From contig JAQCEJ010000005.1 in NCBI GenBank assembly GCA_027618475.1, positions 1 through 64,000 of the forward strand: a stretch of 64,000 nt of DNA, read 5' to 3'. The position numbers and the translations under genes were made by a program. Of the stretch, positions 1-64,000 are shown one piece after another. Origin of the DNA: Planctomycetota bacterium. Its GTDB lineage: Bacteria; Planctomycetota; Planctomycetia; Planctomycetales; Planctomycetaceae. Numbering within the stretch: the first letter of the stretch is position 1; each line of letters opens with the position of its first letter. The notes beneath the pieces are model-generated. The model saw only the letters and a list, made by a program, of their open reading frames with translations. It ran no database searches and had not been told where the DNA came from.

Positions 1-442
1 AGCAACCACGAAAACTCCCCCGACGCCCCCGGAAATCGTTTTTGCTCTTGCAGAATGTGTTGTTGAACGGTGGTGATCGGAGCAATCGATTTCATAGTGA
101 AAAGAAACCTTCAAGAATTGGAGAATTGACAATGGAAATCAAATCAGGCACCGTCGAAAATCAAGCTGTTTTTCATTATCCATTGTCCACTGTCAATTAT
201 CCATTATCAACGTCGTCCCCCGGTCCTATGCGTCATAATCGTTAAACTTTGCCTGGTTCGTTCAATCGGCGAAAACCGGTCAAACATCGCTTTCCGCACG
301 TCGTGCAGTCTTTGTGCCTAAGTTGGTAAGGATTTACGGCGGGTAACGGTGCTGCTTTAGACGCCGGTTGTATCAGTCCGATATGGTGGGAGCAGGGAAC
401 GGAATCTCGCACCATGAATCAAAAGACTGAGAGACGGCTAAC
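1..442. other. Gene-free leader region upstream of the histidine kinase
   Basis: I see no convincing gene here. A 67-codon open frame at 42-245 translates repeat sequence and has no protein-like features. Positions 171-209 hold a word-like repeat built from ATTATCCATT, GTCCACT and GTCAATT units, the same family as the two inverted copies at 43097-43197. A further partial word (attgacaatgga) lies near 126. The rest is presumably the 5' leader and promoter of the kinase gene. Confidence 0.6.
171..209. repeat. Word-like intergenic repeat, family A
   Basis: Tandem, slightly varied words of the form TTATCCATT / GTCCACT / GTCAATT / ATCCATTATC. Two more copies in opposite orientation lie at 43097-43132 and 43158-43197. 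All are intergenic. Function unknown. Confidence 0.65.
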
Positions 443-1294
443 ATGAATCGTCACGACAACGAAGGCACGTCACAACAGGAAATCGCCCGGCTTCGTGAAG
501 AAGTCGCCAGTCTGCAACAGCAATTGATGCAGGCGCAGAAACTCAGTTCGATCGGTGCCCTCTCGGCATCGATCACGCACGAGTTTAATAACATTCTGAT
601 GACGGTCATCAATTACGCCAAACTCGGCATGAGGCAGAAAGACCCCGCCAGCCGCGAAAAGGCATTCGACAAGATTCTTGCTGCCGGCCAGAGAGCATCA
701 AAGATCACAACCGGTATGTTGTCGTTCGCTCGTCATGGCGGAGACCGGAAAGAACCGACCGATCTCAACGCGCTGATACACAGCCTCTTGGTGCTCGTGG
801 AAAAAGATTTGCAGATGCACCGCGTTCGCTGCGAAGTCAACATCGAAGGCCAGCCTTATGCGAACTTGAATGCGACGCAGATTCAACAGGTACTGCTCAA
901 TCTGATCGTCAATGCCCGACAGGCCATGACGGCCGGCGGAAATCTGACGATTTCGGTGAAAGCCAACCCCGAAACCGGATTCGCAGAAATTGCCGTCCGC
1001 GATACGGGGAACGGTATTCCCGCCGATAAGTTGCGTCACATCTTCGATCGTTTCTACACGACGAAGATCGCCGATCAGCACGGTCAGGGTGGAACCGGCC
1101 TCGGTCTTGCCTTAGCCCGCGAAGTGATCGAATCGCATCGAGGACGTATCCGCGTCGAAAGTACCATCGGCAAAGGGACGACGTTCACGTTGAAGCTCCC
1201 CCTCGCCTCGCCGCCATCGCTATTGATGGCCAAACCGGCCGGAGCGACGAAATCACAAGCAACATCGCCAACAGAGAAGGCGAAAGTCGGTTAA
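443..1294 (+). CDS. Soluble sensor histidine kinase (HisKA + HATPase_c)
   Basis: Two-component kinase of 283 residues that should autophosphorylate and pass phosphate to a response regulator not encoded nearby. An N-terminal coiled coil (about residues 11-35) leads into a dimerisation helix with the H-box ITHEFNN, so His46 is the likely phospho-acceptor. The ATPase domain shows the N-box around Asn157 (LLNLIVNARQAM), the G1 box DTGNGIP (about 187), FDRFYTTK (about 201) and the G2 box GTGLGLAL (about 217). There is no membrane segment, signal peptide, PAS or other input domain, so it is cytoplasmic and may be controlled by a partner protein through the coiled coil. The boxes resemble NtrB/ZraS-type kinases. 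The tail after residue 260 is low complexity. The function is sound at family level; the signal is unknown. Confidence 0.9.
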   Translation: MNRHDNEGTSQQEIARLREEVASLQQQLMQAQKLSSIGALSASITHEFNNILMTVINYAKLGMRQKDPASREKAFDKILAAGQRASKITTGMLSFARHGGDRKEPTDLNALIHSLLVLVEKDLQMHRVRCEVNIEGQPYANLNATQIQQVLLNLIVNARQAMTAGGNLTISVKANPETGFAEIAVRDTGNGIPADKLRHIFDRFYTTKIADQHGQGGTGLGLALAREVIESHRGRIRVESTIGKGTTFTLKLPLASPPSLLMAKPAGATKSQATSPTEKAKVG

Positions 1295-1346
1295 GAGAGA
1301 GTTGCGGGCATGATGCCGGCGGTTGAACCGTTGGCCAATTTGTCGC

Positions 1347-1456
1347 CGGCCTCTATGAGGCCGAACCGAGGTCGTGCTCGACGGAGGTGAACCCCGCCGC
1401 TCGTTGCCATGTGATCACCATTAAGTGGTTGCACCCGTCAGCCGACTCACGGCTGA
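1347..1456. other. Two perfect hairpins between kinase and DUF1549/DUF1553 gene
   Basis: CGGCCTC-TAT-GAGGCCG at 1347-1363 and TCAGCCG-ACTCA-CGGCTGA at 1438-1456 are perfect 7-bp stems. Neither is followed by a T run, so they are not standard intrinsic terminators. They may end or stabilise the kinase transcript, or be part of the leader of the next gene. Confidence 0.4.
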
Positions 1457-1547
1457 TTTACGGTAGATCCGGCCCGGTCGACTCGTGATAATGGACATTC
1501 CGGCGTCAAGACAGCGCCGGCCGATTCCATTCGAGGAGCCCGAGCCG

Positions 1548-4500
1548 ATGCTGAAGCTGCGATTATTTGTTTGTGCGTTCATGCTGATCCCTCTCGTTGT
1601 GACAACAACTCTTGTCGCGACGGAAGAAATTCCTGCCGAAATCGAATTCAATCGCGACATTCGACCACTGTTGTCGGACCATTGCTTTGCCTGTCACGGG
1701 CCCGATAAAAACAAACGCGAGGCTGATCTCCGGCTCGATACCGAAGTGGGGATTCTAGGGGGAGACGAGTCGTCCGGAATCGTCAAACCGGGCGAACCGG
1801 AGGCAAGCGAACTCTGGAACCGCGTCTCGACCGACGATTTTTTGCTCAAAATGCCCCCGACCGATTTTGGAAAAGACCTGTCGCCTCGCGACCTGAAATT
1901 ACTCAAACGCTGGATCGAACAGGGTGCGAAATGGGAAGGGCATTGGTCGTTCGAACCGATTCGCCGGCCCGACATTCCCGCAGTCACGGCAGCACACCCG
2001 ATCGATGCGTTCATCGTTGCGGAGTTGGAAACCGAAGGACTCAAGCCATCGGCTCCGGCGGAAAAAGAAACGCTCATCCGCCGTGTGACATTCGATCTGA
2101 CCGGCCTTCCGCCGACACCCGACGAAGTTGCGGCGTTTCTCGACGATGATTCGGACGTTGCGTACGAACGCGTCGTCGATCGTTTGCTCGCATCACCTCG
2201 CTACGGCGAGCGAATGGCGATGTGGTGGCTCGATCTCGTGCGATACGCCGACAGCGTCGGCTATCACGGCGACCAGCCGGTGAGCGTGTTCGCCTTTCGC
2301 GAATATGTCATCGACTCGTTCAATCGCAATAAGCCGTTCGATCAATTTACGCTCGAACAACTTGCCGGCGATCTCTTACCCGAACCCACAACCGAGCAAC
2401 TAATTGCCTCAGGTTACAACCGCCTCGGGATGATGAGCGCCGAAGGAGGCGTGCAACCCAAAGAATATCTCGCGAAGTACATCGCCGAGCGCGTTCGCAA
2501 TCTCGGTGGAACCTGGCTGGGGGCGACGCTCGGCTGTTGCGAATGTCACGACCACAAGTACGACCCGTTTACCATGAAGGATTTCTATTCGCTCGAAGCA
2601 TTCTTCGCCGACATCGAAGAACATGGACTTTACAGCGGCGCTCACGCGACCGGAGCCTGGGGCCCGCAGATCAAGTTGCCGTCAGCCGCACAACAGCAGG
2701 AACTCGCCCGACTGCAACAGGAGATCGCCGACGCAACAACGACGTTGAAGACGCCGACCCCCGAACTCGATCAGGCACAGAACGAATGGGAAAGCTCATT
2801 CCCCCGCTGGACGCCGCTGACCCCCGCGACCTTCTCTGCGGCCAACGGTTCGCAGTTGACTCTCCAGGATGATGCATCGCTTCTCGCGAGCGGACCGCGG
2901 CCCGACACCGAGACGTACACCGTCGTCATCGAAAACCCTCCTGCCGGTGTCTCGGCCATTCGGTTGGATGTCCTCCCCGACGAATCGCTCCCGGCGAAGG
3001 GGGCCGGTCGGGCCGATGGCGGTAATTTTGTATTATCCGAATTCGCGGTCAACGTCTCCGCGTCGGGAGAATCTCCCACCGAATCGGTCACGTTGCAGAA
3101 TGCGTCGGCGTCTTACGAGCAACCGCATCCCGAAGATAAGGGGACGCCTGGAAAATTCAGCGCAACAGCATCGATCGACGGCGACAAAGACGGCGCGACG
3201 CCGGGCTGGGCGATTCAAGAAAAAGTGACCGAACCGCAACACGCGGTCTTCGAACCGGTGAACGATCTTGCCGGGGGAGAGGGGGTCACATGGACGATTA
3301 CGCTCAATCAGAATTATTCGTCGGCCGGTCATCTCATCGGGCGATTTCGAATTCAGACGACATCCGCCGCGCGTCCGGTCGAGGCCTTCATCGGCGGTGC
3401 CGCGATCGAAACGATCGTTTTCACTCCGTCCGGTCAGCGAACAACCGAACAAGTAGAAGCACTCGCCGCGTACTATCGTTCGGTGTCACCGTTGCTTGAT
3501 CCGGTTCGTGCTCATTTGGCACAAGTCGAAAAAGCCCGCAACGATCTCGATCAGGCGTTGCCGACGACGTTGATCACCAAATCTGTCGAACCGCGCATGG
3601 TACGCATACTTCCGCGCGGCAACTGGATGGACGACAAAGGCGATCCCCTCGCGCCGGCGTTTCCCGGCATTTTGCCTCAAGGCGAATCAACATCCTCTTC
3701 GCGAATGACGCGCGTCGATCTGGCGAACTGGATCACCTCAGCGGAGAATCCGCTTACTGCCCGCGTCTTCGCCAATCGAATGTGGAAACTCTTCTTCGGT
3801 GCCGGGCTTAGCCGTCGCATCGACGATCTCGGTGCACAGGGAGAATGGCCGAGCCATCCGCAGTTGCTCGATTATCTCGCCGGGCGGTTCATCGATTCGG
3901 GCTGGAATGTCAAACAGCTCGTTAAAGAAATCGTGATGTCGCGTGCGTATCGGCAGACATCGCTCGTCGATCCCACGTTGCGAGAACTTGATCCTGCGAA
4001 TCGACTTCTGGCACGGCAGGGACGGTTTCGTTTCGACGCCGAGACGGTTCGCGACAACGCATTGGCTGTCAGCGGACTGCTCGTGGAAGAGGTTGGTGGG
4101 CCGAGCGTCAAACCGTATCAGCCGCCGGGGTATTGGGCTTATCTCAACTTTCCAGCGCGCGAATGGCAAAACAGCAGCGGTGCTGAGTTATACCGCCGCG
4201 GTTTGTACACGCATTGGCAACGGCAGTATCTGCATCCGTCGCTGCTGGCGTTCGACGCTCCCAGCCGTGAAGAATGCACCGCCGAGCGATCCCGCTCGAA
4301 TACGCCGCTGCAATCGCTGGTGTTGCTCAACGATCCGTCGTACGTAGAGGCCTCGCGAGCCTTCGCCGAGTCGATCATCCGCCAGGGAGGAACGTCGACA
4401 CACGAACGACTCGACTGGGCATTTCATCGGGCTTTATCACGCTCGATACGCCCGCAGGAACGGGAAGTCCTCGAAGAATTATTCGCGTCGCATCTCTCCG

Positions 4501-4649
4501 AATATCAAGCCGATCAAGAGTCTGCAAAGCAACTGATCTCCGTCGGCAACCATCAGGACTCCGACGAAGTCGATGCCGCAGAACTCGCCGCGTGGACAAA
4601 CGTCGCCAGAACGATATTCAATCTGCACGAGTTCATCACGCGGAATTGA
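1548..4649 (+). CDS. Secreted DUF1549/DUF1553 protein with N-terminal cytochrome-c-like motif (PSCyt1/PSD1)
   Basis: Large secreted protein (1033 residues) of a family expanded in Planctomycetota; its biochemistry is unproven and a role in carbohydrate or C1 oxidation is only proposed. The start at 1548 is chosen because GAGGAG lies about 10 bases upstream and a signal peptide (MLKLRLFVCAFMLIP) follows at once; the frame is open for 21 more codons upstream. A PSCyt1 domain has CFACH (residues 46-50), fitting covalent haem c. DUF1549 follows (about 125-340, with RYGERMAMWWLDLVRYAD), then a middle beta-rich segment, then DUF1553 (about 690-960, with NPLTARVFANRMWKLFFG). Such genes normally sit directly before a DUF1501 gene; here that partner starts at 5384 but a GxxExxY gene lies between. 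Confidence 0.92.
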   Translation: MLKLRLFVCAFMLIPLVVTTTLVATEEIPAEIEFNRDIRPLLSDHCFACHGPDKNKREADLRLDTEVGILGGDESSGIVKPGEPEASELWNRVSTDDFLLKMPPTDFGKDLSPRDLKLLKRWIEQGAKWEGHWSFEPIRRPDIPAVTAAHPIDAFIVAELETEGLKPSAPAEKETLIRRVTFDLTGLPPTPDEVAAFLDDDSDVAYERVVDRLLASPRYGERMAMWWLDLVRYADSVGYHGDQPVSVFAFREYVIDSFNRNKPFDQFTLEQLAGDLLPEPTTEQLIASGYNRLGMMSAEGGVQPKEYLAKYIAERVRNLGGTWLGATLGCCECHDHKYDPFTMKDFYSLEAFFADIEEHGLYSGAHATGAWGPQIKLPSAAQQQELARLQQEIADATTTLKTPTPELDQAQNEWESSFPRWTPLTPATFSAANGSQLTLQDDASLLASGPRPDTETYTVVIENPPAGVSAIRLDVLPDESLPAKGAGRADGGNFVLSEFAVNVSASGESPTESVTLQNASASYEQPHPEDKGTPGKFSATASIDGDKDGATPGWAIQEKVTEPQHAVFEPVNDLAGGEGVTWTITLNQNYSSAGHLIGRFRIQTTSAARPVEAFIGGAAIETIVFTPSGQRTTEQVEALAAYYRSVSPLLDPVRAHLAQVEKARNDLDQALPTTLITKSVEPRMVRILPRGNWMDDKGDPLAPAFPGILPQGESTSSSRMTRVDLANWITSAENPLTARVFANRMWKLFFGAGLSRRIDDLGAQGEWPSHPQLLDYLAGRFIDSGWNVKQLVKEIVMSRAYRQTSLVDPTLRELDPANRLLARQGRFRFDAETVRDNALAVSGLLVEEVGGPSVKPYQPPGYWAYLNFPAREWQNSSGAELYRRGLYTHWQRQYLHPSLLAFDAPSREECTAERSRSNTPLQSLVLLNDPSYVEASRAFAESIIRQGGTSTHERLDWAFHRALSRSIRPQEREVLEELFASHLSEYQADQESAKQLISVGNHQDSDEVDAAELAAWTNVARTIFNLHEFITRN

Positions 4650-4672
4650 TATCCAGGAAATGGAACAGGATG

Positions 4673-4703
4673 GTCCGCAGATTTTCGCAGAGGAGCGCAG
4701 ATG
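4673..4703 (+). repeat. Inverted repeat (left copy), family B, beside GxxExxY gene
   Basis: GTCCGCAGATTTTCGCAGAG followed by GAGCGCAGATG. It is the inverted counterpart of 5317-5348; similarity continues weakly inward to about 4725 (tgaagag). A solo copy lies at 36470-36500. Confidence 0.8.
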
Positions 4704-4728
4704 GAAAAGCAATTTGAAGAGGTAGAAA

Positions 4729-5157
4729 ATGGGTGAAAGGGCTGGTCCAGATCAGCGAGATCCCAAAACATATGCCATTATTGGAGCGGCGATGGCCGTT
4801 CATCGCGAATTGGGTTATGACTTCTCAGAGCCGATTTATCAGGAGGCATTAGCGGTGGAGTTTTTCCATCGGCAAATCCCCTTTGAAAAAGAAAAAATGG
4901 TTTGGGTTTATTATCACAACGTAAAACTCGAATCGTGTTATCGGGCCGATTTTGTTTGTTACGAAGACGTTATTGTAGAACTCAAAGCCCTGGCGGGATT
5001 CGACCCTGCACACGAAGCTCAGCTGATTAACTATCTGAAAGCCACCCGGCTTGAATACGGCCTACTGCTCAACTTCGGCACCAGCAAACTTCAATACAAA
5101 AGAATGATCTTGTCAAAAGACTACAAGCAGTTTCATAACCCTCTGGACGGCGGATAA
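4729..5157 (+). CDS. GxxExxY protein (PD-(D/E)XK nuclease-like, PDDEXK_3)
   Basis: A 142-residue GxxExxY-family protein, a group assigned by fold to the PD-(D/E)XK nuclease superfamily but with no established function. The name motif is seen as DFSEPIY (Glu34, Tyr37), with Asp where Gly is usual. The probable catalytic set is Asp74 (YRADFV) with Glu84 and Lys86 (VELKA), followed by the typical HEAQLINYLKAT (95-106) and GLLLNFG (111-117). The full length and intact motifs argue it is functional. GAGGTAGAAA precedes the ATG. It sits alone between two genes that usually adjoin and is bracketed by inverted repeats at 4673-4703 and 5317-5348, suggesting arrival as a unit of about 680 bp. Codon use looks more AT-rich than its neighbours. 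Confidence 0.88.
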   Translation: MGERAGPDQRDPKTYAIIGAAMAVHRELGYDFSEPIYQEALAVEFFHRQIPFEKEKMVWVYYHNVKLESCYRADFVCYEDVIVELKALAGFDPAHEAQLINYLKATRLEYGLLLNFGTSKLQYKRMILSKDYKQFHNPLDGG

Positions 5158-5316
5158 TTCCGGACAATTTGGATGATTATTCCGTCGCCAACCGGGTTAT
5201 GAAACCAGTTCTATCAACATCCTTCTGGACAATTCTCAGAAGAAGACCGTTTGTAGGCAGATGATCACATAACGAGACAACCTGAAGAGATAAAAGAACT
5301 CTTCATATTTGCCTTG

Positions 5317-5348
5317 CCCTCTGCGCTCATCTGCGAAAATCTGCGGAC
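5317..5348 (-). repeat. Inverted repeat (right copy), family B
   Basis: Reverse complement reads GTCCGCAGATTTTCGCAGAT then GAGCGCAGAGGG, matching the left copy at 4673-4703 in nearly every base. It lies in the short leader of the DUF1501 gene. No target-site duplication is obvious outside the pair. Confidence 0.8.
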
Positions 5349-5383
5349 AAAAAATAACCTCTGTTGATCAACCGGAGCCTGAC

Positions 5384-6829
5384 ATGACGCATTATTCTTT
5401 TCTCCCGTCCCCGATTGCCCGGAGATCGTTTCTGTGGAATTCCGGGGTTAGTCTTGGGTCGATGGCATTGGCGTCGCTAGGGGGGAAGCCCGCTTCGAAT
5501 GCCGCACCACCGTCGAAGGGGCTCTCGGCTCCGCGCGGTATGCTGTCGCCGTTGCATCATTCGCCGCGGGCCAAACGGATTATCTGGCTCTACATGGCGG
5601 GAGGAATGAGTCACCTCGAAACGTTTGACGATAAACCGTCGTTGCGAAAGCGGGATGGCGAGCCGATGCCCGAATCGATTACGGCGGGACAGCAGATCGC
5701 TCAATTGCAGGGGCAGCAACTCAAGGTGCTCGCGCCGCAACATCGGTTTTTGCCGTGGGGAAGCTCGGGGCTCCGTATCAGCGAAATCTGGCCGATGCTT
5801 GGGGAATACTGCGCCGATGAGATGTGCATGGTTCATTCGCTGTTTACCGAGGCGATCAATCACGATCCCGCACACACGTTTATGAACACCGGTACGATGA
5901 ACGCAGGCAGACCCGCCGCCGGAAGCTGGCTCTGGTACGGTCTTGGCAGCGATGCCGACAATCTTCCCGGGTTTGTAGTGATGGTTTCGACGGGGAAGTG
6001 GGGACAAAAGCAGCCAATCGCCGCCCGGCAATGGCATAGCGGCTTTCTCCCCAGCAAGTATCAGGGGGTCGAGTTTCGCGGCACTGGCGACCCGGTGCTG
6101 TACCTGAGCAATCCCAGCGGAGTATCGGCGAAACAGCAGCGTGACGTGGTCGACGCCGTGCAGAAACTCAATCAGATCGAAGATAACATCGTTGCCGATC
6201 CGGAGATCGCCACGCGGATCAGCCAGTACGAACTCGCTTTCAAGATGCAGACGGCGATCCCCGAGTTGAAAGATTTCGCAGACGAGCCCGAACACATTCT
6301 CAATTTATACGGCACGACAGGTGGTGATGGTTCGTTTGCGTCGAACTGTCTTTTGGCCCGGAGGCTCGCCGAACGTGGCGTGCGGTTCATTCAGTTGTAT
6401 CATCGCGACTGGGACCATCACGGTGCGGTCAAAGAACATAGTGCGGGGACGGCGGCGGAAGTCGATCGGGGAGTGGCGGCACTCATCGTCGATCTCAAGC
6501 AGCGCGGTCTGCTCGATGATACGATCATCGTGTTCGGTTCGGAGTTCGGACGCACGCCGATGGCGCAGGGGAACGGCCGCGACCATCATCTCGCCGGATT
6601 CACGATGTGGTTCGCCGGTGGAGGATTTAAGGGGGGGACAAGTTACGGTGCGACCGACGAATTCGGTTACCGTGCGGTCGAAAACCGGACGTCGGTGCAC
6701 GACGTGCATGCCACGCTGCTGCATTTGATGGGGATCGATCACCATCGATTTTCGGTGAAATCCCAGGGTCTCGATTCAAGACTCACAGGTGTCGAACCGG
6801 CTCGCGTGGTAAATGAAATTCTGGCGTGA
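5384..6829 (+). CDS. Tat-exported DUF1501 protein
   Basis: A 481-residue DUF1501 protein, related by fold to alkaline phosphatase/sulfatase-type enzymes; planctomycetes pair it with DUF1549/DUF1553 proteins, as here with the gene ending at 4649. The start at 5384 has CGGAG upstream and places a twin-arginine signal (ARRSFLWNSGVSLGSMALASL) at residues 12-32; the open frame upstream is repeat sequence. Family hallmarks include IIWLYMAGGMSHLETFDDKP (65-84), DHDPAHTFMNTG-like text near 165, DWDHHG near 360 and the late FGSEFGRTPMAQGNGRDHHL block that carries likely metal ligands. Expected location is the periplasm after export by the Tat system, whose TatC is encoded at 9269-10435. The gene ends 9 bases from the convergent methyltransferase. 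Confidence 0.92.
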   Translation: MTHYSFLPSPIARRSFLWNSGVSLGSMALASLGGKPASNAAPPSKGLSAPRGMLSPLHHSPRAKRIIWLYMAGGMSHLETFDDKPSLRKRDGEPMPESITAGQQIAQLQGQQLKVLAPQHRFLPWGSSGLRISEIWPMLGEYCADEMCMVHSLFTEAINHDPAHTFMNTGTMNAGRPAAGSWLWYGLGSDADNLPGFVVMVSTGKWGQKQPIAARQWHSGFLPSKYQGVEFRGTGDPVLYLSNPSGVSAKQQRDVVDAVQKLNQIEDNIVADPEIATRISQYELAFKMQTAIPELKDFADEPEHILNLYGTTGGDGSFASNCLLARRLAERGVRFIQLYHRDWDHHGAVKEHSAGTAAEVDRGVAALIVDLKQRGLLDDTIIVFGSEFGRTPMAQGNGRDHHLAGFTMWFAGGGFKGGTSYGATDEFGYRAVENRTSVHDVHATLLHLMGIDHHRFSVKSQGLDSRLTGVEPARVVNEILA

Positions 6830-6838
6830 CACATCGGT

Positions 6839-7597
6839 TCACGAAGGAAGATCAACCAGTTCAGCGTCTCGACTCACCTCGTCGTGAACGACATTCTCGA
6901 CTCGCGTCGGCGGTACATGGATGGCTTCGGATATTGCTTGTACCTGCTTCAGTAATTGTTCTTCGATGGTCGCCGTGCTGTTACGATCGTGCGCCGTAAC
7001 CGGTTTGCGAAACGCGGAGTAGATAAAAACCGGCATGCCCCAGAACCGATGGCGGGTGTCCTGCTCTGAGATTTCAAGTCCCACGCGATTTGCCAGATGT
7101 GTCAACACGCCGTCCGATTGATAGATCGTATCGCCGAACACTTGCGGAAGTTTCTTACCGGTAAGTCGGTAGAACCAGGTGTTGGCAATGCATCGCAAGG
7201 CATAACAGGCCCGCTGCCACTTTCGTGACTGACTGAGAATCAGCCAATAGTAACCGATGCCATGTGTCGAGAGATAGCAGACTCCCCCCGGCTTCAGGAC
7301 GCGGGCGATCTCACTCACGGCCTGGCTGTCGTTCGTGTACGGCAATGCGACTTGTGATATGACTCCGTCGAAACTGCTATCGGCAAAGGGGAGTTGTTCG
7401 GCATAGCCCTGATGTGTCTCGAAGCCCGACTGACGGCTGCGCTCGACACATTCGGCGAATGGATCGAGTCCGACCGGCGTACAGCCGAGATCGGCCAGTC
7501 GCTGCAGTTCTCGCCCGTAGCCGCAACCGACATCGAGAACTCTCATTCCTTGACGAAATTCTGTCAGGTTCAAATCACGTAACCGGTGATGCGCCAT
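6839..7597 (-). CDS. Class I SAM-dependent methyltransferase
   Basis: A 252-residue cytoplasmic methyltransferase of the UbiE/Methyltransf_11 type. Motif I is RVLDVGCGYGRELQ (about 19-32), followed by GLDPFAECVERS (motif II), LPFADSSFDGVISQVALPY (motif IV/post-II) and EIARVLKPGGVCYLS (motif post-III). The substrate cannot be read from the sequence; proteins of this shape act on lipids, quinones or small metabolites. It is the last gene of the minus-strand block, separated from modC-like sequence by 230 bp that hold no gene, so it may have its own promoter. It converges on the DUF1501 gene. Confidence 0.85.
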   Translation of the reverse strand: MAHHRLRDLNLTEFRQGMRVLDVGCGYGRELQRLADLGCTPVGLDPFAECVERSRQSGFETHQGYAEQLPFADSSFDGVISQVALPYTNDSQAVSEIARVLKPGGVCYLSTHGIGYYWLILSQSRKWQRACYALRCIANTWFYRLTGKKLPQVFGDTIYQSDGVLTHLANRVGLEISEQDTRHRFWGMPVFIYSAFRKPVTAHDRNSTATIEEQLLKQVQAISEAIHVPPTRVENVVHDEVSRDAELVDLPS

Positions 7598-7827
7598 GTC
7601 TGGAGTTCCAAAAAACCTGATACCCGAAACGTAAGCGGAATCGTTTCCAGCAAAACAGTTGCAGCAGCAGGCGAAATAGTGAGGCCGATAATCAATCGTT
7701 GAAGATTAGCTCACGATTCGAGACCGGAATAAATATTTTCGCTTTTTCAGATAGCTTTTTGACGCATCGTTTGAAAGTAACGGCGTGTACACCGGTCTGT
7801 TCAGAAATGGGGCCCATCGATGCGGCC

Positions 7828-8469
7828 TTACCTGGCGAGTCGACCCTCTTCCAGTCGGATGACGCGCCCGGCGAGGTGTGCGACTTCTTCGACATCGTGG
7901 CTGACGAGCAGAGTCGGTATCTGATATTCGGCGATGATCCGCGACAGATCGTCGCGGATGCGTTGCTTCAAATCGGCGTGCAATGCGGTCAGCGGCTCAT
8001 CCATCAACAACAGGTCGGGACCGCGGAGAATCGCTCGCCCCAGGGCCGTCCGCTGTCGTTCGCCGCCGCTCAACGTCGAGGGGCGGCGTTCGAGCAGAGG
8101 CCCCAGTTCGAGCATCTCGACGACGCGAGCGAATTCGAATTGTCGTGGCGGGCGACGCTTCATGCCGAATTGCAGATTGTCCCTGACGTTGAGATGAGGA
8201 AACAGCAGATGTTCCTGCAGCACCAGACCGATGCGGCGCTGTTCGGGAGGAAGGCAAATCTTTTTCTTCGTATCGACGAGCACGTGCGTACCGCAGCGAA
8301 TCATTCCTGCGTTGGGTTTGATCAGGCCGGCGATAATCGAGAGCACCGTACTCTTGCCGCACCCCGAAGGGCCGCAGATCGCCGTGACGACTTCCGAGGT
8401 CTCGAATTCGACGTCGAGCGCAAACCCGTCGGGAAATCGATAACGGCATTGTACATGAAGGTGATTCAT
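7828..8469 (-). CDS. modC: ABC transporter ATP-binding protein, ModC-like (molybdate type)
   Basis: ATPase subunit (213 residues) of a molybdate/sulfate-type ABC importer. Visible are Walker A GPSGCGKST (about 33-41), Q-loop VLQEHLLFPH, signature LSGGERQRTALGRA, Walker B LLLMDEPLTALHA and the switch LLVSHDVEEV. It ends soon after the nucleotide-binding domain, so the C-terminal TOBE (molybdate-binding) domain of classical ModC is missing. It lies 26 bp after the permease gene in the same direction, so they are surely co-transcribed. No substrate-binding ModA and no ModE-type regulator is in the window, so the molybdate assignment rests on similarity and gene pairing; tungstate or sulfate remain possible. 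Confidence 0.82.
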   Translation of the reverse strand: MNHLHVQCRYRFPDGFALDVEFETSEVVTAICGPSGCGKSTVLSIIAGLIKPNAGMIRCGTHVLVDTKKKICLPPEQRRIGLVLQEHLLFPHLNVRDNLQFGMKRRPPRQFEFARVVEMLELGPLLERRPSTLSGGERQRTALGRAILRGPDLLLMDEPLTALHADLKQRIRDDLSRIIAEYQIPTLLVSHDVEEVAHLAGRVIRLEEGRLAR

Positions 8470-8495
8470 CGGAAGCCCGGCCCTCTCGACATCGA

Positions 8496-9188
8496 TTACA
8501 CAACGTACAATCGCTTCTTGCCGCGGCGATCGAGGAGTTCGCCGGCGAGCAAAGCCGCTGCCGAGATCAGCACCGAAACGATCACCAGTTTATACGATTG
8601 TTCCCACCCCCCCGGGACTTCCAGCTGATTGTAAATGAAGAGCGGAATAGTACGAGTCTCTCCCGGGATATTGCCGGCGAGCATAATGGTCGCGCCGAAT
8701 TCGCCGATACAGCGTGCGAACGCCAGAACCGAACCGGCGATGATTCCCGGTCGAGCCAACGGAAGCGTGACCGACCAGAACGCATCGACGCGACGAGCCC
8801 CGAGCGAACGCGCCATCTGTTCCCAGCGCGGGTCAATCGCCGCAAACGAGAGACGGATGGCGCGAACCATCAACGGAAACGACACAATCGCCGAGGCAAC
8901 CGCCGCCCCTTTCCAGTCAAACACCAGGCGTACGCCGAAAGACTGTTCGAGCCAGCCGCCGAGAAGTCCCTGTCGGCCGAGCAGCATCAGCAGCAGAAAG
9001 CCGGTCACCACCGGAGGCAATACCAGAGGCAGCATCACGACCAGTTCGAGAAGCATCTTTCCGGGAAATTCCTTCTTCGCCAGCAGCCAGCCGATGAAGA
9101 CGCCGAACGGCAAACTGGCAATCACCGCCATCACGGCAATCTGCACGCTGAGCCTGAGGGCATCCCATTCGGCGGGGTTTAATCCCAT
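8496..9188 (-). CDS. modB: Molybdate-type ABC transporter permease, ModB-like
   Basis: Integral inner-membrane permease, 230 residues from the ATG at 9188. That start is preferred over an upstream TTG at 9272 because family members begin with a sequence like NPAEWDALRLS followed by the first helix, and GAGGA lies upstream. About five to six transmembrane helices are visible (VQIAVMAVIASLPFGVFIGWLLA, LLELVVMLPLVLPPVVTGFLLL, and others; shown only to the first 20 residues in identity terms). The EAA-type cytoplasmic loop that contacts ModC reads MARSLGARRVDAFWSVTLPLA-like text with RSLGA and LPLARPGI. Downstream is modC-like; upstream is tatC, which ends about 80 bp earlier. Confidence 0.85.
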   Translation of the reverse strand: MGLNPAEWDALRLSVQIAVMAVIASLPFGVFIGWLLAKKEFPGKMLLELVVMLPLVLPPVVTGFLLLMLLGRQGLLGGWLEQSFGVRLVFDWKGAAVASAIVSFPLMVRAIRLSFAAIDPRWEQMARSLGARRVDAFWSVTLPLARPGIIAGSVLAFARCIGEFGATIMLAGNIPGETRTIPLFIYNQLEVPGGWEQSYKLVIVSVLISAAALLAGELLDRRGKKRLYVV

Positions 9189-9268
9189 ATCGATGTTGGT
9201 CCTCGATTCGATGCCGACGAATTCACGATGGAAATCCAATCGTCCGATGAAGAACGAGATTCGCGGCG

Positions 9269-10435
9269 TCAAGCCGGTACATCGTCGACAAACGGTTTTT
9301 TCGACTGCGTAATCTTACACAGATAAATGCCCAATTCGTACAGCAACAGTAATGGAATCATCATCATCGTCATGCTCGCCGGGTCTCCCGACGGTGTTAG
9401 AAACATCGAGGCGATGGCAATCGTCAGAATGGCGATCCGCCGCTTTTCGCGATAGGCCTGCACGTCGAAGATCGAGATCCGTTCGAGGAACAACATCACG
9501 AGTGGCAGTTGAAAGCTGATCCCGAACATCGCTGGAAACAAAATCGCAAACGTGATCCACTCCGAAAGTCGAATCTGCGGCGTCACGCCCAACATGCGGT
9601 TGTATTCGAGCAGAAACGAGAGCATCAACGGAAAGACCGCGTAATAACAGAAAACGGCTCCCGTGATGAATAACCCCAGACTCATCGGAAGATAAATCTT
9701 TACATATCCTCGCTCGTGCGGATACAAGCCGACGGCGACGAACAGCCAGATCTGATAGAACAACCATGGGCTCGAAAGAATCAGGCCGGCAACAAATGAA
9801 ACCTTCAAATACGTCATAAACGCTTCTTCGACGGTCAAGGTCACCGGCTTGAGCTGTTCGGCTCGCAAATTCTGCGTGTCGATCTGCAACAGTTCGATCT
9901 CTCGTTGCAGTGCCGCCAGCAGCGGAGAGCGTACGATCAGAGGAACCGTCTTTCCTTTTAACGATTCGGCCGTGGGAAGCGGGATGCTGTCACCCAATGC
10001 ACGCCGCAACGAATTGATCAGTCGATCGGCAGGCAACGTCAATTCGATAAGATCGTCTTCGGCTGACGTTTTCGTCCCGTCTGCGGACGACGAAGATGAA
10101 TCGGTCTTCGTCGCGGTGCTGTCGGGGATTTCGACGTCGGAAGTAACATCGTTCGCCGGCGTCTCGTCATCCGATGAAAAGAACGACGACGTATAATCCC
10201 AGATGTTGAATCCACCGAGATCATCTTCCTGAGACGCGGCGGGGATCGCATAAGACTGCAAGGCGTTGTCGATCGGCTGGCGAATAAAAGCAATGATCTG
10301 ATGGCCGAAGATCAGCGCGACGATCACTCCGATCACCAGTCCGAACAATCCTTTGATGATGTGAACACGAAGTACCTCGAGGTGTTCGCCGAACGTCATC
10401 GATGAGTCATCGAAGAGATCTTTGGACTGAGACAT
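9269..10435 (-). CDS. tatC: Sec-independent protein translocase TatC with enlarged periplasmic loop
   Basis: TatC forms the twin-arginine signal receptor of the Tat pathway in the inner membrane. The start at 10435 (MSQSKDLF) has AGGGTGA five bases upstream. After MTFGEHLEVLR, typical of the cytoplasmic N-terminus, and TM1 (about 31-48) the protein has a first periplasmic region of roughly 150 residues, rich in Asp, Ser and Thr (about 75-120) and then helical, where the Escherichia coli protein has only a few tens. The later core is conserved: FLEPRI-like text is replaced, but SSPWLFYQIWLFVAVGLYPHERGY, YYAVFPLMLSFLL-type TM3-4 and FGISFQLPLVMLFL are present. It exports the DUF1501 and GH3-type proteins with RR signals seen here. 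No tatA or tatB is adjacent. Confidence 0.92.
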   Translation of the reverse strand: MSQSKDLFDDSSMTFGEHLEVLRVHIIKGLFGLVIGVIVALIFGHQIIAFIRQPIDNALQSYAIPAASQEDDLGGFNIWDYTSSFFSSDDETPANDVTSDVEIPDSTATKTDSSSSSADGTKTSAEDDLIELTLPADRLINSLRRALGDSIPLPTAESLKGKTVPLIVRSPLLAALQREIELLQIDTQNLRAEQLKPVTLTVEEAFMTYLKVSFVAGLILSSPWLFYQIWLFVAVGLYPHERGYVKIYLPMSLGLFITGAVFCYYAVFPLMLSFLLEYNRMLGVTPQIRLSEWITFAILFPAMFGISFQLPLVMLFLERISIFDVQAYREKRRIAILTIAIASMFLTPSGDPASMTMMMIPLLLLYELGIYLCKITQSKKPFVDDVPA

Positions 10436-11061
10436 GATTGTCACCCTGAATTACAGAACGATCGGTCGAAGATCAAACCTGCCGTTGTGGAGTACGTCAT
10501 TGAGGCCTTCTGATCGAGAAACGTCGCTCTCGAAGAGAGTGTCGGGCAGGAAATCGATGGTTGGACCTTCAAGCCGTCAATTCACAGGTGAAACGAGCCG
10601 GAACGAGGAAATGTGGTGAGTCGTACGAATCGAGAAACGAAGCCGGCCTCTCGGCCTATGGAACACTTCGTATGGCTCTCGAAAACTCACGTCCCTCGTC
10701 GATTGAACCGATTCACCCAAACGTGTTGCGTGCAGACGTCTCTTTAATGGTTTGCGAACAGGGTCGCAAGGGAGGAGTCGCCAAAGGGACGATTCTTCCG
10801 GAATGACGTATGGCACACAACGGAACCCGAGGCGTTCGGGTATCCACTCGGTTCGCCCGCTGATGAATGAGCAGGAAGGGAGAGCGGAAGGATTCACTTA
10901 CACTGTAGATTGTAAAGCATATGCCGCAGGTGTCAATGAAAAAGGGACGGGGATCGGGGATCGGGGATCGGGGATCAGGCAGAATAAGATTAAGAATTGG
11001 GAAATTTATTCCGGAAGCGCTGTTCGCCCAATCTCGCTTGCGTCTGATTCATCCTTCATGC
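10436..11061. other. Gene-free stretch between tatC and zinc-ribbon membrane gene
   Basis: About 620 bp without a credible gene. Open frames of 81 and 106 codons overlap on opposite strands near 10561-10897 but show no family features, no good ribosome site and no hydrophobic or motif content. A perfect tandem of four GGGGATC heptamers sits at 10949-10976. The stretch should hold the tatC promoter near 10440-10520. Confidence 0.55.
10949..10976. repeat. Four tandem GGGGATC heptamers
   Basis: 28 bp of exact tandem repeat followed by a degenerate fifth unit (aggc). Intergenic. Counts as another member of the word-like repeats scattered through this window. Confidence 0.9.
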
Positions 11062-12510
11062 TTACTCTTCTTCCTCCTCCTCGTCTTCCAATTCGTCTTC
11101 ATCGAAGATGACTTCGTTCGCTTTGAGTTTTTCTTCCTGTTTCTTGCGACGGGCTTCTTCTCGTCGACGTTTTTTCTCGGCGATCGAGACGAACTTGGTT
11201 TCTTTCTTCATCGATTGCAGGTCGAGTTCCCGCTTGAATACGGCTGTCAACAGACCGATCCCGCGCATGTTGAACACCACGAAAAATCCATAGTACAACG
11301 AACTCACCATCCAGATACTGAGCGGAACAAGGGTGACCGTTTCGTCGAGAGTGACCGGTTCCTGGGAGGCGAAAGATTCGGCCAGGGAGAGTCGTTCCTT
11401 CTCTTCATCCGACCGTTCTGCATTCGAAGAACTCATTTCTTCCACAACCATTTTTCCCCAGGCGATTTCCGAGTTTCGATTGACGTTGGAAAAGAATTCT
11501 TCGACGTCTTCGAAATACAGAAAACCCATCACTCCCCATAACACCAGCAACGGAATGCTGGTCAGCAGACACCAGAACGCCCAGTGCATGCAGGCTTTTG
11601 CATTCTTGAAGAAGAGCGGAATCACCTTGTGCGGCAACCAACCGGGGACCGTAACCGGCATCGACATATGCGCCATGACCACGGGAACCATCGGAATCAC
11701 CATCACAAAACCCACCGCGACGACAATGGCGCACATCGCCAATTCCATATCGCCGTATTTGAACATCCCGTATGCCGCCGTCCAGAACGGCCACAAAAAG
11801 TCGACCTGCCAGGCGAGAAAGTTGATTCCCAGCGCACCGCAAAGAAAGAAATCAAAGTTGACTTTCTTGAGGACATCCAGCTTTTCCAATGTCGACTGCA
11901 CGATGACCGTCGTCAGATACCAGGTCCATCCGGGAGTCACCATAGCGGCGACGAACGCCCACGCGCCCCAGAAAACCTTAGGGGGCGTGTTCGTGCACCA
12001 TAACACCATGAAGAAAAAGAAAAAACAGAGGTTGGACGTCACCAGCATGTACACCGAGGTTCGCAGCGCAATCATGGGATTGTCTTGCACGAACTTGATC
12101 GAGCCCGATCGCAGATGTTTGTGAAACAGATCGGGGTCGATCCCTTTCAGCTGCTTGATCCGTTCGAATTTCTTCGACAATTTTCCCGTCGCCTGATCGA
12201 CGCCGCATTGTTCGCAGACGACCGGTCCTTGTGGGGCATCTTCATCATCTTCATCGATATACGGCAACTCGGCGTGACAGTTGACGCAGAATTTTACTTC
12301 TTCGTCTTCGATGTTACTCAGATCGATTTTCAGCAAATGGTCTTCGACACTCTGTGGTTTACTCTCCGGCTTCGCCTTCGGTTTTTTCGCCTGTGGAGCG
12401 GGAACCCGGATTTTTTCCTGGCAATCGGGACAGCGGATCGCCTTTCCGATCGCGGCATCCGGGGCAGCGAGGACTTTTTGACACTTCGGACAGCGGATTT
12501 TGACCGGCAT
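11062..12510 (-). CDS. Zinc-ribbon multi-spanning membrane protein of unknown function
   Basis: 482 residues. The N-terminus carries an MJ0042/FmdB-like zinc ribbon (IRCPKCQK at 5-12, RCPDCQEKI at 26-34), and a second possible metal site is formed by CVNCHAE (about 74) and CEQCG (about 99). About six to eight hydrophobic helices follow from residue 150 to 425, including LVTSNLCFFFFFMVLWC and AIVVAVGFVMVIPMVPVVM. The C-terminal 60 residues are highly charged: a basic helix (EKKRRREEARRKKQEEK) and then an almost purely acidic tail. Such zinc-ribbon plus membrane proteins are common in planctomycetes with no assigned role. It is divergent from the efflux operon starting at 12964 and shares its upstream region. 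Confidence 0.85.
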   Translation of the reverse strand: MPVKIRCPKCQKVLAAPDAAIGKAIRCPDCQEKIRVPAPQAKKPKAKPESKPQSVEDHLLKIDLSNIEDEEVKFCVNCHAELPYIDEDDEDAPQGPVVCEQCGVDQATGKLSKKFERIKQLKGIDPDLFHKHLRSGSIKFVQDNPMIALRTSVYMLVTSNLCFFFFFMVLWCTNTPPKVFWGAWAFVAAMVTPGWTWYLTTVIVQSTLEKLDVLKKVNFDFFLCGALGINFLAWQVDFLWPFWTAAYGMFKYGDMELAMCAIVVAVGFVMVIPMVPVVMAHMSMPVTVPGWLPHKVIPLFFKNAKACMHWAFWCLLTSIPLLVLWGVMGFLYFEDVEEFFSNVNRNSEIAWGKMVVEEMSSSNAERSDEEKERLSLAESFASQEPVTLDETVTLVPLSIWMVSSLYYGFFVVFNMRGIGLLTAVFKRELDLQSMKKETKFVSIAEKKRRREEARRKKQEEKLKANEVIFDEDELEDEEEEEE

Positions 12511-12963
12511 CGAAATCTCCTGAGGTCATAACGAACAGGCCATTCATCACGGCTTGAACGCACGCAACGACTTGGAGCCTTCAATTTACCAAGTTTCCCG
12601 CGAGATTCATCTCCAAATCGTTTTTTTGTTCCATCGTCCGGCTGGGTCAGCCGGCAGGGAGAGCCCAATCACTCGTCTGGAAACGGAACCAGAGTGTTTT
12701 TTCATGAGAGAACGCTCAGATCAAAACATAGAGAAACCTTAAGTTCAGGTGAACTAGGTAAGAAGTAGCGATTTTGTCGATTATTCATCGAGCCATCGAT
12801 CAAATCACACCGATGTAATGGATAAGCGATAACCGTTGTTCGTAGCATCATTGTGTCGACAGCGGCGGCACCTGTGGCCGGATTCTGTGCTTTCTATGCC
12901 AATGTGCGTAACCGGCTGTTTTGTAAGAAGTTGGGTTCGTTATTCGAAGAATCCCCGTACACG
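12511..12963. other. Divergent intergenic region with palindromic site
   Basis: 453 bp separate the zinc-ribbon gene (minus) from the efflux operon (plus). No gene is seen; a frame from a GTG at 12853 runs into the outer-membrane factor gene but is a weak start. A perfect palindrome lies at 12742-12755 and may be an operator. Confidence 0.5.
12742..12755. promoter_or_regulatory. Candidate operator palindrome AGTTCA-GG-TGAACT
   Basis: Perfect 6-bp inverted repeat around two bases in the divergent region between the zinc-ribbon gene and the efflux operon. The size and symmetry fit a dimeric repressor site, but no regulator gene is adjacent and no other copy was noticed. Confidence 0.35.
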
Positions 12964-15909
12964 ATGACCCTGTTGAATACCCACCCTATGATGACATCGG
13001 ACCGACTTACGGGCAGAACGGCTTTCCGGCGTGACCGTCGCTTTCGACGCGCGGTCAATCTGCTGGTGGTGCTGATCTGTTTTCTTTCCGGGTTACCCGG
13101 TTGTTCGCGTCAATTCTGGCGGCGACAGGCCGACACCGACTCGTACAACGTTATTGAAGAACGGCAGGCCGACGATCGTTGGTATCTTCCGCGGATCGAC
13201 ATCGAACCCGATCCCCGCAGTCGGTTTTACGACCCGTATGCGCTCGATCGAGGGCCGCTTCCTCCGGACGATCCTGCGGCTCACGAGTACATGCACGAAG
13301 TCGGGACGTGGATTCCCGGTTATAAGAGCTGGCACAAATTCGGGCAGGCATTCAGCGTCGAAAACCCGCAGTGGTACGATGCCTTCGAGATGAAACGGGT
13401 CAACAATACCTTCCGTGAATATGCCGGCAACGACACCGGTAAGAGCGGTTCGATACAACTCGCGGCTTATTCCGAAGAGGAATCGCCGGAATCGGATGGA
13501 ATTGACGATTCATCGGCAGATGAAAGGGGTACTGTCCCACTCGACCTCGAAGGGAATGCGGATGACGTCGACGAGATCGACGACGTCTATATTCGTCCGG
13601 AAGTAAATAATCTGACGTTGCAACAGGCGATCGAGCTCTCGCAGATTCACAGCCGCGACTATCAGTTTCAGATCGAAAACGTCTATCTCGATGCGCTTGC
13701 CTTGACGTTGGGCCGATTTCAATTCGATGTGCAGTACATCGCCCCGGCAATCGGCCTGACTCAAAGTACAAATGGCAACGGCGGGAACAGCACGCTGGGA
13801 ATGGCCGCCGGCGGAGGCCTGACGCAGGTTCTTCCCACAGGTGCACAGTGGTCGGTCGAGCTGCTCAACAATACGTTGTGGTTATTCTCGGGGGACAACC
13901 AGACGTCGACGTCGAGTCTGTTGTCGTATTCGCTGGTGCAGCCGTTGATGCGCGGAGCGGGTCGCAAGATCGTACTGGCATCGCTGACACAGCAGGAACG
14001 CAATCTCTTGTATTCGGTTCGTGTGTTGGCGCGATTTCGCCAGACGTTTTTTAACGACATCACGTCGAGTTATCTGTCGCTGCTCCAGACCCGTCAGGGA
14101 ATCATCAACCAGAGAAACAACATTTTTCAGACCGAAGCACAGCTCGAACGGTCGCGCGTACTCGAGTCGATGGCCCCGCCGGATGTTTCCGAGCCGTTGC
14201 AGGCGCTCCCCGACGGCGTCGAGATTCCTCCCGAACTCGCTCCCAAAGTCTCGTACAACGACATCGCCCATCTGCTTGTCGTCGATCGCACAATCACGCC
14301 GAACGAACTCGAACAATTGCGGGGCCTCAGCGACGATGTGGTTTTTCAACAGGCGCTCAACGATATCATTGATCGGTTGAACCCAACAACGAATACTTTG
14401 ACGATCGTGCAATTGGAGACCAACCTCGCGAACTCGAGGAACAGCCTGTTAAGCCGCGAGGTGAGTTACCAGAACTCACTCGACCAGTATAAGTTCCAAC
14501 TGGGACTCCCCCCCGATTCGGTGTTGACGATCGACGAAGCGTTTCTCGAACCGTTTACGCTGATTGCCGATCAGCTCTTTGACCTCGAAAAGGAAGTCAA
14601 TCAATTTGTGAGCGTCTGGGGCGCATTGAGCGATAACGATCCGACGCTCGAAAATCTGCGCACGGCCGCGACTCAGTTGGGGACGCTGATCGAACACGTC
14701 GAACGGCGCGGCATGAATCTCGTGCTCAGCGATAAGCAGCGGTTTCTCGATGCCAACGCTCGAATACTGGCCGACAAAGATCCCGAAGATCGGGAACGGC
14801 TGCTGGTCGACCTCGAACGCGATCAACGTATTCTGGAAAGCACTCAGCAGGATCTGGCCAGACTCATTCGAGCCTGGGATGCCTTACAGAAACAACTCGG
14901 AGACGAACAGTTGCCACAGCAACAACGCCAGATGGCACGCCGCGTCATCAAAGATCTGCAGGAAGACTTGTTGAAGGTCACTCAGACGTTGCAGGTGATT
15001 CAGGTCGGCATTCGCGTCGAACTGATCGAACTGAATGCGTTTGATATGGATATGGAAGAGGCGATCGCTTACGCCGTCGACAACCGTCTCGACCTGATGA
15101 ATAACCGCGCTGCGGTGATGGATGCCCGTCGCGCCGTCGAAGTCGCTGCCAACCAACTCGAAGGGGTGATGAACGTCGTCGTGGAAGGGGACATCAACAC
15201 GCCGACCGGAACCAGACCGTTCGATTTTCGGGCCGTCCGCAGCACCTTTCGCACGGGACTTCAATTTACGACTCCCGTCAACCTGGTCTCGCAACGCAAC
15301 AACTACCGTGCGTCACTGATTGCCTACCAACGTGCGCGGCGATCGTACATGCAGGCGGAGGATTCAGTCAAAATTCAGGTTCGACAGGACTGGCGTCAGT
15401 TAAAGGTGCTGAAAAAGAACTTCGAAATCCAGCGTCGTGCCATCCGCTCATCGGCGACTCAGCTCGATCAAACCATTGCACGAGCGTCAGATCCGTCACA
15501 AGCGGCCAATCTCGATAATCAGGGCCTCAATTTGATCAACGCACTGAACGCTGTGCTGAATAACCAGAATACGTTCATCGGAATTTGGGTGAATTACGAA
15601 CAGAATCGCCTTAACTTTTACCAGGATATCGGTATGATGGAGATAGATTCCCAAGGGATCTGGGACGATGCCTACTATCAACACTGGTTGCGGACCGGAA
15701 AGCCTTCCGTGACGACAGCCAGCACTCCACCTACACCGCAGGGAGCCCGCCGTGTCTTCACACCTGATCTCCTCGGACGAACCGATCCGATCCGTCACGA
15801 CGAACCTCGATCGCGTCTCGGCCGACGACCAGGAGTTGTTCTCGCATCTCAACAAGAAGAGCAAGTCGCAGCTGCACCCGCGAAAATCGCTGCTCGCACG
15901 TCTCGTTAA
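12964..15909 (+). CDS. TolC-like outer-membrane efflux lipoprotein
   Basis: First gene of a tripartite efflux operon; it should form the outer-membrane channel. From ATG 12964 it has 981 residues, about twice the usual TolC length. A basic stretch (RRDRRFRRA) precedes a hydrophobic segment and a lipobox LPGC (Cys near residue 49), so it is a probable lipoprotein. Two OEP-type repeats are seen: LTLQQAIELSQIHSRDYQFQ (about 219) and MEEAIAYAVDNRLDLMNNRA (about 700), both followed by long amphipathic coiled-coil helices. The middle (about 440-680) is an extra helical insert. The exact start is uncertain (12853 GTG, 12964 or 12988 ATG). Its last 158 bases overlap the adaptor gene in another frame, so the two are coupled. 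Confidence 0.85.
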   Translation: MTLLNTHPMMTSDRLTGRTAFRRDRRFRRAVNLLVVLICFLSGLPGCSRQFWRRQADTDSYNVIEERQADDRWYLPRIDIEPDPRSRFYDPYALDRGPLPPDDPAAHEYMHEVGTWIPGYKSWHKFGQAFSVENPQWYDAFEMKRVNNTFREYAGNDTGKSGSIQLAAYSEEESPESDGIDDSSADERGTVPLDLEGNADDVDEIDDVYIRPEVNNLTLQQAIELSQIHSRDYQFQIENVYLDALALTLGRFQFDVQYIAPAIGLTQSTNGNGGNSTLGMAAGGGLTQVLPTGAQWSVELLNNTLWLFSGDNQTSTSSLLSYSLVQPLMRGAGRKIVLASLTQQERNLLYSVRVLARFRQTFFNDITSSYLSLLQTRQGIINQRNNIFQTEAQLERSRVLESMAPPDVSEPLQALPDGVEIPPELAPKVSYNDIAHLLVVDRTITPNELEQLRGLSDDVVFQQALNDIIDRLNPTTNTLTIVQLETNLANSRNSLLSREVSYQNSLDQYKFQLGLPPDSVLTIDEAFLEPFTLIADQLFDLEKEVNQFVSVWGALSDNDPTLENLRTAATQLGTLIEHVERRGMNLVLSDKQRFLDANARILADKDPEDRERLLVDLERDQRILESTQQDLARLIRAWDALQKQLGDEQLPQQQRQMARRVIKDLQEDLLKVTQTLQVIQVGIRVELIELNAFDMDMEEAIAYAVDNRLDLMNNRAAVMDARRAVEVAANQLEGVMNVVVEGDINTPTGTRPFDFRAVRSTFRTGLQFTTPVNLVSQRNNYRASLIAYQRARRSYMQAEDSVKIQVRQDWRQLKVLKKNFEIQRRAIRSSATQLDQTIARASDPSQAANLDNQGLNLINALNAVLNNQNTFIGIWVNYEQNRLNFYQDIGMMEIDSQGIWDDAYYQHWLRTGKPSVTTASTPPTPQGARRVFTPDLLGRTDPIRHDEPRSRLGRRPGVVLASQQEEQVAAAPAKIAARTSR

Positions 15910-17875
15910 CCCCTGGGTGATTGTGCCGGTGATTCTCATTGCTGCGGGAGTTTACGCCCTCCCGAATGTGATGACCATGTTCCAGGGGGAATCGACAATT
16001 CCCGCGAACCTGGTGACCGAGGTCGTCAAACGGGGCCCGTTTAAAGTTTCGGTTGTCGAAAAAGGGACGATCGACAGTTCGCGCAACACGACGCTCACCA
16101 GTTCGGTCGAAGGGAACACGACGATCATCAGCATCGTCCCCGAAGGGTCGCTCGTGAAAGCGGGCGATATCGTCTGCGAACTCGACTCATCGGCCCTGCA
16201 GGACAAAGCCCGTCAGCAGGAAATTCAGGTCACCGAAGCGCGTGCCAAACTCGCCAAGGCAGAAGAAGATCTGAAAATCCAGAATCTTCAAAACGAAAGC
16301 GATATCGCCGCTGCCGAACTCGCACTGGAACTCGTCAAACTCGACGTAAAAAAGTTCGAAGAAGGAGAGAACGAACAGCAACTCAACGATCTCCGCGGCC
16401 AGCTTGCTCTCGATGAAGAAAATTTGAAGCGGGCTCAGGAAAAATACGAGTTCTCGAAAGAGAACGCGAAGAAGGGGTACATCAATCAGAACACGCTCGA
16501 AGGGGATCGTCTCTCGGTGCAGTCGTTTCAACTGAAGGTGAGCGCGTCGCGCGACAAGCTCAATGTGTACGATAAATATCAGCAAGAGCGACTGCGTGCC
16601 GAACTGAATGCCAACGAAGTCGAATTCGGCCGCGAACTCGAACGCGTTAAGAGCAAAGCCAAAGCGAACCTCGCCTCGGCGGAATCAGAAGTCACCAAGA
16701 ACAAGCTTACGCTCAAAGTCGAAGACGACAAAATGGATCGGTGGACCAAGCAGATCGCCGCCTGCACGCTGCGGGCACCGAACGACGGTGAAGTGGTCTA
16801 TGCCAACGACGACGGCGGGCGTCGTGGAAACAACGAACGTGTGATCGAAGAGGGGGCGTCGGTTCACGAACGCCAGGCGATTATCAAACTTCCCGACAAC
16901 TCGCACATGAAAGTCGGTTCGAAAATTCACGAATCGCGGATCAGCCAGGTACGCCTCGGCTTGCCGGTTTCCATTATGGTTGATGCCATTCCCGGAGTGA
17001 TCTACCACGGTGTGGTCGAATCGGTCTCGTCGGTTCCACTCTCGGGAAACTGGATGCAGCAGGATCTCAAGGAATACGAGTGCAACATCACCATCACCGA
17101 TAAAGATGTCGCGAAGGTTCGCGAGTTGAAATCGGGAATGACGGCACAGGTCGAAATTCTCGTGAATTCGCGCCCCGACGTCTTGCAGGCTCCGGTGCAA
17201 TCCGTCGTGCAGATCGGTGAAGACCGGTATGTCTATGTCGCAACTCCCGAGAACGTCGAACGCCGCAGCATCAAGATGGGTCAGACGAACGACGTGACGG
17301 TCGAAATTCTCGACGGACTGGCAGAAGGCGAACGCATCGTGCTCAATCCTCGAACCGCGTTCTCCAAAGAAATCATCGATCTCGAAGCCCAGGCCAAATC
17401 CGATAAGTCGGAGGAAGCCGCTGCCGCCGAAGCTGCTACCGCTTCCGAGAACCCTGCAGTCGGTTCGGACGCTTCTCAACAAGGGGAGGAAAACCGACCG
17501 CGTCGCAGTAATCGTGAAGGACGGAGCGACGGTGAAGGTTCGTCGGACGGTCCGTCAGCCGATACGAACGCCGGGCCAGGAGGTGGTTCTCGACTTGGTG
17601 GGGGAGGTTCGCGCGATCCCGCGGCAATGTTCGCCAAGCTCGATGCCAACGGCGACGGCAGCCTGACCGAAGACGAAATTCCGGCTCAAATGCGAACGTT
17701 CATGCCGTTCGCCACGCTCGACACCGATTCCGACGGCAAGGTGACTCAGGATGAAATGGTAAAGGCGATCGAGAAGCTTAAAGCCGCTGGTGGCTTCGGC
17801 GGTGGACGAGGCGGACCGGGAGGAGAAGGGGGCGATCGAGGCAGTCGCCGAAATCGCTCCAATGGTGAGGAATAG
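15752..17875 (+). CDS. Efflux periplasmic adaptor (HlyD/MacA-like) with C-terminal EF-hand pair
   Basis: Membrane-fusion protein bridging the ABC permease and the TolC-like channel. It starts at GTG 15752, six bases after GGGAG, because the only later in-frame ATGs fall beyond the membrane anchor (WVIVPVILIAAGVYAL, about 50-65). A split biotinyl-lipoyl/barrel-sandwich domain (about 80-140 and 330-370) flanks a long coiled-coil hairpin (about 145-325), then a beta-barrel (about 385-480) and a membrane-proximal domain to about 540. Unusual is the extension: a disordered acidic and Gly-rich linker (about 545-620), two canonical EF-hand loops (DANGDGSLTEDE at about 631-642, DTDSDGKVTQDE at about 657-668) and a Gly/Arg-rich tail. 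The EF-hands suggest Ca2+ binding outside the inner membrane. Five bases separate it from the ATPase gene. Confidence 0.9.
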   Translation: MSSHLISSDEPIRSVTTNLDRVSADDQELFSHLNKKSKSQLHPRKSLLARLVNPWVIVPVILIAAGVYALPNVMTMFQGESTIPANLVTEVVKRGPFKVSVVEKGTIDSSRNTTLTSSVEGNTTIISIVPEGSLVKAGDIVCELDSSALQDKARQQEIQVTEARAKLAKAEEDLKIQNLQNESDIAAAELALELVKLDVKKFEEGENEQQLNDLRGQLALDEENLKRAQEKYEFSKENAKKGYINQNTLEGDRLSVQSFQLKVSASRDKLNVYDKYQQERLRAELNANEVEFGRELERVKSKAKANLASAESEVTKNKLTLKVEDDKMDRWTKQIAACTLRAPNDGEVVYANDDGGRRGNNERVIEEGASVHERQAIIKLPDNSHMKVGSKIHESRISQVRLGLPVSIMVDAIPGVIYHGVVESVSSVPLSGNWMQQDLKEYECNITITDKDVAKVRELKSGMTAQVEILVNSRPDVLQAPVQSVVQIGEDRYVYVATPENVERRSIKMGQTNDVTVEILDGLAEGERIVLNPRTAFSKEIIDLEAQAKSDKSEEAAAAEAATASENPAVGSDASQQGEENRPRRSNREGRSDGEGSSDGPSADTNAGPGGGSRLGGGGSRDPAAMFAKLDANGDGSLTEDEIPAQMRTFMPFATLDTDSDGKVTQDEMVKAIEKLKAAGGFGGGRGGPGGEGGDRGSRRNRSNGEE

Positions 17876-17880
17876 CCGTC

Positions 17881-18579
17881 ATGAAAGCGGCGGCCCAACT
17901 CGTCGATCTCCACAAGCATTATTATCTGGCTGGTGGCACCGTACGTGCTCTTAACGGTGTCGATATCACGTTTCCTGAAGGTGATTTCGTTGCCATTATG
18001 GGATCCTCCGGCAGCGGCAAAAGCACGCTGCTGAATGTGCTCGGCGGTCTCGACCGTCCGACCTCGGGGCAATACATTCTTGCCGGCCAGGATGTCTCCG
18101 AACTTTCGGACGACGAATTGTCGTACGCCCGCAATCAACTCATCGGATTTGTGTTTCAATCGTACAATCTGATCACACAATACACGGTCCTCGAAAACAT
18201 CGAGGTGCCGCTGCTGTATCGGCCCGGTGCTCCGTCAATCAGTGCGAGCGACCGCGAACGGTGCCTCGAACTGGCCGATTTGGTGGGGCTCTCCGATCGT
18301 CTCGACCACCGGCCGTTTCAGCTCTCGGGAGGTCAGCAACAGCGTGTCGCCGTCGCCCGGTCGCTGGTCAATAACCCGGCGATTCTGCTGGCCGACGAGC
18401 CGACAGGCAACCTCGATTCCAAGACCGCTGACGAAATCATGGATCTGTTCGTCCGGTTAAACGGCGAGGGACGCACCATCATAATGGTCACACACGAAAA
18501 CGACATCGCCGCTTATGCTCACCGCCAAATCCACATGAAAGATGGCGTCGTCGCCGGGGAAGGGGTGTTTAAGGGATGA
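17881..18579 (+). CDS. ABC transporter ATP-binding protein, MacB/LolD-type
   Basis: Cytoplasmic ATPase (232 residues) of a MacB-type mechanotransmission ABC system. Walker A GSSGSGKST (about 40-48), the family-typical LGGLDRPTSGQY, Q-loop FVFQSYNLI, signature LSGGQQQRVAVARSL, Walker B ILLADEPTGNLDSKT and H-loop MVTHEND are all present. It starts five bases after the adaptor stop with GAGGA upstream. Its permease partner begins 297 bp downstream rather than at once, because the gap is occupied by a decayed four-helix-bundle gene and repeat DNA. Confidence 0.93.
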   Translation: MKAAAQLVDLHKHYYLAGGTVRALNGVDITFPEGDFVAIMGSSGSGKSTLLNVLGGLDRPTSGQYILAGQDVSELSDDELSYARNQLIGFVFQSYNLITQYTVLENIEVPLLYRPGAPSISASDRERCLELADLVGLSDRLDHRPFQLSGGQQQRVAVARSLVNNPAILLADEPTGNLDSKTADEIMDLFVRLNGEGRTIIMVTHENDIAAYAHRQIHMKDGVVAGEGVFKG

Positions 18580-18587
18580 GCGCAGGT

Positions 18588-18786
18588 CATCGGAAAACAA
18601 TTGTTACGGTCGGGGACATCTGTAAAGCACACGATCGCGAAACGGGACGGCAAGAACTCGACGAAACCGCGTACTGGTGTAAGCATCTCATCGAATAATG
18701 TACCTGAAAAATTACGCACAGACTTGCGAAACGAAATCGAAGAACTCACCGCCATTTTCGTGACCTGTTCGAAATTGCGAAATTAA
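18588..18786 (+). pseudogene. Relic of a four-helix-bundle protein gene (23S rRNA IVP family)
   Basis: Between the ABC ATPase and permease genes lie two out-of-frame pieces that together read like the C-terminal half of a four-helix-bundle protein (the family first seen in 23S rRNA intervening sequences). In one frame 18651-18695 encodes QELDETAYWCKHLIE then stops; in the next frame 18697-18783 continues NVPEKLRTDL, NEIEELTAIF and ends SKLRN-stop. Family members typically have an E-D-E-x-x-Y-W-L-E-L-L-I-E helix followed by a L-x-x-E-x-x-E-L-x-A-I-x helix. The shift by one base and the absent N-terminus show the gene is dead. Recognition is from memory of the family pattern, without a search. 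Confidence 0.6.
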
Positions 18787-18823
18787 AAAGAGAGCAAAAC
18801 ATCATGCCGTGCGGTGTCATTCT

Positions 18824-18855
18824 GACTCATCCCTTATCCTTCATCCTTCATACTT
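18824..18855 (+). repeat. Word-like repeat, family D (CATCCCTTATCCTTCATCCTT)
   Basis: ACTCATCCCTTATCCTTCAT then CCTTCATACTT, just before the permease start. A related copy is at 44389-44408 in the leader of the pyrophosphatase gene, and a shorter piece (ATTCATCCTTCATGCTT) is near 11047-11062 at the end of the zinc-ribbon gene. Confidence 0.6.
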
Positions 18856-18876
18856 CGACCTAACCGGACCGCACCC

Positions 18877-20217
18877 ATGTCCTTCTTCCGCTTTTTCCGC
18901 ACCGTTCACCTTGCTCTTAAGAGCATTCTGCTGCACAAGCTGCGCTCGGGGCTGACGATGCTCGGGATTGTGTTCGGCGTGTTCTCGGTGATCGCCATGC
19001 TCGCCATCGGAGAAGGGGCCAGCGAACAGGCGCAGCAGCAGGTGTTGCAACTCGGGGCGACCAACATCATCGTCCGCAGCGTTAAACCGCCGCTCGAATC
19101 GTCCGGGTCGAACAACCGTGTCAACATTTATGGTTTGCTCCGCAGCGATTTTCAGCTTCTTTCCGAAAATATCCCCACGCTGGTCAATGCCATTCCGATT
19201 CGCGAATCGACAATGGAATTCCGCAACAAGCACCACACGCTTAACGGCCGGCTTGTCGGTTGTACCGCCGATTACGCCGGTGTCAATCATCTGAAGACGC
19301 GGAATGGTCGTTTCATCGACGACCGCGATCAAGAGACGATGGCCAACGTCTGCGTTCTGGGTGCCGATGTCGCCGATATCCTTTTTCCTCTCGAACAGCC
19401 GGTCGGAAAAGCGGTGCAGGTCAACGCTCGGTTTTACAAGATCATCGGCGTCTCGCAGCGCAGGGTTTCGACCTCGGCGATCGGCAGCGCACTCGCCGGA
19501 CAGGATTTCAATAAAGACATTTACATCCCGATCAAAACTTTTCAAGTCCGGCTGGGCGATTTGATCATTCAGCGCCAGCAGGGAACGATGACCGCCGAAA
19601 AGGTCGAACTCAATCAAATTACATTACAGGTCGGCAACCCGGACGACGTCATGGCGACCGCCGATGTCGTTCGCGAAACAATCGATAGAAATCACAAAGA
19701 GCAGAAGGACGTCGATATCATCGTACCACTTGAACTGCTGCGGCAGGCCGAGCAGATTCGCCAGATTTTCAACGTGGTGTTGGGTTCGATTGCCGCGATC
19801 AGTCTGGTGGTCGGCGGCATTGGTATTATGAATATCATGCTGGCGACCGTCACCGAGCGAACACGCGAAATCGGCATTCGCCGGGCTCTCGGTGCACGAC
19901 AGCGCGACATTACCGTTCAGTTTCTCACCGAAACGATCGTGTTGACCGGCACGGGGGGAGTGATCGGCATTGTGATGGGGTTGACGACTCCGTACGCGTT
20001 CGACGGGTTGCAATACGTCGTGCAGAATTTCATCCTCTCTGGTTCGAACGCCACGTCAGAAGTCGGCCGCATTTTTTCCGATATGCATCCGAAGATTGCC
20101 TACTGGAGCCTGCCGCTTGCGTTCGGCATTTCGGTCGGCATCGGCATTATTTTCGGGTTGTATCCTGCACGGGCCGCTGCACGACTCGACCCCATCGAAG
20201 CGTTACGGCACGAATAA
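18877..20217 (+). CDS. MacB-like ABC permease (MacB_PCD + FtsX)
   Basis: Inner-membrane permease, 446 residues. The N-terminus ([20 protein letters not shown], about 10-29) enters TM1 (about 25-50) followed by the conserved [14 protein letters not shown] periplasmic MacB_PCD domain spans about 55-285 and the FtsX core with three helices about 310-430, with the hallmark [29 protein letters not shown] split around 330-358. It ends with [17 protein letters not shown], typical for the family. With the ATPase, adaptor and outer-membrane factor it forms a MacAB-TolC-like system that would push a substrate from the periplasm outward; possible cargoes are peptides, siderophores or lipids. Confidence 0.93.
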
Positions 20218-20312
20218 GTCAGAGGTGGCAATTAAGTGAACGGTGTTTCGAGCTGGCGATGTGAAGCCTATTCAGGCCGCTCGGCGTTTGTTCCTCCATG
20301 TGTTATCAGACT

Positions 20313-20340
20313 TTGACTCCCTCGCGTCGTTTGGTACGAT
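20313..20340 (+). promoter_or_regulatory. Candidate sigma-70 promoter for thioredoxin-NHL gene
   Basis: TTGACT (20313-20318), 16 bases, TACGAT (20335-20340); an overlapping GATAAT at 20338 gives a 19-base spacer. The leader to the start codon would be about 70 bases. Confidence 0.3.
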
Positions 20341-20414
20341 AATGTGGCATAAAAAGAGATAATAGCCGCCGCATTGAGCAATGATTTTCTCCCTTTGTTT
20401 CAGGAAAGGAAACC

Positions 20415-22595
20415 ATGGTTCCTCGCATTCATCATGGTGACCGGTTCGATGATCTAGCGATCGTTCGGCCTTTCACGTCACACGATTTCGGACGCAGATG
20501 TCTTGCTCTGTTGCTGATCGCCGGGATTTTTTTCAGCCCCTTTTTCGGGGCGAAATCCTCGACGGCCTTTGATCAGCCCCCCACAACAGACGAGGTTCTC
20601 GTCGCGCAAAACGACGACGACGATGCCGCGCAGAATGACACGAATAACAAGACGAGAGGCGATGTCGAAAATCCGTTTCCCAAGCGGTTTCCGTCGCCCA
20701 GTCTCGACGGGGGAACGGAATGGCTGAACGTCGGTGGAGACATCACGCTCGACGATCTGAAAGGGAAGGTTGTCCTACTCGACTTCTGGACGTTTTGCTG
20801 CATCAACTGCATGCACGTCCTCCCCGACCTCGCCTATCTGGAAGAAAAATATAAAAACGAACTCGTCGTCATCGGCGTGCACTCGGCAAAATTCGAGAAC
20901 GAAAAAGATTCCGAGAACATCAAGAATGCCATTCTTCGATATGAGATCAAGCACCCGGTCATCAACGATTCGAAAATGACCGTCTGGCGAAAATTCAATG
21001 TCAGTTCGTGGCCGACGTTCGTCTTGATCGACCCCGAAGGGTTTTTCTGCGGCGCGCAGCCTGGCGAAGGAAATCGCGAACTGCTCGACACCGTCATCGG
21101 CCGCGTGGTCGCGTATCATAAGAGCAAAGGAACCCTCGACGAGTCCCCCGTGCATTTCGATCTCGAACGTCATAAGCAGGATCCGAAGCCGCTCCGTTTT
21201 CCGGGAAAAATATATGCCGATGTCGAGGGGAATCGCCTTTTTATCACCGACAGCGGACATAACCGGATTATCATCACCGACCTCGACGGCCAATTGCTCG
21301 ACATCATCGGTAACGGTGCAATCGGCCGTACCGACGGCGATTACGCCACGGCGAGTTTCGATCATCCGCAAGGGGTCGAACTCGTCAAGAATGTGTTGTA
21401 CGTCGCCGATACCGAAAACCACATGCTGCGTGAGGTCGACCTCGAATCGAAACGCGTCTCGACGCTCGCCGGGACGGGAAAGCAAGCTCATTTTCGAGAA
21501 GATGGTGGGCCGGTTCAGAGAACCGCGCTCAACAGTCCCTGGGATTTACGATTCGTCGACGGCACGCTCTATATCGCGATGGCTGGGCCGCACCAGATCT
21601 GGAAGCATCGTCTCGGATCGCAGAATATCGATGTCTACGCCGGAAACGGCCGCGAAGATATCATCAACGGCACCTTGGCGACATCGTCATTTGCACAACC
21701 GTCATCTTTAGCGACGGACGGGAATGTGTTATTCGTCGCCGACAGCGAAGGGTCGTCGATTCGTGCCATTGACATCAAGGGGAAACGGGTGACGACCGTC
21801 GCCGGGGCGTTCGACTTGCCCAACGGGGCGACGCTGTTCGAATTCGGCGACCGCGACGGAAGTGCGAACATGGCACGGTTGCAGCATCCGCTCGCTGTGG
21901 CGCTCGCCGGCAATCTGTTGTATATCGCCGACAGTTACAATCATAAGATCAAAGTTCTCGATCTCGACAAAGGGGTCGTCCGGACGGAACTGGGGACCGG
22001 CGACCCGGGAAGTGAGTTGTCCCCCATCCAGTTTTCCGAACCGGGTGGCCTGGCGATCAACGGTCAGACGTTGTACATCGCCGACACCAATAATCATCGT
22101 ATTCTCAAAGCGGATCGCAAAACGGGTGAGGTCGAACTGTTGGAGATCGCGGGTCTGACGCCCCCCGACCCTCCCACAAGCGACGAAGTCGAAACGATTT
22201 CGGCCCCGGACGTAATCGAAGTCGATGCGCAAACGGTGAGCGCGGGTGAGAATCTGAAATTCGAAATTTCCGTGAATCTCCCCGAAGAGTACAAGCTGAA
22301 CGCCGAAGCGCCGGCGAGTTATCGCATCAAGGCGACGGAAGACCAGTCTCTGATTCCCCCTGAAGAACTCGACGTCCGCAAACGTGCCGTCGTTGATGAG
22401 GGCAAGGTCGTATTCAACGTGCCGGTTACAGAGAAAGCGGGATCGGCGAAGTTCCAGGTACAGGTTTCTTACGGCTATTGTCGAGACGGAAAAGGGGGCC
22501 TGTGCAAGTTGAACACCTCCCGCTGGGAAATCCCGGTTGTGATTGATGTAAACGCCGACCAGGCATCGATCGAATTGAAATCAGTTGCCGAGTAA
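20415..22595 (+). CDS. Secreted thioredoxin-like/NHL-repeat protein (NHLRC2-like)
   Basis: 726 residues. A signal segment (LALLLIAGIFFSPFFG, about 33-48) is followed by a TlpA/redoxin domain (about 95-240) whose active site is FCCINCMH, identical in layout to the CCINC site of animal NHLRC2. A six-bladed NHL propeller follows (about 265-580), each blade marked by phrases such as LFITDSGHNRI, LYVADTENHMLREVD, LYIADSYNHKIKVLD and LYIADTNNHRILKAD. A C-terminal beta domain (about 600-710) ends it, with Cys pairs (GYCRDGKGGLCKL). A periplasmic thiol-disulfide role is likely from the CxxC. The start has AGGAAAGGA upstream. Two hairpins with T runs follow the gene (22666-22747). Confidence 0.88.
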   Translation: MVPRIHHGDRFDDLAIVRPFTSHDFGRRCLALLLIAGIFFSPFFGAKSSTAFDQPPTTDEVLVAQNDDDDAAQNDTNNKTRGDVENPFPKRFPSPSLDGGTEWLNVGGDITLDDLKGKVVLLDFWTFCCINCMHVLPDLAYLEEKYKNELVVIGVHSAKFENEKDSENIKNAILRYEIKHPVINDSKMTVWRKFNVSSWPTFVLIDPEGFFCGAQPGEGNRELLDTVIGRVVAYHKSKGTLDESPVHFDLERHKQDPKPLRFPGKIYADVEGNRLFITDSGHNRIIITDLDGQLLDIIGNGAIGRTDGDYATASFDHPQGVELVKNVLYVADTENHMLREVDLESKRVSTLAGTGKQAHFREDGGPVQRTALNSPWDLRFVDGTLYIAMAGPHQIWKHRLGSQNIDVYAGNGREDIINGTLATSSFAQPSSLATDGNVLFVADSEGSSIRAIDIKGKRVTTVAGAFDLPNGATLFEFGDRDGSANMARLQHPLAVALAGNLLYIADSYNHKIKVLDLDKGVVRTELGTGDPGSELSPIQFSEPGGLAINGQTLYIADTNNHRILKADRKTGEVELLEIAGLTPPDPPTSDEVETISAPDVIEVDAQTVSAGENLKFEISVNLPEEYKLNAEAPASYRIKATEDQSLIPPEELDVRKRAVVDEGKVVFNVPVTEKAGSAKFQVQVSYGYCRDGKGGLCKLNTSRWEIPVVIDVNADQASIELKSVAE

Positions 22596-22916
22596 CGGAG
22601 ATGAAGACGGCAAAACGACGTTAATCACTCGTTGAAAAATGGGTGATGATCAAGTTTTTGTGTGCCACGGGTGGCTTGTCCACCCGTGTTTTTCCGATGC
22701 CTCACAACCACACTGCCGGGCAAGCCGGCAGTGCCACTCATTTTTTTACGGGCTGCTAAACCGTTCGGCAGTACGACATTTTATCGTTCGTTTGTTGCGA
22801 CAATGCGTACCGACCTTGTCGTCGGACTCGCGACATCCTACAGTTCTGGAACCGGTTTCATAACCCGGTCGGCGATGGATGACACAAACGCAACACTCCA
22901 CGAAAAGGAAGTTTTC
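22596..22916. other. Gene-free stretch with double hairpin
   Basis: 320 bp between the thioredoxin-NHL and His-rich lipoprotein genes. The frame upstream of 22917 stays open but is repeat sequence without signal features. It holds the hairpin pair at 22666-22747 and the leader of the lipoprotein gene. Confidence 0.6.
22666..22747 (+). terminator. Two perfect hairpins followed by T runs
   Basis: CACGGGTGG-CTTGT-CCACCCGTG (22666-22688) followed by five T, and CACTGCCGG-GCAAG-CCGGCAGTG (22711-22733) followed shortly by seven T (22741-22747). They fit a tandem intrinsic terminator for the gene ending at 22595. The paired sequences also look like a dispersed planctomycete repeat, so they may be repeat DNA acting as a terminator. 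Confidence 0.55.
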
Positions 22917-23594
22917 ATGTCCCTGCAATTCGGCTCGAAACATGGCCAATCGGCCTGGTGTGTCTACTGTGCCTGGGCGACGTTGCTCACCGCGTCTCTC
23001 ATGTTCGCGGGGTGTGGCGGCGACAAAGAAAGCGAATATCGCGAATTGTCCTCCGACGATCTGAAGATTGAAGAAACCAAAATTAAAGAAGTCGCACATC
23101 ACCATGACCACGATCACGAACACGGCCCGAATGGGGGACACCTGATCGAACTCGGTGAGGAAGAATATCACGCCGAGGTTGTCTTCGACGAGAACAGCCG
23201 GAAAATCACCGTCTATATCCTCGGTGCGGATGCCAAATCGGCGGTTCCGATCGCCGGAGACGCGATCGAGTTCGAACTGGAAGAGGGGGACGATGAGATC
23301 GAATTAGCGATCGCCGCTGCCCCGCTCGATGGGGAGCCGGAAGGTCAGTCGTCCCGTTTCGAGATCGCCGGTGACGTGGTTCCCGAGAAAATCAAGTCCG
23401 AAGAGGATTTGGAAGGGCACTTTCACATCACGATCGCAGGAAAAGAGTTCATGGGGGAACTCCACCACGACGATCATGGTCACGACCACGGAGATCACGA
23501 CCACGATCACGGCGACAAAGATCATGATCACGATGATGAGCACAGCGACGACGAGGACGGCGAAACACAGTCTAATGACGAGGCCAAGAAGTAG
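22917..23594 (+). CDS. His/Asp-rich probable metal-binding lipoprotein
   Basis: 225 residues from ATG 22917, chosen for AAAAGGAAG upstream and the signal peptide that follows. A hydrophobic segment (about 20-34) ends in lipobox FAGC, so the mature protein is lipid-anchored at about Cys36. A first His cluster (HHHDHDHEHGPNGGH, about 62-76) precedes a compact beta domain (about 80-190, with EYHAEVVFD and GHFHITIAGKEF), and the C-terminus is a long His/Asp-rich tail (about 185-215, repeats of HDHGDHDHD). This layout suggests capture of zinc, nickel or copper in the periplasm. No transporter or metal-responsive regulator is adjacent. I do not recognise a named family for the core domain. Confidence 0.8.
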   Translation: MSLQFGSKHGQSAWCVYCAWATLLTASLMFAGCGGDKESEYRELSSDDLKIEETKIKEVAHHHDHDHEHGPNGGHLIELGEEEYHAEVVFDENSRKITVYILGADAKSAVPIAGDAIEFELEEGDDEIELAIAAAPLDGEPEGQSSRFEIAGDVVPEKIKSEEDLEGHFHITIAGKEFMGELHHDDHGHDHGDHDHDHGDKDHDHDDEHSDDEDGETQSNDEAKK

Positions 23595-23716
23595 GCGTTG
23601 CGCCGATATTTTCACGGCTTCGGACTCTTGACTGTCGGTCTGCTTCACACGGTGGCGAATTCGAGATAACATGTGTCAGGCGTCTCCTCGACCCGAATTT
23701 CAGGAGGAACGAAGAC

Positions 23717-26700
23717 ATGTTCAAAGCGATATCGTCGCCCCGTCCCGGCGCGATTTCATTCATTCGTGACAGGCGCTTTCCACCGATGGTCTCGCAGAAT
23801 CTGTTGCCCGTAGGATTTCACCGTACGATTCGAGTCGAGCGGTCGTGGTCGATCGTCTTGACGGGACTGCTGTTTGCGTTCGTCGCGTTCTCTGCCGAGT
23901 TTGTCTGCGCCGATGCAGGTGATGATCAGTACAAGGTCTCTGCCGCGCTGCACGATAAAGAACGCTGGAGTGACGCAGTCGATCAGTTTCGCGTATTTTT
24001 TAAGGAATACCCCGGCCATCCGCGCACGCCCGAAGCTCAGTTTTTTATGGGCGATTCGCTCATCAAGCTTCAGAAGTATGAAGAAGCACGCGAGTTCCTG
24101 CGCCGATTTGTGAAGGAAAACCCCAAAAACCGACTTGTGGGAAACGGCGTTTACCTCATCGGTGAAAGCAGCTTTCTGCTGAGAGACCTCGAAGCGGCCG
24201 AACAGGAACTGACCGCATATCTCACCTCGTACCCCGACGGTGAGTTCATTGAACTCGCACTGCTGAATCTCGGTGATACCCAGTTAAGGCTGAAACAACC
24301 CGAAAATGCCGCCGGCAATTATCAGAAGGCGCTCGATCGATTTCCGCAGGGAAAGCATGTCGATGAAGCCAGATACGGAATCGCTCAGGCCTATGAAGAT
24401 CTGAAGAAAGGGAGCGAAGCCGAAGCGATTTACCGTGCCCTTGCGGCCAAAGCCGAAAGCGCGCTCGCCGACGATTCGCAAAGCCGGCTGGCGTTGCTCT
24501 TGTTTGCCGACAAAAAATATGCCGAATCGGCTGCCGCGTACGACGAATTGGCCTCGCGGTTTCCCGAGAGTCCTCTCGCCACCGAAGCCGCCTTGAGTGC
24601 CGGATCGGCGTATTACCGAGCCGGGGATTACGCCACGGCGATCGTGCGGTACGAAAAAGCTGCGGAATATCCCGAGCAGTTGGTAACCGCCCGACTCGGA
24701 AAGGGACTCAGCCAGAAGTCACTGAAGCAATACGCCGATGCGGCAACGACGTTTCAACAAACGTACGCAGCCCACCCCGACGATCCGGTTGCCGAACGCC
24801 TGTTGTATTACTGGGCCGATGCCGAATTCAATCAGGGACAATGGGAACCGGCGAAGACGCATTTTCTGGATGTCGTCAAACGCTGGCCCGAGGGGCAATT
24901 CGCCGATTTCAGCTTGTACAACGCCGCCGAAGCGGCGCTGTTTTCCGGTCAGCTCGATGAATCGCAGCAGTTGATCGACCGCTTCGCCGCGGAATACTCC
25001 AAGAGCGGTTTGCGCTTGCTTGTCGAGTTGCTGCGCGGCCGGTTGCAAGTCGAACGGGGAGGCGAAGAGCAGCTCAAGCAGGCTCTCGTCCATTTTAATA
25101 ACGTCTTGACCGAAAGTACGATTGCTCGCACGCAGATGCTGGCCCGCCGACATCTCGCCGCCACGTACCTCAAGATGGGAGACAACGCCTCGGTCGTGAC
25201 GATCCTCGAACCGGTCGTCGCGGACATCAAGCAACAGGGAGCCTCTTCGGAATTCACCGATGTGTTGGTCATTCTCGCAGAAAGTTTGCTTCGCGAGAAA
25301 AAATATACCGAAGCGATCGAATCGGCGTCCGACTATCTCAAGTTCGTTCCCGAAGGCTCACAGGCCGAATCGGCGATTGCCATCAAGGCGATCGGGAATA
25401 CGCACCTCGGCGACGAAAATGCCGCCCAGCATAATCTCACCATTCTATTCAATAAGTATCCTGACAGTCCGACGCTGGCACAAACCGCGTTCATGATGGC
25501 CAACATCAACTACGAAGCTCAGAAGTGGGATCAGTCGGCCAAGCTGTATGCGACGATCGGTAAATTCGGTAGCGATTCTCCTTATCACGCGCAGTCGTTA
25601 TCGGGTGAAGCGTGGTGTTTGTACCATCAGAAGAAATTCGAACCCGCCGCTGCTTTGTTTGCCGATTTCATCAAACAGCATGCCGACGACAAATCTGCCG
25701 CAGAGGCGGCGTTCATGCAGGGGAGATGTCTCGAATCGGCCGAACGGCTCGGCGACGCCATCGCCGCTTATGCCGTCGCTCTCGACAAGTATCAGCCGGC
25801 GCGAGAAGCGTATCTCTCGGGGTTGCAAATCGCCCGGCTGCATGGCCAACAGGGAGAAATCGACAAGTCGGATGAAGCGTATGAAAACCTGCTCAAGGTC
25901 TTTCCCAAACCCGAACGGCTCGATCAATTGCTCGAAGAATGGGCCATGCTGAATTACGAGGCAGAGCGCTTTCAAAAGTCGGACGACATCTTTCGCCGTC
26001 TGATCGCCGAAACACCCGACAGCGAACTTGTCGACAATGCCCGCTTGAGTCTTGCCGAAAGCGATCTCGTCGCCGGCAAACTCCCCGAGGCGCGAAAGGT
26101 GTTTCAGGAACTCGAAGCGTCTCAGGCCTCGGATGCAGACGTTCAGGAGATTTCCCTGTATCGTCTGATCGGCATCACTATCGATCTGGAAGAGTGGGAC
26201 GAGGCGGCGAAGTGGTCGTTGCAGCTTGAAACGCGTTTTCCCGACAGCGAGTTTGTCTGGTTCAGCCGTTTTCAGAAGGCCGAAGCTCTGTTTCATCAGG
26301 GAAAACTCGACGAAGCCTTCGCCGCGCTGAATCTCCTCAAGGCCGAAAAAAAGAACGAGGCGGTGGCGAAAGCCTCCTGGTTTCCGCGGGTGTTCATTTT
26401 GTTGGGAGAAATCCATCTCCGCCGGAAAGAATACAGCGACGTCTTTGCCATTGTCGATGAACTGAAAGGTTGGGACTCCGATTCGCCGTTCCTGTATCAG
26501 GCGTACGAAATTCAGGGCCGGGCCAACAAAAATCAGGCGAAATTCAAAGAGGCGATCGAGAGTTTCAAGAAGGTGATCGACGACCCCGAAGGGCGTTCGA
26601 CAGAAACCGCCGCCAAAAGCCAGTTCATGATCGCCGAGATTTACGTCTTACAGAAAGATTTTCAATCGGCAAAACTGGAGTATCTGAAAGTCGATATTCT

Positions 26701-26872
26701 GTATGCGTTTCCCCAATGGCAGGCCCCCGCGTTGTATCAGGCGGCGATCTGCCACGAATCGCTGAAAGAAATCGATCTCGCCAAAAAAACGTACGCCGAA
26801 CTCGTGAGAAAATTTCCCGACAACGAATATGCTCCCAAAGCGACAACCCGGCTGAAAGAACTCGGAAAATAG
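23717..26872 (+). CDS. Secreted giant tetratricopeptide-repeat protein (YbgF/BamD-like repeats)
   Basis: 1051 residues, almost entirely TPR units of the outer-membrane assembly/YbgF style: repeated A-x-x-x-F-x-x-F-x-x-x-x-P-x-S-x-x-x-x-x-A-x-x-x-x-G patterns (for example KYEEAREFLRRFVKENPKNR near 116, DYATAIVRYEKAAEYPEQLV near 300). The start at 23717 has AGGAGG nine bases upstream; a hydrophobic segment at about 45-65 (IVLTGLLFAFVAFSAEFVCA) is a late signal peptide. It is expected in the periplasm as a scaffold. The next gene encodes a MotA/TolQ/ExbB protein, a pairing that recalls TolQ with YbgF in Tol-Pal, suggesting envelope maintenance or uptake. Confidence 0.85.
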   Translation: MFKAISSPRPGAISFIRDRRFPPMVSQNLLPVGFHRTIRVERSWSIVLTGLLFAFVAFSAEFVCADAGDDQYKVSAALHDKERWSDAVDQFRVFFKEYPGHPRTPEAQFFMGDSLIKLQKYEEAREFLRRFVKENPKNRLVGNGVYLIGESSFLLRDLEAAEQELTAYLTSYPDGEFIELALLNLGDTQLRLKQPENAAGNYQKALDRFPQGKHVDEARYGIAQAYEDLKKGSEAEAIYRALAAKAESALADDSQSRLALLLFADKKYAESAAAYDELASRFPESPLATEAALSAGSAYYRAGDYATAIVRYEKAAEYPEQLVTARLGKGLSQKSLKQYADAATTFQQTYAAHPDDPVAERLLYYWADAEFNQGQWEPAKTHFLDVVKRWPEGQFADFSLYNAAEAALFSGQLDESQQLIDRFAAEYSKSGLRLLVELLRGRLQVERGGEEQLKQALVHFNNVLTESTIARTQMLARRHLAATYLKMGDNASVVTILEPVVADIKQQGASSEFTDVLVILAESLLREKKYTEAIESASDYLKFVPEGSQAESAIAIKAIGNTHLGDENAAQHNLTILFNKYPDSPTLAQTAFMMANINYEAQKWDQSAKLYATIGKFGSDSPYHAQSLSGEAWCLYHQKKFEPAAALFADFIKQHADDKSAAEAAFMQGRCLESAERLGDAIAAYAVALDKYQPAREAYLSGLQIARLHGQQGEIDKSDEAYENLLKVFPKPERLDQLLEEWAMLNYEAERFQKSDDIFRRLIAETPDSELVDNARLSLAESDLVAGKLPEARKVFQELEASQASDADVQEISLYRLIGITIDLEEWDEAAKWSLQLETRFPDSEFVWFSRFQKAEALFHQGKLDEAFAALNLLKAEKKNEAVAKASWFPRVFILLGEIHLRRKEYSDVFAIVDELKGWDSDSPFLYQAYEIQGRANKNQAKFKEAIESFKKVIDDPEGRSTETAAKSQFMIAEIYVLQKDFQSAKLEYLKVDILYAFPQWQAPALYQAAICHESLKEIDLAKKTYAELVRKFPDNEYAPKATTRLKELGK

Positions 26873-27037
26873 CAGGGCTCGAGCGGTCCTGACGACCATT
26901 CGCATGGCAAATCACCCATTTTCGATTTGATTCTCATCTCGAACCCGTCATACAATACGGCGAACCCGCACTCAACAACAGTAACCGCGTGGTCGATGTC
27001 CTCCGGTTGTCATCGTCACAGAACCATAGAGATTGCC

Positions 27038-28024
27038 ATGGATGACCATTTATCGTCGATGGATCGGTCTGCCCGATTCCAACCCTTGTCTCACCGGCGA
27101 CTCAATCGCCCGGCACCGTTTGCTTTTCGATTGCGAATGTATGCATTTCTCGGGTTGATCTCGCTCCTCGGTCTTGGTTGGGGGTGGGTGAATGCCCAGG
27201 AAGGGGCACCGAACGATCCGTTCCCCGTCGTCACCGAAAGCGAAGGGGGTGAAGCCGCGGCGGGAGCCGCCGCTCCGAAGCCGACCCCTTCGCGATTGAG
27301 CACGATTCCTAACAGCTTCGTCGGCATCATGTTGGCGCTGGGGTGGTTTCTGCTTCCGTTCTTTATTTGTTCGGTGATCGCTGTCTGGTTTGTGATCGAA
27401 CGGATGGTCGTGCTCCGCGAGAATCGCGTGATCCCGCGTGCCTTCGTCGATCGCTTTCTGCAATTGCTCGAACAAGGCAAACTCGACGCCGAAACCGCGC
27501 TCAAACTCTGCGAACAGAATGCCAGCCCGGTCGCATCGGTCTTCGCCCACGGCATTCGCAAGTGGGGTAAGCCGAGCGTCGAAGTCGAACAGGCGATTAT
27601 CGACGGGGGCGAACGTCAGGTGAGCCAACTGAGAAAACATCTCCGCGTGATCAACGGCGTCGCGACGGTCTCGCCGCTGTTCGGGCTGCTTGGTACCGTC
27701 GTCGGCATGATCGAGGCGTTCAATCAGATCGCCACCAGTCAGGCCGCCGGCAAAGCCGAGCAGCTTGCGGCGGGCATCGCGCTGGCGTTATTGACGACGG
27801 CTGTCGGACTGTTGATCGCGATTCCCTGCCTGACGATCTACATGTTTCTCGCCGGCCGGGTCGATAATCTGGTGATGCAGATGGACGATCTGGCCCAGCG
27901 CGTGGTGAATTATATCTCGCTCGAAGGGCTGATGAACAAACCGAGTGCGAGCGCCACCGTCGTCCGCCGTCGCAAAGCCCCGGCTGCAAGTGCCGCGCCC
28001 GCCCCCGAAGCCGAATCGGCGTGA
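27038..28024 (+). CDS. MotA/TolQ/ExbB proton-channel family protein
   Basis: 328 residues from ATG 27038 (an upstream in-frame start at 26927 is less likely). A first hydrophobic segment (about 35-53, ending VNAQEG) looks like a cleavable signal, followed by a Pro/Ala-rich periplasmic stretch, then three helices: [20 protein letters not shown] (about 98-125), and the conserved pair around [25 protein letters not shown] and [21 protein letters not shown]. The family converts proton flow into mechanical work together with an ExbD/TolR/MotB partner, but none is downstream; the next gene is convergent. The Ala/Pro-rich tail ends in [11 protein letters not shown]-type sequence. Confidence 0.85.
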
Positions 28025-28088
28025 GAGAAGAGCGGCAGGGAACCCGGACAGCTTTGTGTCCTGTTCGCACGCGACAGACGTCAAAGAA

Positions 28089-29510
28089 CTACTCTGGCGG
28101 CACCAACCGTCGACACTTTGATCGACCTTTATTCCACAAGTCGTACTGTGGGTCGGCGTACTCCGCAAAAAATGCATCGAGTTTCGCCCCCATCTCACTT
28201 TGAATGGCAGCGTGCGCCGGTTGGCCATACACGTTAAACCGTTCTTGCGGATCGGTATGCATGTCGTACAGTTCGTATGGCCCCTCGGGGTTCTTCCGGG
28301 CGACGAATTTCCAATGCTCCGTTCGCAACGATCGGCAACTCTCCATCTCGTAGACCATGTTCGTTTCCCAGTCGATCTCTTCGCCGCGAAGCACCGGAGC
28401 GTAACTGCGGCCTGAAAGTTTCGGTTCGCTTGGCAGGCGATCGTTGAGATCCAGATAATCGAGCACGCTCGGCAGAAAATCGGTGTTGCTCACCATGATC
28501 TCCGTCTCGCCCGGCTTGATGCGTCCCGGATGTCGTATGATGAGCGGCACCTGCATCATCAGATCGTGAGCGGCGATCGGTCGAGTGTGATCCCCCATGC
28601 CGAAAAACCCATTCTGGCCTCCCATCCAGCCCTGATCGCCGGCGAAGATCACCAGGGTGTTGTCGTCGATGCCGTGCTGTTTGAGTGCATCGAGCACAGT
28701 TCCGACGCCGTCGTCGACGGCACTCACTTCCGCCGCGACGCGACGAAAGCTGACGATGTTGTTGTGATACTCTTTGTTGTTGAACTGCCACGGATGCATC
28801 GTGTCGCGCGGGAAACAGAAGAGATCTTTGTCGGCGTAATATTCGGCATGACGATTTCGCGCCGGTTCGAGCAACAGTTTTCCCAGACAGTACGGCCCGT
28901 TGTACGCCAGATACAGAAAGAACGGCTGCTCGCCTTTAGCATTCTGGTCGATAAAGTCGACGGCATGCTCGGTCCAGAGATCGGTCATGTACTTGGGAGT
29001 TTTCTGCACCTCGCCGTTGTAGATGATCGGGTCGTCATAAAAATTGGTGGTGCTCCCATGCACCATTGTGATCCAATACGAAAACCCGTCTTGCGGCGTG
29101 AGATTGGCCCCCAGATGCCATTTGCCGACATGTCCGCATATGTAACCTTCATCGTGTAGAATTTCGGGGAGCGTCGAGAATTCATCGAGCGTGTAATACG
29201 CCTCGGGCCCCATCATTGTCTTCGCGTCGAGAAACGAGTGGACTCCATGCTGCGACGGCATGAGCCCCGTGAGATACGTTGCCCGCGTCGGCGAGCAGAC
29301 GGGATTACTGCTCATCGCACGTCGAAAGAGCATCCCCTCGGCTGCCATCTTGTCGAGATGTGGCGTGCGGATATCCTTGTTGCCGTAACAACCAAGCGTC
29401 CACGCCCCATGGTTATCGGTGAGAATGAAGACAACGTTGGGGGTTTTCTCGGCTGCAAGGGTAGGGGTGATAGTAAGAAATAGGACAACATAAGTGATCA
29501 TGATTTTCAT
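28089..29510 (-). CDS. Secreted Cys-type sulfatase
   Basis: 473-residue S1-type sulfatase that should hydrolyse sulfate esters, probably on a polysaccharide. Signal peptide at 1-19 (TYVVLFLTITPTLA). The first metal-site motif is ILTDNHGAW (about 29-37) and the activation motif is CSPTR (about 72-76), whose Cys must be converted to formylglycine by an activating enzyme not present here. Later conserved parts include GHVGKWHLG (about 126) and FAGDQGWMGGQNGF (about 295), typical of the second metal site and catalytic Lys/His. GAGGA lies eight bases before the ATG. It lies 175 bp upstream-side of the GH3 gene in the same direction, making a small carbohydrate-degradation group. Confidence 0.93.
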   Translation of the reverse strand: MKIMITYVVLFLTITPTLAAEKTPNVVFILTDNHGAWTLGCYGNKDIRTPHLDKMAAEGMLFRRAMSSNPVCSPTRATYLTGLMPSQHGVHSFLDAKTMMGPEAYYTLDEFSTLPEILHDEGYICGHVGKWHLGANLTPQDGFSYWITMVHGSTTNFYDDPIIYNGEVQKTPKYMTDLWTEHAVDFIDQNAKGEQPFFLYLAYNGPYCLGKLLLEPARNRHAEYYADKDLFCFPRDTMHPWQFNNKEYHNNIVSFRRVAAEVSAVDDGVGTVLDALKQHGIDDNTLVIFAGDQGWMGGQNGFFGMGDHTRPIAAHDLMMQVPLIIRHPGRIKPGETEIMVSNTDFLPSVLDYLDLNDRLPSEPKLSGRSYAPVLRGEEIDWETNMVYEMESCRSLRTEHWKFVARKNPEGPYELYDMHTDPQERFNVYGQPAHAAIQSEMGAKLDAFFAEYADPQYDLWNKGRSKCRRLVPPE

Positions 29511-29686
29511 GTGTTATCCTCGTTTCATATGTATCGGGTATCGTGGATCGCTTATATCCCGTTCTTATCGCAATAATTCAAGCGATTAACCTGCCGCCCA
29601 CCGAGCTATTAAAATAGTTCCTGAAAACACTCCACCCCACGCACACGACGCAATAAACAGAAACTCGGGGAGCGTACGCAATTTTT

Positions 29687-31384
29687 TCAACTTTTCAGTT
29701 TCACCGGCAACTTGCCAAGCCAGGGTTGCTTGCCGGCGAGTGCATCGACGCCCGCTTCAAGACTGACCGGGATTTTATCGAATGCGCACGACACGCCTCT
29801 GGCTTCGGTAAACCCCTCGACGGCATACGGGCTGCCAAAGCACATGACCGCCGTGGCTACATCATGGCTCAAGCGCCGCACGACCTCGGCTTGTTGCTTG
29901 GGAAAGCGAACGCTCTCCGGGTCGTGGTTGCGAACTTCGGTGAATCCGAGAAACACCACGGCATCGGCGATTTTTGCCTTATCGGACAACTCGCGGACCT
30001 GTTCATCCGCGGGCTCAACGTCCAACTCGAAAACGGTCGACCGTGGCCAGCGTTCCTTAAGCAGTTTCAGCAGATGATCGTACGAGTCATCCGGCCGGCG
30101 CTGTCGACCGACGACGCACAATATGTTGTCGCGATTCGATAAGCTCTTGAGAAACTCTTCCCCGCGAACGGCCGTCATCGAGTTGCGGGCGATTGTTGCC
30201 GCGGTTTTCTTGTGCTCGGGTTTCGACAGGACGGCAAGACAATTATCGAGGTCGATGGGGGGAGCGTCGATCAGTCCCACCCAGTGTTTCCACGTCAAAA
30301 GCCGCTGCGCCGACTGATCAACGCGGAAGCGGATTTCGTCGTCCTTCTCGGCCATTGCCAGCACGGCATCGAAGCATTCGTCCCAATCAGGATACGAGAG
30401 AATGATGTCACACCCCGCGCGCACCGACTGCACGGCGGCATCGGCAATCGAAAAATTCTTGCGGATGGCGTCCATTGCAAAACTGTCGGAGTGAATGAAC
30501 CCCTCAAAGCCGAATTCGTCTCGCAAGAGACGAGTAAGAATCGCTTTCGACATCGTCGCCGGTAGTTTTTCGTCGGCCTCGAGCGCGGGATAACAGATGT
30601 GAGCCGTACACATCGTGGCGACTCCCGCGTCGATCGCCGCGCGAAACGGCGGCAGGTCGATGCGATCGAGTTCTTCGCGGCTACGATCGACGGTCGGCAG
30701 TTCGAGGTGGCTGTCTTGACTGGTGCCACCGTGGCCAGGAAAGTGATTCGCGGACGAGATCAGCCGCTCGTCTTGCACACCGCGAATCGACGCGAGTAGT
30801 AATTTGGTCACCTGTTCGGGGGAATCTCCGAAGCTGCGTGTGTTGATGATGGGGTTGAGCGGGTTCGAGTTGACGTCGGCAACGGTCACGCCCGGCCAGA
30901 CGATGCCCAGTGCGCGAGCTTCTCGCGCAATTACCTGACCGGCGGCGTACGCGAGGTCTTCGGACCATGTCGCCCCGATCGCCATGTTATTCGGAAACAG
31001 AGTTGCTTCGCGGGCAATTTGTCCCATGCCGGCCTCGACGGCACCGATCGTCAGCAGCGGCACGCGGGCCAGCGATTGAATCTCGTTGTTGAAATCGACG
31101 ACATCTTTGGCGGTTGTCTCTCCGCCGCGGGGGACCTGCAACGAACCCGCCTTGCCGGCGCGCACTCCATCCTGTAATCCTGCAATGCCATTATGCACCG
31201 ACATTAATTGTCCGACGCGTTCGGCGAGCGAGAGCTGGGGGAGTTTGAGCGCCCCCCATTTGCGATCTTTATCGGTGATTCCACCCCATACCCGACCCGA
31301 TAACATCGCTGTCACCGAGAGCCACAACATTTCGCGGCGGGTGAATATTGCGTGTTTGGTCCATTGTTTGGTGAGAGTCGTCAT
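29687..31384 (-). CDS. Tat-exported glycoside hydrolase family 3 protein (NagZ-like)
   Basis: 565 residues from ATG 31384, which has GAGGA eight bases upstream (an earlier TTG at 31402 has none). A twin-arginine signal (TRREMLWLSVTAML, about 16-29) predicts export. The GH3 N-terminal barrel shows NHFPGHGGTSQDSH (about 212-225), which keeps the Asp-His acid/base pair of NagZ-type beta-N-acetylhexosaminidases but has Asn where KHFPGHG is usual, and the nucleophile segment GFIHSDSFAMDAI (about 300). A C-terminal alpha/beta domain (about 400-560) completes the two-domain form. The substrate is probably an exolytic beta-linked sugar from exported or environmental polysaccharide. It lies 33 bp after the gene at 31418. 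Confidence 0.88.
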   Translation of the reverse strand: MTTLTKQWTKHAIFTRREMLWLSVTAMLSGRVWGGITDKDRKWGALKLPQLSLAERVGQLMSVHNGIAGLQDGVRAGKAGSLQVPRGGETTAKDVVDFNNEIQSLARVPLLTIGAVEAGMGQIAREATLFPNNMAIGATWSEDLAYAAGQVIAREARALGIVWPGVTVADVNSNPLNPIINTRSFGDSPEQVTKLLLASIRGVQDERLISSANHFPGHGGTSQDSHLELPTVDRSREELDRIDLPPFRAAIDAGVATMCTAHICYPALEADEKLPATMSKAILTRLLRDEFGFEGFIHSDSFAMDAIRKNFSIADAAVQSVRAGCDIILSYPDWDECFDAVLAMAEKDDEIRFRVDQSAQRLLTWKHWVGLIDAPPIDLDNCLAVLSKPEHKKTAATIARNSMTAVRGEEFLKSLSNRDNILCVVGRQRRPDDSYDHLLKLLKERWPRSTVFELDVEPADEQVRELSDKAKIADAVVFLGFTEVRNHDPESVRFPKQQAEVVRRLSHDVATAVMCFGSPYAVEGFTEARGVSCAFDKIPVSLEAGVDALAGKQPWLGKLPVKLKS

Positions 31385-31417
31385 CGGTTTTATCCTCGAC
31401 AATTGTGAAAAGTACCC

Positions 31418-33262
31418 TCACTCCAACCCCACCCGCACCACACCGTACACCAGAAACTCCGGCACGGTGAAACTCACTCGGCCGTTGGCTGTCGTCGAGT
31501 CAATCGACACCGCCTCGGCGACCTCCGGTGTGATCATCTCGACTCGCTTCACCTTTGCTCCCTCGGGTAATACGAGACTCACCGTAATCCCGCCGACGGC
31601 GATCGGCTTTTCGTCCACCGTTCCCGTCCCCGATGTTTTCGGGTCTTCCGGTTCTTCGCGGTTGTAGTTCACCAGATGAACGTCAATCTCATTTCCATTC
31701 ATCGGTCGGCTCGCCGACGCGCGGACGGTGTAGGGGGCTTCGATTTGTGTGAGCGACGCCTTCTCCCCGGCGGTCAAGCCGTCGGGATTGTCGATTGTCA
31801 CGATGTATTTGTACTTCTCGGCCAGCCCTTCGGTTGGCAGATCATCGGGGCGGACGTCGAACAGAATGTGATCATCGAGCAACTTGCGACCGACCGCTTT
31901 GAAGCGGTCGACGGCGTCGGTGTTAGCCAGATGGACTGCCGTTCGCGGATACATCAACAACACCTCGGCGTGCGATGTGTTGGCGTTATAGAGATCATCG
32001 TACTTGCGCAGAAAGCCGAAATATTCATTGAAGACCCCGCGGGCGATCGGGTCGGTGAAGCGGGCGTAGAAACCCATCAGAGCCCCGCCGTTGGCGGCGA
32101 GTTCCGAAATCGCATTGCGGTTGCGGCAGTGTTCGTACTTGCCGAGCGTATACGGCTTGTCGTCGAACGTGCCGCGAATGTAACGGCATTGCAGCGTGGC
32201 GTCGCCGAGGAACTTGTTCTTGAGATCGGTGTAAAACGCGGCGCCGCCGGTGCTGTACCAGAGGTAATCTTCTCCCCGGCCCCAGAGGTCGCCGGGAATC
32301 AGACAGCGTTCGTCGCCGTTGATCTGGTTGAAGTCGCCGAGGTGATTCCACTGCGCTACCAGCAGATCGGGTTTGATAGACTTGCCATAATCGACGAAGA
32401 CTTCATCGAACGTCTGCTTATTGGAGACCTGCGAGAACCGCAGCATTTCGCGGCGGAGAGGAGTCGATTCGGCGGGATCGTGCCACGAGACGATTTCGGT
32501 AAACGTGTGATTATCCAGATCGGCGATCTCGAACTTCTGTTTCAGTTCATCGGGTGAAAATCGTTCGGCGAGATAGTCGTGAAATCCCTTCTGGCAATGT
32601 TCGCACAGGCAGTTGCCGCGATAGAAGTAGTTGATCATGTACCCGTCGACGCCGCGCTCGATGCCGCGCTTGGTCCAGGCTTTGAGAATGGTTTTCCAGT
32701 GCGGATTGTTGAGACAGGCCCAGTATTCTCCCATGCCGCCGATCGCATAATTGGCATCGCGGCGGAATTTCCCTTCAGCGTCCCGTTCAAGAAAATCGCG
32801 CGGGTCGGCGACCGGCTTGGGGCCGAGTTCGGTTTCGTCCCACAGGTCGTTATAGAATTTGAAAAATCCGCGAGGCCCATCGGGCCCTTCGATGTCGCCG
32901 ATGAGAAATTTGACATTCATATGTCCGACGACTTTGGCGTCGCGCTGGTGGATTTCTCCGTTGAAGCGTTTGAACCACTCGCCGCATTCATTCAATCCCT
33001 GCACCGGAAAATGCGAAGGATATCCCGCGTACTGGTCGGTGTGCGACAGACTCCAGAAGTGAGCCCCATAGAACCCGACCTGCGCAATCTGCGGCCGGCA
33101 CTCTTCGACGAACGAGAGATAATCTTTATCGTCGCCGTAGGCATCCCAGTGAGCGATCAGGCGATTGAATTCGAACCGCGAAGGTTCGTCGGCGGCGAGG
33201 GACACGCTACCCGAAAGAATTCCTGTGAGAGACAACACGAGACAAGCCAGGCGATATTTCAT
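31418..33262 (-). CDS. Secreted TIM-barrel-like protein, putative glycoside hydrolase
   Basis: 614 residues with a signal peptide (CLVLSLTGILSGSVSLA, about 7-23). The text resembles GH42/GH-A-type and DUF-type alpha-amylase-like barrels: FNRLIAHWDAYGD, QVGFYGAHFWS, VVGHMNVKFL, GVDGYMINYFYRGNCLCEHCQKGFHDY (a strand followed by a CxxC pair near 218-222), LVAQWNHLGDF and a late beta-sandwich domain (about 470-614). The CxCxxC cluster is shared with uncharacterised planctomycete hypothetical glycosidases. Catalytic acids cannot be fixed by eye. It precedes the GH3 gene by 33 bp in one operon, so a joint role in polysaccharide breakdown is likely. Function is an inference. Confidence 0.7.
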   Translation of the reverse strand: MKYRLACLVLSLTGILSGSVSLAADEPSRFEFNRLIAHWDAYGDDKDYLSFVEECRPQIAQVGFYGAHFWSLSHTDQYAGYPSHFPVQGLNECGEWFKRFNGEIHQRDAKVVGHMNVKFLIGDIEGPDGPRGFFKFYNDLWDETELGPKPVADPRDFLERDAEGKFRRDANYAIGGMGEYWACLNNPHWKTILKAWTKRGIERGVDGYMINYFYRGNCLCEHCQKGFHDYLAERFSPDELKQKFEIADLDNHTFTEIVSWHDPAESTPLRREMLRFSQVSNKQTFDEVFVDYGKSIKPDLLVAQWNHLGDFNQINGDERCLIPGDLWGRGEDYLWYSTGGAAFYTDLKNKFLGDATLQCRYIRGTFDDKPYTLGKYEHCRNRNAISELAANGGALMGFYARFTDPIARGVFNEYFGFLRKYDDLYNANTSHAEVLLMYPRTAVHLANTDAVDRFKAVGRKLLDDHILFDVRPDDLPTEGLAEKYKYIVTIDNPDGLTAGEKASLTQIEAPYTVRASASRPMNGNEIDVHLVNYNREEPEDPKTSGTGTVDEKPIAVGGITVSLVLPEGAKVKRVEMITPEVAEAVSIDSTTANGRVSFTVPEFLVYGVVRVGLE

Positions 33263-33486
33263 AATGTTTGCCTTTTGAGGGAGTGATTGTCGTTCATATC
33301 ATTTTGCTCTGCCAAAAGGAGGAATGCAATGACGACGCTGATTCAGTGCGATCTTTAGCCGAGACAGGTGCATCCCCATTCATCGCCCTCCCGCGCCGTT
33401 CCGTTGCACAATCTCCAGCGATACGCTATCAACGGATTTCACGTACGCTCACCTTCCATCTGACATTCAGTACCACGAGGATCACG

Positions 33487-34002
33487 ATGAAATATCCCGT
33501 CTTGTTCGCGTTGATGACCGCTTTGTTCTGGGGATTGTATGGGCCGACGCTGGGACAGGCGCGATCGGGATTGGGTGGGAGTCCGTTCAAGCCGTATGTC
33601 GCCATCGGGATTGCCTACCTGATCTGGGGTGTTCTCGGAGGTGTCGGCGGAATGATGTACCGGGGTGACGATTTTTCGTTCTCGGGAGCAGGGGCCATCT
33701 GGGGATTTGCCGCCGGTTCTCTCGGTGCGTGGGGTGCACTGACATTAACGCTCGCCATGTTCACTGGCGGCGGTGCGATGCCGCATATCGTGATGCCGAT
33801 CGTCTTCGGCGGCGCGGTCACCGTGCAGGCGCTCGTCAGCACGTGGATGTATCGCACCACTGCTAACCCGATGATGTGGGTCGGTGTGATCGGCATGGGG
33901 ATCTGCATTGTAATCGTGGCAGCGAACACGCCGCATCATGCGCCGAAGCCGAAAGCGGCGGAGGGAGAACCATCCGCCGCGACGACTTCATCGCATACGT
34001 AG
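33487..34002 (+). CDS. Small multi-spanning membrane protein (DMT/EamA-like)
   Basis: 171 residues from ATG 33487, preceded by GAGGATCACG; the frame further upstream lacks protein features. Five hydrophobic helices are visible: YPVLFALMTALFWGLYGPTL, YVAIGIAYLIWGVLGGVGGMM, AGAIWGFAAGSLGAWGALTL, IVMPIVFGGAVTVQALVSTW and WVGVIGMGICIVIVAAN (each trimmed). The first helix with FWGLYGPTL resembles the N-terminal half of EamA-type transporters, so it may be a half-size transporter acting as a dimer. The C-terminus is a Pro/Ala/Ser tail of about 25 residues. No neighbour shares its direction within 1 kb. Substrate unknown. Confidence 0.75.
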   Translation: MKYPVLFALMTALFWGLYGPTLGQARSGLGGSPFKPYVAIGIAYLIWGVLGGVGGMMYRGDDFSFSGAGAIWGFAAGSLGAWGALTLTLAMFTGGGAMPHIVMPIVFGGAVTVQALVSTWMYRTTANPMMWVGVIGMGICIVIVAANTPHHAPKPKAAEGEPSAATTSSHT

Positions 34003-34178
34003 TGGTCTGAGATGGAATTTCTTCGGCGCGATCGATGCGGTATGGTTAGGCGAAATCGATCTCTATTCCCATTCGGTTTCCCGTCCTGAAGGCCGTTCGA
34101 TGACATCGATTTCACGGTGAGTGAGGTAGGTTGAAACGAGGCCCAACCTTGCTTATTCGGCGTTCATGAACCGGATAC

Positions 34179-34210
34179 CCCCGGTTGCACGCAACCGGAG
34201 CGACCCCGCT
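34179..34210 (+). repeat. REP-like palindrome, family G (solo copy)
   Basis: CCGGTTGCACGCAACCGG followed by AGCGACCCCGCT. It matches the palindromes around the RAYT-type transposase at 59.7-61.2 kb, including the tail ACCCxGCT. A half copy with the same tail (GCAACCGGAGGAACCCCGCT) lies at 35098-35117 on the other side of the sigma factor locus. Confidence 0.75.
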
Positions 34211-34258
34211 AAATGCGAAAATACCTCGCCGGCTCGCTTCACGTTATCCGGTCAGACA

Positions 34259-34852
34259 TTAACCACATCTATTGGCAGCGCTGCAATCGGGGCCGCAGTC
34301 GGGGTTGACGGACTTGTACTCTAAGATGTTCCCTCGCGCATCCATTTGAAACTGGCAACATTCGCGTAACATCGCTTCCAGTTTTCTGCGTCCGCGCTGA
34401 ATTTGCGACTTGACGCCCGAGAGAGAAATCGACTCGCGTTCGGCAATCTCCGCCTGAGATTTTCCCTCGAGTTCGTACAGCGAAACAGCACGCTTTTGTG
34501 CTTCCGGCAAATGGTCGATCAAAGTGGACAGGCAACCCGCAACGTCTCTATTGACGTTCTCCTCGCGAGACGGTTCGGCCACCGAAATTGTCGATGCATC
34601 GCCAGTCGGCACCTCTTGCTTCTTGCGGAAATGGTCGGCGACCGCGTTGCGCGTGATTTGAAATACCCATGATTCCATGCGCTCGACTCGACGAAGGGTA
34701 TCGAAATTCTGATGGATGCGGAGGAACACGGTTTGCAAAATGTCATCGACATCCGCCGCCGACGTCACTCGAGACCGAATGAACTGGCGCAGCCGATCGC
34801 TCAGCTCGCGCCAGATCTGTTCGGTCGTCACCTTTGGCTGAGTCTGTTTCAT
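34259..34852 (-). CDS. sigZ: ECF sigma factor, SigZ-like, with Cys-containing C-terminus
   Basis: 197 residues from ATG 34852. Region 2 spans about 10-80 (WRELSDRLRQFIRSR, DVDDILQTVFLRIHQNFDTL, MESWVFQITRNAVADHFRK) and region 4 about 110-160 (LPEAQKRAVSLYELEGKSQAEIAE, LSGVKSQIQRGRRKLEAML). After region 4 the chain continues as in SigZ proteins: ECCQFQMDARGNILEY and then CGPDC and a final Cys, giving five Cys in the last 35 residues that could bind metal. No anti-sigma factor with a membrane domain is adjacent; instead the start codon overlaps the stop of a 49-residue Cys-rich peptide gene (TAATG), a strong coupling signal. A longer frame reading upstream through that peptide is not the real start. 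Target genes are not evident. Confidence 0.9.
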   Translation of the reverse strand: MKQTQPKVTTEQIWRELSDRLRQFIRSRVTSAADVDDILQTVFLRIHQNFDTLRRVERMESWVFQITRNAVADHFRKKQEVPTGDASTISVAEPSREENVNRDVAGCLSTLIDHLPEAQKRAVSLYELEGKSQAEIAERESISLSGVKSQIQRGRRKLEAMLRECCQFQMDARGNILEYKSVNPDCGPDCSAANRCG

Positions 34853-35001
34853 TACTGAGAGCAACCTGAGTTCGCGGATTGCGGGTTCACCGTGTCGCCG
34901 CAACCACATTGTCCTGAACAACAACAGCAACAGCAACACGTCCCACAACATTGCGGGGGGGTGGCGTGTTTCGATTCGCTGCTTCTGGTTGGCTCGGTCA
35001 T
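34852..35001 (-). CDS. 49-residue cysteine-rich micropeptide coupled to the SigZ-like sigma factor
   Basis: Short gene whose reading frame differs from the longer open frame covering it. The ATG at 35001 is preceded by AGGAGG with five bases of spacing (AGGAGGATAAAATG), the best ribosome site in the region, and the TAA overlaps the sigma factor ATG by one base. The product has 12 Cys in 49 residues: CC at 18-19, an unbroken run of seven Cys at 22-28, then Cys32, Cys34 and Cys47, with a Ser/Thr/Pro-rich polar N-terminus and no hydrophobic helix. It could bind Cu, Zn, Cd, As or an Fe-S cluster like a metallothionein, or sense redox state. I recognise no family. Translational coupling suggests it acts with the sigma factor, perhaps as anti-sigma factor or sensor; this is inference. 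Confidence 0.72.
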   Translation of the reverse strand: MTEPTRSSESKHATPPQCCGTCCCCCCCSGQCGCGDTVNPQSANSGCSQ

Positions 35002-35225
35002 TTTATCCTCCTCTCAAGAGATAGTGAAATGGGCAATTGCATGCCTTCTGACAACATAGACGCACCACCACCGAAAAAGACGCAACCCGACCGCCGGGCA
35101 ACCGGAGGAACCCCGCTATGAAAGCTCCGGCATGGTTGAGAATCGGCAGGGTACCTCCTAGCATGATTGACTGACTGGTTCGCTCTTGAACATTGCTCTG
35201 ATTTCCTCTCCCTGAAAGAACAATC

Positions 35226-36461
35226 ATGCTGTCTCTTCGCCTGAATTCTCTGCTGGCTTCGACTCTGTTGCTTTCGGCGTTCGCCTCGCTCGATGCCGCT
35301 GAGCCCGATGCGGTCATCACCAGCGGCGGACTGAAATTCGCCGAGCGGTTGATGTGGCCCGATGGGGGGTATGTTTACGGGATCACGGCGACTGATATCG
35401 ACGGCGACGGTGATCTCGATTTTTCGAGTGCCGGGGTGCATACCGATATGCTCCTCTGGCATGAAAACGACGGCGAAGAGAACTTCACAAAGCACATCAT
35501 CTGCGACAACGAACCGGGGTATCTCGAACGTCATGCGTTCGGTGACATCAACGGGGACGGCACGCTCGATGTCGTGATGGTCAAAAACAAAATCGGCCAT
35601 CTCGTCTGGTGGGAAAACAACGGCACACCGGGTGATGGCAAGCTCTGGGGACGCCATGTCATCACCACCGACTTCATGCGGGCCTATGATGTGGCGCTGA
35701 TGGATCTCGACGATGACGGGGATCTCGACGTCGCCGCCTCGGCTTACACCGGCGATTGTTTCTCGTGGTTCGAGAACCCCGGTCCGAAAGGTTTTGACAA
35801 CGAATGGAAGCAATACAAATTCGACAGCGATAAAGAGTTCGCCAATACCCGAACGGTCGCGTTTGCTGATTTCAATGGCGACGGCAAACCCGATCTGCTC
35901 GGCACGGGAACCTACGGCAACAAGACGCTGTGGTACGAAAACACCGGCAAGGCAGGAGTGAAGAAATTCAGCCGTAACATCATCGATGACAAACTGCTGA
36001 TGCCTGCGCACGGACATCCGGTCGATATGGACGATGACGGCGATATCGACATCGTCATGGCGGGGGGAATGCGTGTCTCCACGACCGAAAAAGAACAATC
36101 GCATCAGGCGGTCTGGTATGAAAACGTCGGCTCACCCGGCAGAGGTAGCGAATGGACCAGACACTTTGTCGGGCACCTCGACTTTGGTCTCGAAGCGGTC
36201 GTCGGCGATCTCGACGGCGATGGTGACATCGATGTGATCGCTACGGGATGCGACGGCGGACAGCCGGGCGTCGGCGAAGTGTCGTGGTTCGAGAACACCG
36301 GCGACCTGAAGGGGGAATGGAAGAAGCACGTTTTGAGGATGTATCCGCGCGCCGCGCAGGTCATCGTGATGGACATGGACGAAGACGGCAATCTCGACAT
36401 CGCCGCGAGTTCAGAAGCGGGGACGTTTTACTGGTGGCGGAATCTGGGGTCTGCAAAATGA
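35226..36461 (+). CDS. Secreted FG-GAP/VCBS-repeat seven-bladed propeller protein
   Basis: 411 residues. Signal peptide 1-23 (LASTLLLSAFASLDA). Seven repeats of about 50 residues each hold a Ca2+-binding DxDxDGxxD loop: TDIDGDGDLDF, GDINGDGTLDV, MDLDDDGDLDV, ADFNGDGKPDL, VDMDDDGDIDI, GDLDGDGDIDV and MDMDEDGNLDI, each followed by a strand and then a WxExx motif (WHENDG, WWENNG, WFENPG, WYENTG, WYENVG, WFENTG). This matches FG-GAP/VCBS propellers used for binding at the cell surface; no catalytic residues are expected. It is divergent from the Cys-peptide/sigma operon. Seven repeats would make one closed propeller. Confidence 0.93.
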   Translation: MLSLRLNSLLASTLLLSAFASLDAAEPDAVITSGGLKFAERLMWPDGGYVYGITATDIDGDGDLDFSSAGVHTDMLLWHENDGEENFTKHIICDNEPGYLERHAFGDINGDGTLDVVMVKNKIGHLVWWENNGTPGDGKLWGRHVITTDFMRAYDVALMDLDDDGDLDVAASAYTGDCFSWFENPGPKGFDNEWKQYKFDSDKEFANTRTVAFADFNGDGKPDLLGTGTYGNKTLWYENTGKAGVKKFSRNIIDDKLLMPAHGHPVDMDDDGDIDIVMAGGMRVSTTEKEQSHQAVWYENVGSPGRGSEWTRHFVGHLDFGLEAVVGDLDGDGDIDVIATGCDGGQPGVGEVSWFENTGDLKGEWKKHVLRMYPRAAQVIVMDMDEDGNLDIAASSEAGTFYWWRNLGSAK

Positions 36462-36469
36462 AGACGACT

Positions 36470-36500
36470 GTCCGCAGATTTTCGCAGAGGAACGCAGATG
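36470..36500 (+). repeat. Solo copy of family B repeat
   Basis: GTCCGCAGATTTTCGCAGAG followed by GAACGCAGATG, 30 of 31 bases as in the copy beside the GxxExxY gene at 4673. It starts nine bases after the propeller gene stop. No GxxExxY gene is nearby. Confidence 0.85.
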
Positions 36501-36519
36501 AAGAGATAAAGAGGGGAAT

Positions 36520-36552
36520 TGCCACAAAAAACGCAAATGACGCAAAAAAAAT
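36520..36552 (+). repeat. Word-like repeat, family C (CACAAAAAACGCAAATGACG)
   Basis: GCCACAAAAAACGCAAATGA then CGCAAAAAAAA. Related to GGCCGCAATAATCGCAAAGG at 48150-48185. An inverted TTTTTGCGT occurs about 35 bases downstream (36581-36589), so transcripts could fold here and end the convergent genes. Confidence 0.6.
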
Positions 36553-36642
36553 CAGAATGGAGTTATCAGAACTGTTGGTATTTTTGCGTACGTTTCCTCG
36601 TTCTCAAGTGGAGTTTGGGGACGAAAAGAACTCTTCGATCGC

Positions 36643-38070
36643 TTAAAACAATCCTGCGACTGGGTTCCCTTCGGCGAGCAGATGCGGCCGGTTGACGGTG
36701 TCGAGGACGAACTGCTTCGGATCGATGCCAAAGGCGTCGTAGATGGTGGCGGCGAGGTCTCCGACGTGAACGGGGTCGGTCTTGGGATGCCAGCCGACTT
36801 TGTCGCTTTCGCCGAAGTACGAACCGGGGGTCACCCCCGGTCCGGCGAGCAGCACCGAATAACAGCCGGGCCAATGATCGCGGCCGGTGGTATTGTTGCC
36901 GTTGTTCGACCGCCGGGCTCCGACCTGCGGCGTGCGTCCGAATTCGGTCGCGACGATCACGAGCGTTTCTTCGAGCAATCCTGATTGATGCATGTCGTCG
37001 ATGAGGGCCGATAACGCGAGATCGAACGGCGGCAGAAGTTCGTCTTTCAACCGTGGAAAATTGTTGAGGTGCGTGTCCCAGCTCGGGCCATCGATGTTTT
37101 CGCACGGCGTGTAGACCGAGACGAAGGGTATGCCCGCTTCGATCAACCGGCGGCCGAGCACGAAAGATTGACCGACCGTATTGCGGCCGTACTTGTCGCG
37201 TTGATCTTGCGGTTCTTTCGACATGTCAAACGCCAGTCGCACGCGCTGGCCGCTGATGAGCGAGAACGCGGTCTTGTAATAATCGGTGTAAGAGTCGACG
37301 ATCTTTGTCTGTTCGACAACGGCGATCTGCTCTTCGAACTGCGTCAGCAACTGATTGCGGCGATCGAGCCGATTGAGCGTCATATCGTGGCTGAGTTCGA
37401 GTTCTTCGACGCGAAACTCGTCGCTGTTGGGATCCTGCAGCATGATGAACGGATCGTGCGAACGGCCGAGAAAGCCGGCATTTTGCCCGGGACTCGGCGC
37501 GGGGCCGTTCCGCAGGCGAAACGGAAATGACACGAACGGGGGCATCCCTTCGGGGGGCTTGATGAACTTCGAGACGACCGAACCGAAATGCGGAAAATCT
37601 TCGGGATTGGCGAACGTACGGCTCGAAATTGCAAGAGATTCGCCGACTTCACGACCGGCGAGCGCCGCATAAATCGCGGGGTTGTGACACAACATGCGAT
37701 GATGCACCGAACGAAGCACGCAGAACTTGTCCATGTGTTGCGACAGATGTGGCAGATGCTCGCTGACCGGCATACCGGCGACGCGGCTCGATATCGGTGA
37801 GAACTCGCCGCGAATCGTCGAATCGGCCTCGGGCTTCATATCAACCGTATCGATCTGGCTGATGCCGCCGGCCTGAAAAAGCATCAGACATTGCTTGATG
37901 CGCGGCACCCCCTTCGCCGCGATCGACTGACCGGCGATAACGTTGATCAGAGCCGGTGAAAGCAGAGAAACGCCACCGAGGTGAAACAGTTAGCGGCGGT
38001 TGAGCCTGGCCCGTAAACTCTGCTGAAAGTCGGCACAGCCGTTCGTGCTGGAGGTCGATCTTCGGCTCAT
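36643..38070 (-). pseudogene. DUF1501 gene with in-frame stop inside its Tat signal
   Basis: A second DUF1501 gene. ATG 38070 has GGAG upstream and is followed by 26 codons ending in LRARLNRR, then TAA at 37990-37992, then in the same frame LFHLGGVSLLSPALI and the complete DUF1501 body (QCLMLFQAGGISQIDTVDMKP, NSPGH-like VSVYTPCENIDGPSWDTHLN, ATEFGRTPQVGAR, GRDHWPGCYSVLLAG). The stop therefore cuts the twin-arginine signal between RR and the hydrophobic part. Without readthrough only a restart at GTG 37908 could make the body, and it would lack export. It may be a recent pseudogene, a sequencing error or, less likely, a recoded codon. No DUF1549/DUF1553 partner gene is adjacent, which fits loss of function. 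Confidence 0.8.
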
Positions 38071-38498
38071 TGTTCACAACTCCAGTCGCAGGCTATGGTA
38101 CGGAGGCCGCGAAGGATCACCCCCGCCAACATTTCAATGGATATCGATATCTTACCACGGTCGACGATAGTGTCCAGTAGAATCGCAGGGAGAGCTTTGC
38201 CCCTCACCTGCTGAAGGCCGAAACTTTGGTCGTGACAAGTGACTCGTAGCGGGTTTGATCTATCTTAAACCCCGCAAGGGGTGACAGTCAATAGCTTGGG
38301 GCGGAAGCCCCAAGTGGGTTTGGGTTACGTGCCGCGAAGCCCCGGTAGGGGCGACAGACGAGTTGTTCGCCGAGAACTCTGTCGCCGCTGTCGGGGCTCA
38401 GACGTGGCGAACGGATTGAACCTATGGCTTCCGCCCTCAGGCTATTGACGGACGCCTCTCCGAGGCTGAAGAAATGACGAAATCATCGCGTCACGCAG
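38071..38498. other. Repeat-rich gene-free stretch
   Basis: About 430 bp with no gene. It is a mosaic of short palindromic repeats: AAACCCCGCAAGGGGTGACAG at about 38267, the perfect hairpin CTTGGGGC-GGAA-GCCCCAAG at 38295-38314, GAAGCCCCGGTAGGGGCGAC at about 38335-38354 and GTCGCCGCTGTCGGGGCTC at about 38382-38400. The repeated theme is GGGGC(T/G) half-sites around gcgacagac, suggesting a dispersed family. Confidence 0.6.
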
Positions 38499-39446
38499 TT
38501 ACCGTTCGCGCCACAGCGAATCGAGGGGGATGCCCAATTCGACCTGCGTTGCTGATATCGCGGCGAGAAATCGCTTGGCGTCTTCGGGATATCCCGCCGT
38601 CGCTTTGACGTCGGGACGATGATGTTGCCAATACCGGTTGAAGAGAATCATCGAGAGTTCGCGCAGATATTTGCTGAACATCGATGCCAGCGCGACGGGA
38701 AGATGCCGTTCGGCCTGGCGTTCGAAACGAATTTCGTGCGGGCCGATACGGTATCGGCTTGAGGCTGCTCCTTCGTCTTCGATGTGGAACAATTCGCCGT
38801 CGAATGCTTCCGAAAGGACCGCTACGTAACGGTTGCGCCCGCCATGTTTGTCAGCGACGATGAGCGTCGGTTCGGTGGAGGCGGGCGACCAGACGCTGCG
38901 GAGCAGTTCGAGACTCGTCTGTGTTAACGCCAGCCCTTTGTTGTCGAGTCGGCGGACGAGTTCGTTCCAGCGGGCGGTCAACATCAGATCGCTTTTGACG
39001 GTGACAAGTCGATGTTCCGATTCCTCTTGCTGATCGCGCCATCGGGCGACGGTCGAGAGTGTTTCGTCGGCGTCGTGTTCGTGTGGAAGATCGAGATCGG
39101 CTTCGGCGAACCACTCTTCGACATGCGTTACGCAGCGTGTGCGATCGGTGAGCGCGTCGAGCAAGCGGTTCCACGACGAAATGTTTTCACCGAGTAGTTG
39201 CAGCGCACACCACACGCCTCGTTCAAGAGAAGCGATCCCTTTCGCCGTCGAAAAAATCTTCTTCGAATCGGCGAGTTGAATCTGCTCCGTATTGGTCACC
39301 GATGTCTGCGTGACGACGGGCGAAAACGTCGTCCAGAAGTCGGCAGCCGTCGGATCACCCGGCACCCGCCAGACGGTGAGCGAAACAACGAGCGGCCCCA
39401 GATTGGGACCGTAGCCTGCTTCATCCATGCCGATGACGATGCCCAT
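38499..39446 (-). CDS. RNase HII-like protein of the RNase H fold
   Basis: 315 residues from ATG 39446. The N-terminus MGIVIGMDEAGYGPNLGPLV matches the RNase HII opening GIDEAGRGPxxGP, giving the first catalytic Asp-Glu pair (Asp8, Glu9), with Tyr in place of the Arg of GRG. LADSKKIF (about 57-64) corresponds to LNDSKKL of RNase HII. VADKHGGRNRY (about 200-210) supplies a further Asp and FSKYLREL (about 265) the conserved helix. The protein is much longer than RNase HII (about 200 residues) and lacks the usual tail, so it is a divergent planctomycete relative, perhaps acting on RNA-DNA hybrids. The frame is open far upstream, but that part is repeat DNA (39497-39541). Confidence 0.7.
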   Translation of the reverse strand: MGIVIGMDEAGYGPNLGPLVVSLTVWRVPGDPTAADFWTTFSPVVTQTSVTNTEQIQLADSKKIFSTAKGIASLERGVWCALQLLGENISSWNRLLDALTDRTRCVTHVEEWFAEADLDLPHEHDADETLSTVARWRDQQEESEHRLVTVKSDLMLTARWNELVRRLDNKGLALTQTSLELLRSVWSPASTEPTLIVADKHGGRNRYVAVLSEAFDGELFHIEDEGAASSRYRIGPHEIRFERQAERHLPVALASMFSKYLRELSMILFNRYWQHHRPDVKATAGYPEDAKRFLAAISATQVELGIPLDSLWRER

Positions 39447-39496
39447 ATATTGAAGCCCGAATGTCGAATGGTGTCGGAGACGCGAAGGGAAAGGCA

Positions 39497-39545
39497 CCCT
39501 CATCCGGCCTGCGGCCACCTTCTCCCGAGGGGAGAAGGTGGAGAC
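39497..39545. repeat. Dispersed hairpin repeat with 12-bp perfect stem
   Basis: CACCCTCATCCGGCCTGCGG precedes the perfect inverted repeat CCACCTTCTCCC-GAG-GGGAGAAGGTGG (39515-39541). Intergenic, between the Ycf48-type gene and the RNase HII-like gene, both on the minus strand. No T run follows on either strand. Confidence 0.7.
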
Positions 39546-39672
39546 GACGACATCATGACTGATGGTACAATCGTATGCAACGCTGTCGCATCGGAACTGC
39601 GCGTGAGAATTGCGGGCTAGTGCTCCGCGGTACGTCGCGGCTAAACGGGGACCGGCGTTGGTGACTCGTTTG

Positions 39673-42600
39673 TTATTCGAACTGCAAAAACCCGTAATCC
39701 ATAGTCGCGTGTTGTTGCTCGGCCTTCTTGATGGCGGGCCAGTATTCCAGGCCGTAGGTCGGCAACGTGCGGACGACGCGGAGGTTCCAGACCTGACCGG
39801 GTTGCGGCGGGATCGGGGTGATTTCCATCCAGGGGATCGCACATTCGATCCGCCAGCGGGTCGCGTCGCGCTCGGCGGCGACAAACCAGGTCGGGTTCCA
39901 GGTGCGATCGCCGGCACAGGCGTCGCCTGTCCAGCCGCGCTGGTCGACATGCAATTCGTACGCCGTAAAATAATCGCGGTCGATATCGAGTGAGAACGAC
40001 AAGCGATCGTACTCATGCAGATCGGTGTCGGGCAAACGTCCGGGATACGACGGCGGATCGTCCGGCAGCGCGGCATGAATCGGCACGCTCGCTGCGAGAT
40101 AAAGAAACTCGCGATCGTAACTGACGAGTACGAGAGTATCGTCGTCGGGGCTCTTGTCACCCGAATTCGCGAAAGACGTCGTGCTGTTGCCGCCGGGAGT
40201 CAAAATGATTTCTTGCGCATCCTCCCAGCAGGCGTCGGATAACAAGGCATCGAGCACCGGCTTTCCTGCGACCTGAGTACACAGATAAACCGGCTTCGGT
40301 GGTAAACTCGACGGCTGCATCATCCAGAGTTCTCCCTCCGCTGCGAGTCCCCTTAGATCGAGATCGATCGCGGTCTCGATGCGATTTCCCGGATCGAGTT
40401 TCGACAGATGCCTTTGACGGCGATAGAGAGTGTCGGCCATGCCGGGCTGTCCTCGTTCGCGAATGAGAGCCGCGAGAGGAAACTGGATCTCCGCCGATTG
40501 ATAGAGCTGAGAATGCGTCGCGTTCAGGACTTGAGCCAGTTTGAGGGCCTGAGTTTGCCAGTTCTGCACGGCGGCCGAGCGCCATTCGTCGCGTTGGCCG
40601 ACTTTCAGGCTGCCGATGCGCTCATCGATCGATTCTCCCACCACACGCGACGCATCGGTCAACTTGTCGAATGCTTCGGGAGAAATGACCTCGTCTCGTT
40701 CGCTCGGTTTGACTTTCGCGACCTCCACCGCTGCGGAGAGTTGTTCGATCATCTGGGACGATTCGACGGTATAGTTCGTCTGCGTGACCTCCGTTTTTCG
40801 ACTGCGCTGCCAGGCAGTCTCGGTACTCGACCAGAACATCAACAGCCATTTCATCGCTTCCGCCGATAACGGATGATCGGGAAACCGCTGCACGAGTTCC
40901 ACATAGGTCGATTCGACCAAGTCCCACTGATGGCGACGGCCATATTCGCTTGCGAGTTGCGACATCTGGGCCGCCGCGGCATCGCGCGACCAGGGAGCCG
41001 TCATCGTGCGGATGTGTGCCAACGCTTGTGCCGCCTGACGCGGATCGTCGAACAGCCGCTTCGAAATCGCTCGAAAATTGCGCTGCTGTTTGGCTTGTTG
41101 CAGGTTCTTCTGGAGATCGGTTTCGTCGGGATTGATCAACTTACGGCGGGCTTCGGTTCCCGGTGCCAGACCGAGTCCCGCGAAAAATCGCCCTCCGGTC
41201 GCCTGGGCCGATTGTGCGGATGGCCCGCGATAGATCACGCGATACACTTCGGCTTCGGGCTGAGACGTAAAGGGGTCGGTCTTCGGCATTAACAAACTCC
41301 GCGACGGATCGGTCGCCAGCTCGACCGACATCCCCCACCGCGACAGGTAATCTCCTGAATCGATCCGGTCGTGACCGACATTCGGCGCGAGTTCACGCTG
41401 ATAGACGTAATCGACGCTCCACGGCATTAATCCGGCAAACTCCGCCTGTTCGATGAGGTACGTCGGATCGGCTGCGTGCGGCACGGCTCGCAACAGCGAC
41501 TGATGCAAGACGCGCGTTCCCGCCGAGTTATCGGTCGGCTGAGCGATCACAACGATATTCGGCCGCCAGGTGCGAATCAAAGCGACCATATTCTGCATCA
41601 GAACCTGGTCGAGTTTTCCTTCGGTGTGTACGTTCCACATTTCAGTCAGGCGCGGGCGAACCCGTTCGAGATCGGGAGCGTCGACGGGAAACTGCCATCC
41701 GAGTTCGGTGGCGTTTCCCCCGGCCAGAGTCACCGCCTGATGCAATCTCACTTCGAGTGTGTCGCCGGCAAGCGCCTGCGGATCGAGATCGCGGCGAATC
41801 GGCAAGACACAGACACTCCGATATCCAAGTTCGCCCGATAATTTAGCAATCAGCGACATCGAGAGTTCGTCGGGACGGCCGCCGAATTGCAGAATCGCCG
41901 CACGACGCTGATCGCCGCGCACGGCGGTCCAGTTTTGGCCGCCGTCGACGGTCTGCAGAATGGTTCCCATCGGACCACAAGCAAAACCGGTGTCGGCATC
42001 GGCAAATGACATCGCTTCGATCGGTAACGTTTGACCGGTGAACTGGCGAGACCACGACGCACCAGAATCCCCCGAATGCCAGATCACGCTCCCCGGCGAA
42101 CCGGCGATCCAGACACGAGCATCGCGGCAGGCAACCGCGCGAAAATTCATCGTCTGGGCGACTTCGTCGGGAAGTGCCCCGGGAGACTCTTTCCAGACTA
42201 CGCCGCCGTCGTTTGTATAAAGCACTAGACCGCCGTCACCAGCCATCCAGCCGGTATCGTTCGGAAGGAGTTTCGCGGCGCGAATCCCTTTGAGGCCGAA
42301 ACGACCGATCTGAGGTTGCATCAATCGTCCATCTCCGACGAGAGCGACCTGACCGCGAGCACCGGCGACGACGCCGACATCGGGATTGAGAAAGTCGGCC
42401 GTCTGCCACCCCACACTCGCCGGTCCGGGGGCATCCTGCCAGCTCATCCCTCCGTCGCGGGTGAACAACACGCCTGTCGGATGTTCGGGGGTTGCCTGCC
42501 CAACGACCACGCCGATCTCAAGGGTAAAAAATCGGAGAGACGATATCGGTGGTAACGGCCCGCGCGAGAGATTGGTCCACGTTTGACCTCCATCTTGCGT

Positions 42601-42972
42601 CACATAGATCACGCCGCGGCTCAGTTGCGTCTGCGGTTGAATTTCTCCTCCCGCGACCCAGCCGACGCGATCGGTCAGAAACTGCACACTCCGTAACGAC
42701 GCGGTCGTCGGGCACGGAATTATCGCCCACGTTACCCCGCCATCGATCGACGACCAGATTGTCCCATGATCGCCGACGGCGTACACGCGATTGGCACCGA
42801 CACATTGAATGTCGTGAAAACAAACATCGTCCTGCCACGAGGTGATGAGAGAAGACTTATCCGGAACCGCGGAAATGCTGGTCCGCAGAGACGAAGAATC
42901 CTGAGCCGAAAGAAAACGAGCAGCGCACAGAATCAGACCAAGTGACCAATAACAACGAAGACGTGCGAGCAT
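39673..42972 (-). CDS. Secreted Ycf48-type propeller fused to PIG-L-like and CBM9-like domains
   Basis: 1099 residues from ATG 42972 (GGGAG four bases upstream). Signal peptide about 1-23. The N-terminal 350 residues are Ycf48/BNR-type repeats with the phrases GTIWSSIDGGVTWA, GVIYVTQDGGQTWTN, GVLFTRDGGMSWQD, VLYTNDGGVVWKE, VIWHSGDSGASWS and ILQTVDGGQNWTA. Residues 360-540 look like a degenerate PIG-L/LmbE deacetylase: AILQFGGRPDEL where AHPDDE is expected, then SLIAKLSGELGYRSVCVLPI. A helical TPR-like part follows (about 600-880). The last 190 residues are a CBM9/DOMON-like beta-sandwich (SYDREFLYLAASVP, EYDRLSFSLDIDRD, TRWRIECAIPW). Likely a cell-surface or periplasmic carbohydrate-binding protein without enzymatic activity. 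Unusual architecture. Confidence 0.8.
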   Translation of the reverse strand: MLARLRCYWSLGLILCAARFLSAQDSSSLRTSISAVPDKSSLITSWQDDVCFHDIQCVGANRVYAVGDHGTIWSSIDGGVTWAIIPCPTTASLRSVQFLTDRVGWVAGGEIQPQTQLSRGVIYVTQDGGQTWTNLSRGPLPPISSLRFFTLEIGVVVGQATPEHPTGVLFTRDGGMSWQDAPGPASVGWQTADFLNPDVGVVAGARGQVALVGDGRLMQPQIGRFGLKGIRAAKLLPNDTGWMAGDGGLVLYTNDGGVVWKESPGALPDEVAQTMNFRAVACRDARVWIAGSPGSVIWHSGDSGASWSRQFTGQTLPIEAMSFADADTGFACGPMGTILQTVDGGQNWTAVRGDQRRAAILQFGGRPDELSMSLIAKLSGELGYRSVCVLPIRRDLDPQALAGDTLEVRLHQAVTLAGGNATELGWQFPVDAPDLERVRPRLTEMWNVHTEGKLDQVLMQNMVALIRTWRPNIVVIAQPTDNSAGTRVLHQSLLRAVPHAADPTYLIEQAEFAGLMPWSVDYVYQRELAPNVGHDRIDSGDYLSRWGMSVELATDPSRSLLMPKTDPFTSQPEAEVYRVIYRGPSAQSAQATGGRFFAGLGLAPGTEARRKLINPDETDLQKNLQQAKQQRNFRAISKRLFDDPRQAAQALAHIRTMTAPWSRDAAAAQMSQLASEYGRRHQWDLVESTYVELVQRFPDHPLSAEAMKWLLMFWSSTETAWQRSRKTEVTQTNYTVESSQMIEQLSAAVEVAKVKPSERDEVISPEAFDKLTDASRVVGESIDERIGSLKVGQRDEWRSAAVQNWQTQALKLAQVLNATHSQLYQSAEIQFPLAALIRERGQPGMADTLYRRQRHLSKLDPGNRIETAIDLDLRGLAAEGELWMMQPSSLPPKPVYLCTQVAGKPVLDALLSDACWEDAQEIILTPGGNSTTSFANSGDKSPDDDTLVLVSYDREFLYLAASVPIHAALPDDPPSYPGRLPDTDLHEYDRLSFSLDIDRDYFTAYELHVDQRGWTGDACAGDRTWNPTWFVAAERDATRWRIECAIPWMEITPIPPQPGQVWNLRVVRTLPTYGLEYWPAIKKAEQQHATMDYGFLQFE

Positions 42973-43096
42973 CAAACTCCCTTTCGATGCCGATGTCGTG
43001 CAGAAGACAAGACGTGAACGAACGATTTCCCAGAAGCGAATCAGAGGAAGCGAACTGTACCAAAATCACGATTTCGCCGGGAGACGAGTTCTGGGG

Positions 43097-43197
43097 TAAT
43101 GGACAATTGATAATGGATAATTGACAACGAAGAAAAAATCTCTCTCCCCATTGCCAGTTTTCCACTATCCATTGTCCATTATTAATTATCCATTACC
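43097..43197. repeat. Inverted pair of family A word repeats
   Basis: Left copy 43097-43132 (TAATGGACAATTGATAATGG and on) and right copy 43158-43197 (CACTATCCATTGTCCATTAT and on) are imperfect inverses around a 25-base spacer. The stop codon of the dehydrogenase gene (43193-43195) falls inside the right copy, so the repeat abuts the gene end directly. Confidence 0.75.
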
Positions 43198-44179
43198 TTG
43201 CCCATTTCCACCCCGTCACCCCCTGCATATTGCGGATCGCTTCTTTCGGCCAGCCGCCGCGATAGAGTTCCATTGTGGTGCGGTGGATCATGCGGAACGT
43301 ATCGGCGAACGATTCGTTGTCGATGCCGGCGACGTGGCCGCTTAACAGCACATTGTCCATCTCGATCAGCGGGCTGCTGAGCGGCAGCGGTTCTTCTTCG
43401 AACACATCGAGACCGGCACCGCGCAGCTTGCCGCTCTTGAGTGCCGCGATTAACGCCTGCTCATCGATGATCGGCCCGCGTGCCGTGTTGATGACGACGG
43501 CACCATCCTTCATCTTCGCAATCGTTTTTTCGTTGATGAGATGATGATTCTCGGGGGACATGAAGCAATGCAGAGACACATAATCGGATTGCGCGAGCAG
43601 TTCATCGAGGCTCACATATTTGATGTCCCATTTTTTTGCGAATTCTTCGTTGGGAAAGGGGTCGTGTACAAGCACGTTCATTCCCAACCCGATCGCCCGC
43701 GTCGCCGTCGCCTGGCCGATCCAGCCGAGACCGATCAGGCCGAGCGTGCTGCCGGAGATACGGGGGGTGTGAAGACGGAGCCATTCTCCCCGGCGGACCT
43801 GCTGATCGCGCGATGGAAACAGTCGACCGACCCCCATCAGCATGGCGATCGTATGCTCGGCGACGGCATGATGCAGCACGCCGGGCGTCGTCGTCACAAC
43901 CACGCCGCATTCATCGCATGCCTTCAGATCGACGGCATCGTAGCCGACGCCGAAACGGGCGATGACGCGTAGTTTCGGCAGACGTACGAGTACATCTTTT
44001 GTCCACGGTTCGGAACCGGCGATCACCACTTCGGCGTCTTTCAGTGTTTCCATGATGGTCGGGGTGAATTCAAATTGACGCTGGCGCGGTATCACCTCGA
44101 CGTCGAAGCCTTCGGCGTTGAACAATTCGAAATGCGGACCTGTTTCGGCTCCCAGAGACGTACAGACGACTTTGTGCAT
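43193..44179 (-). CDS. D-2-hydroxyacid dehydrogenase (NAD-dependent, 3-PGDH-like)
   Basis: 328-residue dehydrogenase that reduces or oxidises a 2-keto/2-hydroxy acid. Shown by FGVGYDAVDLKACDECGVVV (about 76-95), the NAD-binding GLIGLGWIGQATA (about 146-158), catalytic Arg in VINTARGPIIDE (about 228-239), Glu in LRGAGLDVFEEEPL (about 250) and His in LLSGHVAGID (about 281). It lacks an ACT domain, unlike the SerA at 53436, so it is a paralogue whose substrate (phosphoglycerate, glyoxylate, hydroxypyruvate) is open. AAGGTCACACC precedes the ATG. It stands alone with repeat DNA at its 3' end. Confidence 0.9.
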   Translation of the reverse strand: MHKVVCTSLGAETGPHFELFNAEGFDVEVIPRQRQFEFTPTIMETLKDAEVVIAGSEPWTKDVLVRLPKLRVIARFGVGYDAVDLKACDECGVVVTTTPGVLHHAVAEHTIAMLMGVGRLFPSRDQQVRRGEWLRLHTPRISGSTLGLIGLGWIGQATATRAIGLGMNVLVHDPFPNEEFAKKWDIKYVSLDELLAQSDYVSLHCFMSPENHHLINEKTIAKMKDGAVVINTARGPIIDEQALIAALKSGKLRGAGLDVFEEEPLPLSSPLIEMDNVLLSGHVAGIDNESFADTFRMIHRTTMELYRGGWPKEAIRNMQGVTGWKWAR

Positions 44180-44388
44180 GGTGTGACCTTGTGGAGGGAA
44201 TGTGAACTCATATCGGTGGTCATTGAAACGACTTCAACTTCCTGAGTTTAAGGTCTAATCGGCCTTGCTGGCAACTCGACAGGACGATCGACTAAGATGA
44301 GCGGCGTCGAAATCGAATGTAAGACGCTGGAATAATGAAGGACAATTCGACCTGTAAACGGAAATGAACACCGTTTCTGACTCAGCCT

Positions 44389-44408
44389 TCATCCCTTATC
44401 CTTTGACT
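44389..44408 (+). repeat. Word-like repeat, family D, in pyrophosphatase leader
   Basis: CTTCATCCCTTATCCTTTGA, about 20 bases before the ppa start, matching 18824-18855. Both copies lie immediately upstream of a start codon. Confidence 0.55.
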
Positions 44409-44423
44409 TTAGGAACCTCGATC

Positions 44424-44969
44424 ATGCACGCTTGGCACGATGTAACGCCGGGTGAAGATCTTCCGTTGGAATTTACGTCGATCATCGAGATTCCCACCGG
44501 ATCAAGCGTCAAATATGAACTCGATAAGGCGACCGGCCTGCTGAAGCTCGACCGCATTCTGTACTCGGCGGTCTTCTACCCGGCGAATTACGGATTCATT
44601 CCGCAGACGTTTGCCGAGGATGACGATCCGCTCGATGTGCTCGTTCTTTGTCAGGAACCGGTCGCTCCGTTAACGCTGGTCAAGTCGCGAGCGATCGGCC
44701 TGATGACGATGATCGACGGCGGCAAGAAGGATCACAAAATTCTGGCGGTCGCCGTTAACGATCCCGAATACGCCAGCTTTCACGAAGCAGACGAACTCCC
44801 TGTCCATCGTCTGGCAATGCTTCGACGATTTTTTCAAGATTACAAGCAGCTTGAAGGAAAAAGCGTCGAGGTCGACCAGTTTCTACCGGCGAGTGCAGCG
44901 ATTCCCGTTATTGAAGATGCGCTGCAGCGCTACAGTGCCGCACGTCGCCGGGGCTTCTTGCCGAAATGA
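44424..44969 (+). CDS. ppa: Inorganic pyrophosphatase, family I
   Basis: 181 residues from ATG 44424 (AGGA upstream), close to the 175 of the Escherichia coli enzyme. It hydrolyses pyrophosphate to drive biosynthesis in the cytoplasm. Family hallmarks are IIEIPTGSSVKYELDK (about 20-35), YPANYGFIPQTFAEDDDPLDVLVL (split near 52-75) with the Mg2+-binding Asp cluster DDDPLDV, and AIGLMTMIDGGKKDHKILAV (about 93-112) with the catalytic DxxxxD/K set. The frame stays open for 20 codons upstream, but that sequence is a family D repeat (cttcatcccttatcc) within the leader. Confidence 0.95.
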   Translation: MHAWHDVTPGEDLPLEFTSIIEIPTGSSVKYELDKATGLLKLDRILYSAVFYPANYGFIPQTFAEDDDPLDVLVLCQEPVAPLTLVKSRAIGLMTMIDGGKKDHKILAVAVNDPEYASFHEADELPVHRLAMLRRFFQDYKQLEGKSVEVDQFLPASAAIPVIEDALQRYSAARRRGFLPK

Positions 44970-45368
44970 TCGCCGCGAAATAATTGCCGCCTGATGTGGT
45001 GTGCATCACAGCGAACTCCTCGCATGCGCACTCGCCCCGATTTTTCAGAATCGCCGGAATTATTTTGACCGGCGACATAAAATTTGATATACTTAGACTG
45101 CACATCTAGGGCATGTTTTTATCATTTCAGATTCTGTTGAGTTAACGCCTTTAACAATTTGGTACAGAGAAAAACTTCTCTGCGAATAGTCTCTGTTGAA
45201 TTCTCAGGTGCGGTCCCGAGAGGGGTTCGTTATTTGATTCCATTTGTTTCTGCATTTCTCGTCCATCCCTGACGTATGGTCTGAGTATTTCACGACGGGA
45301 CCATTTACCACATCGATGGAATTCGCGCGTGACTGGAGACGCGACAATAACCGGAAGGGAGCACGATT
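44970..45368. other. Gene-free stretch with promoter and structured leader
   Basis: 399 bp between ppa and the hemerythrin-like gene. It holds a well-formed sigma-70 promoter (45065-45093) and then about 275 bases of leader with two perfect hairpins: GTTAA-CGCCT-TTAAC at about 45141-45155 and CAGAGAA-AAAC-TTCTCTG at 45165-45182. No T run follows, so this is more likely a 5' leader than a terminated small RNA. Confidence 0.5.
45065..45093 (+). promoter_or_regulatory. Sigma-70 type promoter TTGACC-N17-TATACT
   Basis: Near-consensus -35 (TTGACC, 45065-45070) and -10 (TATACT, 45088-45093) with the ideal 17-base spacer. It points at the hemerythrin-like gene 275 bases downstream. Confidence 0.6.
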
Positions 45369-45824
45369 ATGAAATATCCCGTCAGCCACGATCAATTGGC
45401 GAGTCTGAATTTGCGGAGTTGCCACGAGATGGAGTATCTCCTGCTGGGAGATTTACGCGATCTGCTCGAAGATGTCCCTAACGAAATGACCCGCCGCTGG
45501 ATGTTGGTGGTCCTCGATGCCTTGCTGGAAACATTGCCTCGCAATATTCAGCTTAAAGAGGAAGACGGCTATCTTTCTGAAGTGATCGAAGCCTTTCCCA
45601 ACTGGAGCGATCAGGTCGATGCCCTCCGCCGCGAACACGATATCTTGTTCGGAAAATTGCGTCGGCTTCGCGAACGAATCGTCCATCGTGCACACTTTAC
45701 CGACATTGCCGATGCGACCCGTAACGATCTCAAGGAGTGGATTCAGACGCTGGTGGCACACCACCGGCACGAAACGCGTCTCCTGCAAACCGCATTGAAT
45801 CTCGAAGTCGGTATCGGGGACTGA
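45369..45824 (+). CDS. Small helical protein, hemerythrin-like
   Basis: 151 residues, all helical. The pattern of His and acidic residues (SCHEMEYLLLGDL near 17-29, ALRREHDILFGKLRRL near 85-100, VAHHRHETRLLQTA near 130-143) resembles hemerythrin/DUF-type HHE domains that bind a di-iron site with His and Glu from four helices, and would sense or store O2, NO or reactive oxygen. The ligand count seems lower than in canonical hemerythrins, so a different four-helix protein is possible. GGAAGGGAG precedes the ATG. It has its own strong promoter and a long leader. No cysteine-based redox site is seen beyond Cys18. Confidence 0.6.
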   Translation: MKYPVSHDQLASLNLRSCHEMEYLLLGDLRDLLEDVPNEMTRRWMLVVLDALLETLPRNIQLKEEDGYLSEVIEAFPNWSDQVDALRREHDILFGKLRRLRERIVHRAHFTDIADATRNDLKEWIQTLVAHHRHETRLLQTALNLEVGIGD

Positions 45825-46002
45825 TGAAAAGGATGAGTAGGATAGACGTGGTGCGCTTGGTAGCGTAAAGCGTATTGTCTCACCTTGCGCTCTCGCCCCG
45901 AGGGAATTCATTCGATATGATGGCGCTGGGGTCATGTGATCCCCGTTCATCGTTTTCTCTCGACCTTCCGCCCATGATCATCGTCACGGCAGATACAGAA
46001 AC

Positions 46003-47037
46003 ATGGCGACTCTTGAACCGTTTCTAAAGCTGCCGGAAAACCGGCTGGCATTCGACGCCGTTCATAAACTGTTGGCGGGGGAGCGGATTTCCGGTTCTCA
46101 GAAAACGCCCCCTCCCCTGATTTACGTGCATGGCCCCTCCGGTGTCGGCAAATCGCTGATGTTGCGGCATCTGCTTAAGGAGTGGCGCAAAACACATCGG
46201 GGACACACGGTCGATCTGCTCACCGCGAGCGATTTCGTCGCACGATTCGCCGAGGCGTGCGACAACAAACAGGCCGATACCTTCGAACAATCGTTTCTTC
46301 AAAGCGAAACCTGGGTCTGTGAAGATTTACAGGCGATCGAATCACGTCGACCAGCTCAACGTATGTTGACGCTGTTACTCGACGAATTCTCCCGCCGCGG
46401 CACAAACGTTGTTTTGACGGCGGACCGCTCCCCCGGTCAGTTTTCGTCGCTCGAGTCGAGGTTGCTCAATCGCATCCGGGGTGGACTCGTCGTCCCGATA
46501 AGACTTCCAGGGAAATCGAGCCGAATACAACTGCTCCAGGCTTTCGCGCAATCGCGCTCGTTGCCGTTGACGGAGGACTCGCTCGCAACGCTCGCGACGG
46601 CACTCCCTGTTTCTCCCTGCGAACTCAAGTCGGTCGTCAATCAGTTGGAACATCACGTGCGGACTCGCAAAGTGACGCTCGATAAGGGCTTTTTGAAACG
46701 GTTTCTCAAAGAAGAAACCGCCGGCGTAAAAGTCTCGCCGAAGCAAATCGTCAACGTTGCCGCGGCTCATTTCGGTGTGAGCCCGGCTCAAATCCTCTCG
46801 ACGTCACGACGTCAGTCGGTCGTTGAAGCGCGGCGGTGTGTGATGGCGCTCTCGGCGGAACTCTCGGGGTTATCTCACACGGCGATTGCAAAATTTTTCG
46901 GACGCAACAATCACAGCTGCGTTTCACAGGCGTGCAAAGAAATCAAACACCGTTTAACCGAAGAGGTCGCCTGGCGGCAACACTGGTCTGCCCTGCACCG
47001 CCTGTTGAGGATATCGGATCAGCGGGCGACGGATTGA
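46003..47037 (+). CDS. DnaA-like AAA+ protein lacking the N-terminal domain
   Basis: 344 residues related to the replication initiator DnaA but without domains I and II. The AAA+ part begins near residue 10 with ENRLAFDAVHKLL and has Walker A YVHGPSGVGKS (about 41-51), a Walker B-like VCEDLQAI (about 107-114) and sensor sequences (NVVLTADRSP). Domain IV (about 245-335) includes SPKQIVNVAAAHFGVS, SRRQSVVEARRCVMALSAEL and GLSHTAIAKFFGRNNHSCVSQACKEI; the signature reads RNNHSCVSQA where DnaA has RDHTTVLHA, so DNA specificity probably differs. The gene is not flanked by dnaN/recF or DnaA boxes that I can see. It may be a second DnaA-type regulator or a DnaA/Hda-like protein. Confidence 0.85.
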   Translation: MATLEPFLKLPENRLAFDAVHKLLAGERISGSQKTPPPLIYVHGPSGVGKSLMLRHLLKEWRKTHRGHTVDLLTASDFVARFAEACDNKQADTFEQSFLQSETWVCEDLQAIESRRPAQRMLTLLLDEFSRRGTNVVLTADRSPGQFSSLESRLLNRIRGGLVVPIRLPGKSSRIQLLQAFAQSRSLPLTEDSLATLATALPVSPCELKSVVNQLEHHVRTRKVTLDKGFLKRFLKEETAGVKVSPKQIVNVAAAHFGVSPAQILSTSRRQSVVEARRCVMALSAELSGLSHTAIAKFFGRNNHSCVSQACKEIKHRLTEEVAWRQHWSALHRLLRISDQRATD

Positions 47038-47042
47038 AGAAA

Positions 47043-47128
47043 GAGTGGGGGAGGGGGAGAGCGGGAGTGTGGAAGATAAGATTTTCTACACACAGTTGAT
47101 CGGCTTCATCTCCCTCTCCCCCACTCTA
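47043..47128. repeat. 19-bp inverted repeat, family F (GGGGGAG runs)
   Basis: AGAGTGGGGGAGGGGGAGA at 47043-47061 and its inverse TCTCCCTCTCCCCCACTCT at 47110-47128, differing at one position. They sit between the DnaA-like gene and the aldo/keto reductase gene. Confidence 0.75.
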
Positions 47129-47179
47129 TTTGAAACTATCACCGTAACAATTCAACACACTGCAACACGAGACCACCCC

Positions 47180-48142
47180 ATGCCCCTACGACCACTTGGC
47201 CAGTCCGGCATCTGCGTTACTCCCATAGCGATGGGATGTTGGCCGATTACCGGTATCACGAGTGTTGATGTGACTCGCGCACAAGGTCTGGCGACGCTGT
47301 CTGCCGCGTTCGAATCGGGAATCAACTTTTTCGACACCGCCTACTGTTACGGTTACGAGGGGGAGAGCGAAAAGATGATCGCCGAAGCGTTGGGAGATCA
47401 TCGCGAGCAACTCGTGATCGCCAGCAAGGGGGGGATCCATTGGGTCGACAAACAGCAGGCCCGCGACGGATCCCCCGCCACGATTATCCGCGAGTGCGAA
47501 GAAAGTCTCCGCCGCCTGCAAACCGATTACATCGATCTGCACTATCTGCATGCCCCCGATCCCAACGTGTCGGTCGCCGTATCAGCCGAAGCGTTTCGCG
47601 ATCTGATCGATACAAAGAAGATTCGCGCCGCAGGAATCTCCAATTGCAGCGCCGCGCAGCTGAAAGAGTTCGCATCGGTCTGCCCGCTCACCGCGTATCA
47701 ACCGCATTACAACATGCTGCAGCGCGAAATCGAAGCCGAGCAACTTCCCTGGTGCCGCGAACATAACGTCGCCGTCGTCATTTATTGGCCCCTGATGAAA
47801 GGCCTGCTCGCCGGCAAGATGACGCGAGACTATCAATTCGATGAGCGTGACGGCAGACGGAAATATCCGATGTTTCAAGGGGACGAATGGGAGAAAAATC
47901 ACGACTTCATCGATACGTTGCGAACGATAGCCGACGAGATCGGCACGACCGTCGCGCAGCTTGTCATCAACTGGACGATCGAGCAGACCGGTATTACAGC
48001 GGCGCTCTGTGGTGCAAAACGCCCCGAGCAGATTCGCGACAACGCCGCTGCGATGACGTGGTCGCTGACCGCCGAACAGCTGGCACGCATCAATCGGGCC
48101 ATTGCCGAACGGGGACCAGCCATTTCCCGCGGCGCGGTGTGA
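47180..48142 (+). CDS. Aldo/keto reductase
   Basis: 320 residues from ATG 47180. A TIM-barrel NADPH-dependent oxidoreductase. Family hallmarks are PLRPLGQSGICVTPIAMGCW (about 2-21), INFFDTAYCYGYEGESEKMI (Asp and catalytic Tyr at about 53-57), the Lys in LVIASKGGIHW (about 82) and the His/phosphate-site region DYIDLHYLHAPDPN (about 116-129). The C-terminus ITAALCGAKRPEQIRDNAAA matches the NADP-binding GAxxxEQxxxN. The substrate is unknown. The frame is open to 47045, but that part is the family F repeat, so the start is set at the first ATG with family sequence. Its stop is about 110 bp before the next gene. Confidence 0.93.
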   Translation: MPLRPLGQSGICVTPIAMGCWPITGITSVDVTRAQGLATLSAAFESGINFFDTAYCYGYEGESEKMIAEALGDHREQLVIASKGGIHWVDKQQARDGSPATIIRECEESLRRLQTDYIDLHYLHAPDPNVSVAVSAEAFRDLIDTKKIRAAGISNCSAAQLKEFASVCPLTAYQPHYNMLQREIEAEQLPWCREHNVAVVIYWPLMKGLLAGKMTRDYQFDERDGRRKYPMFQGDEWEKNHDFIDTLRTIADEIGTTVAQLVINWTIEQTGITAALCGAKRPEQIRDNAAAMTWSLTAEQLARINRAIAERGPAISRGAV

Positions 48143-48149
48143 AGAGGAT

Positions 48150-48187
48150 TGGCCGCAATAATCGCAAAGGTCGCAAACAAGCAGAAA
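48150..48187 (+). repeat. Word-like repeat, family C copy
   Basis: TTGGCCGCAATAATCGCAAA then GGTCGCAAACAAGCAG, similar in phrasing to the copy at 36520. It fills the gap between the aldo/keto reductase stop and the YbaK-like start. Confidence 0.45.
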
Positions 48188-48250
48188 ACAATACTGACGA
48201 TCATCGTCCTGAATTTCTTTGTCTCCATGTCTGTTTTTTCGAGGCCATTG

Positions 48251-48739
48251 ATGACGGAATCCAACATCCTGATGGCGATTCGTCAATTGCTCGGCGACGC
48301 CGACTTCGCGTTTCGCGAATTGCATCATGAACCGACCCGCACGTCGGAAGACTCGGCCCGTGTACGGGGCGAACCACTCCATATTGGCGGCAAAGCCCTT
48401 GTGATGAAGGGTGATGACCGTTACGCCTTGTTTGTGCTCCCCGCCGATCACAAGTCGAATTCGTCGGCGATCCGCCGCGAACTCGGGTTTCGTAAAATGC
48501 GATTCGCTACGCCGGATGAACTCAAAGAACTGACCGGACTGGTCCCCGGTTCGGTACCGCCGTTCGGACGCCCAATTCTCCCGTTCGATCTCTATCTCGA
48601 CGAGGCGCTCACACAGAACGACCGCATTGCCTTCAACGCCGGTTCGCTGACCGATTCGATTATTCTCGCGATGTCCGACTACCTTCAGATCGCCCGACCG
48701 GCGAAGATTTTTTCGTTTTCCGAATTATCGAATGATTGA
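48251..48739 (+). CDS. YbaK/EbsC-type aminoacyl-tRNA deacylase-like protein
   Basis: 162 residues from ATG 48251 (the open frame before it reads repeat DNA, family C). It belongs to the YbaK/prolyl-tRNA synthetase editing-domain superfamily, which clears mischarged tRNA. Visible are HHEPTRTSEDSARVRGEPL (about 25-43), GGKALVMKGDDRYALFVLPAD (about 46-66), KMRFATPDELKELTGLVPGS (about 83-102) and VPPFGRP (about 104-110), the usual order for the family. The tRNA specificity (Cys, Ala or other) cannot be told. Its neighbours are unrelated metabolic genes. Confidence 0.88.
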   Translation: MTESNILMAIRQLLGDADFAFRELHHEPTRTSEDSARVRGEPLHIGGKALVMKGDDRYALFVLPADHKSNSSAIRRELGFRKMRFATPDELKELTGLVPGSVPPFGRPILPFDLYLDEALTQNDRIAFNAGSLTDSIILAMSDYLQIARPAKIFSFSELSND

Positions 48740-48845
48740 ACCAGAGTCGGCTCGGTTCGAACTTGGTTGCCACGCCCCATTCTGATATCTTTCGCGCCGG
48801 AAGAGATAACGAATGCCATAATCGCTTCATTAAAGGCCGTGCAAC

Positions 48846-49334
48846 ATGTCTCGAGGATTTCTGGGGTATCAAACATCACTGATGCTCGACGTGGTCGTGT
48901 GCGCGCTGGTTCTCGTCGTCCCGCTGGTGATTCTCAGTCTGTACCTGGTGAAGGTTCGGCACAACTACTTGTGGCATCGCAATCTGCAGATTCTGTTGGG
49001 AGTCACTCTGCTGGTCGCCGTCGGGGCGTTCGAGATCGACATGCAACTGGTGCATGGCGGTTGGGAAAACATCGTCAGCCGACGCGAACCGAGCCGATCA
49101 CCGGAAGAGATGCAGACCATTCGGTATTTCCTGTGGTTTCATCTCTGCTTTGCCGTGACGACGCCCGTGCTGTGGATCATCACTATGCAAAAGGCGTTGA
49201 AACACTTTCCGAACCCGCCGACCCCTTCGGCTCATAGCCATTCTCACAAACGCCTCGGCTGGTTATCGACGATCGATCTGGTGATGACGTCACTGACCGG
49301 CTTGTGGTGGTACTACGTGGCGTTCATTCGCTGA
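48846..49334 (+). CDS. DUF420 (YozB-like) membrane protein
   Basis: 162 residues with four hydrophobic helices (LMLDVVVCALVLVVPLVILS, LLGVTLLVAVGAFEIDMQ, IRYFLWFHLCFAVTTPVLWI and LSTIDLVMTSLTGLWWYYV). The His residues in WHRNLQ, WFHLCF and HSHSHKRLGW and the FEID motif match the DUF420 family, which is linked to cytochrome oxidase assembly or haem handling in other bacteria, though its mechanism is unproven. No oxidase genes are nearby. It is the last plus-strand gene before the convergent zinc-ribbon protein. Confidence 0.85.
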   Translation: MSRGFLGYQTSLMLDVVVCALVLVVPLVILSLYLVKVRHNYLWHRNLQILLGVTLLVAVGAFEIDMQLVHGGWENIVSRREPSRSPEEMQTIRYFLWFHLCFAVTTPVLWIITMQKALKHFPNPPTPSAHSHSHKRLGWLSTIDLVMTSLTGLWWYYVAFIR

Positions 49335-49367
49335 GTGGCGTTCGTTCGCGAAAGCAATCGAACGGTT

Positions 49368-50891
49368 TCAAATTCGCGATCCTGAAGCGTTGGACGATTC
49401 GGGTATCGTTCGTGAATCGTGAAACGCTTCGACCGGAAGATGCGGGCCTTGCCCCATCGGTTGCATCGTGGGGGGATCAACCCGATACGTGTGACCGTTG
49501 AACTCCATCCACTTGCGCTCCCAATGTTCGAGACGGGCGTTGACGATCGAGTTGGTCTGCTCCAGTCCGCCGGCGATCAGCGTGACAACGCCCAGAAACA
49601 ATAACATCTGCCCGGCAGTCGTAATAAGCCAGCCTGTGGGAGCAAGATGTGAATATTGGGCCGCCCCGAAATATCCCCAGAGTACACAACCGGCCCCGAG
49701 CGTCAGCACACCCACTCCGAGATAGGCCAGAATTTGTCCCAGGATCGATTGTGTGCTCTGAGATGTTTTTTCATCGTTGGCGCGAATCATCGATTGCACG
49801 TCGAAATGCACTCCCGCAAGGTGAGAATGCGGTGCATGAACCTGCCGGGCAACATTCGATTCGCTCCGAGGGAGGTCGAAATTCGATCGCGGTTTCGCCA
49901 TAGGTTCTCGCTCGCGCACTTCGTCAATCGGCGTGCTGAACGCCTGGTCGAGCAGCGATTGATCGCCCGGGTTCGGATGCGCGACATCGAACCTGAATTT
50001 CGATTTGGTCGTCGCGGTCGCACTTTCCTTCGCCGTATTTTCCACCACCGGCGGTTCGTCATTCACCGATTCATCATCCGTGAGATGATTCTGCCGGGGA
50101 TTATCGATCTGCGTTTTCGATTCAACCGTCGAGCTCAATTCGGGTCGCGACAACGTGTCGGCGGTCGGCTTGTCTTTGGGGACCGGTTCGGACACAACCG
50201 GTTCGTTCTCCCTGTTACGATATCGCTCGGCGAACTTGGGACGAGGTACGGAACTGCTCTCCGCAACTGTTTTCGTCCCTTCGTCGTTCGAGGCTGTTTT
50301 GCTGTCGTCTTTTTTCGGCTTCTCTTCGCGCGGCGGGGGGGGAGGTAGTTCGTTGTGCGGCTGGGGCGGTCGTCCGGTTTTGGACGACTCTGTGATCACT
50401 CGGGTAATGACGTCGGGTTGGGACGGATCGGGAAGCAGTGTCGACCGAGGTTGTTCGCGTTTCGTCGTTGACGTTTCGCTTGCAGAGGTCGACGACTGAG
50501 AGATGTCGGAGGTCGAACTCTTTTCTGACGAACGTGACGATGGTTTCTCCTGCGGATCGAGCAGGTTTTCCCGCGTCCAGCGTTCGAGCAACAGACGGGC
50601 ATCGGTAACAGAATTCGAAATCTGTGCCGAGATCCCGGCAGAAGAGCCTTGAATCGTTTTTAGCAGCGGGTCGGTCTTCGATCCCTCAGAGACGGCGAGT
50701 TGATCTGCAGGAGACGAGTGCGGACGGGGAGGCGATATGCCGTCGTTGATTTGGCCGGCATCGATGCGCGACAACGCGTCGTTACGGGTGTTGGTCAAAG
50801 CCAGTTCGCGTCCACAGGTTGCACACCGGGCGCGATTCGTCTCTGGTGAGACTTCCACAGCAACATCAGTTTTGCATCCTGCACACCACAT
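49368..50891 (-). CDS. Zinc-ribbon protein with long disordered region and two membrane helices
   Basis: 507 residues. N-terminal zinc ribbon MWCAGCK and RCATCGREL (Cys at 3, 6, 22, 25) is followed by about 310 residues of disordered, Ser/Glu/Pro-rich sequence (runs of Pro at about 195-202 and many KS/DS repeats). Near residues 390-450 are two hydrophobic helices (ILAYLGVGVLTLGAGCVLWG and MLLFLGVVTLIAGGLEQ) with a coiled-coil segment before them, then a short polar tail. This plan is shared with planctomycete proteins of unknown role and with the protein at 11062. It may tether a cytoplasmic complex to the membrane. Confidence 0.8.
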   Translation of the reverse strand: MWCAGCKTDVAVEVSPETNRARCATCGRELALTNTRNDALSRIDAGQINDGISPPRPHSSPADQLAVSEGSKTDPLLKTIQGSSAGISAQISNSVTDARLLLERWTRENLLDPQEKPSSRSSEKSSTSDISQSSTSASETSTTKREQPRSTLLPDPSQPDVITRVITESSKTGRPPQPHNELPPPPPREEKPKKDDSKTASNDEGTKTVAESSSVPRPKFAERYRNRENEPVVSEPVPKDKPTADTLSRPELSSTVESKTQIDNPRQNHLTDDESVNDEPPVVENTAKESATATTKSKFRFDVAHPNPGDQSLLDQAFSTPIDEVREREPMAKPRSNFDLPRSESNVARQVHAPHSHLAGVHFDVQSMIRANDEKTSQSTQSILGQILAYLGVGVLTLGAGCVLWGYFGAAQYSHLAPTGWLITTAGQMLLFLGVVTLIAGGLEQTNSIVNARLEHWERKWMEFNGHTYRVDPPTMQPMGQGPHLPVEAFHDSRTIPESSNASGSRI

Positions 50892-51240
50892 GGCCCACTC
50901 ACATCATTGTGAACATCGGCGTCGTCAATCCGACAACAAAACGCGGCCTAACCAGCCGCCTGTAATTCAACAAAACGGATTTTTCCGTGCCTGTTTCCCG
51001 TCAACAACTTACGGAGAAATACACGAAAGTGCTTCGGCCAATCCGACTTTCGGGGAGATGTACCGCAAACAAAGGGATGAGGCAAGACCGAAATCGGAGG
51101 CTGGAACGCAGTCAGCCCCTCTTTTGCAAATTACAATACAATTTACATAAACACGCACTTATTTATCTATGATCTCCCAAAGTGCTCTACCCGCTATCAA
51201 CGACACAAATATGTTGTAACTAACGACTATAAATAGGGTA

Positions 51241-51339
51241 ATGTCTTATGGACTCGATAGGGACGATGGTCGATGTACGATTTCACCACATCGGCAGCAA
51301 AAACTTGAATAATTATTTGTTCGTGTGCGAACTTTTTTT
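51241..51339 (+). ncRNA. Candidate small RNA or leader attenuator before the sigma factor gene
   Basis: A possible transcript of about 100 bases starting just after TATAAAT (51228-51234). It would fold CGATGT-N11-ACATCG (about 51272-51294) and end at the intrinsic terminator GTTCG-TGTG-CGAAC followed by seven T (51319-51339). It may be a separate small RNA or a terminated leader that controls the sigma gene 290 bases downstream. No -35 box is clear, so the promoter is weakly supported. Confidence 0.35.
51319..51339 (+). terminator. Compact hairpin with seven-T run
   Basis: GTTCG (51319-51323), loop TGTG, CGAAC (51328-51332), then TTTTTTT. It has the layout of an intrinsic terminator although the stem is only 5 bp. 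Confidence 0.5.
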
Positions 51340-51629
51340 CAAACGGCGCGTCTCAATAGTACGTATACAACACTGAAAGAGGACAATTCCCGGTTCAAGA
51401 CAACACATACAAGCCGGGAACCCCCTTTCCACCTCCAGGACGAGGCGAAAACTGAGTTTTCTATTCGCCCACGAGTGTCGACGGGCCAGACATGCAGGTC
51501 GGAAAAATACGAGAAAAGGATGAACTGATCGCTCCAAAATTTCGTTTTCATAGAAACAGAACAGATTGGTGCGACATTTGCTCTTTTCGATGATGAGCCC
51601 AGGCGGTTTGAATTAAGGAGGGAACCACC

Positions 51630-53300
51630 ATGATTGCAACTCGATATAACAACCCTGCCATTAAACAACTGGCCGACCAACAGGTCCGCTACGCTCCCAC
51701 CGATGTCCGCCTTCAACAAGTCGACCGGGCCGAACGACTTCTCGCGGAAATCGATCCCGAACAGGAATACCGCTATCCCGATCTCTGCGAACGGATCATC
51801 ACCTATCGCGGCGAGATGTACCCCGACCTGGTACTGAATGGTGAAGAAGCCTGCCACGACTTGCGCTGCTTCATCGAAGATCTTTCGGACAGCGTCAACA
51901 TGCGCGTGGAGAATTCGCACGAACAGGTGCTGACCGTTGAAGACGTCAGCAAACGTTTTAACGTCTCGACGAAAACGGTCGATCGCTGGAGAAACAAAGG
52001 GCTCGTCAGTCGACGGTTTGTCTTCGGCAACCGTAAACGGATCGGCTTCTTGCGGTCTTCGGTCGACCGCTTCGTGAAGTCGCATACCGATGAGGTCGAA
52101 CGAGGCCGAAAGTTTTCTCAACTGACCGACGACGAACGCGAACGGATTATCGCGTCCGCACGCCGGTTGGCTCAGTATGGTGAATCTCCGGCCGATGTCA
52201 GCCGTACGCTGGCGCAGCAGTTCGGACGATCACCTGAAACGATTCGTTATACGCTCAAGAATTTCGATCAGGATCATCCGGAGATCGCGGTCTTCCCGAA
52301 TGCATCATCACCGCTGAGAGAGACTCAGAAGAAAGATCTGTTCCGTGCGTTTCGGCGCGGAGTATCGGTGAAGCGACTGGCTCAGCAATACGGTCGAACA
52401 CGAGCGAGCGTCTATCGCATCGTGACCGAATTGCGAGCGCAGCGCATCATGGATCAGCAGATCGACTACATGGACAACGAGGTTTTCCAGCACCCCAAGG
52501 GGGACGACCTGATTCTGGGACCGGCGCCCGAAGGGGATCGAAAGTCGGCCAAGACGAAAGCTCCTCCGGGGCTGCCTCCGTACCTGGCCAGCTTGTATGC
52601 CATCCCGCTGCTGACGCGCGAGGAAGAAGCCTACTACTTCCGCAAAATGAACTATCTGAAGTACAAAGCGTCGGAATTGCGAAAGACGCTCGATCCTCTC
52701 CGTCCCAAGTCGACGATTCTCGATCAGATCGAATCGCTGGTCAACCAGAGTCTGCAGGTCAAGAATTTTCTGATCCGCAGCAACCTGCGACTGGTGGTCT
52801 CGATCGCCAAGAAGCACGTCAACGCCAACGCGAATTTCTTCGAAATGGTGAGCGATGGCAATATGTCGCTGATTCGCGCTATCGAGAAATTCGATTTCAG
52901 CAGAGGGTTCAAGTTCTCGACGTATGCGAGTTGGGCGATCATGAAGAACTTCGCCCGCTCGATCCCGGCGGAACATACGATTCTCGATCGTTACCGCACG
53001 GGGAACGAAGATGTCTTCCAGCAGTCTCGCGATAATCGGGGAAATCAGTTTCAGGAAGAGATGGTCAACAAGAAGCAGCACCAGCTCATCATGAACATCC
53101 TCGATCAACTCGATACGCGGGAAAAAGAAATCATCATGTACCGCTACGGGCTGAATCAGAACGGCGAGGCGCATACGCTCGAACAGGTCGGCCATCGACT
53201 CGGTGTGACCAAAGAACGCATCCGCCAGCTGGAATCGCGGGCTCTCAAAAAGCTCCGCAAAATCGCCCTTGACGAACACCTGGATATCCCAGGTTTGTAA
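51630..53300 (+). CDS. Sigma-70 family factor with additional N-terminal helix-turn-helix domains
   Basis: 556 residues. The start has AAGGAGGG upstream. Before the sigma core lie three DNA-binding-like modules: a MerR/excisionase-type HTH (LTVEDVSKRFNVSTKTVDRW, about 100-120, then RRFVFGNRKRIGFLRSSVDRF), a second HTH (ESPADVSRTLAQQFGRSPETIRYTL, about 186-210) and a third (SVKRLAQQYGRTRASVYRIV, about 246-265). The sigma core follows: region 1.2 (PPYLASLYAIPLLTREEE, about 315-332), region 2 (NLRLVVSIAKKH to KFSTYASWAIMKNF, about 390-445) with the GNMSLIRAIEKFDF core-binding helix, and region 4 (LDTREKEIIMYRYGL, LEQVGHRLGVTKERIRQLESRALKKL, about 493-545). Region 3 is short. It is a group 2/3 factor with unusual extra DNA-binding parts. 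Confidence 0.92.
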   Translation: MIATRYNNPAIKQLADQQVRYAPTDVRLQQVDRAERLLAEIDPEQEYRYPDLCERIITYRGEMYPDLVLNGEEACHDLRCFIEDLSDSVNMRVENSHEQVLTVEDVSKRFNVSTKTVDRWRNKGLVSRRFVFGNRKRIGFLRSSVDRFVKSHTDEVERGRKFSQLTDDERERIIASARRLAQYGESPADVSRTLAQQFGRSPETIRYTLKNFDQDHPEIAVFPNASSPLRETQKKDLFRAFRRGVSVKRLAQQYGRTRASVYRIVTELRAQRIMDQQIDYMDNEVFQHPKGDDLILGPAPEGDRKSAKTKAPPGLPPYLASLYAIPLLTREEEAYYFRKMNYLKYKASELRKTLDPLRPKSTILDQIESLVNQSLQVKNFLIRSNLRLVVSIAKKHVNANANFFEMVSDGNMSLIRAIEKFDFSRGFKFSTYASWAIMKNFARSIPAEHTILDRYRTGNEDVFQQSRDNRGNQFQEEMVNKKQHQLIMNILDQLDTREKEIIMYRYGLNQNGEAHTLEQVGHRLGVTKERIRQLESRALKKLRKIALDEHLDIPGL

Positions 53301-53347
53301 GAGCGATTCGGAAAATAAATCGGTACGCAACCTTGTGACGGAGCACA

Positions 53348-53399
53348 CGAAGCGAGGCCTGCCTGGTCAATGATGTGATTGGGCAGGTCTTCGTTTTTT
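53348..53399 (+). terminator. Intrinsic terminator after the sigma factor gene
   Basis: CGAAG and CCTGCC (53348-53363) pair with GGCAGG and CTTCG (53382-53393) around an 18-base loop, followed by six T (53394-53399). It lies 48 bases after the stop and before the convergent serA gene. Confidence 0.65.
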
Positions 53400-53435
53400 A
53401 GTCTCGATCGAGGCTCATTCAAAGCTTTTCGGACC

Positions 53436-55076
53436 TCACCCCGAAACCAGCCACGGCAGCGGCGCTCCCGCCTCCGGCAGCCGTACCACTTCCACGCGCG
53501 TTACCTCGGGATGCTTTGACACCTCGGCAAGGGCTTCCGCCGATGGGTCGTTGTCGAGATTCAGCACGGCGACGGCGTCTCCTCCCATCACGTTTTTCTC
53601 GCGGCCGAGCGCCATGTGGGCAATGTTCACCTGATGTTTTCCAAAAATTGTGCCGATGAAACCGATCAACCCGGGCACGTCGCGGTGACGGTAAATCAAC
53701 AGCAAACCGTCGAGATAGGCGTCGAGCTGAAATTCACCGAGGCGGACGAGTCGCAGGTATTCCTGTCCGAACGTCGTTCCCGCCGCCGAAAGTTCGCCGG
53801 AATTCGTCACAATCGTCGCCTGCACCAGCGTCGAGAAATGTCCGACTTCTGTCGACGACGATTCGGTAATCTCGATCCCCCGTTCGTGAGCCATCATCTC
53901 GGCGTTGACGATGTTGACTCCCTCATCGAACGCCGAGCACATCAACCCGGCAGCGAAACTCGCCGTGATGAGTTTCGTCTGCTTCGAAGCCGCTTCCCCT
54001 TTATATTGCAGATGAGCCGACTTCACACCCCCCGATTTGTTGAGCTGCGAGAGCAACAGGCCAAGCCGATAGCCGACGTCGAGGTACATGCGAATGCCTT
54101 CCATCTCCTTCGCGGTGATGGGGACCATGTTGACAGCGTGACGGACTTCATTTCGCAGCAGAAAACCGGTGAGAATCTCAGCCGCTTCGACGGCGACGAG
54201 TTCCTGCGCTTCGTCGGTCGAGGCCCCCAGGTGTGGCGTCGCCAGAACATGCGGATGCGTCACCAGTCGGCTCTCTCCCGGTGGCTCGTTGACATACACA
54301 TCGAGCGCCGCCCCGGCGACGTGCCCCGATTCGAGTGCATCGGCAAGAGCCTCTTCGTCGACGATTCCACCGCGGGCACAATTGATGATGCGCACTCCCG
54401 GTTTCATCTTCGCGAGGCGTTCGGCGTTGATCAGTCCGCGTGTTTCATCCGAAAGCGGCGTATGGACAGTCAGAACATCGCACAAAGGAATCAAATCGTC
54501 GATGTCGCGATACAGTTCGATTCCCTGTTCAGCGGCACGCTCTGTCGAAAGAAACGGGTCGTAGCCGACGATTCGCATTTCCAGTCCGCGTGCTCGACGC
54601 GCCACCGCTTGACCGATGCGACCGAGGCCGACTACGGCGAGCGTCTTCCCCGCGAGTTGCGTTCCTGTGTATTTTTTGCGGTCCCATTTTCCCGCTTTCA
54701 TGCTGGCCGCGGCGGGGCCGATATTCCGCGACAAAGCCATCAGCATGGCGATGGTATGCTCCGCCGTGCTGGTGGTATTGCCGGCGGGGGTGTTCATGAC
54801 AACGATCCCCTCGCGGGTCGCGCTCGGCAAATCGATGTTGTCGACACCGACTCCGGCCCGTACGATCGCCTTCAGCCGTTTTTGTCCCTCAAGCAATGCG
54901 GGCGTTAATGTGGTCCCCGAGCGGATGATAATTGCATCAGCGGTCTGCATTGCCTCGCGGACCTGCTCGGGGGACAATCCCGAGCGCACGTCGACTTCGA
55001 TTTCGGGAGACTTCTGTAAAACCTCTAACCCGGCTTTGGAAAGATTATCGGTGATCAACACGCGATATTTGGACAT
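53436..55076 (-). CDS. serA: D-3-phosphoglycerate dehydrogenase (long form with ACT domain)
   Basis: 546-residue SerA catalysing the first step of serine synthesis. Catalytic domain parts: VRAGVGVDNIDLPSATREGI (about 74-93), NAD site VVGLGRIGQAVARRARG (about 148-164), Arg in INCARGGIVDEEALADAL (about 234-251), Glu in AALDVYVNEPP (about 262-272) and His in VLATPHLGAST (about 282-292). The intervening allosteric-substrate-binding domain (about 330-450) and the C-terminal ACT domain (about 465-530, with GLIGFIGTIFGKHQVNIAHM) make this the long type usually inhibited by serine. No serB or serC is adjacent. The long frame on the opposite strand is its antisense shadow. Confidence 0.95.
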   Translation of the reverse strand: MSKYRVLITDNLSKAGLEVLQKSPEIEVDVRSGLSPEQVREAMQTADAIIIRSGTTLTPALLEGQKRLKAIVRAGVGVDNIDLPSATREGIVVMNTPAGNTTSTAEHTIAMLMALSRNIGPAAASMKAGKWDRKKYTGTQLAGKTLAVVGLGRIGQAVARRARGLEMRIVGYDPFLSTERAAEQGIELYRDIDDLIPLCDVLTVHTPLSDETRGLINAERLAKMKPGVRIINCARGGIVDEEALADALESGHVAGAALDVYVNEPPGESRLVTHPHVLATPHLGASTDEAQELVAVEAAEILTGFLLRNEVRHAVNMVPITAKEMEGIRMYLDVGYRLGLLLSQLNKSGGVKSAHLQYKGEAASKQTKLITASFAAGLMCSAFDEGVNIVNAEMMAHERGIEITESSSTEVGHFSTLVQATIVTNSGELSAAGTTFGQEYLRLVRLGEFQLDAYLDGLLLIYRHRDVPGLIGFIGTIFGKHQVNIAHMALGREKNVMGGDAVAVLNLDNDPSAEALAEVSKHPEVTRVEVVRLPEAGAPLPWLVSG

Positions 55077-55416
55077 GAGCGATTCGACTCCATTCCGTCG
55101 TATTCAATGTGAATTCGTATGATTCGGCCACCGTTAAGCGGCACAGCAGATAGCATAAGAGACCATCGGAAAAAACCAAGTCATTTTACCCGTCGTTCTG
55201 AGGATCGCCTCTTGATTTCTCGAAAGCGGGAAACTTGACAACCCATCAAAATCGACGAATATCAAGAACGAATATTTGAATCTAACCATTCTCCTCAAGG
55301 ATTCCTGCTAAAATCGTGGTGGATTGCATCGATTCGAGTCCCCGTGCGATTCAGACGTCAACAATTCCACGAATGAAATTCACAAGAGAATTGCGAGTGT
55401 TGAAAGGTCCGTTTTT
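55077..55416. other. Intergenic region with candidate promoter
   Basis: 340 bp divergent between serA (minus) and the frameshifted gene (plus). No gene is seen. A perfect TTGACA lies at 55235-55240. Confidence 0.55.
55235..55263 (+). promoter_or_regulatory. Candidate promoter with perfect TTGACA
   Basis: TTGACA at 55235-55240, 17 bases, AATATC at 55258-55263 (a 3 of 6 match), or TATCAA with a 19-base spacer. It points at the gene starting at 55417. Confidence 0.3.
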
Positions 55417-56978
55417 ATGTCAACGTCCCTGAAAGAAATCGTTGAAACTCCTCCAAGCCGGAGTCGCAACATTTCTGATGAACACTCCCCCCGACGCCGC
55501 AGCGCTGTGGGAATCGCCTTGGCCCTGGCATTCGGCGGGATCTGCGCGATGGGATATTTTACCCCCAAGACACTTTTTTCTCTCGCGGGCATCAGTTTCG
55601 TTTTGCTGGCCATGCGACGGCTCTACCGGTGGAAAGTCCGTCGGCGATGGAAAACGCTGGTCGTTTTCAGCCTTATCCCCCTTGCCGTCGCCGCAGCCGG
55701 AGCGAGAACGTATGTTCGATACCATACGGCCGAGGCGATGACGATTCCCGTTCAAGAATTCTCGAACGTTGAGTACCCGGAAGATCCCTCGGGACGGAGT
55801 GTTCATCTGGGAAAGTATCAGGGACGCCGGTTAACGTTGACTCACAAAACCGGCACGCTGTTCGATTTTGATTTTGTACCGCTTGACCCACATGTGGCCC
55901 GAGTCGTGTTTCACGACGTCGATGTCAGCCTGATGACTCCGAACGTGCCCGAATGGACCAAGAGCGATCCTGGCCTGACACGCATCGCCTTAACCGACCG
56001 TCAGTGGAATCGTCATCAGGTGCGATTCGATCCCGCCGCATCGAACATCGAAATCTCTGGCGGCGACGGCTTCGAGAAAGAGAATCTCTACAGCGTCGAA
56101 CTGGCAAAGAATTGTCTCAATGCCGGTTTATGGGAAGTTTTGCTGTTCGTGAAAGAAGGTGACGGCAAGGCGATGTATTACCAGGGGTGGTTTACGTTCC
56201 CACTCGGACATTACAAAACGGTCTTCGAGCAGAACACAGGATTGTCGTATCGCGAGCACTGGTACTACCTCGAACACTGGTTCGATCCCGCAGGAACGAA
56301 AATGCCCCTCGAAAACTTCGCCATGTCATTTCGGAACGAGACGCCCCCGTCACGTTCGATCGCGAAGAAGAAGTCATGGCCTACGGCGAACAGACGCGCA
56401 AACGACGAACGGCAATGGCAAAAAATGTTGTCCGTTGGGACGATTTCTACACCACTGACAACATTCAATTCGCATCGTTTATTCCTCCCGGACGATACAG
56501 TGTGCAACACCCCTGGAATAACCGATACCGCGAGATCGACCAGTTCGACAAAGCGATTTTACGCGAAGTCGAAACTCCTGCCTCCACGCAAACTTTGCAT
56601 GAACTCGAATTGATCTTTCACAGCAGCAGACATCCAGGACTGCGCCGATTTCTCGTCAGTGGATTTGACCTGAAGGAAATTCCGCAACTCCCTGTGAGCG
56701 ACTATCCACAAGGGTTGTACATGCCGATGGGCATTGGAGTTCCCCCGTTTTATCAGTCGTACGTCGATCTGCAAAAAATGCCACCGCACACGAGTCCTTA
56801 CTTCAGCCTGTTACTCGATGAACAGGATGGCTGGGTCGACCATCACCAGTTCGCCATCGACGGCCCGGTGATGCATCGCGACGAAGTCAATCCCGATCTA
56901 TTGCATCTGTACTTATTGTCGTACGAACGACATAGTCTGATTGCCCATTTCGTCATCAATACCGATACCAACGAATAA
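55417..56978 (+). pseudogene. Membrane-anchored protein gene split by a one-base frameshift
   Basis: One gene in two frames. The first part starts at ATG 55417 (AAAGG upstream) and reads three hydrophobic helices (about 37-110) and a beta-rich domain up to NFAMSFRNE near 56340. The reading then loses sense in that frame but continues in the next: VTFDREEEVMAYGEQTRKRR, ASFIPPGRYSVQHPWNNRYR and on to the stop at 56978 (INTDTNE). The change falls in a run of five C at 56344-56348; six C would restore one frame of about 521 residues. This may be a real inactivating deletion, a phase-variable C tract or a sequencing error. I do not recognise the family. Both halves look well conserved in codon use, so loss is recent or apparent. 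Confidence 0.75.
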
Positions 56979-57017
56979 CACGCCATTGTCACCCTCAGCA
57001 CGTTGAGTAATACCAGC

Positions 57018-59612
57018 ATGAGAAACGACCATTTTTTGTGGACTCGGATCATCGGACTATTTCTGGGTGCGATTGTCTGTGCGGCTCACTTGCCAGTTTC
57101 AGTCGCTGCGGCCGATGAGTCTGCTATTCGACTCAACCCTCAGAATACGAAAGTCCCATTTTGTTACCTCGTTGGTGGGAAGCGCTCATGGCCGATTCTT
57201 TCACGCGATCTCGCCGAAGGCGAACACATCACACTGACGGCGAAACGGGGTGATGCCATTCTCGGCACCGGTGATGCCGTCTCATTTGAAGGGCTTACCA
57301 TCTCGGCTTCACCTGTTGGCCGTTTGCAAGTGGAAGAGGCATTCGACGAAGCCGCCGAGGCGTTTGAGTTAATCGTCGAACTTCGAACCACAGACGAACA
57401 CACCGAGCAGACACTGTCGTTGCGGCCGGCCCCTCCCCCCCGGCCGATTTCGTATATCGCCGATCTGGTCGATGATTTCATTCATACATTTTATGACGCG
57501 AATGCGCACGCGTTCCGGACGATCGACAAGGCCGACTTCGATCAATACTTCCGCCGGTTGCAGGCGCATGGTACGCGGCGTCTGATCTGCTGGCATAGTC
57601 CGTTTCCTTATTTTACGCGCCCTGACGATCACGACCCCGCCGACTGGAAACGCTACGTCGGACAGTCGACAGCCATTCTCGAAAGCAGCGAACTCGATAA
57701 AGTCATGCGAGAGCAACCGAATCTCCCCTCGTGGATGTGGATTAATTTCCTGATGCACATTCGCCTCGATCCACACATCGGAGAGATGTTCGCCCAAAGC
57801 GCCGTCGAACACGAGATCGCTCTGACGGCGAGTTTTCGCCCGTTCGAAGCTGCACTCACCAAGTATTACGAAGTCCCTTCGTTCGACACCGACGGTCGAT
57901 TTCTGTGGGGATTTCTGCCATTGGCCATGCCGATCGTTAATTACCAACCCGAAAATGTCTGCTTCGCGCATTACCGCGAAGTGCTGAAACAAATGGGAAA
58001 GGTAGAACTCGGTAAGCTCACAACCATCGAACTCACCGGCTTCACCGAGGGGAATAAACTGCTGAATGCCTACGGGCCGACGGGGGGCTTCGAAATCTAC
58101 GGCTCTCCTTTCGCACCAATCGCCAACGATGCCTTCGTGTTGCAACGCACCGGCGATGACGAGACGTATGCCCTTCGCAAATACAGCGAAGTTCAACCGC
58201 AAGCCGAGTCGCATTGGCTGAAGCTCGACGGCTTTCAACTGGTACAAGAAGAGGGGAAGGATGCAAAACTTGTCGGCATCAACCTACCGCACGAATTGCG
58301 GTTTGTGATTCTCAAGCACAAACAGAATGTCGATATTCCCGTCGAACTTGACAAAGAAGAACCGCTGCGACTTCGTTCTGCCGCCGGAAATCTTCTGCAC
58401 CGCGAAACGATCTATTGGATCTTCGACGAGAACACCCCCGAGGGATTGAACAGCCGGATCGTCGGCATCGAGGCCAAAGGGGAATATCGAACGGCCTTTC
58501 AGGCGAGCGTCAATTCGCTTCAGCACCTGTTCGACCAACCGCAGAGAATTCCGCTCACCTCCGATCGAGGCATCGTCATCGATCGCGGCAGTTTGTGGAA
58601 CGTCGAAATGATCGACTTCCAGCGCCCCGCCGCGCGAACGATGGCGATCGCTCAAATGAAAGCGTTGTTCGCTCTCCAGGGGACGCCCGATCCATTCGCA
58701 TCTGAAGAAGGAGTCACACCACAGCCGGCGTTCGACGAACTCTTCGTCAACACCCGCTCGCATGTCGATCTCGCGCCGACCTACGCCGACGGCGAAGATG
58801 GCATCAAGACACTCGCATATTACTACAAAAACCGCCGTTTCTACCGGCATCACCTCGGACTCGACAAAGCGTATGCCCCGATCTCCGCAGCGAACGATTC
58901 CCGTCTGATCGCGGCGATCGAGACGTCCGAAGGAATCAAAAACATCACCGCCTGGCAGACCGACGAATGGCGCGACTCATGCCAGTCGCTCGATTCGCCG
59001 TTCGTCTGGCGATTGGGAAGAAATCTCGCCGTTGCCGACGGTGTCACGCAACTGCTGCACGATTTCGACAACACGTTTTCCGGCATGCGCATTCGTGCGG
59101 TCATCCCGCCACGCGAAGCGGCGATCGAACGAATTACGACGGCGTTAGACGAAATGCCCGTCGAGCGCGGCGAAGGAACATACGGCCGCGACTATTATCA
59201 TCGCCTCTGGTGCTCGAACAATCACATCCCCACGATTGGCGAAGGAATGGCAATGGTCGACCTGACGGGAACCGACATTGAACCGGTCTTTCTCGGTTCG
59301 GGAGGCTATCAACCCGACATGACGCCGTTCGCGATGTTCGTCGACGAACAGATCGACGACATAAGCGAGAACCGCGGTTCAGATTATCGCGGCCCGCGCA
59401 GTTATTTTCTCGAAGCCCAGTTCACCCTCCGCGCCGCCGATAGAGAAGAAGCCCGTCGGCACCGCGAGCGAATGATCTGCCATCTACTGAGTCATTCGCA
59501 GGATATCCGCGAAGTTCTGCTCTACGAAGCAACCGATTGGCTGCACACCCTCCCGCTCAATGATCCCGATTATTGCAGCCACGCCTTCACCGCGACATGC
59601 GGCGACGAATAA
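57018..59612 (+). CDS. Secreted protein of unknown function, TIM-barrel-like
   Basis: 864 residues from ATG 57018. Signal peptide (IIGLFLGAIVCAAHLPVSVAA, about 9-29). An N-terminal beta domain of about 110 residues is followed by text typical of barrel enzymes: ISYIADLVDDFIHTFYDAN, RLQAHGTRRLICWHSPFPYF, PSWMWINFLMHIRLDPHIGE and FRPFEAALTKYYEVPSFDTD (about 140-300), and a long C-terminal part with many aromatic and acidic residues. Only a few Cys are present. It resembles planctomycete putative glycosidases but I cannot name catalytic residues. It follows the frameshifted gene by about 40 bp on the same strand and may share its transcript. Confidence 0.65.
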   Translation: MRNDHFLWTRIIGLFLGAIVCAAHLPVSVAAADESAIRLNPQNTKVPFCYLVGGKRSWPILSRDLAEGEHITLTAKRGDAILGTGDAVSFEGLTISASPVGRLQVEEAFDEAAEAFELIVELRTTDEHTEQTLSLRPAPPPRPISYIADLVDDFIHTFYDANAHAFRTIDKADFDQYFRRLQAHGTRRLICWHSPFPYFTRPDDHDPADWKRYVGQSTAILESSELDKVMREQPNLPSWMWINFLMHIRLDPHIGEMFAQSAVEHEIALTASFRPFEAALTKYYEVPSFDTDGRFLWGFLPLAMPIVNYQPENVCFAHYREVLKQMGKVELGKLTTIELTGFTEGNKLLNAYGPTGGFEIYGSPFAPIANDAFVLQRTGDDETYALRKYSEVQPQAESHWLKLDGFQLVQEEGKDAKLVGINLPHELRFVILKHKQNVDIPVELDKEEPLRLRSAAGNLLHRETIYWIFDENTPEGLNSRIVGIEAKGEYRTAFQASVNSLQHLFDQPQRIPLTSDRGIVIDRGSLWNVEMIDFQRPAARTMAIAQMKALFALQGTPDPFASEEGVTPQPAFDELFVNTRSHVDLAPTYADGEDGIKTLAYYYKNRRFYRHHLGLDKAYAPISAANDSRLIAAIETSEGIKNITAWQTDEWRDSCQSLDSPFVWRLGRNLAVADGVTQLLHDFDNTFSGMRIRAVIPPREAAIERITTALDEMPVERGEGTYGRDYYHRLWCSNNHIPTIGEGMAMVDLTGTDIEPVFLGSGGYQPDMTPFAMFVDEQIDDISENRGSDYRGPRSYFLEAQFTLRAADREEARRHRERMICHLLSHSQDIREVLLYEATDWLHTLPLNDPDYCSHAFTATCGDE

Positions 59613-59627
59613 TCGCCGTGAAGCATT

Positions 59628-59736
59628 CCAGGGGCTTCGCTCCAGGCTATAGAACTGCTGGCCCTTTGGCCCGGAAGACGTTGACGCTTGATAGCAGCGG
59701 GAACTCCGGTTGGCGAGCAACTGGGGCTACCCTGCT
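59628..59736. repeat. Composite direct repeat, left copy (flanks toxin-antitoxin locus)
   Basis: CCAGGGGCTTCGCT, then GAACTGCTGGCCCTTTGGCC, GGAAGACGTTGACGCTTGAT and a REP-like palindrome ending CTACCCTGCT. The right copy at 60380-60491 has the same parts in the same order and orientation, with a few changes and an insertion near the start. Confidence 0.8.
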
Positions 59737-60054
59737 ACGGATACGGCAACCGCTTCAAACCTTTGATATACTTGTAATGCTTCTGGTTTTTCGTGATGAG
59801 CGGCCAATCCTGTACGATGGCTGTTGCTGCAATCAGGCTATCGGCGATCAGCAGACCGTGACTGAGACGATAACGGCGTAAGAGATCGACGCCCTTATCC
59901 GAAATGGCAGCGTCCAGATTAACAACCTGAAATTTCTTTAGAAACGTTTCAAGAATTTTCAGTTCCGCATTATTTTGGCAGCCGACGATCAACTCCATTT
60001 GCGTAACGACGCTGATCGCTAAAGCTGAGTCAGCCTCAATGTCGGTTTCACCAT
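59735..60054 (-). pseudogene. Truncated VapC-like PIN toxin gene
   Basis: PIN-domain ribonuclease toxin remnant. The ATG at 60054 overlaps the antitoxin stop (TGATG) as in intact vapBC pairs, but after MVKPT the frame runs to a stop within 12 codons. In the next frame the rest of a VapC is well preserved: ALAISVVTQMELIVGC, LRRYRLSHGLLIADSLIAATAI and the typical ending LITKNQKHYKYIKGLKRLPYP (split here). The missing piece is the first strand with the catalytic Asp (usual text VDTNVLID), about 60-70 bases. The toxin is therefore inactive by internal deletion. An upstream frame (from 60163) overlaps the antitoxin and is not real. Confidence 0.75.
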
Positions 60055-60287
60055 CAGTTCGACCACTCGTCTTTGCGCATGTCCCGCACCCAGTCAGTGC
60101 TCGCCGCCAGATCTTCGCGGTCGCGCCACATACCGATAAATTCTTCATGTTGCAGATTCTCATCGGCTCTGACCGCCGATTTTTTCGGCAGATGCTTCTG
60201 CTTCAAGAAGGCGATGAAATCGGCGACTTCGCGCTGTGCAGCGGATGGTAAAGAGAGAAACTCATCCAATAATTCTTGTTGCGTCAT
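60054..60287 (-). CDS. Antitoxin of a VapBC-type locus (DUF2281-like)
   Basis: 77 residues, ATG 60287 with AAGGAGG eight bases upstream. It begins TQQELLDEFLSLPSAAQREV and VADFIAFLKQKHL, an amphipathic helix pair, and ends EEFIGMWRDREDLAASTDWV and RDMRKDEW, text that matches DUF2281-type antitoxins paired with PIN toxins. It would bind its toxin through the C-terminus; there is no obvious AbrB-type DNA-binding N-terminus. The toxin following it has lost its first catalytic strand, so the antitoxin is now an orphan. The whole locus lies between two copies of a composite direct repeat. Confidence 0.85.
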   Translation of the reverse strand: MTQQELLDEFLSLPSAAQREVADFIAFLKQKHLPKKSAVRADENLQHEEFIGMWRDREDLAASTDWVRDMRKDEWSN

Positions 60288-60379
60288 GGTCGTTGCCTCC
60301 TTCGCTATTCTAATTCGTGAGGTCGCAAAAAGGACAGCACAATTTGTAATTCTTCGACCCAGGCGCTGGGGACCGTGTT

Positions 60380-60491
60380 CCAGGGGCTTCGCTGCGCTTC
60401 GCCCCTGGCTAGATGAACTGCTGACCCTTCGGGCCGGAAGACGTTGACGCTTGATGGTAGCGGGTAGCTCCGGTTGCTCGCCAACCGGAGC
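60380..60491. repeat. Composite direct repeat, right copy
   Basis: Includes the hairpin AGGGGCTTCGCTGCGCTTCGCCCCT-like stem (60382-60406), GAACTGCTGACCCTTCGGGC, GGAAGACGTTGACGCTTGAT and the REP palindrome GCTCCGGTTG-CTCGC-CAACCGGAGC (about 60467-60491). It also abuts the 3' side of the transposase gene. Confidence 0.8.
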
Positions 60492-60515
60492 CGCGAAGCG
60501 GCAAGAGGCATCGTC

Positions 60516-61028
60516 TCATTCAACCCATTCGATCGGCACGCCGACCGATGTTTTGTTATCGTACCATCGCGCTGAACTCCACCTCCAATCCACGGCACGT
60601 TCCACCAGCCCGGCTCGTTCGGGATTCTGGTGCATGTAATTCAACTTTTCTTCCAATTTGGGGCGACCATAAATCTCGAAGGCATGATACTTCGGCTGCC
60701 AGAACTGTTCACCTTCTCCGAATTCGCGAACGTAGTTCGGTACCGACTCGCGATACCACTGCCGGATGGAGAAACTGCTCATCCTCTTCCACCCGTGCAT
60801 GAATGTCGATAACCGCCCAGGCTCAGGCAACCAGATAATCCCATGCACATGATCGGGCATAATGACAAAACCGACGCACTTCGCGCGAAACAATTCCAGT
60901 TGGGAATTCAGCACGCCAAGACAGATGCGCTTGGGGTGATCAAGGTCGAGCAACCGCCGCCGGCGGTAAACATTGAATGTGACGAAATGAGCGTAGAGAG
61001 CGTCATCGATGATTCGTCGTTTTGCCAT
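60516..61028 (-). CDS. RAYT-type Y1 transposase (REP-associated tyrosine transposase)
   Basis: 170 residues of the TnpA(REP)/RAYT group, single-copy Y1 HUH enzymes thought to move or multiply REP palindromes. The HUH motif is PDHVHGIIWL (about 58-67). The catalytic tyrosine region is EEKLNYMHQNPERAGLV (about 127-143; Tyr in NYMHQNP), and the C-terminus WRWSSARWYD is typical of the family. The N-terminus (HFVTFNVYRRRRLLD) also matches. REP-like palindromes with a fixed tail lie directly on both sides: 60457-60495 downstream and 61078-61125 and 61146-61199 upstream. The gene looks intact. A Tnp_Y1 domain protein without a second IS gene agrees with a domesticated REPtron. Confidence 0.92.
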   Translation of the reverse strand: MAKRRIIDDALYAHFVTFNVYRRRRLLDLDHPKRICLGVLNSQLELFRAKCVGFVIMPDHVHGIIWLPEPGRLSTFMHGWKRMSSFSIRQWYRESVPNYVREFGEGEQFWQPKYHAFEIYGRPKLEEKLNYMHQNPERAGLVERAVDWRWSSARWYDNKTSVGVPIEWVE

Positions 61029-61077
61029 AGACCGGCCCGAACGTGATTTTAATCATGGAGGAGTCATTGCATCAACT

Positions 61078-61199
61078 GGGTACCTCCGGTTGCTTGCAAC
61101 CGGAGCCGCACAGCGGCAAGAGGCAACTCAGTATCGGTCGAAGTAACGCCTCTTTTCGCTGCGCGACACCGGTTGCAAGCAACCGGTGCTACCCTGCTT
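61078..61199. repeat. Facing pair of REP palindromes upstream of the RAYT gene
   Basis: First unit GTACCTCCGGTTG-CTTG-CAACCGGAG with tail CCGCACAGCGGCAAGAGGCA (61078-61125); second unit in opposite orientation, GCCTCTTTTCGCTGCGCGAC then CACCGGTTGCAAGCAACCGG TG and CTACCCTGCT (61146-61199). The tails AAGAGGC and GCCTCTT point towards each other, giving a convergent pair typical of BIME-like structures. Confidence 0.8.
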
Positions 61200-61220
61200 T
61201 CGATGATAGTTATTGTTCTC

Positions 61221-64000
61221 TCACCCTCCCAACAAATACGCCAACAAATCCCGCAGCTCCCCAGGCGTCTTCACCACCCCCGCGGGCATCGGCGAAAGCT
61301 CTTGCGGCTTGCGGTCTTCGATCTCGCCGATGGTGAGCGTGACTCGCTTGGCTTCGGTTGTCAGCAGTTCCAGCTTTTCGTTTGTTTCGTTGATCACCAA
61401 CCCCGTCAGCACCTGGCCTTCGGTTGTTACGATCGTGGTCGCGCGGAAGACCGGGCTCACCTGACGGCTGGGGAGGAGGATCGACTCCACCAGATGCGGG
61501 ATGGTGAAACGTTTCGCGGCTTGCGCTAAGCTCGGGCCTCCTTGCACCTCAGCATCGGGTTTGATCGCGTGGCATTTCGCGCAGCCGATGCCGTCGGCGC
61601 TGAAGAGTTTTTCCCCTTTCGCGGCGTCTCCTTGTTTGGCTTCTTCGATCCAGTCGAGTTTCAAGAACGCCTCGGCGAGTTGGCCTTCGGGGGTGTTTGC
61701 CGCCGATTTCAATCGCTCGGCGAGCGTCTCGCCGTCGACGGGGTCGGGGAGCGAATACGGCACATCAGTGAGCGTGCGGTAGTGGGCGAAGAGAGCCGCT
61801 TCGCCGTCGCGATTGCGAACGCGGAAGAGCAAATCGTTGCTCCCCGGTTCGAGCGTGAGGTAGATGATGTCTTGCAACGGCAGCGCGGCGCGGGTGACGT
61901 CGTTCGTCCACGCCAACGCACCGTTGTGCCAGACCTGGATGCCGTCGTCCGACCCGACGAGCAGCATCACCTGCTGCCGTTTTGCACTTTCGAGCCGACA
62001 GAAAGCGTAGCACGACGAGTTCGCCCCGGCGGAGAATTCTTTCCCCAGATCGAACATTCTGGCCGTCTTCATTTTCTTCCACGCGACTTTGTTATCACCC
62101 ACTCGATAGGTTTTTGTCACGTCGAGCGCTTCGGTCTGCGGCGGGTGGATGGTGTCGAAGCCCGCATCGCCATCGGCAAACGGCCCGATGGCCCATAACT
62201 CATTCACGGCGACGAGCGGCGCGGCGTTCAGCCGGTTTTGTTCGATGTCCTTGCGGACGAGGGCGATCTTCGGTTCGGTGCGCGGGTCGTTGAGCAGGTA
62301 CAGAAAATGAGCCGCCTGCAAGCGGATCGCTTCGGAGTCGTCTTCCAGCCTTTCGGCGAGCAGTTGGAAGAGTTGTTCTTGCTCGTCGGTATGCGGGGCA
62401 GCGTTCCAATGCTCGGCAAGCGTGAAGACCCCCACGCGCCCGGTCTTCGGCAACTGCTCAACCCGATCGGCGAGCACGATTTTCAAAGTCTCCTCCGGAA
62501 CGCGCCATTCGGTGAGCGGCAGATGCTCGGGGATTTTCGCGTGCACCGGCGGCATCGTGAGGCGGAAGCCAACGGCGAGCGTGCCGAGCATGCGGTAGGC
62601 TTCGTTCTCAGCATTTTTGGAATCGGTGGATCTGCAGAGAGCGGAAAACAATTCGAGTTCTTCGCGTTCTGCTAGAATAATCGCCGTCGATTGACGGAGG
62701 TAAGCGTCGTCGTAATTGTTCGCAAAAAAATGTAACAGAGGTGAACAGCTTTGGTCATCGTCTGCAAAATACTGCAACACTGCTGCGTGTCGAACCTGCC
62801 GATCGTCGTGTTTCAAGAAAGCAGGCCACAAATTTAGTGTGAAACCCGTCGGAAAAAACTCTGTGAGCACTCTCAGTTGTTGCACGATAATTGATGCATC
62901 GGTTGAGAGTCGAGGCTGAGTGAGTCGCTCAATGATGCTAAAGTGTCGCCGACCGATTCTAATCTTTGGATCGACTTTATCGTCGTCGGTCGCTGCCGAG
63001 GCGATCCACATGAGATGCGGAAAGTCAACGGCATCCGATGGTGTCTCGCGAAATCGGCGAATCGCTTCGTCGGCGATTTGAGGACCACGCCGAATTAACT
63101 CCGTATGCGCCAATCGTCGTCTTGTCCACGATGTCGACTTCAGTTCGTCGAAGAGTTTCTCATCGGTTGCCGTCAGATGGTCATACGCCTCAAACGGTGC
63201 ATTCGCAGGGTCATCCTTCCGTGTGATCATCGCCAGATCGCTGCGATAAATCGGCGAGCCTTCGTTGTGGGCCATGTATGAGATTGTGGTGAAGATTCTA
63301 CCCCCTCTGCCGACGGTGACGCCGACGGGTCTTGCGAGGTTCTCGCCGTTGATCAGCGGGAATTCTTCGGTCACGAACGACGCCCCGCGCGGCTTCAGCG
63401 GGTAGAACGTCACCTGCCGCGTACACCAGCGGGCGACGAGCAGACTGTTGCGGTACTTCGCGGGAAGATAATCGTCGTCGTAGTACGATTGCCCGACGGG
63501 GACGGCTCGGCCCATCCCTTCGAACATCGTGTCGAGCATGTCCATGCGGTCGGGGGTTTTGCTGAGCATCCAGCCGCGCGGCCACGAGAAGTCGCTGTGA
63601 GGCGTGACGTAGTTGAGCCGGCCGGGAACGTATTCGCTGGGCATCCCTTCGTGATCGTTGTCGTTGGTGAAGAGGTTCCAATGGCGATCGAAGGCGAGGC
63701 CGCAACTGTTGCGGAGCCCTCGCGCGACGACCTGAAAATGCGAGCCGTCGGGTTTCAAACGAAAGACACCACCGACGCCGGTGTAGGGGACTTCGGTCCC
63801 TTCGGGGCGGGGGTAGAAGGTCCAATGCCCCCAATGGTCGGGGCGGTTGAAGTCGCCGTAGTACCAGAGCGGGTCGCCCATCGAGAGGTAGAGATCCCCC
63901 TCCGGTCCCCACGCGAGGCTGTGAAAGCACTGATGCACATGCCCCGCCGGCACACCCCACAACAATAATTTGGGTTTGAGGTTCTCGCGCTGCGTGACGC
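61221..64000 (-). CDS. PVC-type haem-binding protein, membrane-bound dehydrogenase family (5' part outside the window)
   Basis: C-terminal 926 residues or so of a large secreted protein; the frame is open to the right edge (VTQRENLKPKLLLWGVPAGH), so the start and signal lie beyond the window. The first part is a glucose/sorbosone-dehydrogenase-like propeller (GHVHQCFHSLAWGPEGDLYL, GGVFRLKPDGSHFQVVARGL, NDNDHEGMPSEYVPGRLNYV). HEAT-like helices follow (about 290-590), then a PA14/beta domain (about 600-770) and a cytochrome-c-type domain with CAKCH (about 815) and the family ending TIPHLVESILLPSRQVSPVF, TTEGQVLTGLVINE and TIGEIEDRKPQELSPMPAG. A planctomycete-Verrucomicrobia family, proposed to oxidise sugars with electron transfer to haem c; function unproven. 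Confidence 0.92.
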   Translation of the reverse strand, partial: VTQRENLKPKLLLWGVPAGHVHQCFHSLAWGPEGDLYLSMGDPLWYYGDFNRPDHWGHWTFYPRPEGTEVPYTGVGGVFRLKPDGSHFQVVARGLRNSCGLAFDRHWNLFTNDNDHEGMPSEYVPGRLNYVTPHSDFSWPRGWMLSKTPDRMDMLDTMFEGMGRAVPVGQSYYDDDYLPAKYRNSLLVARWCTRQVTFYPLKPRGASFVTEEFPLINGENLARPVGVTVGRGGRIFTTISYMAHNEGSPIYRSDLAMITRKDDPANAPFEAYDHLTATDEKLFDELKSTSWTRRRLAHTELIRRGPQIADEAIRRFRETPSDAVDFPHLMWIASAATDDDKVDPKIRIGRRHFSIIERLTQPRLSTDASIIVQQLRVLTEFFPTGFTLNLWPAFLKHDDRQVRHAAVLQYFADDDQSCSPLLHFFANNYDDAYLRQSTAIILAEREELELFSALCRSTDSKNAENEAYRMLGTLAVGFRLTMPPVHAKIPEHLPLTEWRVPEETLKIVLADRVEQLPKTGRVGVFTLAEHWNAAPHTDEQEQLFQLLAERLEDDSEAIRLQAAHFLYLLNDPRTEPKIALVRKDIEQNRLNAAPLVAVNELWAIGPFADGDAGFDTIHPPQTEALDVTKTYRVGDNKVAWKKMKTARMFDLGKEFSAGANSSCYAFCRLESAKRQQVMLLVGSDDGIQVWHNGALAWTNDVTRAALPLQDIIYLTLEPGSNDLLFRVRNRDGEAALFAHYRTLTDVPYSLPDPVDGETLAERLKSAANTPEGQLAEAFLKLDWIEEAKQGDAAKGEKLFSADGIGCAKCHAIKPDAEVQGGPSLAQAAKRFTIPHLVESILLPSRQVSPVFRATTIVTTEGQVLTGLVINETNEKLELLTTEAKRVTLTIGEIEDRKPQELSPMPAGVVKTPGELRDLLAYLLGG

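Follow-up and report, generated by a model that had tools for sequence, protein, structure and literature searches.

In the 64,000-nucleotide stretch of a Planctomycetota bacterium genome analysed here (the window), a small gene of the GxxExxY family lies between two inverted repeats, in the gap between a DUF1553-type and a DUF1501 gene. GxxExxY is a curated family to which no function has so far been assigned, and the locus raises the question of what such a gene does between repeats in the middle of an operon. A sequence-only reading of the window had proposed a small mobile unit, with the encoded nuclease as mover, as repeat-binding protein or as defence component.

Anatomy of the element and its gene

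We searched 20 relatives, none listed as the same genus, for an empty site of this operon. The same gene pair was found in order in 12 relatives, with a gap of −16 to 270 bp that holds no insert and in no case one of the GxxExxY type, compared with 735 bp here; the two host genes are thus normally adjacent, as had been supposed. The features of the element are given in Table 1. Its arms are 40 nt each, 90% complementary and separated by 596 nt, so that the bracketing inverted repeats are real, but the length of 31–32 bases first given for them was slightly too short. The arm spelled out reads CGCAGAT-ttt-CGCAGAg-gag-CGCAGA, with units 10 bp apart. Terminal inverted repeats, a classical feature of IS and MITE elements, are therefore present, and GxxExxY is the only gene between them; no DDE transposase was found there. 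An Rfam search of the window matched no known RNA element. The separate palindromic repeat of about 93 bp had gone unnoticed in the sequence-only reading; it has inserted at the 3' end of the GxxExxY gene and supplies the final codons and the stop, and related copies were also seen within two gene-less elements (L016, L261).

Table 1. Positions of the features in the window.
Feature	Positions	Strand	Remarks
Whole element	4673..5348	+	676 bp; between DUF1553-type and DUF1501 genes, co-directional with both
Left inverted arm	4673..4712	+	three CGCAGAN units, 10-bp spacing; outer end GTCCGCAG
Right inverted arm	5309..5348	-	three minus-strand CGCAGAN units; outer end CTGCGGAC
GxxExxY gene	4729..5157	+	142 aa, predicted RecB/Cas4-like PD-(D/E)XK nuclease (E34, D74, E84, K86, Q98, Y102)
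Upstream host gene PSCyt1-DUF1549-DUF1553	1485..4649	+	profile search
Downstream host gene DUF1501	5384..6829	+	profile search
Separate ~93-bp palindromic repeat	5121..5213	+	at 3' end of GxxExxY gene; ~42 genome copies
Solo left end, CGCAGAN family	36472..36498	+	right partner lost; GCAAA-type repeat end at 36523-36546 in the remnant

A third, gene-less solo copy had been noted near 36470. This copy is real: we found one intact left end there, 9 bp past the stop of ORF 35226-36461, without an intact right partner and with a second repeat family nested inside. The units of this additional family are GCCGCAAAAA..CGCAAAA. Its copies lie within CGCAGAT elements (L020, L018, L259, L261; window 36523-36546) and in L261 enclose the palindromic repeat themselves; its unit is carried by neither of the assembly's two GxxExxY genes.

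The encoded protein matches the TIGR04256 profile with 135.4 bits (cut-off 35) and the PF13366 (PDDEXK_3) profile with 130.2 bits (cut-off 22). In 68 homologues E34, D74, E84, K86, H95, Q98, N101 and Y102 do not vary, which bears out the intact Asp74/Glu84/Lys86 of the sequence-only reading, and the residue pattern is that of RecB/Cas4-type PD-(D/E)XK nucleases with QxxxY, pointing to an intact predicted active site. The AF2 model (pLDDT 90) has Cas4 SSO0001 (4ic1) as its best structural match (Z 9.8); lambda exonuclease was also matched, and fold matches below this Cas4/lambda-exonuclease group cannot be told apart from a common arrangement. All 68 members match PDDEXK_3, with Cas4 as second Pfam family for 28 of them, and no HuH (Y1) transposase is among the families listed for the 68. 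A sequence search yielded no relatives with solved structures. GxxExxY shares with Cas4, lambda exonuclease and RecB the fold and the order of the active site (E, D, ExK, QxxxY), whereas it is a stand-alone short gene with repeats of its own and not a CRISPR or recombination partner. The family is present in about half of the sampled planctomycete genomes and in many other phyla.

Gene-less copies and the association of protein and repeat

Across the 5.93-Mb genome the 17-mer end yielded 61 matches (≤2 mismatches) compared with 0 for the reversed control, and is thus more frequent than expected by chance. From the loci read, 23 inverted pairs were obtained, namely the window copy and at least 22 without a gene. 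The gene-less pairs measure 70–357 bp from end to end, have the same ends as the gene copy of the window and lie in short intergenic gaps; they are symmetrical and are present in convergent gaps too. Only two GxxExxY genes were identified in the assembly. The CGCAGAN family has one gene-bearing copy, and the second gene (C190) is adjoined by a hairpin of a different unit, CACGAAN. Gene and repeats are hence not always together within this genome (about one gene copy per at least 20 pairs), as expected of a source copy with gene-less derivatives, but they are associated across phyla. No repeatable duplication of 2–8 bp was seen at offsets 0–8 in 16 gene-less elements of this genome, which suggests that they do not arise by standard DDE transposition. 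Some IS families are exempt from target-site duplication, so that its absence weakens, but does not exclude, membership in the classical IS/MITE group.

GxxExxY loci were sampled from planctomycetes and from 80 named genome records of many phyla. Among the 144 loci with both flanks, inverted arms scored ≥13 in 80% (4.8% of mispaired flanks) and ≥18 in 52% (0.7% of mispaired flanks), while windows shifted by 1–2 kb gave 0–4%. The arms nearly always comprise three (sometimes four) tandem CRCnnA units at a spacing of 8–10 bp, the outermost preceded by AC. Complete elements with three units per arm at both ends (n = 61) have a median length of 464 bp, and the median distance of their arms is 18 bp to the start codon and 9 bp to the stop codon. 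The unit letters vary by locus (CACAGAG, CACGGAT, CACTAAT, CGCAGAT, CACGAAA and others), with 84% of the variable letters shared among units of one arm compared with 44% between loci. Agreement between the two arms of one element is 93% at unit positions and 60% at spacer positions, where unit positions 1, 3 and 6 are fixed by the search pattern and the remaining unit positions agree to 69–98%. Regarding gene orientation in tandem gene pairs, 76 of 82 copies are co-directional with their neighbours and 6 are opposed, which fits expression by read-through. Stops or frameshifts were found in the GxxExxY gene at several loci, as expected of decaying mobile copies.

Protein identity is correlated with the unit letters (Mantel r 0.46, a value that none of 2000 permutations reached). 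The correlation is also seen when pairs are restricted to different phyla (r 0.35, null sd 0.03) and when letters are shuffled within phylum (0.46 observed, 0.21 ± 0.03 permuted). As gene and arms are physically linked, part of this correlation is due to shared descent; unconstrained 7-letter motifs would not be expected to stay correlated at 40–60% protein identity. Within genomes the few available pairs (29) gave a covariation that 615 of 2000 permutations equalled. Residue-by-motif associations, such as one linking residues 101 and 122 to motif position 7, were corrected for phylogeny to phylum only, and we base no conclusion on them. The covariation of protein identity and unit letters supports recognition of the repeats by the protein, which would bind the units.

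At least two net generic three-unit arms are present in 105 of 139 planctomycete genomes with GxxExxY and in 20 of 155 without it (odds ratio 20.8; p = 5e-29, a nominal value because the genomes are related), and these 294 genomes hold 3781 arm copies in the GxxExxY-positive and 502 in the negative group. A distribution of the repeats independent of GxxExxY genes, which the sequence-only reading had named as one outcome that would speak against it, is not what we found. Arms can nevertheless persist without a detectable gene, since 17 negative genomes have at least five; among these is G291, which is complete and assembled in a single contig (100% complete). G291 carries 39 CACGGAG-type three-unit arms and no GxxExxY gene over threshold; either the gene was lost or the arms were moved by another protein. 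An extreme expansion was seen in G044, with 675 three-unit arms in a 12.3-Mb genome with two GxxExxY genes.

Turnover at single sites in relatives

The anammox and Brocadiaceae names and the host gene names used for the following sites are our reading of the sequences. One site lies between an RND adaptor gene and an RND pump gene. There GxxExxY type 1 with CGCAGAG arms is found in nine genomes of a single family (Brocadiaceae-type) and type 2 with CACAGAT arms in eight, the proteins being 31–39% identical between types and 76–90% within a type. Several genomes keep the type 2 arms intact with the gene deleted, one has an S23 gene with its own arms, and G317 shows a clean empty site. G168 and G258 are 96% identical over an rfb locus, yet their GxxExxY types between the RND genes differ. 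At the rfb site these two share one GxxExxY element, G321 (93–97% identical flanks) has another, and other genera are empty. What fills a cas1-cas4 gap differs by species: either of two GxxExxY types, an S23 gene, an array without a gene, or a deleted copy. The number of units differs as well, with three in G168 and four in G258. The arms follow the protein and neither the site nor the genome. At three sites in 33 relatives no base-exact excision or target junction was readable, the flanks being too diverged or the site re-used, and the comparison gave no closely related filled/empty pair whose flanks are conserved.

Two further observations were made at these sites. In G316 the GxxExxY element at the RND site (L287) contains an insertion, a small GIY-YIG-like gene flanked by inverted arms of its own (GTCATTCCCGCATGC..), possibly a third protein-repeat pair. 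In the cas1-cas4 gap of six anammox-like genomes (L323, L324, L326, L329, L330, L331) we found gene-less arrays of ~9-bp CCGTTTAAA-type units, and CCGTTTAAA-like units also flank an S23 gene in L158.

The S23 four-helix-bundle genes (TIGR02436; L151-L180) show inverted 7-bp tandem repeats at 84% of 25 loci, compared with 2% of mispaired flanks, and reach up to 25 copies per genome. They form a second protein-repeat pair and resemble GxxExxY in the inverted tandem repeats, in being multi-copy in the same genomes and in occupying the same sites in relatives (G239, G258, G168; L292, L325, L328), whereas the protein is unrelated and the units are of 7 bp. A nuclease fold is therefore not needed for a bracketed element, and the same logic with another unit may point to a guild of such elements.

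A candidate mobile element and its alternatives

We consider it likely that the locus holds a compact mobile element, made up of a lone GxxExxY nuclease gene and inverted arms of three CRCnnA units, with the protein as their cognate sequence-specific partner. This draws on what can be read in the sequences: the anatomy, the dispersal of gene-less copies, the association of gene and arms across phyla, their covariation, the empty or alternatively filled sites, the orientation bias and the invariant catalytic residues. The small mobile unit with a cognate nuclease proposed at the outset gains support from three of these, namely the gene-less copies, the cross-phylum association and the empty or alternatively filled sites. 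The GxxExxY protein would recognise its own arms as well as, acting in trans, those of gene-less copies. Its PD-(D/E)XK active site would cut DNA at or near the ends, by which the element would be copied or moved into short intergenic gaps. Promoter room is scant and transcription would probably occur by read-through from the host operon. Binding of the units, cutting as the driver of movement and the chemistry of that movement are steps that we infer.

In its logic the element is like the RAYT (TnpA-REP) and REPIN/REP system, where a small gene is associated with short inverted repeats, gene-less pairs are found, the location is extragenic and protein and repeat co-evolve; RAYTs are single-strand transposases of the HuH type, and their substrates are folded palindromic REPs (PMC3116915, PMC8266576). 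Inverted pairs, gene-less copies, extragenic location and protein-repeat covariation are shared, but GxxExxY is a PD-(D/E)XK and not a HuH protein, and the ends are three tandem units of ~8–10 bp instead of palindromes, so that it is not a member of that system. With MITE and IS elements it has in common terminal inverted repeats, short gene-less copies and an intergenic location, whereas no DDE gene was found between its arms, no target duplication was seen, and its end letters vary from locus to locus with a fixed architecture; on these data we do not count it as a classical IS or MITE.

The main rival explanation, which we regard as unlikely, is that an unrelated enzyme (an ordinary transposase elsewhere in the genome) or host replication or repair moves the arms and that GxxExxY is only a frequent cargo, perhaps aiding retention. 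S23 genes bracketed likewise by 7-bp units and the GIY-YIG-like gene with its own arms nested in one copy place several small genes in such frames, which would agree with this, as would the arms without GxxExxY in some genomes. However, the unit period is specific for each protein family (8–11 bp for GxxExxY, 7 or 14 for S23), the letters of the arms follow the GxxExxY sequence also between phyla, which is not expected of cargo, and CRCnnA arms enclose no other gene in the loci read, nested insertions aside. Very improbable, in our view, is a freestanding homing endonuclease, with GxxExxY cutting the empty intergenic allele and being copied in by recombination, and the arms as by-products or recombination substrates. 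Freestanding PD-(D/E)XK homing endonucleases are likewise small nuclease genes in gene gaps, present in some genomes and absent from others, GxxExxY persists at one site over several genera, and a weak fold match to the catalytic domain of I-Bth0305I (3r3p) was obtained; yet homing inserts only in the cognate allele, while cognate terminal arms are found here at dozens of unrelated sites per genome, and dozens to hundreds of dispersed gene-less arm pairs are unexpected for locus-specific homing.

Still less credence is given to an element of benefit to the host, in which operon expression would be tuned by the arms, either as RNA hairpins or as sites bound by protein, comparable to rRNA intervening sequences, with GxxExxY as processing factor or regulator. 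The operon-gap location, the ability of the arms to pair in RNA and the co-directional gene (76 versus 6) would suit such a role, but the inter-unit spacers are not kept complementary (60%), pairing leaves the tandem repetition within an arm unexplained, the occupancy of the sites changes from species to species, some being empty, and the gene-less copies are symmetrical and also lie in convergent gaps. Least probable of all appears a defence or toxin-antitoxin component carried between repeats. A small nuclease in variable gene gaps is compatible with it, but there is no partner gene, and the neighbours at closely read sites are ordinary operon genes, cas operons among them; PADLOC gave no defence system, no phage match was obtained and the best PHROG hit had an E-value of 0.08. 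Of the three roles first suggested for the protein, defence has found no support, repeat recognition is supported by the covariation, and the moving step would follow from the proposed cutting.

Returning to the mobile element with its cognate nuclease, GxxExxY elements may be transposable elements of a new class, with a lone RecB/Cas4-like PD-(D/E)XK nuclease that reads the three tandem units of each end and moves itself and its gene-less derivatives. Together with S23 (7-bp units) and possibly GIY-YIG elements they would make up a larger guild of very small elements between genes, every one with a cognate tandem-repeat code. We put this forward as a serious possibility without yet favouring it. 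No description of such an element was found in the openly accessible literature (subscription journals and preprints lay outside the scope), which makes the novelty provisional. The repeat letter strings were not found in the literature searched, mentions of GxxExxY were incidental with regard to function, and accession names likewise yielded nothing on function among the entries listed. To our knowledge no known transposon uses a PD-(D/E)XK nuclease alone as mover, and if the nuclease is the mover here, a new transposon chemistry would be added. The GxxExxY family gains a concrete, testable role, and the element would account for a large class of short repeats scattered in environmental genomes, with unit letters that track the protein as a natural specificity series.

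Follow-up and report, generated by a model that had tools for sequence, protein, structure and literature searches.

The micropeptide and its sigma factor gene

Does a short and extremely cysteine-rich reading frame lying directly upstream of an ECF sigma factor gene encode a real product, and does that product sense a signal for the sigma factor or respond to it? The question is raised by two adjoining minus-strand genes in the 64,000-nucleotide stretch of planctomycete DNA analysed here (the window). A reading of the sequence alone had described a 49-residue frame with 12 Cys, seven of them consecutive, a good ribosome binding site before it and a base shared between its stop codon and the start of a SigZ-like sigma factor gene, and each of these features was found in the sequence as described. 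The frame (34852..35001, minus strand) encodes MTEPTRSSESKHATPPQCCGTCCCCCCCSGQCGCGDTVNPQSANSGCSQ, in which residues 22-28 are all Cys. Its Shine-Dalgarno sequence AGGAGG (35007..35012, minus strand) lies 5 nt before the ATG at 35001, and the relatives G038 and G127, described below, have AAAGGAGAAAAAATG at the equivalent place. The TAA stop codon (34852..34854, minus strand) and the sigma factor ATG have A34852 in common (TAATG), so that the two genes overlap by one base. With a Cys fraction of 0.245 the micropeptide ranks first among the 674 window ORFs of 30-200 aa; in 60 simulated 64-kb sequences with the dinucleotide make-up of the window, the Cys fraction did not exceed 0.219 and the longest Cys run was 4. 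Searches of Pfam (to E <= 1) and NCBIfam found no family for the peptide.

The neighbours of the pair look unrelated to it. The divergent gene on its 5' side (35226-36461, plus strand) encodes a repeat-rich product that we take to be FG-GAP-like, and a membrane protein gene (~33400-34002, plus strand) converges on the pair from downstream. Since the flanking genes are divergent upstream and convergent downstream, the transcript probably consists of the peptide and the sigma factor alone.

The downstream gene (34259..34852, minus strand) encodes a 197-aa SigZ-type ECF sigma factor. It scores 180 bits against NCBIfam TIGR02959 (cut-off 168.65), with residues 14-181 aligned to positions 1-167 of the 170 in the model, which bears out the SigZ-like identity proposed earlier; against PRK09637 it falls just below the threshold (206 against 212). 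The Pfam domains found are PF04542 (Sigma70_r2) and PF08281 (Sigma70_r4_2), corresponding to regions 2 and 4, with no further large domain. The protein ends in RECC...CGPDC, the Cys-containing tail that had been noted before. Among 40 aligned SigZ-type proteins Cys166 is present in all 40, Cys165 in 35 and Cys107 in 27, and a C-terminal Cys pair is present in most. An AlphaFold model of the sigma factor (mean pLDDT 84.8, pTM 0.54) places Cys165-Cys166 (34355..34360, minus strand) where the last helix of sigma4 meets a short predicted beta-hairpin, while the CGPDC tail (34283..34297, minus strand) belongs to an end predicted to be disordered (pLDDT < 50 for residues 188-197). When the genome contigs were searched with the sigma protein for related loci, only generic ECF factors with 19-29% identity were found.

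Conservation of the peptide and of the sigma factor was searched in 170 genomes of the family. Close sigma factor orthologues occur in G038 (67%) and G127 (70%) only, both from one other genus, and the search for the peptide beside them, which the sequence-only reading had proposed, gave clear matches: each genome encodes a 49-residue Cys peptide, with 13 and 14 Cys respectively and 42-46% identity to the window peptide. Aligning the three peptides shows 10 of the 12 window Cys to be invariant, versus 10 of its 37 other residues; the Cys run of both relatives is CCCxCCC. A profile of the three peptides matched with E < 1e-20 in these three genomes alone, the next best match having an E value of 0.003, and the Cys peptide thus occurs only where the orthologous SigZ occurs among the 170 genomes. 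The expectation that the Cys and the junction would be kept in relatives held for the Cys and for the close adjacency of the genes, but not for the exact TAATG overlap: in G038 and G127 a TAG stop codon ends the peptide 2 nt before the sigma factor ATG (stop-CA-ATG). The pN/pS ratio of the peptide between G038 and G127 is 0.43, based on 12 differences, too few to be decisive. Together these comparisons support the micropeptide as a conserved, Cys-selected product tied to the SigZ factor.

The longer frame that was said to hide the peptide is also present, giving a 230-aa sigma protein from an ATG at 34951, but this is an over-extension. In both G038 and G127 a stop codon closes the sigma frame seven codons 5' of the conserved ATG, and the start is therefore placed at 34852.

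A promoter-like element and the genes linked to SigZ

The upstream regions of the three peptide genes have in common TTGCGTCTTTTTCG-N9-CGTCT, located 84-85 nt before the peptide ATG. In the window this is part of a bipartite element, TGCGTCTTTT-N12-CGTCT (35058..35084, minus strand), with a -35-like half at 35075-35084 and a -10-like half at 35058-35062; ECF promoters are expected to consist of two halves 16 bp apart. The degenerate pattern TGCGTCYNTT-N12-CGTCT was searched in 28 SigZ-bearing and 28 SigZ-less genomes, with a reversed control. Exact sites occur in 14 of the SigZ-bearing genomes, 15 sites altogether, each of them at most 1.5 kb from a SigZ gene, whereas the SigZ-less genomes contain 4 scattered exact sites, about the level of the reversed control. 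With a tighter pattern, a set of 392 genomes drawn evenly from the phylum yielded 18 exact copies, of which 13 have a SigZ gene no more than 1.5 kb away. TGC, TC and CGTC are invariant across 28 compiled sites, a description only, because the sites were picked by pattern. The copy at 35058-35084 is the sole exact one in the 5.93-Mb window genome. Allowing one mismatch gave 9 sites there versus 11 in the reversed control and no coherent set of genes, so there is no sign of a wider SigZ regulon in this genome. A looser pattern, TTGCGTC-N15-17-CGTCT, was non-specific (7 versus 4 sites in the window genome) and was discarded. From the co-occurrence of element and SigZ genes we infer that the element is the target of SigZ and serves as an autoregulatory promoter.

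SigZ loci selected solely by sigma protein similarity commonly have Cys-rich products encoded on the upstream side. The gene immediately 5' of the sigma gene encodes two or more CC pairs at 23 of 35 SigZ loci, as opposed to 0 of 24 loci of other ECF sigma factors in the family of the window organism; the 35 loci include a few close relatives, and the counts are not fully independent. A SigZ remnant in G031 (L007), N-terminally truncated to residues 101-189 and apparently a decayed copy, was left out of these counts. The upstream products are diverse. Free Cys peptides are found at L003, L038, L043, L048 and L050, and Cys peptides with an N-terminus that appears hydrophobic or lipoprotein-like by eye at L046, L054, L057, L060, L061 and L063. 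Other upstream genes encode ArsI/CadI proteins with CC tails and ArsM-type methyltransferases, which score over their cut-offs where tested, as well as arsenate-reductase-like proteins, with scores below cut-off, and DUF2703 proteins with CC tails. ArsI/CadI genes stand behind the element in G040 and G023 and ArsM genes in G101 and G435, all over curated cut-offs, and a DUF2703 gene does so in G385. In G104 the order is SigZ, element, and then a gene for a 37-aa peptide ending in CCCGCCCCGGGCCG. In G375, which gave no SigZ match in the phylum search, the element precedes the gene of a flavoprotein whose N-terminus is extended by CC-CC-CC. As an exception to the arsenic linkage, two SigZ loci of G440 adjoin HMA/heavy-metal genes. 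The micropeptide finding is real and well supported, and it is broader than first described.

The ArsI/CadI-type glyoxalases 5' of SigZ at L005, L040, L041, L052 and L056 have extra C-terminal CC-x3-CC tails. These tails are perhaps arsenic-capturing extensions.

SigZ-type genes are also found on plasmids outside the phylum, where the window sigma factor matches 306 plasmid records at 1e-12. Five Rhodococcus plasmids encode a 58-aa CC peptide no more than ~300 bp from SigZ; in the two plasmids inspected, the peptide gene and the SigZ gene have one element or near variant each, and the peptide gene is transcribed divergently. On a Hymenobacter plasmid the SigZ gene is preceded by a close variant of the element, with ACR3/ArsC nearby. 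On Klebsiella and Citrobacter plasmids TGCATCC-N15-CGTC precedes a permease gene; the Klebsiella permease is ArsP_1, and that of Citrobacter is likened to it by its matching arrangement. A SigZ-type gene also adjoins arsH/arsD/arsA on plasmids of Salmonella and Enterobacter. Those sigma proteins of Klebsiella and Salmonella that were tested score below the SigZ cut-off, yet SigZ is their best model. No arsenic genes were found near SigZ in the plasmid regions of Priestia, Vibrio and Rhodococcus DMU1. The related sigma genes in enterobacterial plasmid ars operons are annotated, and we found neither an explanation for them nor a link between SigZ and arsenic in the literature searched; a paper on the Salmonella plasmid pESI (PMC12504007) names the sigma gene only as one entry in a list of arsenic genes. 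In the Salmonella and Enterobacter plasmid records CP066329.1 (L157) and NZ_CP085751.1 (L158), the SigZ-type gene either has arsH and arsD on its two sides or adjoins arsD and arsA.

The signal and the role of the peptide

The natural reading of the peptide is that it binds a thiophilic metal or metalloid, since its kin occupy arsenic and heavy-metal loci. For the sigma factor, direct sensing of the metal by its own cysteines would be the most economical reading, by analogy with CorE/CorE2 and OrbS, in which C-terminal Cys are known metal sensors. Which metal is concerned is less clear. The SigZ gene or its promoter is linked in relatives to ArsI/CadI, ArsM and plasmid ars operons, and arsenic is the candidate best supported by them; copper or another metal is possible in the window organism. 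A search for two arsenic proteins, the arsenite methyltransferase ArsM and the ACR3 pump, found neither in the window genome or its relatives G038 and G127, which makes arsenic uncertain for this branch. Moreover, no arsenic gene adjoins the peptide/sigma pair in the window genome.

We consider it probable that the operon is a minimal, self-activating homeostat for a thiophilic metal or metalloid, composed of a sensing sigma factor, its own promoter and a metallothionein-like sink peptide. The SigZ-type factor, with RNA polymerase, would transcribe its own operon from TGCGTCTTTT-N12-CGTCT. An on-board metal site would be formed by Cys107, where sigma4 begins, by Cys165-166 behind sigma4 and by the CGPDC tail, and binding of a soft metal or metalloid at this site, for example As(III), Sb(III) or Cu(I), would switch the sigma factor on. 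The first product of the operon would be the 49-residue Cys peptide, which as a sink would capture the inducer and so close a negative feedback loop, while translation of the sigma factor would be coupled to termination at the peptide stop codon.

The sequence-only reading had left two roles for the peptide side by side, that it is a metal buffer and the sigma factor the responder, or that it is itself the sensor or anti-sigma factor. The first is the better fit, because in relatives this position, behind the equivalent promoter-like element, is taken by detoxification enzymes or by CC peptides that seem to be exported, and because the sigma factor has conserved Cys of its own. The second we regard as unlikely. 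A small anti-sigma factor or co-activator, whose Cys cluster on binding metal would release or switch the sigma factor, would agree with the overlapping or adjacent genes and the single inferred transcript, as in many sigma/anti-sigma pairs, and with the Cys-rich segments on both proteins. However, ArsI, ArsM or DUF2703 proteins take over both the position and the promoter of the peptide in relatives, the peptides of different loci have nothing but CC motifs in common, and some of them (L054, L057, L061) begin with signal-peptide-like or lipoprotein-like segments. The Rhodococcus peptide gene is divergently transcribed and has its own element, and the Pfam search of the micropeptide revealed no known anti-sigma domain. 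The replacement by enzymes, the apparent export and the independent transcription in Rhodococcus all argue that the peptide is an output of the system rather than an anti-sigma factor.

It is improbable that the frame acts as a cysteine-responsive translational attenuator, in which a shortage of Cys-tRNA would slow ribosomes on the seven consecutive Cys codons and alter initiation at the overlapping sigma gene. There is a precedent in the mycobacterial polycysteine leader ORFs, characterised as leaderless cysteine attenuators in the work of Canestrari et al. (2020), as cited in PMC9031893; these are likewise short ORFs with consecutive Cys codons directly 5' of the regulated gene. In addition, the third base (TGT/TGC) is identical at all ten conserved Cys codons in the three genomes (34852-35001, L003 and L038), while two-fold codons at conserved sigma residues agree at 55% (post-hoc P ~0.003 for the contrast), and this invariance could reflect a role at the codon level, for example attenuation. 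However, the micropeptide gene differs from the mycobacterial leaders in having a strong Shine-Dalgarno sequence and an inferred leader, so it is not leaderless, and enzymes stand at its position in relatives. The RNA fold near the sigma start is neither unusual nor conserved when compared with shuffled sequences (z = -0.8, 0.4, 0.9 and 0.5). The Cys run of G038 and G127 is interrupted, and other loci have spaced CC pairs, CC on full enzymes or Cys encoded downstream of the sigma gene.

We give equally little credence to a system that senses oxidative or thiol stress (disulfides or electrophiles) instead of a metal, with the Cys peptide as a redox buffer. Vicinal Cys pairs could form disulfides, and thioredoxin-like or flavoprotein genes adjoin the locus in some relatives, but those linked enzymes that bear curated names belong to arsenic or heavy-metal biology (ArsI/CadI, ArsM) and the plasmid SigZ-type genes are in or beside ars operons. 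That no peptide is made, and that the trinucleotide-like stretch arose by chance as a TGY repeat of an untranslated leader, is very hard to reconcile with the retention of the Cys, the 49-codon length, the start, the ribosome site and a near-identical stop position in two other genomes, and with the different Cys-cluster peptides at further SigZ loci.

A wider form of the favoured homeostat reading is put forward tentatively. SigZ-type factors of at least four phyla may constitute a regulon class of their own, with a common TGCGTCC-N15-CGTCT promoter, metalloid sensing by their own Cys, and a set of driven CC-cluster modules. These modules would be free-standing micropeptides or peptides for export, or would be joined to arsenic enzymes as their tails or heads, and the window pair would be the smallest version, a sensor with a dedicated sink peptide alone.

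Comparison with known systems

The window sigma factor resembles the SigZ family (TIGR02959/PRK09637) in its whole-length match, its sigma2-sigma4 core and the CC after sigma4; the promoter, the Cys-cluster partner and the metalloid link proposed here are what differ. No description of a SigZ signal, promoter, regulon or partner was found in the literature searched, and the promoter element, the conserved Cys and the linked genes together suggest all of these except the partner in a testable form. The micropeptide resembles bacterial metallothioneins in being small and very Cys-rich, and in its presumed role as a soft-metal sink. It differs from them in having vicinal Cys runs in place of spaced CxC/CxxC motifs, and in its want of a Pfam or NCBIfam match. 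We know of no documented sink so small with a run of seven Cys.

CorE and CorE2 (formerly ECF44 and ECF238) provide a model for possible sensing by SigZ; they sense metals through C-terminal Cys and Cys in the sigma2-sigma4 linker (PMC8999054). Their linker motif is CXC, whereas the window SigZ has the single Cys107 near the linker, and in place of the Cys-rich C-terminal domain on which the metal response of CorE depends it has the CC and a short tail with a Cys pair; it also scores as SigZ. The CorE section of that paper mentions no cognate Cys peptide. In OrbS of Burkholderia cenocepacia the C-terminal Cys of an ECF sigma factor likewise form an on-board metal sensor, but there Fe(II) inhibits the sigma factor, which serves siderophore genes (PMC9023288). 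The pair would be a variation on a direct-sensing ECF sigma factor joined to a metallothionein-like sink, and not a new category. If the proposal is correct, Cys-cluster micropeptides would be an added class of metalloid sinks, easily missed by gene callers, and the locus would offer a compact sensor-promoter pair for biosensing of the arsenic type.

Two further arrangements were seen among the loci collected. An FAD-dependent oxidoreductase gene stands behind a SigZ-type element in two genomes; the CC-CC-CC extension is part of the protein at L151 (G375), and at L118 (G258) a separate CC peptide gene comes before the oxidoreductase gene. The two SigZ genes of G440 (L126 and L127) are paralogous and are clustered with a second ECF sigma factor and HMA/Cys-rich heavy-metal proteins; these clusters also hold a putative anti-sigma-like protein, and a variant of the element, TGCATCC-N15-CGTCA, sits downstream of SigZ.
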